Shown: one piece after another, positions 1 to 64,000 of the stretch
Position numbering within the stretch: position 1 is the stretch's first letter
Layout: the number at the start of each line of letters is the position of its first letter
Assembly (NCBI GenBank): GCA_014706295.1
Contig: JACSVZ010000002.1
Coordinates: forward strand, 15,732,494 to 15,796,493
DNA from: Lycocorax pyrrhopterus obiensis
Taxonomy: Eukaryota; Chordata; Aves; Passeriformes; Paradisaeidae
Length of the DNA stretch: 64,000 bases
Direction: 5' to 3'
Program-made: the position numbers and the translations under genes
Notes under the pieces: generated by a model
Databases searched by the model: none
Told to the model about the DNA's origin: nothing
The model's input: the letters and a program-made list of their open reading frames with translations, nothing else

Positions 1-1810
1 AGTGCAGTGAGAACTCACTTCAATGTTGCAAGTCCTTGTATTGAGATTTAAAGTCTCGCCCCTAAGTGCACCTAATGTTTGAGATCAGTACTGAGTCATG
101 TAATCCAGATCCTGAAGACATGGATAGGCACTTTCTGCTTCCTCATGCAGAAGCCACAAAGGATTAGTAGGGCTGATGGTGTGAGAAAGCCTCTGGATGC
201 CTCCAGATACTTAAATTGAGTGTATTGAAGCAATGAAGTACAGGTCAAGACTGCTGCTGGTGATGCTGAAGATACTATGCAGATACTACATTACCTTTGA
301 CAATAAAGATCAGCATCTGGATAATTTTAAAGTTACAATTAGGATCAGTGTTTAGGAATGTAAAACTCTATACATCAATTATTGCTGCATTCTGCGTAGT
401 CTAGAAAGCAACTAATATACTAAGTACTGTAAGTACTTCTCAGCCCTGTTTCATTTTTCTGTAATGGTAAGTCCCTGGAAACCCTACAAGTTTGCATTAA
501 GGATGAATAATAAAAAGCATCTTGAAGAAAAATCTGTATTTGTTCAGCCTTGAGGAAGATGGAAATGTTGGGAGAAAAACTGAAGCAGAGGGTCTGTAGG
601 CCTCTTATATTGTATTTTGTTGCATGAGGCACTTCCTTTCTTTATGACTTAGAGATAGGATCAGGTTTCATTCTAGAAGAAAACACATCTAGACAAGCTG
701 CATTTACCGCATCTTTCAGAGCCCTGATCAATGTGGAGGAGCGTGGTGCTACCCACTGCTGTACAACACGGGGTTTCTGACCCAGAAGCCTTGTCAAATA
801 GGTTAATGATAAACTTAATTTTAGCATTTGTAAAGCCAGGGAGTCTACACATGCTGCTCTAACAGCACCACACAGGGCCCAGTATGACAAAGATTGGTAT
901 TAGAGGGTTGTCCATGTTGCCAAGTTAGTCTTGCTGCACCCTGTGAGGCTTAGCAACACAGAACAGGACAGGTGTTAGTGCATCTTTACAGCAACCCCAG
1001 GGGCAGTGAGGTTTGGTTTATGATTAGAAAACCTACAGCAAAGACACAGTTCATGTTTGCAGCGCCATGAAAAGTTTGAAAAGTTAGGGATAGGACTCGT
1101 GTTAGGGGGGTTTCCAGGGTTTGTCTCGTGAGTTAGAGGAAGCAATGATCTGGCTGCATATCATGTTATGGGTTCCAGGTGCTACAACTTAGTGTACTTG
1201 AAGACTCTATTTTTGTGTTGTCCTCCAAGGCCCACAATACTGCAAATTTATGAGGTGAAGGCCTTATACTACATCTGACCATCTGAATTATTAACAGTGT
1301 AAGTAGGGCCATGGACAGGGCTAGAGCTAGTATTATCTTACTGTGACTTTCTTCGGGGATAAGAAAGGAAGAGGGTTTGCCTTCCATGGTGTCCTAGAGT
1401 ATGAACTACTATTCTACATTTCATGCTAAGATTATGATTTAGAGTTACAGTTGTAGCCTAAAGCAGTCAAGTAGAATATTTTCACTACATAGGTCTGTGT
1501 CTAGGAAGTTGGGGACTTTTTAAAAAAGGAGTTGAGAAATTAAAATTTAAAGTCACATAAAGTTAGATTCTAAGGTAGAACTTTGTCCCATGAGAAAATC
1601 TTATTTTAAGGTTAGAGTTAGGGTTAGAGAAACTAATAGCCTCAAAAACTACCCTCATCAGAATGAGGGAACCCTTTGTGGGCCAGGGGTTTAGGTAGCT
1701 AAAAGTATTAGTATGTGTCCTGCAGACACTAAGGGGGAAGCAACTAATAGTAGAGTTGAAGGGCCAAGATTAACTCCTAGTTTCTGAATTCCTATGCGGG
1801 TGCCCTTCAG

Positions 1811-1870
1811 GCTAGGGTTAGTGTTACAGAGACAAAATTGCCAGATGGGTTATTTTTTGTTGCATCCTGC
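1811..1870. repeat. Copy of the degenerate TTAGGG-associated repeat
   Basis: It opens with 'ctagggttagtgttacagag' and continues through a 'ccagatgggttattttttgt' block to 'cctgcag'. The second half aligns by eye with 3680-3725 at roughly three quarters identity. This is one of the three best-preserved copies. Confidence 0.45.
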
Positions 1871-3654
1871 AGGTGGAGAAGCTTCATAGGGATGAGTTGT
1901 AAATGTGAGTCCAGGAGATTGTTTATGACTTCAAGTACTACTGGGCTTACTGGAGACTTCTCACAGTATCTTGCGATTTCCATTAAAAAATGCCTTAAAC
2001 CGAGGTGAGGGGGGGGGATGGTGTGTGTGTGTGTCAGAGTTTTATTTTAAGGAAGTTTTATTTCAAGCAGGAAGAATGCCTGGTCTTGCTGTGCCTTGTT
2101 CATTCTAGAAAGATGGGGAGAGGATCTAGATAACTAAAAAGCTGTCTATCCCATACAGTAAATAACAATACAAGGACAAGAGCTCTTGTTCTCATCAAAA
2201 TTTTCTGTATTGTGTAGTATTGAAGAATGAACTTTCTGGCTGCATCTGGTTCTGTGAAACCACTCTGCTCCCTCCAGCTTTACCCCAAATCCCCACCCAA
2301 AACCAGCATGAAATGCATTTCAGCAGGAGTTATTTCAGACTGAAACTAAGCTTCTCAGCCGTTCTATTGGCTGCGTCCACCCTTGCTGCCTGTAGCATGC
2401 AAGGCAGCACATCAAGACCTGGACCCCAAAAGCAGGTAGATGGGGAGAAGCACCTTCCCTGAAATCATCCCAGAAGGGCTCAGGGCAGCCAAATTCTTTT
2501 TCTCACCTCATCCTTCTGAGCTCTTGCACAGCAAGAAAATTGTCTTCAGCTGTTTCTTCATCCCTACTCCCAACCACAAGTCCCAGATGGATGTACAAGG
2601 AATCTCCATGTACAGAGAGACATGAGGGACAGACAGCCTTCAGTTCACCACCAGGTTTTCAACCTCTGCCTGGCCACTCACCATCACTCAGGGAAGGCAT
2701 TTGGGTCTCAAAACCAATCCCCATACATAAGATCAGAAATTTCCAAAAGGCCATAACTACCTGAAGCCACAATAAAAGGATCTTGACCATCAAATTTAAC
2801 TCCTCTCCGTAACACCCTCCTAGCTCTGCAGAAAGCACCAAGAACAGTTTCTTTCACTTGTCCAACTGAAACCTTAAACCTGACATTAACTTAGCCTGTC
2901 CGCTTAGTCCTGAGGGAACCCTTTCTTGGAATATAAAAGACACTGGGTCACGCACAATGATGTAACGACTTCAACCCTCCAAAGAAGAACTCTTCTTTCC
3001 CAAAATCTTGTTGCTGCAAAGCAACTTAAGAAAAATATCTCTAAATGCATTGGGATCTGTACCCAGCATCCAAGGGAGTCATGTAGACAGGACCTGCCTT
3101 ACCTGAGTATCTCTAACTTCTGTCCTTTCCTGCCTTTTTAGGAGCTGCAGGACGCAGCAAGGAGAGGCTCTCTAGCTGCTTTAGGTATTCTCCCATCACC
3201 CCGACATCAGTAAACATATTCCAAGACAGCTCCAGCCTGAAGCCCATAAACAGATGCCTCTCTTTCTCTCTGTGCCTTGCATAAAAACACTGTCTAGATG
3301 CTTTAAATCCCCGTATCCCTAATTGTAATCTAATCCCTGACATCGTAACTTCCCAGGGGACCATAAACTACATTAGAAGCCCCAATTCCCTTTAGTATGA
3401 ATCCTCCCCCCATCCTTCTGGTCTGTGCAGGATACAGGTAGCATAACTTGTTTGGCTGCTTCATTTTCTCTACCTCTAACCTGAAATGTGCTGTGAAATG
3501 CAATTATATAGCAGGACACAACAGCCTTCAGCCCCCATGGTTTATTGCTCAGGCTTTACGGCATGTCTCAGTAAAAATGCCTTTAAGTGCATAAATGTCT
3601 GCCGTGAGAAATTTACCCCTAAAGTGATATGAGGCCCATGGGGCCATCCCATTC

Positions 3655-3740
3655 CTGAAATTAGTTAAGTCAGAGAGGCAAAAGCAGCCAGACAGGTTAT
3701 TCTTGTCACAACCTGCAGAGCCCAGAAAGGCAGGCACAAA
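3655..3740. repeat. Copy of the degenerate repeat
   Basis: This copy contains 'aaagcagccagacaggttat' and then 'cctgcagagcccagaaag'. It aligns with 3993-4050 over about 50 bases at about 80 percent identity by eye, about 316 bp apart in the same orientation. The TTAGGG-like lead-in is degraded here. Confidence 0.45.
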
Positions 3741-3962
3741 GCTGCTTTTAGTGGGGCACTTGTATGATTTACAGAAGTGGTTGGCCCCCTGAGTTCATTT
3801 GAGGATGAAACTGTTTAGGAGTCCAGAGCTGAAGGAATTTTAGGACATCATTACTGCATCATCCTGCAGTGGCCAGCCAGGGAGATGGCATGTAAGAGGA
3901 ATATAGTACATCGAGCAGAGGATCTCTTCCTGTTTGAACTGCTACCCAGGTACATTTCAGGT

Positions 3963-4060
3963 TGAGGTTAGGGTTAGGTCTAGGGTTTCAAAATCTAAAG
4001 CAGACAGACGGGCTTTTCTTGCTGTAACAGGCAGAGCACAGAAAGTTCAGTAAGCAGACA
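3963..4060. repeat. Copy of the degenerate repeat with the clearest TTAGGG-like lead-in
   Basis: It begins 'gaggttagggttaggtctag' and continues into 'aaagcagacagacgggcttt', then 'ggcagagcacagaaag'. The lead-in resembles two or three vertebrate telomere-type units. A true interstitial telomere array would be longer and purer, so this is more likely a repeat unit that happens to contain such a motif. Confidence 0.45.
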
Positions 4061-4224
4061 CTTGTTGGTAGGCTATGTCCCTGTCTAGCACTTTCAGGTA
4101 TTAGCCTAGCGATCCAGAAAACACTGCATTTCAAGTCATAATTATTGTAATACTTTCCAGGGCCTATAAATTAAAATAATTCTGCTGCTTGGGGAGCTCC
4201 ATGCCTTTCTCAGCCTCTGACAAA

Positions 4225-4690
4225 GTGAATGGTTTGGGTTGGAAGGGACCTTAAAGATCACCTAGCTCCAAACCTCCTGCCATGGCCAGGGAAGCTTCCA
4301 CTTGCCCAGCTTACTCACAGTCCCCTCCAGCCTGGTCTTGAACTACTCAAGGAATGGGGAACTCACAGCCTCTCTGGGCAACCTGTTCCAGTGCTTCACC
4401 ACCCTCACAGTAAAGAATTTCTTGACAATATCTGGTCTAAACCTGCCCTCCCTTAGCTTAAGGCCGTTCCTCCTTGTCCTGTCACTACAGGCCCTTGTGT
4501 TAAGTCCGTCTCCAGCTTTTTTTATAGGCCACTTTCATGCACAGGGAGGCTGCTATAAGGTCTCCCCAGAGCCTTGTCTTCTCCAGGCTGAACAGCCTCA
4601 ATACTAACAGCCTGTCTTCATCAAGGAGGTGTTCCAGCCCTGTGATCAGCTTAGTGGGTCTCCTCTGGGAGCCTCTTTTTATGTACAGGA
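4225..4690 (-). mobile_element. CR1 LINE, 3' end, 5'-truncated
   Basis: The plus strand reads as the reverse complement of a CR1 3' end. It starts with 'aatggtttgggttggaaggg' and continues through 'gggcaacctgttccagtgct' and 'agtaaagaatttcttgacaa' to the 'ccttgtcctgtcactacagg' block. It fades out after 'gtgatcagcttagtgggtct'. It covers the 3' untranslated part and the last codons of the reverse-transcriptase ORF in antisense. This is the usual 5'-truncated insertion form of this avian and reptile LINE. The open frames on the plus strand at 4229-4607 are antisense CR1, not genes. Confidence 0.93.
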
Positions 4691-7600
4691 ACCAACAATA
4701 TTAAGGACACTGAAGTGTCATAACAGGAGTCAAAATCTGATGCTGTCCTTTATTTTAGGGACTGTTTTCTGGGTGTTTCATGACGGATGTCCAAGAGAGA
4801 GCCAAGGAATCTAAGGCATGAAGGAACCTGAATGCCTCACGGACATGAGAGCTGGGAAGTGACCATGTGGTGTGTGTGGGCACCAAGGTGGAATATTCTC
4901 TGTTACTGAAGAGCTTTTTTTCCTGTTTATAGTAGGGTTGAGGCTGGGGCTTGAGCTAGCACATGGGAGTCCGTCACTCTAAAAAATACCTGATTTTGAT
5001 GGCCTCTGTCTCGCAAGGGTCATGCTCAGTAGATGCTGAATTGTTTTGCCTGGAAGTGTCTTCAGTGGTGCCCCTGATGGCCCTGAACAATCTTTGGAGG
5101 AGCAGCCATCCCGCTGACATTCCAGCCTCACTGCTCCCTTTGGAGCAGGTGGGTGCTGGCAGCACCCTGAGAAGACCAGCCACGGCAGCACGGGGGACAT
5201 GGGACAGGATGTGTATCTCCAGCCTTAAACACTTCAGGAATGTCTCCTTACTGCAGTAACCTGATGAAGCCATGGTTTCTACCCTCTACACATGCCTCTT
5301 GGCCACCAGAGGATGCCCCTCTGAGGTTCTGCCCAAGGCAGATGACCATTTCTGTGCACCTCTCACTGCACATCTGTCTGTGGGCTTGGTGATGTGTGTT
5401 AGACATCAATTTCTGATTCTTGCAGGTCAGCAGGTAACCTCTGTAAGTAAACGAGCATCCAAATTAAAGACAGGCGTGTTGCAACAAGGGAACTCAATCT
5501 GATTCCAAAGGTGAAAGATCAAGTTTATTAACTAAGCCACCCACCTCCCCAGCAATATTACAAGAATTAAAACCAGACTTCCTGGTGTTATATATGCAAC
5601 GGCTGTCAACAGCATAAATTATGCCTGAAGATGTTTTAGCTGCTGCTCCAAAAAATATGGAGACTTCTTCTTTTGATTTAAGGGTTGCAAAGTAGAGTTT
5701 TTTTAGATTTATGCAGACAACATCCTGTCCCCTACTTACAGACTTGGACAATTGCAGTAAGCTGTCCCTTAAGGGCGCAAAGCAGATATCCAAAGATTTA
5801 CAATATTTGTCATTGAAAAGACTTCTTTTGTTGTTTAGTTGAGAAATTCAAACTGAGATAATATGCTCCGGCTACAGTCATCTCTGAAACCTACTGGTAG
5901 GATAAAAATTTTATCTCAAAAACAAGACTTGAATTACAAGTTCCTTTATGATCATTAAGGGCATTTGATCCCGGTAGTTCATGGCAGTTCTCATACAAGT
6001 TCTAAGTGTCAGAAGTCAAAATAAGCAGCTGATCTCGAATGTATTCAGTGTTGAAAGTTGCTGCAGGGGCTAGAAAGGCTGACGGCTCATTTGCAGCACA
6101 AAGAGGAATTACCGTACCATTCATGATAGACAAAGTTTGAACCAGTAAGAAAGAAATTACCTTCTCTCTGTTAGTTGTACTGAATAAGCATGTTTTCACA
6201 GTATTTCCTTGAGTGGAGATGAGCATTATTGACTTAATTCAGTTCAGGCTGGTGTAAATCGGGACAAATTCAATTTTAATCAGTGACATTAGTCTAATAC
6301 AAATAAGTTCCTCATTATATTTTCTCTGTGATCAAATTCTTGCATGTGAGCTTCATCACATAACATTTTTTTCCAAATTCCCCATCAGTACTTAGAGTAA
6401 AAGATCATAACAATAATTGTAAAGCCTCCCACCAGAATTAAAATCTGAAAAGATGCTTGTACACTTGGCACTTGGCATGAAGAAGAGGACACAAGATGTG
6501 TTGAAATCTCTCTGGGGAAACAGCCAACTATCAGCAGTAGTTCTCTGATTCTTTCTTGAGGAATCTTGAAAAAATAAAAAACAGCAATCTACATTTATTT
6601 AGTTATTTCTTTAAAAATAAAATTACTGATCATACATCCTGCAACTGAGTGAATTGACTATTAGTCAGTGAGTGGATTAATTTTGCCTGTATGTTTGCTA
6701 CTTATCTAAAACCTAAGCAAAATCCAGGAAGTTACAAATTCGTTAGTACTGCTCACTACTGCTTGCAAAAATGTTCTTCTGTGAAAGTATTACTCTGCTC
6801 TGAAGTGATGAAAGCCATTCTGAGCCATTCAGAGACCAGCTGAATGAGGGCATGTTAGAGAGACAAATGCAGTACCAGGCTGACCAACTAGGTCTTTATA
6901 AAATTACTTTCCCATTAAGTGCTGGGAAATTTTGATCCTCATGTATATACTTCTGCACCTTTTCATTGGAATCCTACTTTGGGCACATGGGTGAAACGTT
7001 AGTCTGGAGTACCCGGCTGTGCTCAGCACACCCTCCCTTACAAGCCACCTCCTCGCCACTCAGTGTCACCAATGCCAGCATCCACTTAGGGGAAGTTTCA
7101 AAGTACAGAATTCTCATCTGATCTTTAATTTTGTTTTGGAAATGAGCCATGCAAAGCAGAAATACACTTGCAGCCTTGCCTCTGGGTGTAGAAGAGTTTT
7201 GTTTGCTGGCAGATAGTACAAACAACCCTGAGCTCCCAGCTCTCATCCTTGTGGGGTACTCCCTGAAGTTCTGATGTTGCAGATTGCATGACACCACGTG
7301 GGCCACAGTGTGTTATAGGTGTCCATCATACATGCACATCGATGAAGTTCAACAGCAGAGCTTTCCCAAATATGCTGAAGTACTTTTCAGACGCGGCTGC
7401 TGGACTCTGTAGGAGCTTCAGATCCCCCCTTTTTGGCTTGTGAAAACATACAAATGTGCAACATGGAGACACAAATGTTTATCCAAACAAACTTAAGCAG
7501 TTTCCAACAAGGCCATGGTTTCTCCTCACGTGGTGCAGGGGGAGAGCTGGCAGCACCAGAACACACAGCTCCCAGTGTCACAGCAGGAACAAGGAGGAGA

Positions 7601-8361
7601 CACTGGGGTTGGTGGATTTTTCAGTGCTGCCTGAAATGGCTGTGAAAGCAAACAAAAGGAAACTGTTGGAAGCACTAAGCCCGTCATCCCAGCAGAGCTG
7701 GCCGGGTTTGCTGGCGTCGTGGCAGGGCTCTGTCCCCACCCACACGTCATGGACTGGCACCACGGCGTCTTCAAGAAGAATATATTCATTTTTTAATGAA
7801 AAATTCAGTGATTTATCTGATAAGGGAGCAATTATCTGAAGACAATATCATCATTTGTGGGTAGGAAGCCATCCTTTGTCATGCCAGGGATGTGACCAAA
7901 CACAGTACATATTTTACTTTGGACTAAGTGTTCCCTTTCATCTAGAATGTGGCTTCCTTTCACAACTCTAGCTGGCTTGCATAAAGCTACCTTTCATCTG
8001 ATTTCCTAATAAATAAGTCTTTTAATTCACATGGGGTCAGTTGCTGGTGACTAGAATATTTTCTGCAGGATCGTGTCAGAGCAGGTACATAATACATCTA
8101 CTACAGCATACCTTGTTAAGGAATGAACCCTACAGGAGTGTATCACAACAGTGCATCTTGAACACTGGGAATTGGCTGTGGGAACCCTTCCCTCCCATAT
8201 CGCTTCAGCCCCTCACTGCAGAAGGGAGCTGCAGGGAAATCCCAAGAAATCTGATTTCTCAAATAGTTGTGCTCATTCCCTCTTTTTCTTAGAGAATGCT
8301 GAAAGTGCTTACTTCCTCTGGAGGAAAAGGGTAAAGCTCAAATTCCTATAAAAACCTACTT
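4691..8361. other. No gene recognised
   Basis: AT-rich single-copy-looking DNA. Small open frames exist on both strands, for example opposed frames over 4963-5273, but none has a recognisable domain, a paired set of strong splice sites or biased composition. No RNA gene or mobile element was recognised. Confidence 0.5.
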
Positions 8362-8520
8362 CTAAACTCTTGAAAGCAGGAATAGTCTGTCCTGCTGGGA
8401 AAGCTGTAGCAGCTTTAGAGCCCATTCAGCTACCTCTGCTGGGAGCCCCAGCATGCGCCCGACCGTGAGCTCATCGATCTTCCTGCCAGCCAAGCAGACC
8501 TTCGCCTCCTCCTCGGCTAC
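8362..8520 (-). other. Weak candidate coding exon (terminal), unidentified
   Basis: On the minus strand a 52-codon frame runs from just after an AG at about 8521 to a TAG at 8362-8364. It translates to a well-mixed, soluble-looking segment with the stretches AEEEAKVCLAGRKIDEL and GRMLGLPAEVAEWALKLL. It lies in a small patch with more CpG than its surroundings, which is suggestive of an exon. Against this, the polypyrimidine tract before the putative acceptor is poor, no poly(A) signal follows closely, and the plus strand is also open here. I do not recognise the protein. Confidence 0.22.
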
Positions 8521-11500
8521 TGGGAATCATGGTTCTTTACATCAGTGCTTATAGGTGACCAGAGCCTGCAGGCCTTGGGGTGAAGGGCAACCCTCACTGT
8601 ATGTTCAGCATGAATTTAAGTGACTTGCAGGACTCCAAGAAGTCAGAGTCCTGCAGAACCGAGTCACCTCTAGTCATCATCCCACAGTTACATATTTGGT
8701 CCTTTATTACAATGAAGTAGTGGCTCTTATTCATCAATTTCAAACCATGCACCACCAAAATCCTTGAAGACTCTAATCCAATTCCCATTGCTTCCAATGC
8801 AGATGATTTAGTCTATCACAGAATATAACTATACACAGAGCTGGAACATACATGGCTTTGAAACAATTTACTTGCTGCTGCTTAGGAAAAATCCCTACGA
8901 TCAGATCTTAATTTCTTCCCACAGAAAACAAAGAACAGATTTTTTAGTGTTTGGTCTGTTTCCTTGCTGCTATTACCAGTGCACTGGCATTAGTTTAGAA
9001 GAAGACTGTCCTACTAAGCATGACTATCCTTTTTAAAAAATAATTGCTAGGGGCAACTTACAGCAGGCTCAAAGAGGGCAGAGAGGGAGATGGGGAAAGA
9101 AGAGAATTGCTTTGGTTTGATCCATTTTCCTCACAGTCCCTCAAATTCCTTTTGATTTATCTTCGTAGACTGCTTTCACCATCCCAGACAGCCAGAATCA
9201 CAACCTAATTTCTCCCATGTCAGCAGTAAGACTAAAACTGAATCACAGCTACCAGTTTTCTCTCTACTGCTTTTTTTTTTGTATGCTACAAAATATCTAT
9301 GATGAACTTTATAGGCTATGGCAGAACAGTTGTTCAAACTGCCCAGCAGACACTAACTGCGTGGGCTTTCCCCACAAGTGGTTTCCATTTGAAAAATGGG
9401 ATATCACAGTTTGGAGCCCCTCCTGCATCCAATGTGGATAGTCTGGAAGGCACTCCAGTCTTAAAAGCTGTATTAGCCTGGTCTTAATTCTGAGGTTGTA
9501 TCATAGCTTAAGGGAAAAATGCTACAGAAATACTTTTGTTAGTCCCAGACAGGCAATTCAAATCTAGGAACTTGTTATTAAACATTATAAAATAGACTAA
9601 AATTAGAAAGATATGCAAAAGCACAATAAGGCCCCTAAATAACCCTTCTTAAAGTAATACTATGTGAGGGTTGAACATTTCTGATTAGCTTTTTGTTTGC
9701 AGTCTCTAGATTTTTAAAACATCTGATTTTTTCTAATCATGTCACACAAGAACTGCTGCGACCTTGTCAGGATGGGCACATTACAGGAGAGAAATGAGGA
9801 GGAAAAATACTCTACATTCTTCAGGAAAGATTAGGGTTATCCTGGAGCAGCACACACATGGGATTGCTCCATATATACAGTTTATAATCTTATTCTCAGG
9901 AAGCGGCTGAGAGATATTAATGGGCGGGAGAGGAAGTACTTCATACTCAAGTGGCTGAATAACATTTTACAGCCTGTACTGAGGCAGTGCCCAGAACTGA
10001 AATTTAGTCCTGTCAGGATGACAAGCCGTGGGGTTTCTTTTTCACTATTGCATCCGTTACATTTGTGGCAGAGCATCAACTCCCTGTATATTGAGAAATT
10101 TACAAATGCAAAAGCAGACAAGGTCCATGTGCCCAAGATCTTGTAGCTTGAGGAAAGATTAGTTTGGAAAAGCAGATTTTTAAATCTAGTGAGCAAAGCA
10201 TTATCTCAAATGCAAAGACTCCTGCAGCCGTTGGAATCACCAGTGTTATGGGGATTTTTTTCATGTCCTGGAGTCAGCAAAGGCCAGGCTAAAATGGGAA
10301 ACCTGAAATGGACCCCTTTCAGTGAAAATGTGCAGACACTTAATCGTCTGTCCAAGCACCCACTAGCCAAATGAACAGCAATGCTAGCAGAGACATTGCC
10401 TGACTGACCTGCTTCCCTGCTTCTCTTCCTCCCATGCCATAGATATAAGGGAAGGTGAGCAAGATGCTGTGTCTACCACTGGTCATGTTCCCTGTGGGAG
10501 AAAGGGTCAGCACAGGGCTGCAGCAGAGCTTCGGAAAGCCTTGGCTGAGACCCTGCTACGATCCCAGCATGGGAAGGGCTCTTACTTACCACGTGAGCTT
10601 GCATCGTGCTGAATGGGAAGGGAATCTCACACATCTGAAATCACTTCAAGCCACCATAGAAATTGAAAACATTTCAGTGTAAGGTGGTGTAGTCCCACTG
10701 GAGGTCCTTCCTCCATTTTGGAGCTCTCCTACCAAGCCCCTGGAAGCAAAGGAGCTGCTTAGAGGACTGATGAAAATAATTGTTCTCCAGAACATTTTGA
10801 ACCACAGTTTGCATGGGTTTTACAAACGATGCCCACACTTCATTTTTTGTTGTTATTACAGAAGGGATTGGGAACAGCAACATTTTAAAGAATAAAGGAG
10901 GTATCAGTTGCAAAAGCATTTCCCACAAAGCACAGACCCCAGCTGCTGTTAGGAGAGCATTCTTCCTAACAGCAAAGCTTGCTTGGTTAAGGTTAAGGAG
11001 CTCTTGCCCCCAGACTGTTATTTCTGTCCATGTGCTATATTTCAGCATCTTTTTACTTACACCAGTGCAAGTGTTTGCTAAACCGTGCCATAATGCAAAT
11101 TTAAGAAACGTTTCAAAAAAAGTTGTGGACTTGTGGAGGCTATTTTTGCCTCTAATGCATGGGTTTCATGTCTGGTTGAAATGAAAAAGCCTTACAAGAA
11201 GAGTTATGGCACGATGGACAAAGCAGTGTGGGCAGGAAGGGAGGCAGCTCAGAGCAGCAATTTTTAAACAGCTTTGATCTCAGAGAAATCGTGTGTGCAA
11301 CTGCAGTGTGAGATCCCCAAGCACTGCAGGCTGTGCCCTGTCCTGATACAGACCTTCTGCTCATCCATCCTCCTCTCTTGCCATTTCCCCCTCTGTGGGC
11401 TGGGGGACCATGCTCAAATGCCTGAGCTATCTGTTTTCCACCTCTTATTTCAGAAGGTTTTATGATACTGGGGGCTTATGTTTTTATATTCACCACTCCA

Positions 11501-13904
11501 GGTGCTCATGGAAAAGGGAAATTGGATTCACACTTCGGCTTTTGTGATATTTTTGTTTTCAAGTTCAAGCTCCCCAAAAGAACCTTAGCTCTTCCAGGCC
11601 CTCAAGCAGAGCCTAATCCCACTGTAGATGAAATCTATCTAATGGCCTGAAAAGGAACGTCAGAAGGGTGCCAGTAAAAGCTTCTCCTCTGTCACATCAA
11701 CAAACTGTCCAATAAAACCATGCAGGCAGATTTGACAAGGTATAAAAAAAACCCACCAAAACCACCAAACAAAAAACCCAGACCTTCTTTACACACAGGA
11801 TAAACAAGCAACAGAATGCAAAATCAGTGTATCTGTTTCCTCCATAGGTTTTCTTTTAAAACTGCTACCTAGTCAGTTAGATTACTGATGAAAAGGAAAC
11901 AGAAAGATGATACTAGCTGAATTTCAGGGATGTGATTGTAAGATTCCACTGCTTATTCATGATGCATTAGTTTGAAAGAGAAAAGACATCTCTCTGAATG
12001 GCCCTCATGATAGTCTTGTGAGAATAAGCAACAGACAGAGTGGAGCCCATCGGGAATTTTACCAGTTAGACTGACTCAGGGCAAAGACCTTGTATTGCAT
12101 TAAAACATAATCTTGAAAGACACCATTTGACTCTTGCAGAAATAATTTCACATATATTAAACTGGAATTGCATATAACATTATGTAATTTTTGTAAGTTG
12201 CTTCACAATTGCATATTTTGTTTCTGCGTCTAAGGCATTAAATTTCATTAATTTGATTTCATCTTATCAAGCAGCAGCCAAACAGATGCTCAGTGAAGAT
12301 GAGGAGAAGAAAACAAAAAGCTTTTTCACTCTGAGGGCTCTGCTGTATGTCATGGGTGCTTACACAGGCTCACAAATCACTGTTGATAAAATGGATGCCT
12401 TCTACAAACCAAAGCCTTGGGCCTAGAGGAGGGAGTCAGAAAGCTGGCTCTGTGTGACAGTAGCCGGAATGGACTTTAAATCTGTTGTACACTGTCATAC
12501 AAAATCTCCATATTGGAGTCATAACTTTTATTATGTATTCATGCACGCAGAGCAGTGCTGCTGCAGCAATTGTGGAAGAGGACTGTCATTGGAAACCCAG
12601 CAGCAGGCGTGCTGGACGCTCAGGCCAGCCCAAGCACACTGGCATATTTCCACTAAATACAGAACTGTGGCGTTTTCTTACACAAGCAGCAGCAATACCC
12701 TTCAAAAACAAGCTTGCTTCTTTGGTGTTTTGTCAACAAATACTGAACATGCTTTTCGTGTTCATAAGAAACCAGATATTTCTCTGTCTAAAACCCTTTG
12801 TAAGAAGAATCCCTGTCCTCATTTTACTGGCTGCGGTCTGTGCAGAGGGAGTCTTGACAGGGCACCCACAATGGTTTAGATAATTCTTGATATTAAGATT
12901 TCCAAGAGCGACGGTTAAGTATTTCAGTTAAACTGCATCACCCTAAAATGAGACAGTTTTTAACAATTCAAGAGATCAAAAACACCAGCAACAGAGAAAA
13001 ACAGGAAATTTTAATTCTAGGAATGAAATCCACATCAAAGGATGCTGGGCTTCCATTTCTTCATCATAGCCTAAACAAATGGAACAAATCCAGGCTATTC
13101 ACTGCTCTGTATTTCAAATGGGACTTATTGATTCTAATAAATTTGGGGCAATAATACGCAATATAGTCTACCTATAGTCTACCAAAAGTCTACCATAAGA
13201 CTTATTCTCTGTTCTGTCTTTCTATGTGCCTGAGCATGAAAGTTTACAAAAAAGTTCAATTTTATTTCATTGCCAGGACAGGCCAAATGTCCATCCTACT
13301 CCAATTTCAGGTCTCTGACCACAGCAAGATGTAGATGCTTCAAGAAAGATTACAACAGGGCAACTAGAGAGCAGATCTTCTGCTGGAGAGGAAGAACAAG
13401 AAAACTCCTAGGCCAGAGATTGACCTTATTTAAAGGCTACTGACAAGCTATGAAATCATTAATCCAGGTTGAGGGGAAGGAAGATGTAGATTTCATTTGC
13501 TTTTGGAAAAGTATAAAACCAACTCATATCTCATCTTTTTGGGGATTCCCTTATAATTAGGAATAAAGGATGAAGTCTATACGCACTCTGTATCTCTCAG
13601 AACACATCTCAACTCGCCCATTGCAAATATTGTTTGTTTTCACATATCCTGGGAGTTTGGATGTCAGGCTTGCTCATCTACAATTATGACATCAATTTAA
13701 CTTAGAAATAGTTGAGCTGGTCCAATGCCCCGAGTCTTGGCAAGACAGTGATACAGCTGGATGGCGGCTGGGATGAGGCTATCTCAGCCAAACCCAGCTG
13801 GAGACTCTGCTGAACTGCAGCTGAACTGCCTTTAGTTCTCACATCAAAAGCTTTGTTGATAATATTCAATAAATATTTTTTGGGAACGCTTTAACAGACA
13901 CTTG

Positions 13905-13906
<2 letters not shown>
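8521..13906. other. No gene recognised
   Basis: AT-rich non-coding sequence. Several frames of 100-140 codons occur on both strands (for example 10674-11048 minus, 10813-11184 plus and 12454-12883 in two plus frames). They overlap one another and show no domain or motif, so I treat them as chance frames. An A/C-rich low-complexity patch lies near 11745-11785. Confidence 0.5.

Positions 13907-13948
<42 letters not shown>
13907..13948. repeat. (ATT)14 trinucleotide microsatellite
   Basis: An uninterrupted 42-base ATT run, 14 units. On the minus strand it produces artificial poly-Asn or poly-Ile frames. It is likely length-polymorphic. Confidence 0.98.
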
Positions 13949-16900
13949 GTAAGTCTGACAGCAAGTATTTTCTTCACCCCTAACACCAGTGTGTAGCAGA
14001 CCCAAATGAACAAAGCAGAGCTGCTTGAGTCTGTGGCTTCCCTTCTCCCATGGATGTAGGAGCCATGCCACGGCAGATCCGACATGGGCTCGGCATTAGG
14101 AGACCAGACCATTTGGGTACCTCAGCAGTGACTCATTACTGAACTCTTTGTTCCTGAGTTGCCTCGGGAAGCCACTTATTCTCTCTGTGCATCATTGTTT
14201 CCAGCTGGTAAGTGGAGATAATATTGTTTACCCATCTTCATAAAGTGGTCTGACTAATGAAAGTGGAAAAATACTCATAAACTATCATGCTGAAGACACC
14301 AAACCTAGGGAAAATACAGAGATAAACCAGATGTTCTTTATGGTCTGACAGCTCTTGGAAAAATTTCTTAGAGTGATATGACCAAATATGATAGTGGATT
14401 AAAAAGAAATAAAACAGAAGCTAGCAAAATATTATGGGTGACAACAATACAAAGCAATAGCAACTAGCCTGTAGGAAAATAAAGCTGTTCATTTGCCGAT
14501 GGCTGTAAAATCGGCCAGCAAAGTGCCCAAGAAAATGGTGAGTAGATGAAGACTTGTTTGCCTTGAGCGCCTACAGTTCATTGATTTTAATTTAACAGTA
14601 TTCACAAGAACTTGTTCTTCTTTTATTCTCCCATCAATTTATTTGAACCAGCATGTCTTTAAAGTCAACCAGATGTAATAAAAAGATATTTTCCAGCATA
14701 GATTGTTGCAACAAAGAAGAGAACAGTGGAACACTTTTTCCCGAACCATTTACTAGTCTCCAGGGAGATATAATTTCCTTTCAAACTGAACTACATTTCA
14801 ATTCATAGGACATTTTTATTAGCCTTTTTGGACTAAGTAATAGACTCCTTTGGTAGCAGTTCCCTCATTGTCACAATACCAATTAGCGAAGAAATATCAC
14901 TAGGTAAAGTGAGAAGTTGACAAGATACACATCTGTCCCTGCCCAGCACTTCAAACAAAACCCTCCCTTTTCTACTCAGCTGCTTAGCTGGTACTCACAA
15001 CTGCCTATTGCCTACCTAAATAAGCAACAATTCATTTCTTTATGTGGCGTTGCAGAAAGTGCTGCCATGTGAAAAAGTCAAGAAGACATTTCCACATTCA
15101 GTAGGAACATGGCATAAGGCAGGAGGAGGCTGCTGTACTCTCTGTGACGTGAACCTCTCCTGAAAGCAGAGGCAGTAACTCACTCTGAGCCATGGAAGGG
15201 ACAAGTGCTCATTTCAGCATAAAGCTGCAGCTCAAGAGAGGTGGTGCCTTCCAGGTTTTGGGGATGACACAAGAAATACCCAGTTCCCACAAGTGACTGA
15301 TGCAGGGCCCTGGATCATCACAGCTGCTGCCAATGCACAGAAAAATTATAGAAGATGAAGGAATGGTAGACCGAGGTCTTGAGAAGAAAGCCAGTGAGCA
15401 AACAGAAGGTGAAGCCTCTGGGGCCACCAGCTAAAGTACATTGAGCCTGCTCTATGTGAACGCAACCGCACAAACCAGCGCCACACACCAGGGACGTGGG
15501 CATTGAGTGATGTATGTGCACTCTTCATTTTGCGTTGGATGTAGTTTCCTTTCATACTCTGTTTTGAAAGAACTTACTATTCCAGACAGTTAAGGAGTAT
15601 AGGAAAGTTTGCAATTAATGACTAGTTGGCCATTGCTGCTTGCTTTTATACTCATTTCCAGAGGAAAGAATCAATAGCCCATGCATGGCACAAAACTAAT
15701 GTAATCAATGCCATGATTTGAAAAATTGAACTGCCACTTCATCAGGAAGTATCAGAAAAAATCATCTGAAAACCTGAAAATACTCTTGGGCAGTGGAGTG
15801 CCTAAACTGTGTATTAGAAAGGCCAGAAAGAAGATGATATGAAACCTTCATCGTTGCAGACCGGAGTGAATAACCAATATTTGTGTGATATAATATGACA
15901 TGACATATGACTGTTGCCAACTGAAACCTGATTAGCAACTTCTAGTACAGAAGCTTTTTAGAGCTATATTCAGACAATGAGGAAGAATTAAAGATCCAGG
16001 CAAAGTTTCACAAAGCAAATAATTTCCTTTTAATTGAAACCGTAAGGGCATAGTTTTGGAGGCAGTGAATGCTTTGGAGTGCTTTGCTTTGTTTGAACAT
16101 AAGTGATTTTAAGCATATTATTACACGAGAATATTGTACTACCTCCCTCACTTGGGAAAAAAAAGGCATGGAAAGGCAGCAGAAAAATACATTTCCCTCA
16201 TCCATCCCATTCTGGATGTGGTATACCAGCAAGTTTTTGGCATGGCAGCATGTATTAATACTATACATCTATATGGGAATCATATACCACATTTTTATGT
16301 TGCAGTCTTAGCCAATGTTTCCTTCTTGTAAAACATCCAAGATTTCTGGTAGAAGCTTTATTACAAAAGATGCATTGTTTCCACTGAGTTATGTACTAAG
16401 AATAATCAGGCAAAATTGTGATATTAACCCTAATGGAAACAAGACATCCCCTATTATTTGCTGTTGATGAAACTCAGTGATTCAAAGACACCAAAAAAAC
16501 CCCTATGATTAGCTTCAGGAAGGTAGAGAAAATTATGTTAATATCTGTGTCTTCCTTTTGCAATCTGCCTGGTCTTAAAAAGACCCTTCATAGAGGCAGA
16601 AAGTCTTGAAAGCTGCAAATCCTTACCGGTTGGTCCTCTGAACAGGGGAAAGGATGAGAGCTGGGGAGTGGGGCAAGGCAAGTAGTGAAATGGCATTTTG
16701 CCAACTGAGGACATGTTCTGCAAAGTATACACAGATCACATGAGATTTTTGTTGTTTCCAGCTGCTAAATGTCATGAACATATGCTTAAATACTTTAAAT
16801 CATTTCCACACATCCCTTTACCAATGCTGTGATTGCATCAGGTATGTTCTGTGATCACAGATTAAATGTTTGGGTCAGTTTTAAGTGGAAGAGTAGACAC

Positions 16901-19900
16901 CAGGGCTCATGAAAAAGTACAAGCAGCAGCACTTGCATGCATGTGTGGCTGAATTGCAGAGTTTTCCCACTGAACCCCTAGTTTAAAGCTTTTAAAGGAT
17001 TTCTCATAGGACTACAGACAAGAAAGCAAAAAGAACAGGGAAAATGTGGTCACACAACTACTACACCTGCAAAGCTGCCCATCAGGGGATGCACACAGAG
17101 CAAGTGCTGCGGACCGGGCAGGTCAAAGTGCCACATATGGAAAGCAGGAACACTTATTTTCTCCCACACAGTTCTTTAAAAAATGAGACTTTAATTGAGA
17201 TTTCAGGTAATACATATTATTACACTGTTTGCTAGCTTGCAACAACAGTTCATTGCCTGTCCACATAAAGCTGTTGGTGTGAACCTGTATGCTGTCAGAG
17301 TCCAAAGCTGGCTGGGGAAATGGCCTCTCCATGCTCAGAGCAGGAGAAACTATTCTGTTTGTGCTTTGGTATGTGGAACAACATAGAGAAGAAGTCATGC
17401 TCTCCTTCATAAAAACTTAGGTAAACACATGCACATATCAATGAAGTAGCCACATAAACTAAGATTTTACTCTCTGTGTCCAGCCAATCAGATCACAGTT
17501 TTAAGAAGACAGTTTCTTTGTATTTAAAAGGGAAAAGGATGTTAAACAACAATTTGGATTCATCTACCACCATAATGTAAGAATTACAGCTGAGACCTGA
17601 TTCAACAAGTTTTTCAAAATGTTTCCATGATGCTGTGAAGCTCAAATTCATAATGATTTTGGAGTACATAACAAATACTCATAAGCATAAAGTTTAGGAA
17701 ATTAAGAAATATGCTTTTCCAGAACTTAACATTTTTTTCCTCCATTTTGCAATATAACTTGCACAATTGCTATACACCATGTTATAATGAGTGTCTCGTC
17801 AGATAGTCAGATAGTACTTGTGGTACTCACAGCAATATACGAAAATCATATAAATTATCTGAATTGTGTTAGGCTATAATTGATTACACAAAGTATTCAT
17901 TACCACAGCATACATACCTAATATTTTATTCTGATATTGCCTTTCCAGCAAATTGTTTTTAAAAATAGGGTGGTTTTAGAATGAAAAATGGATATGGGCC
18001 ATAGATAAATTATGTACAAAGAACTGTCAAGTGTGACTTTTGGATAAAATACTTCGAGATTTTTAGATGTCATAGTGGCAGGAAAAAAGCGAATTCAAAA
18101 CTCTAACTTGAAAAGTCGGCAGTTTCCCAAGGTTAACACAATGCATTCTGATTTTGGAGACCTTCACGTGGTCCCCTTGCTAATGGCAGGAAAGACAGTA
18201 GTAAAGGAGACCATCCCCAGCCTGGTGCAGCAGGAGTCGTGATAGGAAGCAGCCTCCGAAGAAATATCCTATGCAGGGTGGGAGGTTCTGCTGAAACCTC
18301 CATGCACATGGTGTGAGTGCTCACCAAGGACAGAACGTGATTGCTGGCAAATCCCATGACCGTGGCTCAAAGATGGAGTAATTGCAAAGCCCAACCTAAT
18401 ATCCCAGCAGTCTGGGCAAGAAACAAAGTGACAATAAACTCAGGGCAGCTCCAAGATGGATTTCCCAGTATGGCCATACTGACATGCTGGTTTCTTTGGG
18501 CTGCTAACGTAAGGCAGTAAATAGCATTACAGCAACTATTTCACTTTTCAGGCTGCAAAACCAGTGAAATGCACCTAAGGATGGACATTGCCACCTGCCT
18601 ATTCTAACTCGGCTAGTAAGTTGGCTGAGACATACCTCTGTCTGGGTGGAGTGCAGGCATGTTTCAGCAGGAAAGCCAAATGGGCCTTTCCATGGCTTCT
18701 CCTGCACTCCTCTACCATTCACAAACCAGGGTTGTTAAGGAGAGAGAAGCGGGGCAGGCAGGACTATGCAAGCAGGGATGAACAATGCCTTAACAAGAAT
18801 AAAACAATTTCAAATCCCACCAGTTTGCTAGATTACTTAAGACATTTGACTGAATGTCAAAAATGTTTCAATGAATAGCTTTACCACCCAGATCTTATTT
18901 CATATTATCTTTTTTTTCCTCTTTTGGAAAAAAAAATCCTGAAACTTAGTAATTAACTGCTTGATTTCATTTTTCCTCAAATATGTGTTTTTAATTCCAT
19001 TGTGCAAATGTGGCCCAAAGCAATAAGGCTTTGAACTGGTTAACTTGAAACTACAGAAATACCTTTCCAAGTCCAGTTAGGACAAAAGCTAAAACCTCAC
19101 ATCCAGATTCTGGAGTCTTTCTAGTGCCCCTGTTTTGCCTTGACATTCTCACAGACAACTGCAGGCATGTCTCACACACCTATTTTTTTCATGTCCAGCA
19201 GCTCCACAGACCCGATCACCTTTCTTCTGAAAGGATTTGATCTGCAGGGCACTGGCTTAAATAGAGTGTGGTGCCATGTGTGCCATAAAGAAGCATGACA
19301 AGGTGATTCACATGCTGCCTACAGATTTTCCACAATCTCTTTGTATTGTAGGGCTTATACTCCTTCATATCATTTGGAGGAACTCTCAGAATAATGATCT
19401 GGCGTGTGTAACTGGTTTTTCCATTTCTGTCATTGAAGCTGCTTTCAGGGCCATGCTGAAATTGCAACAAAAGACTTTCCCACATCGCAAATCACTGTGG
19501 TGCTTGGTGTGCACTATATCAATAAAAAGATTAGCTTACTTATAGGAAAGGATGACAACGTCCACAATTTTCCAAGTCATGAGAAAAATGAGGTTCTGTT
19601 TCAACTAAACCAGATAGTAACAATGTCGCGTTATAACCCTCGGCTCCTCAGGTGCAGTACATGGTTCACAAGTGGATTTTATCCTATGTGCAGCATTTAA
19701 ACTACTGCCATTAACCTTCTAGGTCAGCCCTTTGAAGTCAAGCAGGCTTTTTGTTATTGATTTCCATGGGCCCCAGACTTCATATTTATTTCCACTGACT
19801 ATTTATTTCAAAGGATCAGGAAAATTTTCTGCTTAGAAGCCCGGGGAAAAAATGTGAAACAGAAGGATGTGGGAAGAGGGATTTCTCCCTTGGTACGAAT

Positions 19901-20639
19901 GCAGCATCTTCCAGCACCATCCCAACCGACAGCAATCTGTGCAGACTCCGAGACAGCCCTACAGGGATCAGCAGAAGTATTTAAAATACTTACAGAAATC
20001 AATTCTAATGGCTTTCCAAGAGTGGAGAGAGAAAGTGACTGGCAAACAAATGACTCAAGTGAAGTTGAAGCAAACAGAAATAGTGCTCGGGGAAGGGCAC
20101 CAGCAGCTACACTTAAATCTGGAACAACTCCCATATAAATCCCTATTCAAATCCAGAGGTTTAGACTTCATCAGAACCAAAACTGACTGAGCCAGGTGGA
20201 GGAACTTGAGAGAGAGGTAATTCATATTTTGTGCCCATTCACTAGAAAAGGAGAAGCACCAAGTTCTATGATTTTATTGCGTAAGCTTTTTAAGGAGAGC
20301 CAAGACTTGATAGCAAATTTCAAAAAGATCTGGTTTCTGTCACGAGATAATACTCTGTAGAAAGATAAACAGCTAGCAATGAAAAACAGCATCACAAGGG
20401 GGAAAAGACACCTGGCCAGAGACTGGTGCCAGTGAAATGCACTCTAAGGAGCTGCTGGTGCAATGTTTTCCTGGACTGCAGCATGGGAGATGGACACAGG
20501 GCTATGGACATGACTGCAAACATGGAAGAGTGGGTCCTGTACTGAAATGGGGCACAGCAAGCACAGGACAAAGAGTCGGCTCTTTCTAGTGGGCAGTTTC
20601 CAGACTGATCACTTAATCCAAAAGACTCTACTCAAAATG
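13949..20639. other. No gene recognised
   Basis: AT-rich non-coding sequence without a recognisable coding exon, RNA gene or transposable element. Short frames at 15209-15555, 16008-16331, 19216-19545 and 19808-20190 overlap on both strands and look random. Confidence 0.5.
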
Positions 20640-20704
20640 CTCGGGGGCTGGACTATATAACCTTTAAAGGTCCCATCCAACCCAAATCATTCTATGATTC
20701 TATG
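20640..20704 (+). mobile_element. CR1 LINE, extreme 3' tail
   Basis: A short fragment reading 'ggctggactatataaccttt', then 'aaaggtcccatccaacccaa', ending in two copies of the 'attctatg' unit that terminates CR1 elements. Only about 65 bp of the 3' end survives, so this is a severely 5'-truncated insertion in the forward orientation. Confidence 0.9.
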
Positions 20705-23700
20705 TTCATATTGGAGGCCAAAAAGTCATGCTGCCCCTGCATGAGTCCTCTCCAAGCATGTTAAACAGCAGTTGCAACCAAGTCAAAGAAGTTACACAAA
20801 ATCTCATTTGAGAGCATAATAAGAGACAGACCTGTTTCTAGTGAGCACAGAAGAAAGCTCTACAGGATGCGTAAGAGGGTTTGCTTACAGTCTTCCATTC
20901 CTTTTAAAGGAAAACAATTTTACAACCCTTTTTGCTTGGTATTTCCATAGCCCCTGGGCTCATTTCTAATTTGAAACTGAGGACTTGAATTTTCTGGGAA
21001 GGGTCAAGATAAAAATCCTTAGTTCTCTGCACATTTCCTTTCAGGCAGCCTACACAAACCCAAGTGCTATTCATCGTCTTAATGAGAAGGAAAAGGAATG
21101 GCATTTCAGCTGCCCATGGGGAATCCTCACTGTACAGCAAAACACACTACATGGGATTCAGCCCTCAGGATCCTTGGGTTTTGTTTAGAAATACGAGTAT
21201 GATTTTTTTATAAGGACTGATGCCCCAATACAGGGACCGTGATCAGAGAAAGACTGAGGTTCTCAGAGCTATCACATGCATTGAAGAGGAAATTGGGATT
21301 GTCCCTCTTCCAGGCCTGATGCAATTTAGGATCTGATTTGCTGAAGTTCCCAAGCTCTCAGTCACAAACATAGTCAATGTAAACTGTGCTTTGCACATAT
21401 GGAATACACTCTGATGTCAAATGCTAGAAGATCAAGGTTCTGGCATCTCAAGTAGGTGCTCCAAATTCAGCAGGTAGTCCCTCCCTGGACTCTGAGCCTT
21501 AGCTTATCAGCTGGAAAATGGGACTATTCCTCACCAGAAGATAATTTTGTTCAATCCAATCAAAGCTTCCTGTGCATGCTTATTATTTTCATTTAAGTAG
21601 GGAAGTATAGGCAAATGCAGTGCTTCAAGTTCATGTTTAACTGGCAAAAGGAAATAGTGCCAGCTTTCCTTTTAGCTTTATTCTTGCAGAAACTATTCAC
21701 TGACTTCAGCACAAACTAGTGAAGTATTCAATGAGCTGAAAAAGGATTGCAAGAAAACGTAATTACGCATCATAAACATTCAATTTTGTACTGCAGGTAA
21801 CATTTTTGCTCTGTGTTTCTTAACACTGATTTTTTCAGCAGGGACCTTCTGGAAAAAGCAATAAATAGAACAGTTGGGCTGCATCCTCGTGACAGTGGTG
21901 CAGTCTCCAGTGACAGCTGTGTGTGGTACGTGGATTCCAGCAGCCTGAGAAACCAAAGCATGGGTAGCCAGACTTTAGCCCTAACAGAGCAGAGGAAAGT
22001 CACTGAGCATGCAGTGCTTTGCATGAGGATATCAGATAAATGATGAAACCGAGCAATCTCTGGTTTCTTGAAGGAAATATGCCATAGCCCACTTGCGCCA
22101 GGGCTTGACCCTTTCTGCTCCAGGCTGCTTTTTCCCCAGCTGTCTCCTTGAGCATCTGCTGACCACAGCCCTGCTTCTCAGGGCCCCATCACAGCATCAG
22201 TCTGCCCAATTTGCAGTCACAGCATCTCCCAAATCGGTCTCCTTTCCCCATCTCTGCTTTTCTGATATTTTCCCTCTTACCTACTCAGCTTAACCTGTCC
22301 CTAACCAGTCCCTTTAAAGGCAGGGTTTAACCCATCCCTAAAAAACCCCACAGAACTGCCTCTAAGATGAGCAGGGAAACTCAGGAAAAGAAAGCAGGGG
22401 AAGGAAAATTATTATGGGAACAACAGCAAAAATGCAGGAGTAGAGGGAAGCTCATGCCTCTCCTCCTGAAGCAGAGGATTAACACAACAACTCACACAAG
22501 AGCAACGTCCTGCAAAAGTTCAGCTTGGCTGCTCTCCAAGGACACATTTTAGCAGCTCTACCCACAGCAGAAGAACACCCATACAAAATAATTGCTGTGT
22601 GTGATTGCTGTCCTTTCCTGAATCCTTTCATTGTCCTCAGGGACACATACAAGGTCTTTTCTTCTCTCCGCACTCGGCTGCTTGCCTGGACCCCATGGCC
22701 TGTCCTGCTTTCAGAGTCATGCTCAACACCAGGACAAGTTTGTCCCTCCACTGAATCATAGCTGTCTCAATAGCAACCACATTGCACTGAATCACATTCC
22801 TGCTTTCAGGGGCTTCCCCACACCAGGCAGCACTGCTGGGATGCTGGACGGTGGGACAGTGTAAGCAGGGAGGACAGAGGCAGGGTACAGGCATAAGGAG
22901 GATGCAGAAATCTGGGGGGGCCAGGTTCCACGGCAGCACTGCTGCTCCTCCCACACAATCCCGACACAGCACGGGGGCACTGGAGTCTCAGACAAAAAGT
23001 TACTGGAGCTTGTTTGCTCATCCTTTCAAGAAGCAAAGAAATACAATTTTTTTCTACAACTCTCTTGCTAAGGGAGCTGGATTGGTTTTGAAGGGACAAT
23101 TCTTTTAGAGACAACAAGCCAGCTTGGGGCAGGCACCAGCATGGAAAATTTCTGCAGGAACAGTTAAAATTATAAGCATGAAAACCAGCCCTGTAATTAG
23201 GACTGGGAGGTGTCTTAACAGGCAAGTGCCTGCAACCCCCGTCTGCCAGCCAGGACTCACAGGTTTGCTCTCAGCCCAGCTCTTACTGCTTTTTGATTTG
23301 GGCTGTTTCTTCCCCCCTTCCTCATGCCTATCTTCTTGGGGGCTTTTTAAGGGAGTTTATCACTGGCTCTTTTGGAAAGTCAAGTAAGTAATGTCAATCA
23401 GTTCCCCTGCTCAGCTATTCATTGACATTTTTGAAGAATCCCACTAGTTTTACCAGACATGGTTAGTTTTCCATTTAGACAGTTTGATCCTGTTCTGTAC
23501 AAGAGTGATGTTTACTGATGTTATTTTACTCCTACGTTAGCAAGGGTTTCTGTGTTGGCAGTGTGTGAACATGCACACTTTGGCAGGGTTCAAAGCATAC
23601 AGTGATGAGCGCATTGTAAATACGTAGACAAATTAATAATGTAGCACTGAAGAGGAATACAAGTCAGTTAATATTAATGCTAGTATCAAAAGTGTCTAGA

Positions 23701-24069
23701 GCAGCAGACAAGATAATTTTTCTCTTTGTCAAGAGTAAAGGGAGATCAGCAAGATCACGTATAGATTGCATAGCTTAACTTAAGAAACACTAAATAATTT
23801 GAAAAAAACCATTCTAATTCCTCTTCTTGAAAGAAATAATCAATGCTAGTTGTCTCTCTCTCTCTGACAGTAAACAAACTAGAGCTATGGCCTTAAACCA
23901 TGGCTGTCAGTTTATGTTGACAGACCTTGATGAATGTAATTACAGAGCACCCAACCCAAGTAGCCATTGATGGGGAGAAGTTAAAACGAAAACCTAGTAT
24001 TGGAAAGAATTGATCAGCCTCCTTTCCTTTTCTCTCTGGAGCCTGCTCAAAGCTCATTTATTGGAAAGA
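20705..24069. other. No gene recognised
   Basis: Non-coding, with a somewhat GC-richer stretch near 22500-23000. A 139-codon minus frame (22806-23225) and overlapping plus frames occur there without recognisable domains. A short CT run ending in 'ctctctctctgacag' near 23853-23870 resembles a splice acceptor, but I found no convincing exon after it. Confidence 0.45.
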
Positions 24070-24302
24070 CCGATGGCAGCACGGAGACTGTGGGACTAGC
24101 CCGGGCTCGCTGTGCAATGCACTTAAATGATTAGGGACTATTGGCCACCCCGGCTGGAGTCGGCTGTTTGTCCTGCAGTCTGGGGCTGCGCGGCACCGCC
24201 CGCCAGCCGCGCGTCGGGGCAGCCCCGCGGAGCCGCTGAGTGCTGCTGATGGGGCAGCAGCGCTCCCGGATCGATAGCCCCGCTCCTCCGCTGCCGTGCC
24301 TA
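24070..24302. promoter_or_regulatory. Short CpG-dense block, possible promoter
   Basis: The core at 24185-24300 has about 17 CpG dinucleotides in about 115 bases by hand count, against very few in the surrounding AT-rich DNA. It includes 'ccagccgcgcgtcggggcag' and 'ccccgcggagccgctgag'. The sequence ATTGG at 24140-24144 is an inverted CCAAT box for a minus-strand promoter. Short unmethylated CpG islands usually mark promoters, so this may be the start of a transcript. No convincing first exon with a strong donor site was found on either strand, so direction and target gene are unknown. Confidence 0.4.
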
Positions 24303-25151
24303 AGAGCTGAAGAGACTGCCTGCTGCATATGTGATGACTAGAATTTAATTATATATCAGATTGATTTTCAGTTACAACTTCAAGGAACTGCTTGCCAGGA
24401 TTTCAAGTTCATAAGAAAGGCCTTGTTTCTCCTTTCTGAATTCTTCTCTCCCCATATTCCTGTGCTACGTGGAAAATTTTACAGACTCTCTACCTTCAGC
24501 TCTCTGTCAGGGGATAGAGCTTCAAAGTTTCCATCAATAATGAGAAGATCAGCTCTATCTGAGACTGAACCTATTCAAAGCTGGAAGAGAAAATTTAAAG
24601 ATGTGGAATAAAATTAAAAGGTTTAGTTATAATGGCAATTTTTTTTTCTTTAATGAAAGTTTCCCAGTGCTGAGTTAAGAAGCAGAATCTACCTTCAAAC
24701 TGAGGTGTTTGGGTTTTTTTTTTCCAACTTGTTTTGGGCATAGCACCAAAGAGGTCTGAATTAAATCCAGTGTGCAGAAATGGGAATGTGTTAGTAATAA
24801 AATATTTTATAAACCCATCTAAACATAGTCCTGGATGAAACTGGGACTATTAGGCATACAAGAGCAACCAACTAGATCAGAAATCAAAGGTTTTCACAAA
24901 ACCCTCGTAGATCTGTTTTATTTCTTTGATGGGTGTTCTTATGTTTGTTACCATCAGAGATTTTTAATAAGACTTCCATCAAAATGCAATCATTATGTGA
25001 ACTGTACACTGGATGAACTGCATGAAAAAGTGATCTGGATTTCAGGGGGTGAAAAACTATATTACTTAAATTTCAGTTTTGGGTCTGACCTGCTTACTTC
25101 AAAATGCAGAGACCAAATTTGCCAGTAAACTGACACAGAAGAATTTTTAAA
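24303..25151. other. No gene recognised
   Basis: AT-rich sequence immediately next to the CpG-dense block. There are frames of 60-97 codons only, none with a recognisable motif. Confidence 0.5.
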
Positions 25152-25688
25152 TTACATGAAGAGGAAAACTTCAGGGAAAAATAACAAACACAGAATTTCC
25201 ACTGGACTTAAAAATTCATTTGGACAGGACAGAAAAATAAAACCCTGAGGAACTGAATCAAGTGCAGGAAAGCAGTAGGAATCCAAGGACTTAGGCTTAC
25301 ATTTGCTGGGACCGGGAATGTCTTTGCTCATGCTGCAGGCAAAGGTGTGATGCAGCTGTCTCCATGTGCAGCACTGGCTTTTCCAGCCATGGCAGGTGAG
25401 CTCCGTCAGGCAGCCATGACACGCAGTTCCACTGATAAGAGAGTAGCAATGGGGTCTGCCCCAAGGGCTGCAGGAGGGGCTGCAGCACCCCTGTCTGCAA
25501 ACGTGGCCACAGGCCAGCCCCCCACTTGCCACCTGTCCTGGTGGCCCCATACCTGCACAATCAGGTAAACACCAGGCAAATGAAAAACACCCTTTAGAAG
25601 GTGCATCCCTATAAACATATAAATAGGTGTATGCTATACACACTGATAAATTAGTCCTGAGTTCCGTAGCAAAGGCTCTGATTTTCAT
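25152..25688 (-). other. Long unassigned open frame, Cys-rich in the middle
   Basis: This minus-strand frame of 178 codons is the longest uninterrupted frame outside the provirus. Its middle part, antisense to about 25330-25570, is rich in Cys, Gly, Pro and His, while the ends are AT-driven and look random. The GC-richer middle is open on several frames, which lowers the odds of stop codons by chance. An acceptor-like 'ctgattgtgcag' on the minus strand lies just before the GC-rich part. I recognise no domain and think chance is the more likely explanation. Confidence 0.15.
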
Positions 25689-26379
25689 ATAGTAGAATTT
25701 TAACCTGTGGTTTCCAGGAAGCTGTACTCACTGACAGTAAGTGAAGGTAAAGCCGTTCTTTAATAAACCTGTAAACTGCTAAATACGTACATTGTCTAGA
25801 TTCATTTGAATAGCAGTATTGCTGTAATGTATTCTTATTTAGATTTTCTTCATTTTCTTTGTTCATTTTTTCTTCATTTTCTGAAAAACTTGGATGGAAA
25901 TCTTGACATTATCCATAGAATCCAGCCTTTTCTCCGACGCAGTCACAAGCTCGCTGCTTTCTTGAGACATCCTATCTACAACACAGATATTGGTCACTTT
26001 GTCTGTTTTGAGCTTGCCACCTGGTTTCTTTCATGTTCTCACGATAGTAATGATTTTATTTATTGTATTATAACTCCCCTGTTACCTTATTTCCAGAAAG
26101 AGTAGTTCTAGATTAATTACTCTCATTTTCAAACTTTTAATTACCCTTCTTTCCTTTACACCCACATTTTCTAGTTCTATCCTTTTTGTTCAGTGGGAGA
26201 ACAGGTTTGCACATGCTGTTCATGATCCAGGCACACCTTTTATTTATGTTGAAAATCCCTGTTTTTTCTTTGCTCCCTTCGTATTAATTTCTAATGTTCT
26301 GTGTACTTATTGTGATTGCTCCCATACATGAAGCTGATGTTTAAATAAAACTAATAACTGCAACTAACTTTCCTAAGGA
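25689..26379. other. No gene recognised
   Basis: AT-rich, with T/C-rich patches near 25840-25880 and 26130-26290. No domain, RNA gene or element was recognised. Confidence 0.5.
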
Positions 26380-26925
26380 TTATAGAATAGCAGGATAGCT
26401 CAGGCTGGATTTTTGGAGGTCATTGAATCGTACAGCCTGCTCAAAGTCAGGATACACTGGAAGGCTTCCAAAGCTATCTTTTCTCCAGGCTAGATAGACC
26501 CTGATTTCCAGACTCTCTTTGAAGGACAGGCACTTCAGCTGCCACCATCCTGGTGGCCCTCCACTGGACTCACAGTTACCAAGTCTTTCCTAGACTGGGA
26601 GCCCAAAACTGGCTCAGTGTTCGAGGTATGGTCTAATTAGCCTCACTTCCTTCAATCTGCTGGCTGCACTGCACTAGGTACTTACACTGTTACTTACACA
26701 GCCCAGCCTCCTGAGCATGTCTTTTTACCTGTTAGGGTTACAGAGCTCAGCTTATTACTTTGTCACCCAGTCACTCAGGACTGTGAGGTTCCTCTGTGCC
26801 TCACAAATTTGGGTCAAATTCGCTTTCTTAAGATGATCCCATCAGTGAACGTTGTCATCTCAGTCACAGCCCATTTCTTCAGATTGTTTCCCAATATATT
26901 GATGTAATAAGATTCAAGTAGTATG
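26380..26925 (-). mobile_element. Old CR1 LINE, 3' end plus part of ORF2, diverged
   Basis: The plus strand begins with 'atagctcaggctggattttt' and 'ggaggtcattgaatcgtaca', the reverse complement of a CR1 3' end. It continues through ORF2-derived blocks such as 'tggtggccctccactggact' and 'gggagcccaaaactggctca'. Later parts, around 'cagtcacagcccatttcttc', still resemble CR1 reverse-transcriptase sequence in antisense. Many small deletions and substitutions show it is older than the copy at 4225. The upper boundary is approximate. Confidence 0.75.
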
Positions 26926-27080
26926 GAAGCCTGATGACTGAATTTATCCTGTTTCAATGTTTTGCAGCAGAAGAAGCTGTACCTTCAGCTAGAAAGCATG
27001 ATTAGCCTCAGTCTTTCAAAACCTCAGCATCCTTCAAAACATTAGCTGTGTTCTTTAGCCCTACTGTGATTTTATTTTAA

Positions 27081-27393
27081 AGTGAGCCCAGCCAGCAGAC
27101 AGAGCTTGCCTCTGTGGGCAGCCCCATTGCCACCACGGAGAAGCTTACAATGACCAGCATTATAGCTGGTGGTAGACACACACAGGGGTCTTCAGCACTA
27201 AATCTTTCGGGGTTGAGTTACAGCAGCAACGCAGAGCACCTGAGCAGGGGAGGCTTGAATAATAAGAACACCTTGTCTGTGTCTGGGCTTCTGAACACCA
27301 GCAGATCAGGTACACAAAGTTCACCTAATCAACAGGGTGCATCTGTGGAGTCGACACATGTGGCTGTAATAGATACTGGTCCTTTTTGTGAAG
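27081..27393 (+). other. Candidate internal coding exon, unidentified
   Basis: One frame is open from the stop at 27078 through to a strong donor, AAG|GTGAGA, after 27393. The acceptor could be any of several AGs (after 27082, or in 'cagcagacag' near 27102). A weaker donor, CAG|GTACAC, lies after about 27309. The translation is rich in Ser, Thr, Asn and Gly, with segments such as SPIATTEKLTMTS and NNKNTLSVSGLLNTS. Such composition fits a disordered or extracellular linker, but chance is possible. No flanking exon was found and I do not recognise the gene. Confidence 0.27.
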
Positions 27394-28459
27394 GTGAGAA
27401 AAATTCTCAGTAGGGAGGACTCAAATGCACCGAAGCCAGTGGGGCTGTCACCACCACCATTTCAGAAGCCTCTGTTATCTCTTTTGCTTCTGTTTCTCAG
27501 ATTTCCCTTGAAAGCTCAATTGTGTCTTTGACATGGGGATGCTAGAATGAAAATGGTAATGTCCAATGTTTAGAGGCAGAGGTCACTTGAATACTCTCCG
27601 GAACTAAGTGAGACAAAAAGAAAATATAAATTAACTGTACTATGAGACTAAGCACTTCATGAGTCAGGTTTTGTTCTTCTCCTGAGAACTAGACTCCCCT
27701 TTTCATCCAGGATTTCCTGACATCAAGCAGTCAGGCTGTGAGAAGGGCACAGAAGAGGGACTGCAGCATCAGGGTGGCAGTATCTCCCCCCAAGGGGGAG
27801 CCCTGTTCAGTGTTTCAATGCTCATTAGAATATTTTCTCAGACAATCATAAATCAAAGATTAAGAGAAAGAATTTTCACAGAGAAACAAATCCTTGACAG
27901 AGTAGGCAGCAGGATGTTTTCATACTTTATCAGGTACAGGCCCAATGTTCAGGTACAGGCTGGTGCTCAGTCCTCTAGAAGAGAGCAGCTCTACAGTACC
28001 TGCATCACACACATACAATTAGAACAAAATTTAGTCTTAAGGATCAAAAGGAATTAGAGGTAGATCAAAATCAAAATTATATTTAAATTGTCATGGGCTC
28101 ATACCTGTTTGCTGCAGAGCGTCTGCTGGGGTGTAAAATGTTCAGATTGCCTTTTTCTCTGTAAGGCCAGGCTTGGGAAGATGCCTGCGCTTTAGAAGCA
28201 GGGTCCCAGATGCCACAGCTTTTCATAGCCATCTTTACTTTTGTCTTACAGCACGTTGTCAGCAACCGTGTCTGCTGAGCCCCGTGTGCAGTGCATAAAA
28301 CAGTGTGTTTGAGAAAAGCTTGGGTTTTCCTCTGAGAGCACTGCTAAGTGCTCTTAAGGGGAATGTCAGAAGCTGCTGTGGTGAGAGAAGATCTGGGTTC
28401 AAGACTAGGACTGTCCAGCCACATGCATCCAGTGAATGCCAGCTGGTTCGTCTCATCCT
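27394..28459. other. No gene recognised
   Basis: Non-coding sequence between the candidate exon and the plus-strand CR1. A short perfect inverted repeat, 'agagcac' and 'gtgctct', lies near 28332-28352. No element or RNA gene was identified. Confidence 0.45.
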
Positions 28460-29275
28460 CAGACCTGGATGGGCTGGATCGATGGGCCAAGGCCGATGGT
28501 GTGAGGTTCAGTAAGGCCAAGTCTCGGGTCCTGCACTTGGGTCACAACAACTCCTGCAGCGCTACAGGCTGGGGGCAGTGGCTGGAAAGTGGCCCATCAG
28601 AAAAGGAGCTGAGGGAGCTGGTTTACAGCAGCTGAACATGATCTAGCATGTGCCCAGGTAGCCAAGAAGTCCAGTGTCATTTTGGCTTGTATCAAACATA
28701 GTGTGGCCAGCAGGACTTGGGAACTGATTGTCCCCCTGTACTCGGCACTGGTGAGGCTGCACCTTGAGTCTTGTGTCGAGTTCCAGGCCCTTTACTGCAA
28801 GAAAGGCTCTGGAGCATGTCCAGAGAAGGCAACAGAGCTGGTGAAGGGTCTAGAGAACAAGTCCTGTGAGAAACAGCTGAGGGAGCTGGAGGTGTTTAGC
28901 CTCAATAAAAAGAGGCTCAGGGAAGACAATTTTGCTTTCTACAATTCCCTGAAAGGAGGGTGTAGCCAGGTGGGGGTTGGCCTCTTCCCCCGGGCAGCCA
29001 GCAACAGGACAAGAGGATATTGCCTCAAGCTATGGCAGAGGAGTTTCAGGTTGGACATGAGGAAGAATTTCCTATGTAAAGGGTTGTTAAGCATTGGAAT
29101 AGACTGCCCAGGGAGGTGATGGAGTCACCATCCCTGAAGGTGATCAAAAAATGACTGGATGTGGCACCTAATGCTCTAGTCTAGTTTACATGGTGGTGAT
29201 CAAAGGGACTCAATTATCTTGGAGGTCTTCTCCAACCTAAATAATTCTGCAATCCTGTAATTTTATGATCTTCAG
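28460..29275 (+). mobile_element. CR1 LINE, C-terminal part of ORF2 and 3' UTR
   Basis: A forward-oriented CR1 truncated at the 5' side. The translation keeps recognisable pieces of the C-terminal reverse-transcriptase region in more than one frame, such as LDRWAKADGVRFSKAKSR and KSRVLHLGHNN near 28470-28550, then SVASRTWELIVPLYSALVR and ELVKGLENKSCEKQLREL near 28690-28900. It runs through LDMRKNFLCKG near 29055-29090 and ends with 'ctccaacctaaataattctg' and a degraded terminal repeat near 29275. Frameshifts and stops show it is dead; the 145-codon frame at 28682-29119 is only a surviving part of it. Confidence 0.93.
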
Positions 29276-32200
29276 CTTCCTAGTCTTTCTCCATCTAAAA
29301 TGAACCAGATCAAATCCATTGTATTAATGTGTTCAGAGAGTTGCCTGATGCAGACAGGTTCAGACACTCTCTTATCATCCTGTACCTCAAAGAAAAGAGA
29401 CGTTGTGCTGTCTGAGTGCGGGAAACAGAACATTTTTCTCCTGTTCAGTGGTTTTCCCTCCAGTGCCAAAGCCATCCTTAATTTTCAAAATCTTAGGATT
29501 GCTTTATTTTCTGAAACCCCAGACACTGACATTTTTTCAGTCCTTCTGCCTCGTGCCTTTTCCCTGATCTACTCTCTCACTACTTTTTTTGCTTCTTCAG
29601 TTTTCACCTTTTTGAACCTGGATCCCAAAATCTATTCTCCATTCCTCTGCTTATCAGAAAAAAACCTATTTCTCATTGCACATTTCCCACTTCTACCACC
29701 ATTGTTTTGACTTAGCCTATATTTAGCCTCCCTATAATGTACAAAACTTCCTCTCGCTGCCCATATAAATGTTATGTTACCCCAAATTTTTCCTGTCTAC
29801 TCCACTTCTCATTGTCAAGTTTTCCTCAGGCTATGTTATAGGGAGGATGTTATTTAAAGCATTTATTGCACTCTATCCTAGGAAACAGACTGGTTTTAGT
29901 TCTATCAGTGGCATTGTTAGAATGAAAAATAATGTATGGAGTTTTTATGGGAATTACAGAAGCCAGGTTACAGATCTACTCACAACAAAAATGAAGACAG
30001 CTCATAGAATGGAGAGGAACTAGATGATCGCATCCTCCAAGTCTCATAAAGAATTTCTCTTTAGTCTTATGTAACCTGAAAAAATGATAGGTCCTCATAA
30101 ACCAAAACTTTGTGTCCCTCCGAAGGCTAATGAAAATTTTCTTGTGCCTTCTGCTGTCTTTTACACTCTGGCAACAGAATGACTACTTCCAGAACCAATT
30201 TTTGTTTTTTCTTATTTTCTTTTCACTTTGTTTGCCTGAAATCCCTATGTATTCCAAGAAATATAGTCCATAAGTGCTAATCACCAGACCGAATATCATC
30301 AAGAGAAGACAATATATATAATACGGCATAAAAGAGGCAACATTGCAAACTAGCATAACCAAAACTGTGACACTAAATTTCCAAGGACAGGATTGGAAAA
30401 TCAACCTTTAATCCCCAAACAGTGTTTGGCATAACTGAATGGAAAGCTGCCTTGGGGAAGAGCAAGGCAGTGGTGCACTCACTGAAGCTGAAAATCTGTA
30501 ATTACAATAAGCTAAGACCAAAGTCGACCCTGTTCTCTGTATGCATCAGGTACTTGGATCTCGCCTTATATGTGTTCAGACCCCTGCAAGATCCAGCCCT
30601 GTGGCATCCTTTTGGAAATGGAAAAGAAAAAAGTTCTTCTCCAATCCACGCAAAAAGTCCTGTTTCACGTCAAATTTGGGACCAGAGGGACTAAGCCCAT
30701 GGTCCCTGCTTGTTGCACTCTGACAGACTGCCAATCAGAGGTTCTCAGCCATTGATGCCATAGCCTCAGGGCTTCCCAGCCAGACCTGACTACAGGCTGC
30801 CAAGCTGCTGGATGAACAGTCTGCAGGAAAGCAAGAAGACCTCTCCATCAGCTGTTTTCTGAACCTTTCTATTGTAATATATTAGAGTTTTTCACTGCAG
30901 GAGGCTCTAAGTCAGGAACCAAGTGCCCACATGCAGTTCGATCACATTGAAAATGTGTTGCCGTCATGGCTGGAGAGGAGCAGCCTTAAGCCCTGACATG
31001 AGTGTTCTAAGAAAAGCAAACAAAATTACCTTTTCTGTTTTTAAGAAGTGCTGCGATTTTTCAGCCTGAAGCATGATTTTCCTGTGAGAGGCTGAATTAT
31101 TTGGTAAGGAGACAGTCATACTGTCTAGCACTGGGCAGCCAGTAGCTGTGCTTTGAAACACCCTTAGAGAGGCTGCTCCTTTTTGACTGTATAGGGAAAT
31201 TTGGCTGCTTAGAGAGCCCTGAATCATCCTGCAATTAAGTGTCTGCAATGGGGATTGCAAAAACGCATTTGATGTTGGAATACTTGTCTCTAACAAAGCC
31301 GGAACAAGTACAGATCTGAGGAGCCTCTGTGCTCTAAGAAATTCAGCGTTCCCCAGTGCAGTGCTATAAATAAAGTCCTTTGGCAAAGAGGCAGTGGGCA
31401 TCAACTAAAGCCTTTTGCCAACAGGTAACAGGTTTATGCCCAAATGAAGTACAATATCCCAGCAAGCATTTTCAGGCATCCCTAACAAGGTCTGCTTTCT
31501 GGCTTGCTCCATATAAAAATGACTCTAAACCCAAAACTCCAGCTAACACCATCATCAGGTACGTGTCAGGCCTAAAGCCTAAAGATGGGCAGAGATGTCC
31601 CATGAGCCAGCTTTAGGAATTTCATCATGTGATCCCATTTTGCCAAAAGCCTGTTGCCCAAGATCTTTTTAACTAAGTGGTTTCAGAAAAAAAAAGATTG
31701 AAAATAGCTCAAATTCTCACATCCCACAGGCTCAAATTCAGTGGGTAAACAAATCACAGTTCAGTGACACGGCAAGTTTTGAGGCAAGACTTGACACCGT
31801 ATTTGTGACTGACCATTTTTACTTCTCCGTTTTATGAGTGGGGTGTAAAGAAGTACAATTACTTGTAGAAAAGTTATGTGGCAGAGCTGGGAGTTGTACC
31901 CAGGCTTTTCTGGAGCCGCACTGGACACTTCTCTGTCTGGTACATGGGACATTTTTGTTTATAGGAGTCAGTTGCTTTTAACAAAGTCCTTGGTGGTGAA
32001 GAAGGAAGCAGTGTGGGTTTGTGGTCTTGGGGATCACTTCATCATAAGGATACATACACACTGCTAGAGAACAGCAGTAGACACCCGGCCTCAAGCCCTA
32101 CCCTGAAGAAGTGACAATACAAACTTTGTCAGAAATTACTGTGATCTGGTGGTAGCTGAAACTTCCAAAGGAGGAAGATACAAGACCTAGAAGGAGAGAT

Positions 32201-32580
32201 TGAATAGTGCAGCTGGATCCAGTCCTGGAGAGCAGCTTACATGGGAGAAGCTTTTTTCCTTCCAGGGAAGAGCTGATAAAATCATCATCAGACATTTGAA
32301 AACTTCCATATCAACCACAGTGGCAAAACATATTTTTTATTGTTTGATATTTTTCTTTACACTGATTTACAATGAGTTACCAAAACAAATCCTAACTATT
32401 GTAAGATTATTTACTTTTCATGCAAGGCAAACTCCTTATGATAAATGCAGTGTTTTCTTAAAGCTAAGTTCAGACATTAGCCTGAAGGAGACAATTAGTG
32501 TGAACCAAATGAATCCTTTGCCCACAAATTCCAATAAGTTTTTTTTAAATCTTCCATGAGGTAAAAAAATCTTGAAAAAG
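29276..32580. other. No gene recognised
   Basis: AT-rich non-coding sequence. A hydrophobic minus-strand frame at 30183-30404 and a 146-codon minus frame at 30964-31404 were inspected; neither shows a family signature. Confidence 0.45.
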
Positions 32581-32913
32581 TTATTTTAAGAAATAAATGG
32601 AAAGTGGGTTTTCTGTACAATTGAGAGTTGGACATTCATAGTTCATTTCTGGGTGAATTTTTCCTTTTCTTGCCTTAACATTTTTATTTTTAATAAAAAA
32701 CAGCAAGGTAAATAGGAGCACTGTGGCAATCAAAGTGATGAGCTGGCAATCTGTAACTTTGTCTGCAATGCCCAAACACCAGACATAATTCATGTTCCAC
32801 TGGTGTGACACATTCTGGAATCTGGGATGGACACCAGCCTCTGGCACACAGTGGGCTGAGCTGGGGGAAGAGCTGAGTTCTTGCAGATGGGTAAACTCCA
32901 CCAAAGTGCACAC
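32581..32913 (-). other. Weak candidate: open frame with one membrane-like segment
   Basis: A 110-codon minus-strand frame. Residues about 58-76 (LITLIATVLLFTLLFF) form one hydrophobic segment followed by a basic stretch, IKNKNVKARKGK, which resembles a transmembrane helix with a stop-transfer tail. The upstream part has a few Cys residues but no recognisable domain. AT-rich DNA readily yields such Leu/Phe/Lys/Asn-rich frames by chance. No clear splice acceptor or poly(A) signal supports it. Confidence 0.12.
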
Positions 32914-35900
32914 ACTGGAAATATAATGAAGAAATGATCCACGTGCATTAGGGTGTAAAAGCCATCTTTGTGCTTAGGAGCATTTGTGTTGTAGGAACAA
33001 AGCAAAAAAGCAAAAGCATTGTGCATAGCAAAGCATCTTGGTTTTGTTGGACTGTGTTAATAACGAGTGACTGGTTCTACTCTGGTGGGCTCTGGTCCAC
33101 TTGAGCCACTGCACGCGCACAAAGTGGCTTTTGGGCGCAAGTGAGCTGGAGAGGGGAGGACTCTCTAGTCTTTGTTACCCTGTGTTTCTTTCAGGATAGT
33201 GAACACATGCTATGCCCCAGTTTGCAGCTATAACCAGGCATGTCTGTAATGATGGCACTCTTGATCCACATTCCCCATCCAGAGGCTACCTGATCATTGG
33301 AGTCCTAACCTCGAGGATGACAAAATGGAAATGTTTACATTTAAAACTGGAAAGACTTTTATAGAGAGCGGCTCTATTCTTTGTGAGTAAATTCTGTGAA
33401 AATCCTTCCCTTCCACAGAAAATTTATGTGGGAATTTTTTTAATAAAAAACAAATATTTGAAAACTCTCTCTTTCCCTAACAGAATACATCACCTCCCCA
33501 CATTTCTCCACACTGAGGATCTCCAGACTTCATTCCTTATAATGTGTGCTGGACAGATTTCCCTATGATTCAGGATCTTCTCTTTTAAAGACATTTTCTG
33601 CACCTTTTTTTTCAAAACAAGCCCTGGTCCAAACACACACCCACTGGCACCACACCGGGGCAGCATTAAAAAAAAAAAAAGCACAAAAATCACCTCGCTC
33701 GTTTTCTCTGGCTCTCTGACTCCTTCCTGCACTTTCTTTTCCAAAACAGAAGGAGGAATCCCACAGCGTGTAGTTGTTATTTGACTTTTCCTTTCCCTCT
33801 TCTCCACTGAGGTCAGGAAATAGCACAGCCTGAAGGAGTGTGTGTTCCACACATACAGATGCACCGTGAAGTACTCGGAGGCAGGGTGAGCTCCAGGGCT
33901 CCTGCATCATTGCCGTCCCCCAGTCCCGAGCAGGACGAACAGGACCCCTCGCAGCAGTCCCTGCCGCGGCTCTGAAACACATATCAGCTCCCCAAAGGGG
34001 AAACTCAACCACACCACCTCGGCGGCTTCGCTTCCTGCTGCAGCATCAGGAAGGCTCCTGGTAGGAGACCTCCCAGCCAGTTCAGTGTCACAGATACAGC
34101 TTTCTTGTGCTGATTTTCCCTGTCCTCTTCAGGCAGTGTGAGAGAGGGTCCTGTCGATGTTGTTGCTGCTCTAAGGCATCCCAGAACTTAGGTTTTCTGG
34201 ATCCTTAAAATACAAGAAATGAATGTATATTTTTAAAGCTCAATGCATTTTGCATTCAAGGACACAGAAAATACTTCTTTATGTAGAGAAGGGAGAGTTA
34301 AAGACATAAAGGCTAATAGTAACAGCTGAATATTATTTCCATGAATGGTTTTATACCTTGACTAAATCTGACTGCCTTAAACAGAGGGAATTGAGCAAGC
34401 ATCGCTCCTGAAAGTGATTATGCTTTTGTTTATTGCTGCTGCATTGCTAGGGTGGGAGGCAAATGTAGGTTTAGTGGGGATTACCCTTCAGTTGCCTGCT
34501 CCAGGGCTGTCATTGCTGCTTGGTGTCAGAGAGGGCTGCCTGGGCTGCAGGAACACAGGTACCTGTCCTGGAGAGCAGCCTGGAGGCACCTCACCATCAC
34601 CCACCGCAGCGGGTCCTCTTTACTGTCAGAAATGACCCTTCTTGCTCTGCACTTACCATTAGTCTCTCAAGGAACTTTGACGGGGCCCAGGCTTACTCCA
34701 AAAGAGATAAAAGTGAAAAGGTCACACCTCTGGGTCAAAGGCTAAAAGGCAGATAAAACACCCTGCCTGCAGAAGCAAAATCCAAGGGAAATCAAATCAG
34801 TTCCTAAGAAAGAGTAGCTTGTAGGCTGAACTCTAGCAGGAGGACACAATTGCCCTTCTTTCAGCAGCTTCTCCCTCCCTTTTTTCTTCCAACATGGGTT
34901 AACAAAATATATTTAAGCACAAAGCAAAATAAACTCAAATGAAAAACCCAGCCTGCCTCCTCTCCAATGGCTGATTTAATGGAGGCTTTTGCTCTATAGG
35001 GTCATCTTTTCATCTTTGCTGAGGGCAGAGGAAAAAATACTTTTAAACACAGGAAAGACAGAATTTGGTATTAAATGTCTTCCTTTAACCAAATGGGCAC
35101 AGCTACTCTTCTGACTGGTGACTTGAAGAGGACTTAGAACAATTAATCAGAAAAGGTCAGCTTTCAGTCAGGCAGGTTGAAAAAGGGGATAGTGGCAAGT
35201 TTTGGGAGGGAAGGATAAACCATGAAAAGCAAAAATACAGGTAATAAAAAACATACGTAAATGAGGATCTAAGAGACCTCTTTAGAGTACTCAGCAAGAA
35301 ACTTTTACATTTCTATAATCAGAAGAGGCAGCTTTGAGGCATCCTGGCTAGACTGAGCCAGATGCACATGCAAGTGAACTTTCACATATTGGGACACAGG
35401 CTGAGTGAAAAATTTTTTCAGATCCCTTTGGATATGAACAAAAGAAAACAAACATTTTCCTCCCTTCTCTCAGGGGGATCAGAGTAACAAGGGTGGCTGA
35501 GGTTTGCATGTGCCTCTGTGAAGAAAGATCCCGTGGCAGCTCTGCAGAGGTGAGAGTGCCCATGCAGAACCTACAAAACTACTTTTGCACATATGGTTCT
35601 AACATCAATGTTATGAAATCAAATTTTGCTGTTTCCCTTCTTCACATTTCTGCAGTGTACTGCTACACACAGGTACAAGGCATTGCATGAGTTTTGGATG
35701 TTTTCTTGTGTTCACTGCTGAAGCCCAGCCTCACATAACCTGCTCCTCTTCTGTTTTGTGCCCACGGATGCAGGGCTTCCTTCTGATAAAAACTGTGATG
35801 GTTTTGCCATTGACTTTGCTACATTTCCAGAACTTCTTCTCTATTTCAGTTTTTCATTCAGTGGAGTTTTAAACCTTCAAACTTCTCCACATTAGACCAA

Positions 35901-37802
35901 CACAAGGAAGGATTTGGGAAAACCAGTTTTCAGCTTAAGCAGAACAACTGCTGAACCATTAGAAACTCATGAGGGTTTATGAGGTCCCAGAGCACCAGAG
36001 AAATGTTGACATGCTGCATTATGCAGAAGTAAGAAACTTTCAGAATGACCAACCAGTTTAACCTTGGCAAGATACTTGAAAGCACTATAAAGCAACTGCC
36101 TCATAGAAAATAAGAATAACTGATAAAAAGAGCTTAGATTTATGAAGAACTAAGAATGTCAAACCACAGTCTCTTCCACCAAGAGAGAAAATGTTTTACG
36201 GTCTGGAAAAGGATTCATGGGTTCAATTTTGAGTTTAATACTGTGTTTCCCTGTTAAGGACATAAGTTTTAAACAGAAGTTCTCCAAAATGGGTGCGTAA
36301 TTGGCTGAAAACCACAGCCAAGTGAGAGCACTCAGGACGCTGGTATTGAGTAGGTTGGTTCACTACCGGAGCACTGCGGCTCTCCCGGGCTTTCACAGAA
36401 TAGCTTTTCCTTCTAACATGAGCGTGTCACTCACAGCTGCATCTGAGAACAATGGCTTAAGCAAGAAATTAATAAAAGCCCATTAGCCATCTCTGCTCCC
36501 TCCAGGTCTAAAGTTTGAGGTGGTGAATCACACTCGTGGCTCTTAAGGTATGTTCTACGCATCTACACTGGGTTTCAGAGCAGAGCTCCCAGGTGCCCAG
36601 CCTCCATCTGAGTATTTCAAAACATACAGGCAGCCCTTGCGGTAGATACTGCTGGGCTATGGAGAATACATCCATGTTTCCCTGAAGTCCTGGAACAGAG
36701 AAATTTGTCCTATGTAATAAGGAAGGCCATAAAAGAGTAGGATGCAGAATGTCTCTCAAATCACAGGCTATTCCCCAGACATGGGACTTCCAATGTAAAA
36801 ATATATAATTTCAGGTATATATATAAAAAAAAGCACAGCTGCTTTTCAAAATATACTTTGCTGCTAACTTCATTGTTTGATCTTGCAAGAAAAGTTTTAT
36901 TTTTCAGGTGATGAAACATTCAATCATATCTTTAACATATCTAGGATTAGCTAAACAATAGATCTGCACAGTCAAAACCTGGATATGAGTTTTGTCTCAC
37001 AATGATCAAAATCACAATCCCAAGTAGAACTCCTAGTCTGGTGGCTGATTTGTGTAAATCATTACATTAAACAATAATGCCTCTGGGATTCATTTTCAGG
37101 ACACAGCTGATCATTAAACCTCTTTTAGATCGTTTTAAGGTTATTCTGAAGTTAAGTCAATACTTAGCTCAGCTCTGCTGCTGTTCTTCATTGAATGCAT
37201 CCAGAAGACACAACCTTTTCTCAAACAAGGGGAATCCTCACTCTGTTTTTAACTAAAAACTCTACAATCCAATTTTTGGAATATTGGACTCTTCCAGGAA
37301 AGCTCCTGAAATGAGTTCAGCAAACAGTTGCTCAACTCCCTCTTTCCCTCCCCTTTAATCTCGGGTGCTGACCTGGCCATTCATTCCATGTTTGCAGTGG
37401 TGAGCTCTGCAAACTGAGTTTCCATGGCAGCCCTAATCCATGAATAGGGCCGGCTCCATCGGTGGTCACTTAGGACAGGCTTTGTCCTCCCCATGTCCTG
37501 TCGCTGGCAAAATCAGAAGACAGAAAACAAGCGCCTTCAGTAAACATGACCTAATGAGATCCTCGACTTTGTGACGGGGGCCTGGAAAGGGAACGTGTGG
37601 GGACGCCTGCCTCTTCTGGGATTTTCCACTGAGGTCTCCCAGCGGTTTCCTGCCTTTTTTTGTAGACTGTCTTATTTAAACTGCAATTTCTAGAAAAATT
37701 TCTCTTTCTCCTTGTCTTTTTTAGATACAGATATAACTGAATGAACGTGGCAAAACCATGGTCTGGCTTAGTGAGAGCTGTGTCCAGTGTTCTCTTCTGC
37801 AG
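32914..37802. other. No gene recognised
   Basis: Non-coding. A small GC-richer patch with several CpGs lies near 33890-34030 and is much weaker than the block at 24070. A 13-base A run lies at about 33668. An AT-rich 'atatatataaaaaaaa' patch is near 36816. A 149-codon minus frame at 33563-34012 overlaps another minus frame and has no domain. Confidence 0.45.
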
Positions 37803-37872
37803 GTGCCAGGTTGTCCTCTCCCCAGAGATGCATCTGACCAACTCTTTGATCACAGGATACACATGGCACCCG
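37803..37872 (+). other. Candidate 70-bp internal exon with strong splice sites
   Basis: A well-formed acceptor (pyrimidine-rich 'tgttctcttctgcag' ending at 37802) and a near-consensus donor (GGTGAGTTT, GT at 37873) bracket 70 bases. Two of the three forward frames are open; one reads CQVVLSPEMHLTNSLITGYT, the other VPGCPLPRDASDQLFDHRIH. Pairs like this also occur by chance in 64 kb, and no flanking exon was found. It could belong to a coding gene or a non-coding RNA. Confidence 0.22.
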
Positions 37873-40800
37873 GTGAGTTTCCTCTGAGGAGACGCCCAGA
37901 GCAGGGCCCTGTGCTTTCATTCTCTTCCTCCCTTGGGTGTTAAACACCAGGCTGATCCCCACTACAAACCCTTCGCCAGGCAGTGCTAGAAGCTACTTAT
38001 GGGGCTTGTACAAATGAACAAAAATTGAACTCTATGTTTCCACAATTGTACATGACTTCTTTCATTTTATGCTCAATAATCACAGTCAATTCATCTGGGC
38101 GTTAACATGATTGCTTGTGAAACTGTCTAGGAGGATGACAGCAAAACTTTTCCAGAAGATTAGGCTTCCAAGCTGCTAAGACATTTGGAAAAAAATGATA
38201 GCATGTAAAAATATGCCTGAAATACAATGAAGAAGACAAGTTGTGTACTTCAAGTATATATTCCACACATTCTTTAAAGTGCAACTTTTGCTCAGTTCCT
38301 CCAAGGTCTCTTTCCTTTGTTCCAGGGCATAAAAGTCTTGCTGTCCATCCTCTTTTAACTCATCATGTGAGACACAACACCGAAGGTAAACGTGCTGGGC
38401 ACCGTGTACTTGCATCTGGCCTCTGTGCACTGTCAGCTGCTTCCGCAGGGCTGGATGGGACACAGCCTCTTATTTAGGGTCTGATTTCAACTGTTTGCCC
38501 TCACGTAACTCAGAACAGTTGTCACAAAAAAGCTGATCATTATCTCCACCTACTGCAAATACATTTCAGAGAATACAGACAGCTGAGTCCCACAGCCCTT
38601 ACTTTGGGAAAACTCCCACTGCCTCCATATGTTTGATGTTTTACCCACAATTAACAGCTACAGTCGATGTATTTACAGGAATTCCTCTGAAATCGAAAAC
38701 ACAGGCAGACTAATGGGATATAAAAGAAAGAGAAAGGAAGTGACTTTGGCCATGGCGTGCTTCCACCCCATGCAGCTGAGATTGGACAGCTAAAGGACCC
38801 CTGGCCCAGCGCCCTGTCAATTACCTTAATCCCAACCCGAATAGGAATGACACTAAACACTCCACAAAAATGCTTCCAAACATTGCCACGGGAAAAAGGA
38901 AAAGCATTAACCCTGCCTTCCCAGGCACAGCTTCAGTAATGGACATCTTGCATTTTACATGGAGAAACACATGAACATAAAAGACATACCCTCCAGTGAA
39001 AACTTGCACAACCTCTCAGAGGGAACAGAATTAATCGCAGGGAATAATTACAGTTCTAAACAAGAATATTTATGACATTACATAAACACCATTAAAACAA
39101 ACTGAAAGGCAATAATTTTGAGAAAGAGGAAAGGAGGAAGTGAGGCAGGGGGGATGAAAACCAATCAAAGTTTATAGTTGAAAAGATAAAAGTTCCCGTG
39201 TGTCAACCATCTTGAAAATTGTTGCTTCAGCCATCATTTGTCCCTTGTTTACTCCCCTTAATAAAACAGGGAAAGAATTTTGTTTATAAAGTTAGCCAAT
39301 ACTTGGAGCTTAAAGCACTTTTCTTAAAAAGGATCTTTCAAAAGCAACAAGAAATGTGGAAAATTTCTTTCTGAAATGTTTTAACTTTTCAAGAAAAAGC
39401 ATTTCAAGTCATTATCATCTCATCAACCCTCTTTTCTTCCTCCATCCTTTTTTTCCCTTTTTCCCGAGGCAGGGACGGATGAAGGGAAGAGGGAGTTTTC
39501 CTCTTTTGTTGCTCAATGAAAAAAAATAGCACAACTGTATTTTTAAATCAATGAAAAATTGAAAGAATTGCAAAGAAAAGCATTTAGAGGCTTTCTTTTG
39601 CAACATACTTGTAGCATTTTTCTAGCCAGTTCTAGTTATTTAGAGCTGGGGTGAAATCTTCTTGTGTCTTTTACACCACAGATTTCACTCCAAAAACCTT
39701 GGAGCTTGAAAATTGCCCTGGGCAGCATTGGCTCAGGCTGAGCCTGCAAGGCCTGTATTGCCCCCCTAGAGACCAAAAGCTCTAATACCTGGCAGTCACT
39801 CAGGGAACCCAGAAATGGCCTGGCAGATCCTCTTCAGGAGAGATGCTCTCACACTCCCTTCAGTTTGGGTTAGATATGTCCCTGGTGAGAGCAGTGTCTA
39901 CATGTACCGCGGGAACATGGAAATAGTTTTGAATTGCTCTCTGAAAATAAAGCCTTTTGGTCAAAATGCTGTTTCCTTCATTTTTTATTCTGACTCAGGC
40001 ATATTCCAGCATCAAGAAAAGGATGGTAATCATCAGCACTCAGAGCCATAAGAAAAACAATTCTTTCCTTTACATTTCCCTCTTCCAAGAGATGGCTTCT
40101 GGGAATTGCAACCAACCTTCTGCTATATGGACTGCTGGCCCAAAAATGCACATGGTGCTTTTGCAACCCAGGCAAGAAGCAGGGGACCTTGGTGGGCCGA
40201 GTGGGTGGCTGTGATGAGGAGATGTCTGTGGACATTTCATGGGCTGGAATTCAAGGTGAGGGAGCTGCTAGACATATACCTGCATTTGAAAGCTGGGTGC
40301 ACCTTTGCAGGGGCACCAGAAAATTTTGCAAATGGAGCACCATGGCTTAGTAGTAGAACCTCCCTCCAGAGAAGCATAAAAATGTGCTCTGCCGTCTGCA
40401 AGCTGCAGGATCAATATCAAGTCTGTGATTTGTACAAAACTACTGCAATCTAATTGATACACATGGACAACAGATATGCTTTTGCAAATCAGCTGCGATT
40501 ACCAGGATCCCTTGCAGGACTCAATAAACAATGTCTGGCTTTGGGGCTGCAGAACACACACACGGCTACGCAAACCTCCCAAACAATTTTCCACTCTGCC
40601 ACCCAGGCTTCATCAGCCAAAAGATTGTAAAAGAGCATGTGACAACACAAACAGCTTGGGTTTAGCCAAAAACCCAAAGTACAAAAACTCATCTAGCCCA
40701 GCACAGTCTGCATCCAATTCCCTGCCTGCATAGGGAAACATTTCACTTTCCAGGTTTATTATTCCACACCCTTAGAAACAAGAAGAGACCCGCTTTCCCC

Positions 40801-41309
40801 CCTTACCCATGCACTCTCCATCCTCCCCTCCATCTCCTCAGAACTGAAAGCACTTGGGTTTTGTGGCCAAGCGTAGACAGGCAGATGGGAAATCACACGT
40901 TGCACCTTTCTTCTCCATTTTCCCTGGTGCCAGGCACTTCTCCACTACCCTGATTTACTCATCGAGGTGTTGAGGAGAGTTTGCTCTGCTAACTTTGGGA
41001 GTCAGGCAGCATTTCCTGGACCAGAATGATGGTTTAAGTAAGGTCCTTCCACTGACCTCCCCGTGACACTCTGCTCATGAATAACCAGGTCTGTCGCTGC
41101 CCCTCATGCTTAATTTTCTCTGAGGAAATTTTCTGTTAAGGGGCAACAGTTTTCCATTTCAGTGTACAGCACTACCCAGCTGCTTGTTATTTCACTTGGC
41201 TGAGCCTGACAAGCTAATGGTATGTTTGATTTGCACTACCAGTTCCTGCTAGAGACATCATAACTTTTATTACAGACGTGGTTCTTGTTAGAGACTCAGT
41301 TGTCCGCAG

Positions 41310-41313
<4 letters not shown>
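37873..41313. other. No gene recognised
   Basis: Non-coding. An 84-base segment at 40172-40255 lies between an acceptor-like 'tttgcaacccag' and a donor-like 'caaggtgagg' and is open in two frames, but it is no better than chance on sequence alone. No element was identified. Confidence 0.4.

Positions 41314-41352
<39 letters not shown>
41314..41352. repeat. Poly(A) run of 39 bases
   Basis: An uninterrupted run of 39 adenines between 'gtccgcagaagt' and 'gcacacttatttcag'. No AATAAA lies in the 40 bases upstream and I see no matching target-site duplication by eye. It gives a spurious poly-Lys frame. It may be a simple mononucleotide repeat or the tail of an unrecognised retrocopy. Confidence 0.95.
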
Positions 41353-41353
<1 letters not shown>

Positions 41354-44300
41354 CACACTTATTTCAGTCGATTTACTGGTTAACTCATTATTTGCAAGCA
41401 CAGTGCTGGTATCTAGCACACCATCTGATGCATTTCTTTTTAACGTATTTCACTGTTGTTTGTGTGGCAAATGCAGAGATTATTCTATCATTTCTTTTGA
41501 TGTGCATTCCCTTTACTGTCCTCAATCCTTTGAAGTTGATCACATTTCTGATTGCTAGAACATTTGCTGTAAACTTTCTTAGAGACTGTGCAGCTAAATT
41601 CAGATCAACAATTGCCACAGCGGAAAAAAAGAGGGGTACAGAGAGAGGATAAGCAAGGATAAGATAACTTCCCCTGAACTGGACATAGTTCAGGATAAAT
41701 TTTCTGCCTTGGTTTTCCTGCTCAGTGTGGATAAAGGTATCAAGAGTGTCTATGGAACTTACACCTCTGCACTATTTTTATACTGCCAAAAGTACTGTAT
41801 GTGCTACATAAAACTAATGCATTACACTTTGCAAGAATAAAAAGAAAACCAAAAGGACTAAACTACTACAGCCCTGCTTGTCTGTAAAATACTGAATCTA
41901 TATTTAATGAGGAGACCAATTGGGTTATGAATTTTTTTTCCCCATACCAGACATAGGGCATCCAGTCAGGACAGTGCAGTACCCTCCAAATTTTCCATCA
42001 CACTGACTTGGAGCACCCTGATAGACATGTCTGTGTATCTCACACCCAGCAATCTAGATGGAAGGCTCTCCAAACCTAAGATTCCTTATGAAAATTTTGG
42101 CTGCACTTCCCCTCTGTCTCAGTTTAGTTGCCAGTAAAAAGAGGATGGTATCCACACATATCACCATGCTGCAGCCTCATATAAAATATGCTTTGTTAAA
42201 ATATGACATATACAAGCAAAAAATGAGTAGGCTTATACTGTTTGCTTTTCCTCGGAGCCAGAGTGAGTTTCCTATTTGCAGGACTGCCAGTGAAAGACAC
42301 CTATTTGCAGTATTATCAGGGACTGTTAGTTTCTCATGCTGAATTTTCTCTAATAAAGGTCCTTTAAAGCCCCTGAACTCTTGATCCTCAAAACAGCCAG
42401 TCTGGGGAGCGTTTCTTCCAGTCTTTGAAGTTGCAGCACTCATAAAGCTGACCAGTGCTGTTTGTGGGTTTGTTTTCTTTCCATATCTCTCCTTTCCCCT
42501 TTAAGACCAGACAGAAGATGACATTATTAGCAGGCTGCTCACAAGCACCTAGTAGTTTAGGGAAAGGCTTTTTATTTCTGCTTTCAAGCAGAGATGAAAG
42601 ATTGTAAAAACCTCTCTTTTTTTTTCCTTAGGGAATTACAGCTCACAAAAGTTCTTATAACTCCTTACAGCAAGTATTTTACTACTCAGGGAGGCTATTT
42701 ACTAGGTCACTTTCTTCCTGCAGCAGGCTTCAGTGTTAATAAATGGTGTCTGTGAGTTACTTTATGCTCTTCATACTTTATTTTGATCTAGCTGTGTGTT
42801 TAAGGAGCTAAAGAGAGTGTGTCTTGATGAACTACTTACAGCAGAGTTTGCTCTAGGCCAAAATGCAGAGAGGGCTTTCTTCTGGGTTTTTTCTAAGTTT
42901 TTGTAGGTACATTGAAATCTGAAAAATGGGGCAAGCTGCCAAGGTTGTTCTGCAAGTCTGTTAGCTTCTGCTCACTCAGCATTAACATCTGTCTTCACTA
43001 AAGTGTTACTGGACCCCCGGTACGCTGCACGGAGCAAGCTCCAGAGGCACTTACAGAAAGCAGAGCTCAGGGAGGGAGGGAGAGCCACATCCCCCAAGCC
43101 CCCAGCTAAGAGCACTTTTCAAGTAAAATGAAGGCACAGCTTTACTCCAGAATGCTCTGTCCCAGATCTGTGTGCCAGTGAGCCTTAATATCAAAAACAA
43201 CCATGAGGGAGAGATGGAGAGATTGTAACAAGGAGATCCTGTGCCTGGATTCTGCCTCTGATCCTTTTACCCCATTCAGAAGGTGTCATAAAATACAGCA
43301 AAGATTTTTTTCTCTTTCCAAAGAAGTCAGATGATTTTATTATACAGTTCAAACTAAAAGTGCAGCATCCCAGGAGCTGGGTTACCCTTAAGACCTCAAA
43401 GGAGGCACACAGTTATTACAACACCAAGTCATCACTAACACACCCAAAGCAAGGCAGTACCACATGCCTCCCTGATGAAGTTGCACAATATCTTTGTACC
43501 TAATTAACATCTGTGTTACCAAAGAAAGCAATTCTGCACACACGTAAAGTACATGAGTCTTACCCAGCCCCTTTCAGGTTCTATCAGGGGAAAGAGGGGG
43601 AGGAATCACACAAACCCCCCTTGATACCTGTTTTGATATCTCGCATGAGACTTGGGTGCACTCGCTGAAGCTGTGCTCATGGGTAACACCCAGCAAACCT
43701 GTGAATTCAGGGTCACATCTCTGAATTCACAGAGCATCCTGCTCTGCAATGTGTGCAAAATCACACAAGCTACCAGCATGTGGTAAACAGCAGTGCACCT
43801 CTGACGGCACATCAGCACATGCACCATCCCATTTTACAAATGAAGGTCCCCCTTTCCATGAGCTGACAAATTTCTAGATTTTTCTCTGTGTACTGTGTGC
43901 TTACATGCCTGCCACACAATTGGCAGTGCCTGGATTTGTGGGCTTATTGGCTGTGACCAGACACAGGCTAAGTAAGTAAACAGATTAATATGTATTAACA
44001 TACCGCATTGGTTCAAAGTTCAGAACTTGTGCGCACATGTGAAGGTGGTATTTATCCATGGTTCTTACCAAGGGAGCTGATTAAAAACAGGATCATGCAA
44101 AGCAACCAGTGCAGTAAAAAGACAGCACTAAAACATTTTTTTTGTAATTCAAATAGCCTGAATAATGGTTACCTGATTTAATGGCTCATCAAACTATAGC
44201 TCTCACATAATCTTCAAGGGTTTGGTGGTTTTATGTTGTAACTTGTAGCTGATGCTGCAAGAAGTGAGAGTTCTTATGAAATTATTCCTGCATTGCTACC

Positions 44301-45330
44301 CAGAATAACAATGCCTAAGAGAAGCCATAATGTCTCATGTACGAAAGACAAAGGAAGAGAAAGGATAGTCAGACACTGGTCACATCCTAATGGAAAAGAG
44401 GTCTCCAGAGTCAAGGACTTTTTACTATAGCACCTTTTTTAAGGTTTTGGCTTTTAGTCTTGAAACTTTTGGCTATTTTCTGTCTAAATATGGTGTGAGA
44501 GTAAGATAACTAAACTCCCATTTTACACTAGCAATAAAAAGCTTCAGGTGTGTGTCAACACTGTCAGAGCTGTGGGTGTTAAGTGTGAGCTGCCGCCTTG
44601 TCCCATTCCAGCAGGGCTGAGCAGACCCCTGGGCTGGGCTCCCTGCAGGGGAGCTGCCTTTACAGGGATGCATTGCCTAGGCTGAAAAGGAGGGTTTTCT
44701 AGTGTTTGCCCCAAAGAAAACTTCACTTTCTATCGTATAATTTTCAGTCCGAAACTTCGGATGCATCAGGAATGAAACAGCTTTTACAGGAGAGGATATC
44801 CTGGGAGATTCCCATTGCAGCGAGTGCCTGGCCCTCAGCTCCCAGCCTGGGGAAGAGGTATCTGTCCACCATGAGCCATCACTGAAACCCTGCTGCTGAG
44901 GGGGAAGAATCGATCTTCATCAGGAAATTGATAAAAAGGACTTTCTTGTCAAGAATGTTTGTAAACAGACTTTTCCAGCAGCTGCTCAGTTGGTCTGTCA
45001 TGGAGGAGGTCAGGAGAAAGCTACGTGATCAGAGGTGCAACCAGCCCAAGTGCTCTGGGATGTGATGATCAGATTTTCCATTTCAGATCTTTAAAAAAAA
45101 CCCCAAACAGCCACTTGTTTTAGTGCCTAAATGGCAGCTTAGGTCACTTGATAATTAACTACTTAAGCTTTTACTAGGTGTGCTATGTAACACTTACTTT
45201 TCAGGACCTGTGATTAGGCTGTCCCTGTCCCCATCCAGCAGCTGTTCAACTGCACAGATTTTTATAGAATGGAAAATGTCACCATTAACACAGGCATTTT
45301 AAGCAAAGTATTTGTGGATTTTTTTCTGCT
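41353..45330. other. No gene recognised
   Basis: Non-coding AT-rich DNA. Open frames of up to 94 codons at 42058-42443 overlap on both strands and have no motif. No RNA gene or mobile element was recognised. Confidence 0.45.
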
Positions 45331-45417
45331 CCTCTCCTCTCCTCTCCTCTCCTCTCCTCTCCTCTCCGAACCTCTCCGAACCTCTCCGAACCTCTCCGAA
45401 CCTCTCCGAACCTCTCC
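45331..45417. repeat. Two-stage minisatellite: CCTCT run, then 10-mer CCTCTCCGAA x5
   Basis: 45331-45360 is six perfect copies of CCTCT. From 45361 the unit becomes CCTCTCCGAA, repeated five times without error to 45410, followed by a partial CCTCTCC. The longer unit contains the shorter one, so the array appears to have grown in two steps. It gives an artificial Ser/Pro/Leu-rich plus-strand frame. Confidence 0.97.
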
Positions 45418-45672
45418 CTGTCCAAACCAAACTTTGCATCCCTTTTTTGGGATTTAGCCTGAATTTTTAAGCCAAATTAAAGATTTAGGATGTATACTGT
45501 CAGGTCTCCTAAAGAGTTTAGCTACTAGAGAAGGAACCTAGCATCCTTTATTTCTCTCAGCCTGAGACTGACTTGACAGCAGCTTTTCTGTACTTTGAAA
45601 GTATCTTTACAACCTAGAGGTTAATCAGGGTATCTTTCTCACAGTCCCCCAAAATACCAAACTATTATTATA
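45418..45672. other. No gene recognised
   Basis: Short spacer between the minisatellite and the solo LTR. Nothing was identified in it. Confidence 0.5.
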
Positions 45673-46183
45673 TGTGCTGGCTTTGCCTGGCATAGGGTTA
45701 ATTTTCTTCACAATAGCTGGTACATGGTTGTGGTTTGGATTTGTGCTGGAAACAGTGTTGATGATACAGCAATATTTTTGTTGTTGCTGAGCAGGACTTA
45801 CACAGTGTCAAGTCATTTTCTGCTCCTCACTCCACCCCTCCAGTGAGGAGGCTGAGGATGTACGGGGAATTAGGAGGGGACACAGCCAGGACAGCTGACC
45901 CCCACTGACCGAAGAACCACATGACATCATGCTCAGGAAACAAAATAGAGGGAAGAAGAAAGAAGAGAGGAGATGTTCAGAAGAATGGTGTTTGTTTTCC
46001 CAAGTCATCATTGAATGATGGATCCCTGCATTCCTGGAGATGACTGAACAGCTGGTTCAGCAGAATGAATTCCTTTTTTTACTTTGCTTACACGTGGCTT
46101 CTGCTGTACCTGTTGAGTGAAGCAAAGGGAGCAAGTGGCTGTGAGGGGCTGAGTTGCCAACTGGAGTTAAATCACCACAGTAC
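45673..46183 (+). mobile_element. Solo LTR of an avian endogenous retrovirus
   Basis: It starts with TGTGCTGGCTTTGCCTGG and continues 'catagggttaattttcttca'. Later blocks such as 'gttgctgagcaggacttaca', 'gacacagccaggacagctga' and 'ccaagtcatcattgaatgat' match a songbird LTR consensus as I remember it. It ends near 'ggagttaaatcaccacag'. The end of this LTR seems shortened: the part that normally holds the poly(A) signal region just before the final block is absent around 46115. No internal retroviral sequence flanks it, so it is a solo LTR left by LTR-LTR recombination. I see no clear target-site duplication; the right end is uncertain by a few bases. Confidence 0.82.
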
Positions 46184-48340
46184 AACACAGAACTAACTCA
46201 ACAAAGAGATGGAGGAAAACGCATCTTGGATTGTCTCAAGCACTTCCTGGGGATCTGAGAGGACCTGAAGCCATGTGAGAATTTAAAAGCAGGTCTCTCA
46301 CCTCCTGGAAAGCATGCTTTGTGCTGTTTTCCATGCAAAGTCTGAGGCACCAAGTACACTCTGAGCATGCCAGCTGGCTTAAACACCACAAGCAAGGTAT
46401 GTCAGTGGCAGGTAGGAAAAGGCTTATCTGCAGCTCCCTGCAGCCTGGTGATGCCTGGAGGAGGGTGAGGTGCTGGTGGGAATGGAGGTGCTGTGGAGGA
46501 TTTAGGCATCTACAGGACTGGACAAAGTTGAAAATGGTTTCTCTAGAAATCTCTAGGATCTGACTGTCAAATTGAAACACTTGAGGTAGAGCTCAGGTGT
46601 TTATGGTGAATCTAGATTTTACCAAGCCCAAATTCTAGACCAGTGAAAATGCAGGCCAATGTAGTTTCTGACTGCAGTATCATCTGGAAATACGCAGAGT
46701 TTTGTTGTGACTCCATAAACAGCCTGTGACACCATGAGCACTTCTTGTCTGTCTTTTCCAATTAAGCACTCAAGAGTTTCCCAAGGTAAATATTAATACT
46801 TCAGAAAGGAAATACTAACATGTAAAAAGTCCTTTCCAACTTTTCTGCTTAAATAGCTATCATTTTTTAGTGAGGTCACAGCATCCAGTTTTCTATAATA
46901 AAAAATAAGCAGGATAAGTAGTTTTACTCTTGTCAAAACTTGAATGCAACTTTATGTTTTTCTTTGACTTACCCTATAAATATTTTTACTACAACATTCA
47001 AAGTTTATGAGATCTCTAAGACTTGTAAAGAGGTTGAGTAACTGGAAACCAAAGGCTAATACCTACCACAGGGACTTGGGAGTTTTTCTTAAGCAAGTTA
47101 TTTATTAATGATAACAAAGGGTATTTTACTGACGATCTGTTTACAAAACTGAGTATTATTTTACCTTTCCGTTCCAGTGTAAACAAATCCATGAGGAGGG
47201 ACAAACACAGACCAACACCACAAGGCCTGACAATGTTGATCTTTTTCCAGGTTACAATTTTCTGACATTATCCCTTGAGCTGAGCTTCTGCAGTTGAATC
47301 TCTGCTGAGTCCAAGTGTAGCTTGAGAGCTGCAAAAGTCAGCCTCACTGAACCAGAGGAAAGAATAGAGCTAGCCACTGGCTGTGGATGCCGTTGACAAG
47401 CTGTGTCCTTTTCCCTGTTCATGAGTCACTCACCAGGAGACTTTATCTTTCCTAATGCGTTGCAATTATGGTTGCAACAGTTATCCACCCTTACAGGAGA
47501 GCGTTGCTGTGCCTGAACACGCCCAGGAGGAGCTGTGTCACAGGCCAGGCGGTGGGAGATGATCTGCCCATATCCATCGTGGCCACAGGAGAACACGCGT
47601 GTTTCAGCTCATCTTCTGGCACAGCTCAGGAGAGCTCTGTGTCACTGCTTACTCGCTAGTCACTATTTCTGCTCCCAAGCCATGATTTACTGACTAAAGA
47701 TTAACTATTCAAAAAGGTTTGCGCAAGCAGGCAACCCAGCCTTTTGTGCAAACATTTGTGGATAGCCATTAAACTACTAACTTGAGCCCAACAGAGCAAG
47801 GAGTCAAAATATTCACAAACTTTGGCTAAGTCCAGAGGCTGCCAGATTTGGACATCCTGTCTCTGGCTGTCCTGCCTCCCAACCACCTTCAGCATCTTGG
47901 GAAGACACCATGCAAATGCACTCCTGAGGACAGTCCAGAACCACAGCTGCTCCAGACTGTTTTTAATCCTCCTTTCTTTACGGATTAAAGGATTAAGACT
48001 TCATAGAGATTAGACCTTTCCCAGCTGTAAAGCTCAGCACTGGATTTACCACACAGTTACAGCTCCCTACCTACCCATGCAGTTCCTGGGTAGATGGGGA
48101 GCTAAACATGATCAAACACTTAAAAAAGAGGATGAAGTTCTTAACTGACCAAAGCCCAGAAAAATAATCCAAGCTGCCTCCCTTTATATGTATATCCATG
48201 CAGTCAGCTCTTTTTGTATGCATGTACCTTTGGGGTTTGTTATTGTCCTCTGTTACGCATCTTCTCAGCTGAAGGTTTACTTCATCTATATACAACACAT
48301 GCATCTGAGAGCTCCACTTTCATGCACTGTTACGTGTTCA
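46184..48340. other. No gene recognised; no 3' LTR of the neighbouring provirus seen
   Basis: I looked here for the missing integrase remainder and the 3' LTR of the provirus that starts at 48341. Neither integrase sequence nor a copy of the LTR ends seen at 52733 and 53374 is present by eye. Frames such as 46236-46580 and 48071-48304 on the minus strand have no retroviral resemblance. Confidence 0.5.
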
Positions 48341-48429
48341 GTTTATGCCTTGATGACCTGAGGCATCATGGGCCCATCGAGCTAGGAACAACTCTCTCTT
48401 GTGTTTCCAATTTAAGTTTGTCTGTGACA
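48341..48429 (-). pseudogene. pol: Integrase N-terminal fragment, truncated
   Basis: After RNase H the frame continues to LFLARWAHDASGHQG, the His-His half of the integrase HHCC zinc-binding domain. The Cys-Cys half and the catalytic core are absent: similarity stops near 48345 and a TGA follows at 48338-48340. The provirus therefore ends within the first zinc-binding motif, probably at a deletion or rearrangement junction. Confidence 0.75.
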
Positions 48430-49054
48430 CCTTTATCTTTGCAGCCTGATCTACTTGTTCGTTGTTTCGATGTTCCTCATTAGCTCTACTTTTGGGGACA
48501 TGAGCATCTACATGGCGGACTTTTACGAGCAGCTTTTTCACCCGGGCAGCAATGTCTTTCTACTCTTCAGCAGCCTAGATGAGTTTTCCTCTACGCTGCT
48601 AATTAGTCTTTTTCTACTTTTTTAGCTATTTTCACAGAGCATTGGCTACTATCTACGAATCAGTATAGAGGTAGAGCTTTGGCTACTCCTTTCTTTCAGC
48701 AATGTCTAGGGCTAGTTGAACAGCTTTGAGTTCAGCAAGTTGGCTTGATCTACTTTCTCTTTTAATAGCTTTTGCAACTCGGCGTGTGGGACTCTATACG
48801 GCTGCTTTTTACTTTCGTTTCATCCTTACAATGCGACAAGAACCATCGGTGAAAAGAGCGTAGCATGTGTTTTCTGCTGGCAGTTGGTTGTACGGTGGAG
48901 CTTCTTCAGCACGTGTCACTTGTTCTTGTTTATCTTCGTCACTGAGACTAAAGTTTTCACCTTTAGGCTAATTTGTAATTATTTTTAAAATCTCAGGGCG
49001 ATTCAGTTTTCTAATACGGGCGCGCTGTGTGATGAGAGCAATCCACTTGCTCTA
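48430..49054 (-). pseudogene. pol: RNase H remnant, most heavily interrupted part
   Basis: The first catalytic motif, ALFTDGSCR, is intact (Asp at 48845-48847). The later LYLYTDS motif keeps its Asp at 48659-48661. Between them ESRSSQLAELKAVQLALDIAE fits the Glu-containing helix. Twelve stops fall in about 500 bases: TAG at 49052, 48968, 48794, 48683, 48653, 48626, 48614, 48599, 48575 and 48560, TAA at 48809 and TGA at 48632. The region ends with VRHVDAHVPKSRANEEHRNN, typical of the RNase H C-terminus. The reading frame is otherwise the same as gag and RT. Confidence 0.88.
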
Positions 49055-49399
49055 TGTGGCATTGGTGGCATGGTGGGTAGAGGGAACCTCTGCTTTGAAC
49101 ATCCACCTCAGCACCGGTAGCCGGGGTGCCAGGAGGAGCTGTGCTTTAGTGCCGATTACTTCTGAGGCAGCTTGGATTCCTTCATAGGCGGCTAAGATTT
49201 CTTTTTCTGTTGGGGTGTAGTTGGCTTTAGACCCTCTGTAGCTTCGACTCCAGAATCCCAGTGGTCGGCCTCGAGTCTTATCAGACACCTTCTGCCAAAG
49301 GCTCCAGGACAGACCATGGCTCTCAGCTGCAGAGTAGAGCACGTTCTTTACTCCTGGTCCTGTCTTGACTGGGCCAAGGGCTACCGCATGAGCAATTTC
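49055..49399 (-). pseudogene. pol: Pol connection/tether domain remnant
   Basis: It is in frame after the RT thumb. It contains NNFHWSPKQQQAFAQIK just upstream and then WSRSYRGSKANYTPTEKEIL, which resembles the RNase H of Ty3/gypsy-type elements. In retroviruses this ancestral RNase H is known to have decayed into the tether, with a second RNase H added after it. Here a second RNase H indeed follows. The segment itself is free of stops; a TAG closes it at 49052-49054. Confidence 0.75.
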
Positions 49400-50399
49400 T
49401 TGCTTGATCTGGGCAAAGGCTTGTTGCTGTTTAGGGCTCCAGTGGAAATTGTTTTTCTTGCGGGTAACCACGTAGAGAGGACTCACAATCTGGCTATATT
49501 TAGGAATATGCATTCTCTAAAAGCCTATGACGCCTAGGAAAGCTTGTGTTTCTTTTTTGTTAGTTGGTGGAGACATTGCTGTGATCTTATTGACGACCTC
49601 AGTGGGAATTTGACGTCGTCTATCTTGCCATTTCACTCTTAGGAATTGGATCTCTCGAGCAGGTCCCTTGACTTTGCTCTTCTTGATGGCAAAACTAGCT
49701 TTTAGGAGAATTTGGATGATTTTCTCTCTTTTTTTGAACACCTTTGCTGCGGTGTTCTCCTACACAATGATGTTATTAATGTACTGCAGATGTTCTGGAG
49801 CTTCACCCCTTTCTAGTGCAGCCTGGATTAGTCCATGGCAGATGGTGGGACTGTGCTTCCACCCCTGGGGCAATCGATTCTAGGTGTACTGCACGCCCCT
49901 CCAAGTGAAGGCAAACTGTGGCCTGCACTCTGCTGCCAGAGGAATGGAGAAGAAGGCGTTGGCAATGTTAATAGTGGCGTACCACTTCGCTGCTTTGGAC
50001 TCCAGCTTATACTGGAGCTCCAATATGTCCGGCACGGCAGCGCTCAGTGGTGGAGTCACTTTATTCAAGGCACGATAGTCCACAGTCAATCTCCATTCTC
50101 CTTCAGATTTGCGCACAGGCCAGATGGGGCTGTTGAAGGGTGAGTGGGTTTTGCTAATCACCCCTTGGCTCTCTAAGTCACGGATCATCTTGTGGATGGG
50201 AATCACAGCATCTCGAGTTGTCCGGTACTGTCGGCGATGCACTGTCGAGGTAGCAATTGGTACTCTTTGTTCCTCTTCTTTCAGAAGGCCTACTGCAGAT
50301 GGGTTCTCTGATAGTCCAGGCAAGGTATTCAATTGCCTGATGCTTTCTGTCTCTACAGCAGCTATTTTAAAAGCCCACTTGAGTCCCTTTGGGTCTCTG
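49400..50399 (-). pseudogene. pol: Reverse transcriptase remnant with Asn in place of catalytic Asp
   Basis: The fingers region shows GVISKTHSPFNSPIWPVRK and EWRLTVDYRALNK. Motif A reads ATINIANAFFSIP, with Asn (AAC, 49967-49969) where retroviral RTs have the catalytic Asp. Motif B reads RLPQGWKHSPTICH. Motif C reads QYINNIIV, with two Asn codons (49772-49777) where the Asp-Asp pair is expected. TAG stops are at 49880, 49760 and 49517. All three Asp-to-Asn changes can arise by single G-to-A steps. Either class of damage alone would abolish polymerase activity. The thumb continues through about 49740-49520. Confidence 0.9.
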
Positions 50400-50719
50400 A
50401 AATGCCCTCCTTGGAGGAAGTCTATGCCCAAAATGCATGGGGCCTCTGGGCCAGTCACAATGAAATGTTTCTTCTACTCATTTTCAGTTAGGCTCACCTC
50501 AGCTTTTACTAGGGTCAAATTTTGTGACCCACCTGTTACACCAGTAATAGAAACAGATTCTACCCCCACATGTTGCGATGGGATTATTGTGCACTGCGCA
50601 CCAGTGTCAACTAAAGCATCATATTTTTGTGGTTTTGATGTACCAGGCCAACGAATTTACACAGTTCAAAAAATACGGTTTTCCCTAGCCTCTACCTGGT
50701 TAGAGGCAGGGCTCCTTTA
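50400..50719 (-). pseudogene. pro: Retroviral aspartic protease remnant
   Basis: It follows gag in the same frame. The active-site triad motif is in ALVDTGAQCTIIP, with Asp-Thr-Gly at 50608-50600, and is intact. The C-terminal flap-partner motif CILGIDFLQGG lies at about 50434-50405. These two motifs and their spacing are typical of retroviral and retroelement proteases that cut the polyprotein. Three stops interrupt the frame: TGA 50666, TAA 50657 and TAG 50474, so no full protease could be made. The boundaries with gag and RT are approximate because all three share one frame. Confidence 0.85.
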
Positions 50720-52490
50720 ATTTTGGTTATCTTTCTTTTTATCATTTTTGGCAGATTGGCTACGGGCAACTGGAGCTACTTTTTTTTTGGTAAAATTTCT
50801 TTTTTGAGACTTGTGCTCTTTTAATTCGTGCACTCGTGCTGCCAGAGCAGAAGTGGGCTGTGGACCCCACTTCCTCATGTCTTCTCCACTGTCACACAGG
50901 AATTTTTATAGCTCACTTCGTGGGATGTACCTTTTTTTTAGGGAACGTCCTCGTTGGGTATCAGAATCTCGGATTTGTACTGCTGAGGTTTGGAGAAAGC
51001 CCTCTTTCATCTCTTTCATCTCTTTTTTGAGTTCTTGGAAATTCGTTTTTATACTGTCTTCTAAATTCTGCACACGTGTTTTCACAGCTGCGATCTTTGC
51101 ATGTGTTGGGCCATGCACAGAGTCTGCATATACTCGGAGCTTCGTTGCCATATCTTGCACGGTCTCATTTGCACCGTAATCTGGTTTTATTAGTGCTAAA
51201 GCAGACTTATATTTTGATGGCCCAAGCTGTATGAGCTTTCGCCACATGAAAGGACTAACTCTGGCCCGGTCTGGACTTTTCAATTTTGGGTCATCTGTGA
51301 AGACAACCTCTACCACCCTTAGTTCTCTCAGGCATTGAATCCTTTGTTCAATGGTCTTCTACTGGGTTTGCTGCATATAGAGATCATCTGCACACAGATA
51401 TCTCTCTCTTACACTACTCAAGAGCCGTCTCTAGACACTGGCAGAGTCAGCCTCCCTTATCATCTTTTGGTCAATAGCTGGATCACGTGACAGGGATCCC
51501 AAATGCCTCGCTTCAGCGCCGTTTAGCATTACATTATTACCTGCAGCATCTTAAATACGGACTATCTAACTTATTATGGATTTATTAGACCGTCGGGTGT
51601 AGTCTTTTCTTAGGCTGTGAAGGTCCTTTATGGACAGGGACTCAGTAATGGTTTCTGTGCCTGAGTCAGTTGGTGGTTTTGAGGTTCTTTCTCTTGCATC
51701 ATCATCATCTTTCACTGGGCGATCGGTTTTGGTTGTGTGCTTTTTCTTCGTGACAGGAGCAACTGTCAATGGCTTAGTGTCTCTTTCTTGTTTGGCTGCA
51801 GCTTGAGTGACTGGGGTGTCTGCTGGTTTATTTTTTTGCCCCTCTGCCTTTATCTGTTGCTTTACAGTACCCAGCAGTGTGCGATAGGCATATGCCAAGG
51901 CTCAGCATATTGCGATGAGCTGTTTCTCATTAGAATTGTCATTGTATTTCTTTTTCAGATATTTCTCCACCTCAGCTGGGTTTTGAATTTGTTCAGGGGG
52001 GTAATTGCAAATTATCGGGTCAGAGAATTTCTTTAGGATTTGGCTCATATCCTCCCATTCTCCACCCCACTCAGGATTTTCCACCTCTGGGACAGGTGTC
52101 TCCTCAGTTACCCTGGAAATCTGAGCCCTCATTTTAGACAAGCTGCAAACCATATAGAGGAAGACTACCAGATTAAATACTAGGAGGGTGGTCTTTTTAA
52201 CATCTAGGGGAAACTGAACTTTCTTAAAAGATAATGTATCAAATTTAAAGGGGAGGGAGATGAAAGTTTGGGAAACCCCATCTCCTCCTCTTCTAACAAA
52301 CTGAGTGCAATTACTAGTAAACTCTCAGAACAGGCTACTGAAACTAGGACTGGGGTTAGGACGGAGAAACGACCTATTATACACGCTTTGAACAACTGCT
52401 TGTACCTCTGTTGACTTTTTATAAATTATTATCACTGAGCAAAGCAAAATAGAAATCCGGATTCGTGCTCCTGCTCTGTAAAAGTGTCTT
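50720..52490 (-). pseudogene. gag: gag remnant of the ERVL-like provirus
   Basis: It encodes the structural polyprotein in intact elements. The first in-frame ATG is at 52153-52151, but the frame stays open upstream to about 52495 apart from a TGA at 52325, with no earlier ATG. The product looks Lys/Glu-rich, with segments such as TPVPEVENPEWGGEWEDM, KPLTVAPVTKKKHTTKT and a coiled-coil-like KTRVQNLEDSIKTNFQELKK. No CCHC zinc knuckle is visible, consistent with some class III gag proteins. In-frame stops are TGA 52325 and 51902, TAG 51566, 51431 and 51359, and TAA 51551, 50906 and 50717 (lowest base of each codon). No frameshift was found. The gag assignment is by position and continuity of frame, not by a diagnostic motif. 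Confidence 0.7.
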
Positions 52491-52700
52491 ATCAGCTACA
52501 GGATCAGACCAAGTTGTGGATAGGCAAACAGGGACTAAAAAACCACTAGTACCTCAAGCAAGCCTAGGGACTAAAAAGATGTGAGTATATCCAGCCAGAG
52601 AGACATTATGAACTCAACCAACATGGTAACTACTTTACCCTAACACAAAGTAGTTAAATTCAAACTAAGAATGTAATTAGTACAGGTTTTTTCACTTTTC

Positions 52701-52723
52701 TTCGAATCCTGCCGACTACGCCA
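52701..52723 (-). promoter_or_regulatory. Primer-binding site, tRNA-Ser type
   Basis: The minus strand reads TGGCGTAGTCGGCAGGATTC and three more bases, 9 bases after the LTR end. Its complement equals the T-arm and acceptor end of vertebrate tRNA-Ser (AGA/TGA type, acceptor 3' strand GACTACG plus CCA) as I know it, over all 23 bases. This site primes minus-strand DNA synthesis. Mammalian ERVL elements are named for a leucine primer; a serine primer is known in the related HERV-S group. Confidence 0.85.
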
Positions 52724-52732
52724 ATAAGAATT

Positions 52733-53374
52733 TGTGCTGGTTTGGCCAAAATCTAGCAATATATCCTCTGAGAGGAAACCAGGTTACAACCACCCTTCCA
52801 CCCACAGGGTTCGGGGAAAAAAAGATATTTTCCTCGAAGGAAAGTGAATGAGATAAGAACTATTTTATTTAACAAACACACAGGAAAAGGATAATAATGC
52901 TAAATAATGAAATGAAATCTCTCGCTATAGAGAGAAACCTGGGAGATTTCAGAGTCCTTCTGTAGGTGTGGTCTCTCTCCTCCTCGGAGCTGGGTCGGCG
53001 AGGGCCCACCCCCCGAGCCTCGGGGAAAAATTCTCCCGATGTGTTCTGATGTTGTTGAACAGTCCAGAAGAGAAGAAGGGAAAAAACCAAAGTCCCAGGA
53101 AACAAAATGCAGCTTTCCGTCTCACGCCGGGAAGAGAAGAAAAAAAAACCCCAAACCGCTGGCTGAAGAAAGCAAGCAGGGTGCTCCTTCCGTGCTCCTG
53201 CAGCCAGAGAACGCAGAGGAGTGTAATCTCTGTGTCCTTGGGAAACTGTTTTGAAACGTTCGTTTGGTTTTTTTCTTTTCTCCAGCTCAGTTTAAAGGCA
53301 CAGAAAAGGCACAATATTACTTTTTGGGCATAGAGCATGATAGGAGATACACATGATAGAGTCACCCCAAGACA
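52733..53374 (-). repeat. 5' LTR of the ERVL-like provirus (642 bp)
   Basis: On the minus strand it begins TGTCTTGGGGTGACTC and ends GGCCAAACCAGCACA, giving the TG...CA termini of LTRs. It contains an AATAAA poly(A) signal (52864-52869, minus). It also has a GC-rich block near 52985-53030. The primer-binding site follows 9 bases beyond its end, which fixes this as the 5' LTR. Frames within it (52869-53365) are not genes. With only one LTR present, the insertion cannot be dated by LTR divergence. Confidence 0.9.
52864..52869 (-). terminator. LTR polyadenylation signal AATAAA
   Basis: AATAAA on the minus strand, within 'gttaaataaaatag', about 130 bases before the LTR's 3' end. This is a normal position for the R-region poly(A) signal. 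Confidence 0.65.
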
Positions 53375-56300
53375 AAGCCTAAATTATGTACGTGGATATT
53401 TCCTCTTCTGCATAGCCTTCCAGAAGAACACCACAAATACCTCGTATAGATGTGTCAGCCTTTAATGGACTAGAAGACCTCCAACTTAATGTGAAATCAG
53501 CTGCTTATCCTGCCTAAGGATCTCAGTACCTCAGCTGCATAGCAACCATAAACAGGCTTTCTGTTTTTCTGGCTGGATAGTGCTGCATTATTTTGCAGAT
53601 GCTCCTTGGAAAAAAAGAACTGGAAGGGATTTCAAGAGGTAATTTGACCACTTGTGCAGTGCCCAGATCAAGTGAAAATAGAGCTTCCATGGCTGACTTG
53701 GATTAAATCTCTTTATAAAACTGCCCAGTACTGTGATTTTGCCACTTTGAGTCAGTGTTTTGCCATTCAGATTACAGGAGAGAGACTCTCATCGTTCAAC
53801 TCTTGGTTGCTAAAACTTGTTGTGTCTTTTACTCAAGGATTATGTGAATACAATCATGCAAATGCAAGGCTTGGCCTTTCTACCTTGGAAGCCTAGATAT
53901 GAGATAGAATGTGGGCCCTAATATCCTAAAATGAAAGAGCAGATTAAAACTGCGTATTTTAATAAACAAATATGTTATTTCAATTCACACTGGTTCTGTT
54001 TCAGTTAATGGTCAGTAGGAAAGGACAGCCAGAGCTATTCTAAAATGGCCTTTGTCACCAAGGAAAGTGTTTTGGACTCAGCCTTCATGCCATGCACTGA
54101 TTTTCTCAGTGCAAATGCCACGACTGTAATAAGGGTAATGATAAATATGAGCACAGTGATGCCTGCATGTTTGTGGTCACGTAGTGGGTAGATTTTGGCA
54201 GCAGCTTCCTAGAGGTTTTGATTCTATGGCAAACTGCAGAGCCAGAGGAGGAAAGGGAACAGACCTTCATCTGGAATGGTTTTTCTTAGTGTGGCTTCCC
54301 ATCCTAAGAGGAGTCTTTAACAGGGATGAGATACTGAGCCCTCTGGATGTGCCAGTCTTTCTCCAGTAGCTGTATAGGGATAGTTTATACCAACTGCTTG
54401 AAAATAGATTAAGGAGTCAGAGAAAATTAACCCAGCCACTGATAAAATGCTAATTCCCTCCTTCCTTTTGGCATGGTAGTTCTCCTTTTCTTCTGAGGTT
54501 TGCTTCAGAACGGGAGAACACTTTGAAAACACTTCCCACAGTGTACAATCCTTGACAAGGGAGCAGAGCACTTTATTATTAGATGGCAGCATTCAGCCAG
54601 CAATTAATTGCCCTCACCACACTTTCCAGCCGTCCTCTTGCTCTTGGTGGTGTGAGCCCAGTGCAGATCTTTGGCACACGAAGATGGTTCAAACTCCAAA
54701 AGGCAATGAGAAGGTGAGAGGAGGAGCCATATTGCTCCTGAGCTGGTTGGTGTGAGCTGAGGCTAACAGAGGGGCCTGTGGCAAGCAGTCTTGCCCTTCA
54801 TTATCTTTGTCAAATAGGAGTGCTGTCATTGCATTACAGTTTCATCTGGTACTTTGAATCAGTATAAAAACACGTTATAGTACTAATGTGATTCTGTGGC
54901 AATTATTCTACTACAGTAAACATGTCTGATATGAAACACTCTGAACTTTCTGGTTTCTCTGGTGCCCGTTTCTTGAAGGGGATCATAACAAAGTGAGAGG
55001 GGAAAAAAAAGGGAAATAACTCCGGAAAGAAAATTATCAAGATTATCCGGGTGACCGATAATTATGGGATTTGATATCACAGGGAAATTAACATTTTAAA
55101 GATTGGCCAAGCAGAAAAGAAAATCTCTCTGCTCTTTCCAAAATACACGAGAATTTCACTGCACACTACCCTCTGCATTTGGATGGTAGTGCATATTTAT
55201 TGGTGCTCCTGTTTGTAGGCTGCCTGGGGTTTGCATGCCTGTCCCCAGATCCCAAATACTTCCCCACCATGTTTTTCCTCGATTCACAGTCAGCAGTGCC
55301 CTTTCCACTGACTGCCCTAAGGTGTGCACTATGATTTTGTGACTTTCCTGTAGACAGGACTGAACATGCCAGTTTTGGGAGAGGACAACCAACTCCAGAC
55401 TCCCAAAAAATGTCCACGTAGGGCTATTGTGTCAGCTGCGAATTCACTGTTTTTTCTGTGTTTGCGAAGGAGCACTCCCTGGGTGCCTGCCACCATCCAA
55501 ACAGAGATGACATCTGGTCAAGATGACCAAGTTGACCAGGTACAAAGAGAAGGTGACAGGTATGAAGCAATGTGGTGAGGCAAGAGTGGGAGGCCTGCCA
55601 AAAGAAAAATAGCAAAGTGCTCATAAACTGAAAACAAACATGTTCCCTGCAAAGGGAAGCTACTCCTGGTCAGGAATAATCACTGTCTGTAAAGCAGGCC
55701 CTAGAAGAAGAGGGTGTGTTCTATAGTACTTAACACACACTGTCTTCATATTATCGAGTGCGGTGCTACTGGCTAGACAGGCTGTCAGAATCTCCTTGTC
55801 TTTTGAACAGGGTCACTGAGTTTGTCCTGAACCTACTGACTTTCCTCTCTTATGGTGTGTTTTTAGAAGTCCAATATGTGCCTGTTTTTCTCTGCACTTT
55901 AAATCCAAAAGACTTGGATGATTTGCCTCAAACATTCCAAAAGAAAAAATAAATCTCCTGTGGTTTCACATTACATATGGAGTGTTTCAAGCCCAACATA
56001 GATTTGGGGGTTATGTTTGGTGGCAAAGTTAGAAAGTATTTCAGTTCAAATATAGAATACAGTGCTCCTGTAACCTCAACTCCACACTCTGCTAATCCAA
56101 GTTTAGTTCCTGATGGAATCTATCCACAAAGTGAGCTAAATACCTAGCTGTTGCCTAAGTACTACTTTAGGCGGCAAAGTCCAAAATTTAGACTTTCAAA
56201 ACTCTCTCTCTGCACATCACAAGTATTGGAGAGCAAAATGCTCTGCATGCATAAATATAAATTTCTGGGCATTCATCCCTGAGCATCCTAGTTTCTGCTT

Positions 56301-59300
56301 CTCAAATTGTGCCCTTCTTATACAGCAAAGGAGATAACCTTGCCCTGAAGGAGGTTTTGGATGCCATGTTTCCCTTCCTTGACATACTAGTATCTGGGAT
56401 GCCGTTCTCTAGAGTCAAACACTGTCTTGTCTGTTTAGTCTAAACCAGGTGTCTATGAGAAAGGCCTACCCAGGAAATGTTTCTGAGCATTTTCACAGAA
56501 AGTGTCTGAAATGGGTTCAAGTCCCTTCAGGTTGGTTTGGAGTTTGAGCCAAGGTGTCTGGCACAGCTGACGAGTGCTGACACAACTGGGGAACCAGCAC
56601 TGAGTATGCAGGGAGAAAGTGGGAGGTCATGGTGGAAAGGAAGAGGTTAAAGGAATAATTCCTCTCCTTGTTAAATCATGCATGTTTCTTCCCACTGGCC
56701 TTTCAGCATCATTGTATCACATTCTGAGATATCTTACATCATAGATATTGTAATTTAGTGATGAAGAAATAACCTGGATTCACCTGAAGGAGGATCTTCG
56801 ATCTGGAGGAGAGGAAATGAAAACATGGATTCCTTTGTCCTCAGTAAAAGTGTTCAAACTCAGAGAGGGATCCAAGAAAAAGAAATTGGTGTAGACTTGT
56901 TTGTTATTTTGCCTACATCTACATATTTCCTGTTACCAAAATAACAAAATTAATTTAATTTCATAGATTTTAGAGTTTCCTTGGATCCCTTCAACCCTCC
57001 TCGGCTGTGTTTGTGCAACTGAGCAGCAGCTTCTGATTTCAGATTGTCCATAAGACTGGTGCTCCAGCAACGGGGATGTTTAAGCTATTATCTGTACTGG
57101 TGAGGAGAAGAGTAAAGCCAATATGTGGATGCATAGCTTTAGAAGGGTTCTTTCTACCAGGCTGAGCATTATCTGCTTGCACAGGTGATCACGAATCCCC
57201 TGGTCACTGGGTAGCAGCATTGCCTCCTCTCTGGCACATTTCCAAGTTGCAGGAAGTCTAGTGTTGGTTTGCAGAACTGACACTATTTAATCCCTCTGTT
57301 TAAGGTCTCCAGGTCTCATACTGAAACCCAGAGAGAATCCAACACCAGTTTGAAGAGAGAGTCAAAAAACGTTAGTGCTTGAATTGTTATAATATTCACT
57401 GAATTCCTGTTGGAGTCAAAAAATAAACTATTAGGATATATTCCTGCCAGGTTTTTAGTATTCATATAACTCAGGCATAGACTCCAATGGCAAATAGAAT
57501 AATAATATCCAGAACACGAGTTTGGCTTCCATTTCCAATTGACATGCAATAAAGGTCAAGTCCTGCTTCCCCTGAACTCAATGTGAAAATACTAATTAAC
57601 TTCAGGAAAGAGCAGAGTGGGCCCCAAAGAGTTAACAGTAGTAGGATATAAACCAGAAATTAAATAAACTCTTAATCAAAAAATTATATCTTACAGCCAG
57701 AGAAACCTCTCTGGAGTTGTACAGTTCAAAATACGAGCAGAATTTCAGCCTCTAACATACACTGATACCATTTCAGATGCAAATTTTGTGATCTTTTCAG
57801 TGCCAGACACAACACATTCCAGTATGCATAACGTTTTAGTTACTTATCTTCTATGAGTTGCAGAGCATGATGTTTTTCATTGTTTAGAAATAACTCAGCT
57901 CTGAGTCACCACTGAAAAACCCTGTTCTAAATTGGATTTCCCCTATGAACCTGGACTGTCTCAATTTGAAAAGTCCAAAGAAACCACAAAGCCTGCTTTA
58001 CAGCCCATAGTTTGTGTCTACTGGAAGGAAAGAGCAGATCAAGGCCATGCAAAGGTGAGGATATCCTGGGGATCCCTGGCCTGGCAGAGACAACTTCTCT
58101 GCACGGGAAGGGGCTGGAAACCTATCCGCGCTCTCAAAGCCTTCACTGTCGTCCCCACCTCCGCCTAAGCAGCAGTGCACTTGCAGACCGAGACCCTTGT
58201 CATTGATTTCAAGGCAGTCAGACTCCCACTGACTTTCAAAAAGTTCTTACTTTGTCTCCCACCATGCCTGTGCTCAGCACTGCAGTGTGACATGTTATCC
58301 AGCTGGCACCGACAAGAACGAGAAGGTGTGGGATACAAACCTGTGTTTCCTGGATGCTGCACAGTCTAGTCCTTCAGCTAAAGGGCCACCACACAGGATT
58401 TATGCTAGTAAAGGACTTCACAACTTTCTTTACTGTGTTGCTCATTCTAAGGGAAACATGCAGCAAAGACCTGGCCACAAACTACCCTATTCATGTTCTT
58501 TTAAACGGAGAATATTTCTACCCGTAGGAGAAGTTTTCTCCATCAGCTTGCTCATGCCATAACTTTTGTGGTCACTAATCGGAAAATCCATGGGTTCAGA
58601 TTTCACACCTTCACCACCACTTTCAAAACACTACCTTTGCAGGCAGAGGGACTGGAAAGGATTCAGGGAAATCTTTGTACTAGTGCTGCCTCCTGTGATT
58701 CTTGAGGAAGCTGAGCAGGTTGAGGCTGCACTTGCTAAGGCAGAGCTGAGACCAGGTTCCCCATAGTACCAAAGAACTCCTGCAGTACCTGGGAATAAAA
58801 GAATCCTCCATGACACAGCCCTTTCCGTGCCTATCATTTTACTTTAACTCTCTTGAAGCAAAGAATTTCTTCTTAGTGTTCCTAACAAGACTACCCGGCA
58901 GAGAATTGTAAATCCTTCATGTACTACTGTGAGAAAAGAGCAGCAAATATATTTGAGGGGGAGCTAGGAGGGAAGAAAAGGAAGACATTCTAACTAGTAT
59001 ACACCAAGGCAAACTCAATTCAATTTGACAGGTTTCAGAACTCAGCACATTGTATAGCATAACTGTAAATAATATGCCAATAGAATGATTATAGGAGAAG
59101 TATCAGGTTGTGTCTGCCCAACCCGAAAATTTTATTTTAAATAAACATAGTCTAAAATTTCAAAAGGTATTCACAAATCTCATCTGGTAACTGAACAGGC
59201 CATAGTGTCACTGGCTAACTTAAGCAAGTAAAAGTGAAGGTCTTTGCACCTGTTTAAGAGTTAGAGATACATGATTGGATTCTTTCCATTTGGGCAGTGA

Positions 59301-59769
59301 TTTACCATTGTGCCATTGCTTCCTTTAGCACTCCATGTGTATTGCTTCTTTTTGAGAAGATAGTCTTGCACAAAATAACCATTTAATTCTTCATGGTGTT
59401 TTTCAAACTGTCAAGCCCTTTGAAGGAAATTTTAAAGTTTTGAAACTTTTGAATTAATAATTCATGCTTTCCCTTGGTAAAACATATATGCAATACTGAA
59501 GTTAAAAAAATATTTTATTGTGAGAATATTGCATAGTTTTTACTAATTTTCAGCAGATCAAATAAGCATTCATGATCATTAAGAATGTAATTCTGCTAGT
59601 GACAGCTTGCACTGTTGGAAGTCCTAGCCTAGACTGAATTAAAACTTCTGAAAATTACATTCTATTGAGCATCAACAGAAAGATTTTGTACAGCTATGCT
59701 GCAGAACATAGCTAAAAGCATCTCATAAATCTGTGCTACATCAAATTCCATTCTTCCTTTAACCATCCC
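53375..59769. other. No gene recognised
   Basis: Non-coding DNA beyond the provirus. Short frames of 60-91 codons on both strands (for example 54317-54592, 55156-55417, 58287-58562) overlap and have no motif. A segment at 54660-54712 lies between acceptor-like and donor-like sites, but this is no better than chance. No RNA gene or mobile element was recognised. Confidence 0.45.
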
Positions 59770-60070
59770 TACAGTAAAAGAGTAGCAGTACTCCAGGTGG
59801 GGTTTCATCAGAGCAGAGTAGTGAGGGAGACTCACCTCTCGTGACCTGCTGGTCCCACTTCTTTTGATGCAGCTGGATATGGTTGGCTTTCTGGTCTGCA
59901 AGGACGCGTTGATGGGTTTACTCAGTGTTTTATCCACCAACATCCCCAAATTCTTCTCCACAGGGCTGCTTTCAATCCACTCATTGCCCTACCTGTATCC
60001 ATGTTTAGGATTGCCCTGACCCAGGTTCCCATAAATCCATTTCTCCAGGCTGTTAACATTCGCAAGCTTG
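59770..60070 (-). mobile_element. Old internal CR1 LINE fragment (ORF2 part)
   Basis: On the minus strand the translation includes WIYGNLGQGNPKHGYR and then EKNLGMLVDKTLSKPINAS and LPHYSALMKPHLEYC, all resembling the C-terminal part of CR1 ORF2. Both ends are missing: the 3' UTR and terminal repeat are absent, unlike the other CR1 copies here, so it has been trimmed after insertion. Frameshifts and stops are present. Confidence 0.82.
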
Positions 60071-63000
60071 CTGCTCTTGAGGTTGGAAGAGATGAACCTT
60101 GCAAATCAACCACCTCTCCCGGACTCCTCTTCCTTACCTATGCATGTATGTCAGTGGTGGACTCATGTCTGTTTTGTTTGTTTGCTTCGAGGTCTTTCCT
60201 CTCCAGTCCACCTTGTGCCCTTTCCTTGCCATTCTGGCCTGGCACTTTTTGTGAGTTGCCATCTCCCTTTTCTGTCTTTCACTGTTTGAATGTCTCCTCA
60301 GGTTGGTCAGCCTATTGGCAAAAATCTTTTGCCCTCCTTGGTCAGGTGCATCTCAGCTCTTCCTAGCGGTCCTCAATTCTCAGTCCCATGGCTGTCTAAG
60401 CCAAATCCCTGTTCCCAACATCATCTGTGCAACCAGGTGCTGACCTCCATGATCTGCTAAAACCTCTTCAAGCCCTTCACTCTCTGTGGCAGGACCACCT
60501 GGTCCTTGGGCCCTTGGTCCTTACCCCAGAGCCACATAGTCACTCTTGTTATGCTTCACATAACTATTAAGGCCAAAAGAAAATGCTGAAACGAATGAGT
60601 TCATTTTCTGAAGTTGTTCATATTTCAAAGGAGGTGTGAAAGAAACAGAGACAGGAATATGGATTTCATTTTCTTTTCTGTACTCAAAGATTTGCCATTT
60701 GAAGACTCTTCTATTAGGTTTGCAAATTTTCTGTTCTTGTAGCCCTCAAGGAAAAAAGAAAAAGAAATGTGTATCCACAATTTAAACAAAAAACATTCCC
60801 TGCCATTAGCATTTCTTTGATGGTCCTCTGGTTTATTGTTGTGCATTAACTTCCATATAATCACATAATTGCTACAACATTCATATAAATAATGCATTTG
60901 GAAAAGAAGGTAAAGAGGGTGTCACATTCTATTCTCCAGCGATTTTAGTGGGACCCTCTGGCTTGACTTTAGTGCTAAAGCTGCTTTTTTTTGGTCTTGG
61001 GATAGCTAAAGCTTGCTAACAAAATTAAAGAAAACAGGGAAAATAAAAGCACTTTCATTTTATCATTACATAAATTTGATGGGTCAGCCATAAACCTCTC
61101 AGCTGAATTTACTCCATGGTAAAACGAATGTGTTTTGTCTTCACTCTATTGGTACCTCAGAGGAGCTGATGTGTATTACCTATCACTATCAGGAAAGACA
61201 AACAGCATCTGTAGCTCTCCCTCCTTCCCCAGGTCCTCTTGGGTTTTTCTTTCATGAAAGTTTCTGGTAAAAGCTTCTATGAAGTCACAGAACAGAGTTG
61301 CCCAAGTCTGCCAGCTGTTTTTTTGCACCACATGAAAATATTTCTCAAGTACAATCCTCATTTCTCTCTCCTTTTCAAACACAGTTTAAAAAAGCCAAAC
61401 CCTTCAGCATTTGGCACAGTTTCAGCTACAAGATCTACAGCCGGTTTCGAAAACTGCAACTTATAAAGAGCTAATTTTACAGTTAGAAAAAGGTTGTGTC
61501 ATTTTGAAAGAGACAGATACGGCTGGAAAGGAGAGGAATGAATTGTACACTGAAAGCACTGGGATTTTGCCCACATATTTGTGCCTGGATTTTACTGGGT
61601 TTTTGTAAACAGGAGTTTCAAAGACTTTTCTTGCAGGTTTGATGTGTTCGGACATGTGTTCAGTTTTAGTCAGTTTTAGAGCATAAGTCCACAGAGACAC
61701 ATAGGAAAGAAGGTGTATAAGAAGAGGACAAGATTACATGTCCACAGGTATATGAGGTCTTTATTTGGTTGATTATGTTTGCAGCCCTTACCAGCCCATT
61801 AGACACAGGTAGGATCTCTCTTCATACTATCTTTCGAATGAACGCAAAAGGAGGAAAAAGATTCACAAGATTAGTAAGATTAGCACTGGCAGGTTTCAGT
61901 GCTATCCTCATCCAGAAATTCACTGTCTGGTGGCAAATTGAGTGACATTTTAATGATCTATTAGACAAGGCTTCCCAACAGAGAAGGATAAAGCTGTAAC
62001 GAGATAGAGCAGCAAGTGACTCAGAAGTTAGGAAGATCCTGAGAAAGGGAAGCATTTACCATGAGGAGTGTTGGAGTGGAGAGCCAAAGGGCAGAAAGAG
62101 CTGGGATGCCACATGCAGGCGCCTGAATTTTCTCTACACCTCTCTTGCACCAGAGACAGAAGACAAGTGAAGCAGTCTGGTGACTCATTTAAGCATCCTG
62201 TCCAGCCAGGTCTATTCAAAAGGGTAGAATTGGGTGGCAGCAAAGGAAAGGCAGCTCTTGCATCTCTGTGCTTCACCCCACATCCCCAGCTTATTCCTTT
62301 TACACATCCCAAATTCTGCCTTTCCAGTTGAATCACTTCACTCTGTTTCCAGCACATCAAGTTTCACTGAGGTCCCTGGGCAGCAGTGCTCTACCTACCC
62401 CTGGTGAGTCTGCGGTGCTCAGAGGAGCTACTTGGTTCATAGAAGTTTTTTGGTCTGCAGGCAATTCTATATTTTATGAGCACACTAAAACATCTTTCTG
62501 CCTGCAATCCAACAGAGACTGTACTCCCACATGTCATACTGTACTGGGACACCAGTTCCTGAGAAACATCCTGCACATTTCAGAACAAAAGAAAAATTCC
62601 CACTTTGAATGCAAAAAGTGGCCCACTTTGTTCATCCCTGGTCTTAAGTGTTCTCCTACTGCAACAAGACCAGAATCAATATGTATTAGTATCTAAGATT
62701 TCTTATTCTCCAAGCCTGCCTTTCTACAAATTGCAGCTCCAGCTGTTACACAGAAAATCAGAGTTTCTATATTCCTCATGAGACTTGTCCTAGATGAGAT
62801 TAAGAATGATCAGCGGTAAGATGTAGGGAGATACCTGGACTCCCCTCTACATTACTGCTTCCACCACTATGATCAGTGGGTGGGTGGGAAAAACCTAAGA
62901 CAACTGCCTTGTGTATAGATAGCTTGAGAAGGCACATGTATAAATGGAGTACCTAAAATTTTCAAAGCTTCTTCAGTTTTCTACCTATCTTTGTTGTCCA

Positions 63001-64000
63001 ACTCATGGTATCACTACTCTTTCTGTTTTTGTGAAAGCACAGTTGTGTCTGTCATCAGCTTTGGGTGATAAGATCAGATTTTGAACTTGGATTCGAACCA
63101 CATGGTAATTCCTTGCTCTATAAAGAAAAGAAAAACAATAAAAAGCCCTCAGTACTGGTTTTGTTTCCTCTGAGCCTCATTAGGCACTTAGCCAGTGACT
63201 AGTCAGGTACAAAGGGGCAAGGACTCAGAAACAGGCCTCAGAGGTCCTGCCTTCCATCTGTGAGGGGTAAGTGTGAACCATAAGCCAAATTCATTTAGTT
63301 CCTTTTACATAATTGTCAGCTTTACTCAAAGCAGTTTCTTCTCCTTGGTTGCAAGGGAAGACAGTCAATTGTTGTTCTATTCACATCGTCACATAAACCC
63401 ATCTGACAGGCATGACAGCAACTGCTTGCTAATTATGAAGCAAAATTTGCAGTGCAAGGTTTGTTGTGCCAACGGTCCCCAGAACAATCCTGGGATTGTT
63501 TTATGAGAAGATTGGGCAGTCAGGGTTGAGCACTTTTGCTTCAATTATCCCCATGTGCTGTCAGGGCTTGGAGCTGCTCTAGTGGAATGAAGAGAAGAAA
63601 ATAAATGAGCTCTGCTCCAAGCCTGGGAGCAGTTGCTGAACCCTGAAGAGCTCAGTTGGTTGTATCTTTGTTAGTTGCTATTATGGATATTATTGCCTGG
63701 TAGTGGCACTGAATCTGAGGGCCCATTAGCACTTCCATACTATGTCCAGGGATTTAGAGTTCCGCTGCAGAGACTTGCAGAGTCTTACTCTGGATTTAAA
63801 CTCGGCATGTGGTCCCAGCTAAACCCATCTCTCTAACTTTATTATTCACTGCTTTGGGTGACAAAATAAAGTTCAGATATAGTTGGCATTGGATGTAGCT
63901 GGCTTGCTTATTTTATCAAGAAGAGGAATTGATTTGTGAGAGGTGACTAACAGAAAAGTCCACCTCACTGGGGTGGAATTAAAAAATTGCCAAAGTATTA
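60071..64000. other. No gene recognised; possible old unnamed repeat near 60200-60545
   Basis: Mostly AT-rich non-coding DNA. The GC-richer stretch about 60200-60545, next to the CR1 fragment, has the look of an old dispersed repeat ('caccaggtgctgacctccat' is absent, but 'gcaaccaggtgctgacctcc' and 'cagagccacatagtcactct' are present). I cannot name a family. A 142-codon plus frame at 62268-62696 has no domain. No RNA gene was found. Confidence 0.35.

Follow-up and report, generated by a model that had tools for sequence, protein, structure and literature searches.

How does a retroviral insertion come to hold 26 stop codons in a single reading frame? The question is raised by a provirus on the minus strand of a 64,000-nt stretch of DNA from Lycocorax pyrrhopterus obiensis (assembly GCA_014706295.1, JACSVZ010000002.1:15,732,494-15,796,493, forward strand), which we call the window and whose first letter is position 1 of all coordinates given here. 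An earlier note, made from the letters of this DNA, had proposed G-to-A hypermutation. Our analysis supports that proposal, and the explanation that we find very likely as a whole is that the bird's own DNA editors, which we predict to be APOBEC1-like, altered the provirus during viral copying. The retroviral family to which it belongs offers a clean fingerprint within one genome, composed of strand, LTR asymmetry, sequence context and the presence of unedited beside edited copies.

Layout and reading frame of the provirus

The provirus starts with its 5' LTR at 53374 and extends down to 48346; beyond that point none of the four relatives compared there is still similar to it. The interval 48560..52327 indicated by the earlier note does contain the stops, but the element is longer. 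The 5' LTR (52732..53374, minus strand), delimited by alignment with the LTRs of relatives and by reading the junction, begins with TG at 53374; as aligned in the relative L003, the LTR ends in ...CACAA. Downstream, a minus-strand frame whose codons have a lowest base congruent to 2 modulo 3 reads by eye through gag-, protease-, reverse transcriptase- and RNase H-like sequence into the start of integrase. Ten stop-free pieces of this frame were scanned against Pfam. The end of the leader and the gag-like region (50720..52324) are named from position and reading only, and their three pieces gave no retroviral match in Pfam. The protease-like piece (50477..50656) scored 20.3 bits against RVP, just below the cut-off of 20.7. 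Reverse transcriptase was matched at 49898..50116 (RVT_1, E 1.2e-7; residues 120-192 of piece 49883-50473), and its RNase H-like domain at 49154..49441 (RT_RNaseH_2, E 5.4e-14; residues 26-121 of piece 49055-49516). The end of RNase H and the start of integrase (48347..48967), where the stops are densest, were recognised by eye; three pieces of this segment had no retroviral match in Pfam. All of these features lie on the minus strand.

Relatives are about 6,645 bases long, and about 1.6 kb, comprising the rest of integrase and the 3' LTR, is missing from the window provirus. Its 3' breakpoint (48345..48346, minus strand) was placed at the end of similarity to the four relatives and by reading the flanks, in which no target-site duplication was seen; the missing part may have been deleted later, or a broken cDNA may have been joined at this point. 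A 4-bp target-site duplication is the rule for class I (ERV1) endogenous retroviruses, and one was present in eight of the nine relatives for which both ends were located (13 tried), L006 being the non-match. Searches of IMG/VR with the reverse transcriptase piece returned no relative, and Rfam at gathering scores returned nothing in the 64-kb window.

All 26 stops proved to be where the earlier note had placed them, in the one minus-strand frame: 17 TAG (51566, 51431, 51359, 50474, 49880, 49760, 49517, 49052, 48968, 48794, 48683, 48653, 48626, 48614, 48599, 48575 and 48560), five TAA (51551, 50906, 50717, 50657 and 48809) and four TGA (52325, 51902, 50666 and 48632). Between positions 48,000 and 53,000 there are 37 stops in this frame, versus 120 and 122 in the other two.

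Substitution spectrum and sequence context

Reference copies were near-identical relatives taken from the window's own assembly, in which 871 candidate places of the family were listed, with L003 as the main comparison over 5,028 sites. Against L003 the window provirus differs by 187 G-to-A changes on the proviral plus strand and one C-to-T, with no other substitution. In the central 3.6 kb, 160 of 160 substitutions are G-to-A and there are two gap openings. The same central part shows 159 G-to-A and three other substitutions against L002, 153 and one against L005, and 160 and one against L007. The stops follow this pattern: in 24 of the 26 cases L003 has a sense codon, which G-to-A alone turns into the stop. 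Of the remaining two, one falls, to judge from its position, at the junction of gag and pol and is also a stop in L003, and the other is in the leader, beyond the stretch aligned with L003. The comparison with same-genome relatives that the earlier note had proposed as a check thus upholds hypermutation, nearly all differences being G-to-A in a GG or GA context; an even spectrum, or stops shared with relatives together with many indels, is not what we find.

When sorted by the following base, 108 of 362 G were edited in GG, 78 of 427 in GA, 1 of 267 in GC and 0 of 252 in GT, relative to L003. Hence 186 of the 187 changes fall at GG or GA, that is, at YC on the minus strand, where CC exceeds TC; in the central part, the difference between GG/GA and GC/GT has p = 3e-37. 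The emphasis that the earlier note had put on GG is correct in that GG is edited most, but incomplete in that GA is edited too. Trinucleotides in the central part refine this context: 56 of 96 GGA and 40 of 118 GAA were edited, compared with 1 of 215 GC and 0 of 164 GT. Favoured sites carry an A at +2, and the best minus-strand context is accordingly TCC, then TTC.

Timing of the edits

Edits at GG and GA sites respect the LTR border in the window provirus: the 5' LTR is nearly unedited (1/85) versus 185 of 704 sites in the hypermutated internal region (48346..52731, minus strand; p = 1e-9). Other family copies bear edits of their own, mostly denser toward the 3' end, and 14 of the 39 copies examined are hypermutated. 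Their edited sites overlap those of the window provirus at 0.9 to 1.3 times the expectation from context. In edited relatives the 3' LTR carries more edits than the 5' LTR: comparison of 5' with 3' LTR within seven other edited proviruses gives 77 G:A differences and one A:G, versus none of either kind in the LTR pairs of five unedited proviruses. The 5'-to-3' slope of edits is positive in all nine copies and in seven of them is equalled by at most two of 200 permutations; in the window provirus alone, whose 3' end is absent, it is weak (20/200 permutations as steep).

It is almost certain, in our judgement, that a deaminase edited the provirus in the course of reverse transcription. The enzyme would travel in with the viral particle and deaminate minus-strand C to U; A would then be fixed opposite the edited sites when the plus strand was made, leaving an insertion that would be dead on arrival. 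Dead proviruses do accumulate stops, but there is a negligible chance that this record was left after integration, whether by ordinary decay (with that at CpG) or by editing of the inserted DNA: only one substitution in 5,028 sites is other than G-to-A, G preceded by C was edited at just 3 of 89 sites in the central part, and the edits stop at the LTR border and differ between the two LTRs. Spectrum and context rule out post-integration decay and CpG decay. Equally far-fetched is that the viral RNA was edited before being reverse-transcribed, RNA editing being an activity of mammalian APOBEC1: C-to-U in RNA would give plus-strand C-to-T, seen once, and U3 is copied into both LTRs, yet these differ 77 to 1. 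Strand and LTR asymmetry together rule this reading out. Reverse-transcriptase error or an imbalanced nucleotide pool would require no deaminase, and low dCTP is known to produce a G-to-A excess in HIV; we nevertheless judge such an origin very unlikely, given a context that spans two bases, with GGA and GAA edited often but GC and GT almost never. The one-way LTR difference is also awkward for copying errors, because first-strand errors in U3-R-U5 would reach both LTRs.

Candidate enzymes and known systems

Editing by a deaminase during reverse transcription leaves the choice of enzyme, for which candidate loci were taken from a single family search of the assembly (PF08210). This search returned AID, APOBEC2, one APOBEC4/NAD1-like locus and two further loci, L069 and L070; it returned no APOBEC3 beyond these named loci in this assembly, and to our knowledge birds lack the mammalian APOBEC3 genes. 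L069 and L070 are old, diverged loci near AID whose bird relatives are named APOBEC1, and both retain an intact zinc motif, HAE...PCxxC. The best structure match of L069 is an APOBEC-1 structure, but its Pfam score is higher for APOBEC4_like (172 bits) than for APOBEC1 (154 bits). For L070, the Pfam models SNAD4, NAD1, APOBEC4_like and APOBEC2 all outscore APOBEC1, and the best match among solved structures is APOBEC3G, APOBEC-1 coming third; its APOBEC1 label rests on the names of its bird relatives and its genomic place. Ratios of GG to GA edits that differ between copies lend weak support to the involvement of two enzymes (p = 0.10 when nine copies are compared over the central part, 0.04 for eight copies with the 5' LTR left out).

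The reported contexts are YC for APOBEC1 and WRC for AID (PMC4144122). The same source stresses, for rat APOBEC1, a T rather than a C upstream of the edited C, and against that preference the editing of GG above GA in the window provirus counts against APOBEC1. AID is present in the assembly, near the two APOBEC1-like loci, and mutates DNA, but its having edited the provirus is highly improbable: WRC (PMC4144122), or GYW on the plus strand, was edited at 8 of 1,504 sites over eight copies, and GC and GT together at only 1 of 519 sites in the window provirus. AID is therefore rejected on context, unless the AID of this bird has an altered one. Another deaminase acting during reverse transcription, whether the APOBEC4/NAD1-like locus, APOBEC2 or one absent from the assembly or missed, we regard as unlikely. 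The two named loci are present and the candidate list comes from one family search, but by reported context the two APOBEC1-like loci suffice (PMC4144122), lizard APOBEC1 has been reported as a DNA mutator (PMC3880073), and APOBEC2 and APOBEC4 are described as non-deaminating members (PMC7764263), a view to which the low mutator activity reported for zebrafish APOBEC2 runs contrary (PMC3880073).

Because the WRC context of AID misfits, and because the only other candidates from the family search are APOBEC2 and the APOBEC4/NAD1-like locus, the enzyme is probably APOBEC1-like, and would correspond to one or both of the two loci near AID. Strand, LTR and context narrow the candidates. With so short a list in the same assembly, the enzyme could be sought at the bench among a few proteins, and the case would let biologists test which bird enzyme does the work that APOBEC3 does in mammals. 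If APOBEC1-like enzymes are the editors, APOBEC3 would not be needed for retroviral cDNA to be edited. A more tentative proposal is that a duplicated APOBEC1 replaced APOBEC3 in songbirds: a faster-changing copy of the L070 type may enter particles, edit the minus strand at TYC, and have killed about one third of the sampled family copies on arrival in the germ line.

Among the matches listed, in a partial coverage of the literature, there was no study in which an APOBEC1 from a bird had been tested against endogenous retroviruses. Editing of LTR elements in songbirds is itself already in print: a survey by Knisbacher and Levanon (2016), cited in PMC6523648 and PMC6497032, is reported to find G-to-A editing, as in the window provirus, strongest in birds and above all in oscines and the zebra finch. 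The present study adds a very clean case, with a fingerprint that narrows the candidates: a single provirus is set against near-identical copies of the same genome, with a 5'/3' LTR test, context per copy and deaminase loci from the same assembly, some of which the survey may share. Edited endogenous murine leukaemia proviruses show the same large excess of G-to-A over C-to-T, stops and a 5'-to-3' gradient, as well as a TTC, possibly TCC, context, and their editing is placed just before integration (PMC2041998). The mouse proviruses, however, were edited by APOBEC3 in a host that has it (PMC2041998), whereas the best context in the bird family is TCC, then TTC. Another likeness is lizard APOBEC1, a sauropsid enzyme reported as a DNA mutator and retroelement inhibitor, from a genome with G-to-A edited elements (PMC3880073); that work consists of LINE assays and a lizard survey, whereas here the element is a young avian LTR provirus and there are two old APOBEC1-like lineages.

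The provirus and its reading frame

The minus strand carries the provirus, whose 5' LTR (52732-53374) starts with TG and is followed by bases that resemble a putative tRNA-Ser primer site. The earlier note had described a retroviral frame, some 4 kb long and without net frame shift, that carries 26 in-frame stops; every stop position proved exact. Read by eye, the frame covers gag-, protease-, RT- and RNase H-like sequence and reaches the beginning of integrase. Pfam confirmed the RT and RNase H-like pieces, scored the protease piece slightly below the cut-off, and gave no retroviral match for the gag-region pieces or the last pieces of the frame. The RT piece has 990 protein relatives; among the 120 listed, all that carry a species name are birds, the nearest being Hirundo (89%) and Zosterops (82%).

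Likeness to four relatives stops at 48346. The near-identical copy L003 extends some 1.6 kb beyond this breakpoint to a 3' LTR, for a full length of about 6,645 bases. Both ends could be placed in nine of 13 relatives tried, and 4-bp target-site duplications were found in eight of these, the exception being L006; a search at the flanks of the window copy found none. The window provirus is truncated at 48345-48346, within integrase and without target-site duplication, which may reflect a later deletion or the joining of broken cDNA. Elsewhere, the window holds a tandem array of the 10-base unit CCTCTCCGAA (45328-45417), with copies matching at 100% and adjoining a CTCCT array, and a minus-strand open frame of 178 residues (25152-25688) with no match in Pfam.

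Spectrum, context and recurrence of the edits

Family copies were sought with a 601-base RT piece, and 40 of 871 candidate places, including the window's own, were scored; 39 of these 40 were retrieved. Over the central 3.6 kb, the window differs from L003 by 160 G>A changes, no other substitution and two gap openings, and from L002, L005 and L007 by 159, 153 and 160 G>A plus 3, 1 and 1 others. From the LTR to the breakpoint (5,028 sites), the comparison with L003 yields 187 G>A, one C>T and four gapped sites. G-to-A hypermutation in a bird, as earlier proposed, is thus borne out by a near-pure spectrum against copies of the same genome. In L003, 24 of the 26 stops are sense codons from which the stop is reached by G-to-A alone, and this genome therefore also contains close copies that lack those 24. 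Of the other two stops, one maps by position to the gag-pol junction, where a stop is present in L003 as well, and one falls outside the aligned part. That only one of the 5,028 sites carries a substitution other than G>A suggests that the insertion is recent. Assuming a neutral rate of about 2e-9 per site per year, it would be some tens of thousands of years old, a rough figure as L003 may not be the parent copy.

Edits depend strongly on the following base: GG 108/362, GA 78/427, GC 1/267 and GT 0/252 against L003. In the central part the top contexts are GGA (56/96) and GAA (40/118), and G preceded by C was edited in 3/89. Pooling eight copies, with L022 omitted as older, gives GG 420/2088, GA 265/2624, GC 9/1712 and GT 4/1312, and 8 of 1504 GYW sites edited. 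Read on the minus strand, the edited C has a 5' pyrimidine, and T is best at -2.

A nearest-relative test on the window together with 38 relatives, 39 copies in all, finds 14 hypermutated, or 13 when the stretch used for finding them is left out; this is not a genome-wide estimate, the sample having been picked by similarity to an edited copy. L014 falls just short of the context threshold (39/49). In each of eight further edited copies, 19 to 49 edit sites coincide with those of the window provirus, an overlap of 0.9 to 1.3 times that expected from context, and the editing events therefore look mostly independent. L022, L023, L026, L027 and L041, which are older or belong to other subfamilies, likewise pass the hypermutation test; editing has thus recurred across the family's history.

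Timing of editing

The 5' LTR of the window provirus has one edited site among 85 GG/GA sites, the internal region 185 among 704 (p = 1e-9). Both LTRs of a provirus arise from one U3-R-U5 copy, and their comparison consequently requires no outside relative. Between the 5' and 3' LTRs of seven other edited copies we counted 77 G:A and one A:G difference, along with two other transitions and six transversions; five unedited copies show no G:A, no A:G, one other transition and two transversions. Neither editing of RNA nor editing of integrated DNA fits these LTR differences. Within the limits of sequence evidence, the provirus is confirmed to have been hypermutated while it was being reverse-transcribed. 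The 5'-to-3' slope of the internal region is positive in nine of nine copies. In seven of them no more than 2 of 200 permutations reach this steepness; the figure is 13 for L012 and 20 for the window provirus, which, taken by itself, therefore does not establish a gradient.

Candidate deaminases and known systems

A PF08210 search of the assembly gave seven matches at five loci. Best solved-structure matches identify APOBEC2 (the C1101 locus) and AID (C1085, plus strand); the C1111 locus scores 75 bits with NAD1 and 70 bits with APOBEC4. The two APOBEC1-like loci, L069 and L070, lie near AID on the minus strand (G000 C1085, about 88.75-88.77 Mb) and are 36% identical. The best solved structure for L069 is APOBEC-1, with Pfam scores of 172 bits for APOBEC4_like and 154 for APOBEC1. 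L070 is the less typical APOBEC1-like locus: SNAD4, NAD1, APOBEC4_like and APOBEC2 all outscore APOBEC1 in Pfam, and APOBEC3G is its best solved structure, APOBEC-1 the third. Its named bird relatives are labelled ABEC1 or APOBEC-1-like wherever the label goes beyond 'hypothetical' or 'uncharacterized'. The HAE...PCxxC motif is retained at both loci and in 237 of 239 relatives found.

A 20-row tree places L069 and L070 in two fully supported groups, each containing the same nine other birds, which makes the duplication old; both exons cluster with those of Aphelocoma, a corvid, which makes a songbird close to the crows the likely host. Among birds the L069 type is the better conserved. Identities of the L070 and L069 types are 72% versus 85% to Aphelocoma, 59% versus 83% to Ptilonorhynchus and 58% versus 74% to Columba, and by this measure the L070 type looks like the faster-changing lineage.

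Judged from sequence, the candidate editing enzyme is most likely APOBEC1-like. Reported contexts, in the passages cited from PMC4144122, are WRC for AID and YC for APOBEC1, the rat enzyme favouring T upstream. The provirus edits match YC, yet prefer C over T upstream, where that passage stresses T for rat. Lizard APOBEC1 is reported to mutate DNA and to inhibit retroelements (PMC3880073). The portions of the literature examined contained no test of one LTR against the other inside a bird provirus, and no editing fingerprint placed alongside two APOBEC1-like lineages, both old, from a single genome. Editing of songbird LTR elements is itself published, strongest in zebra finch and oscines according to the cited passages (PMC6523648, PMC6497032, citing Knisbacher and Levanon); on those accounts the phenomenon is known, and the window provirus is a new and very clean member of it.
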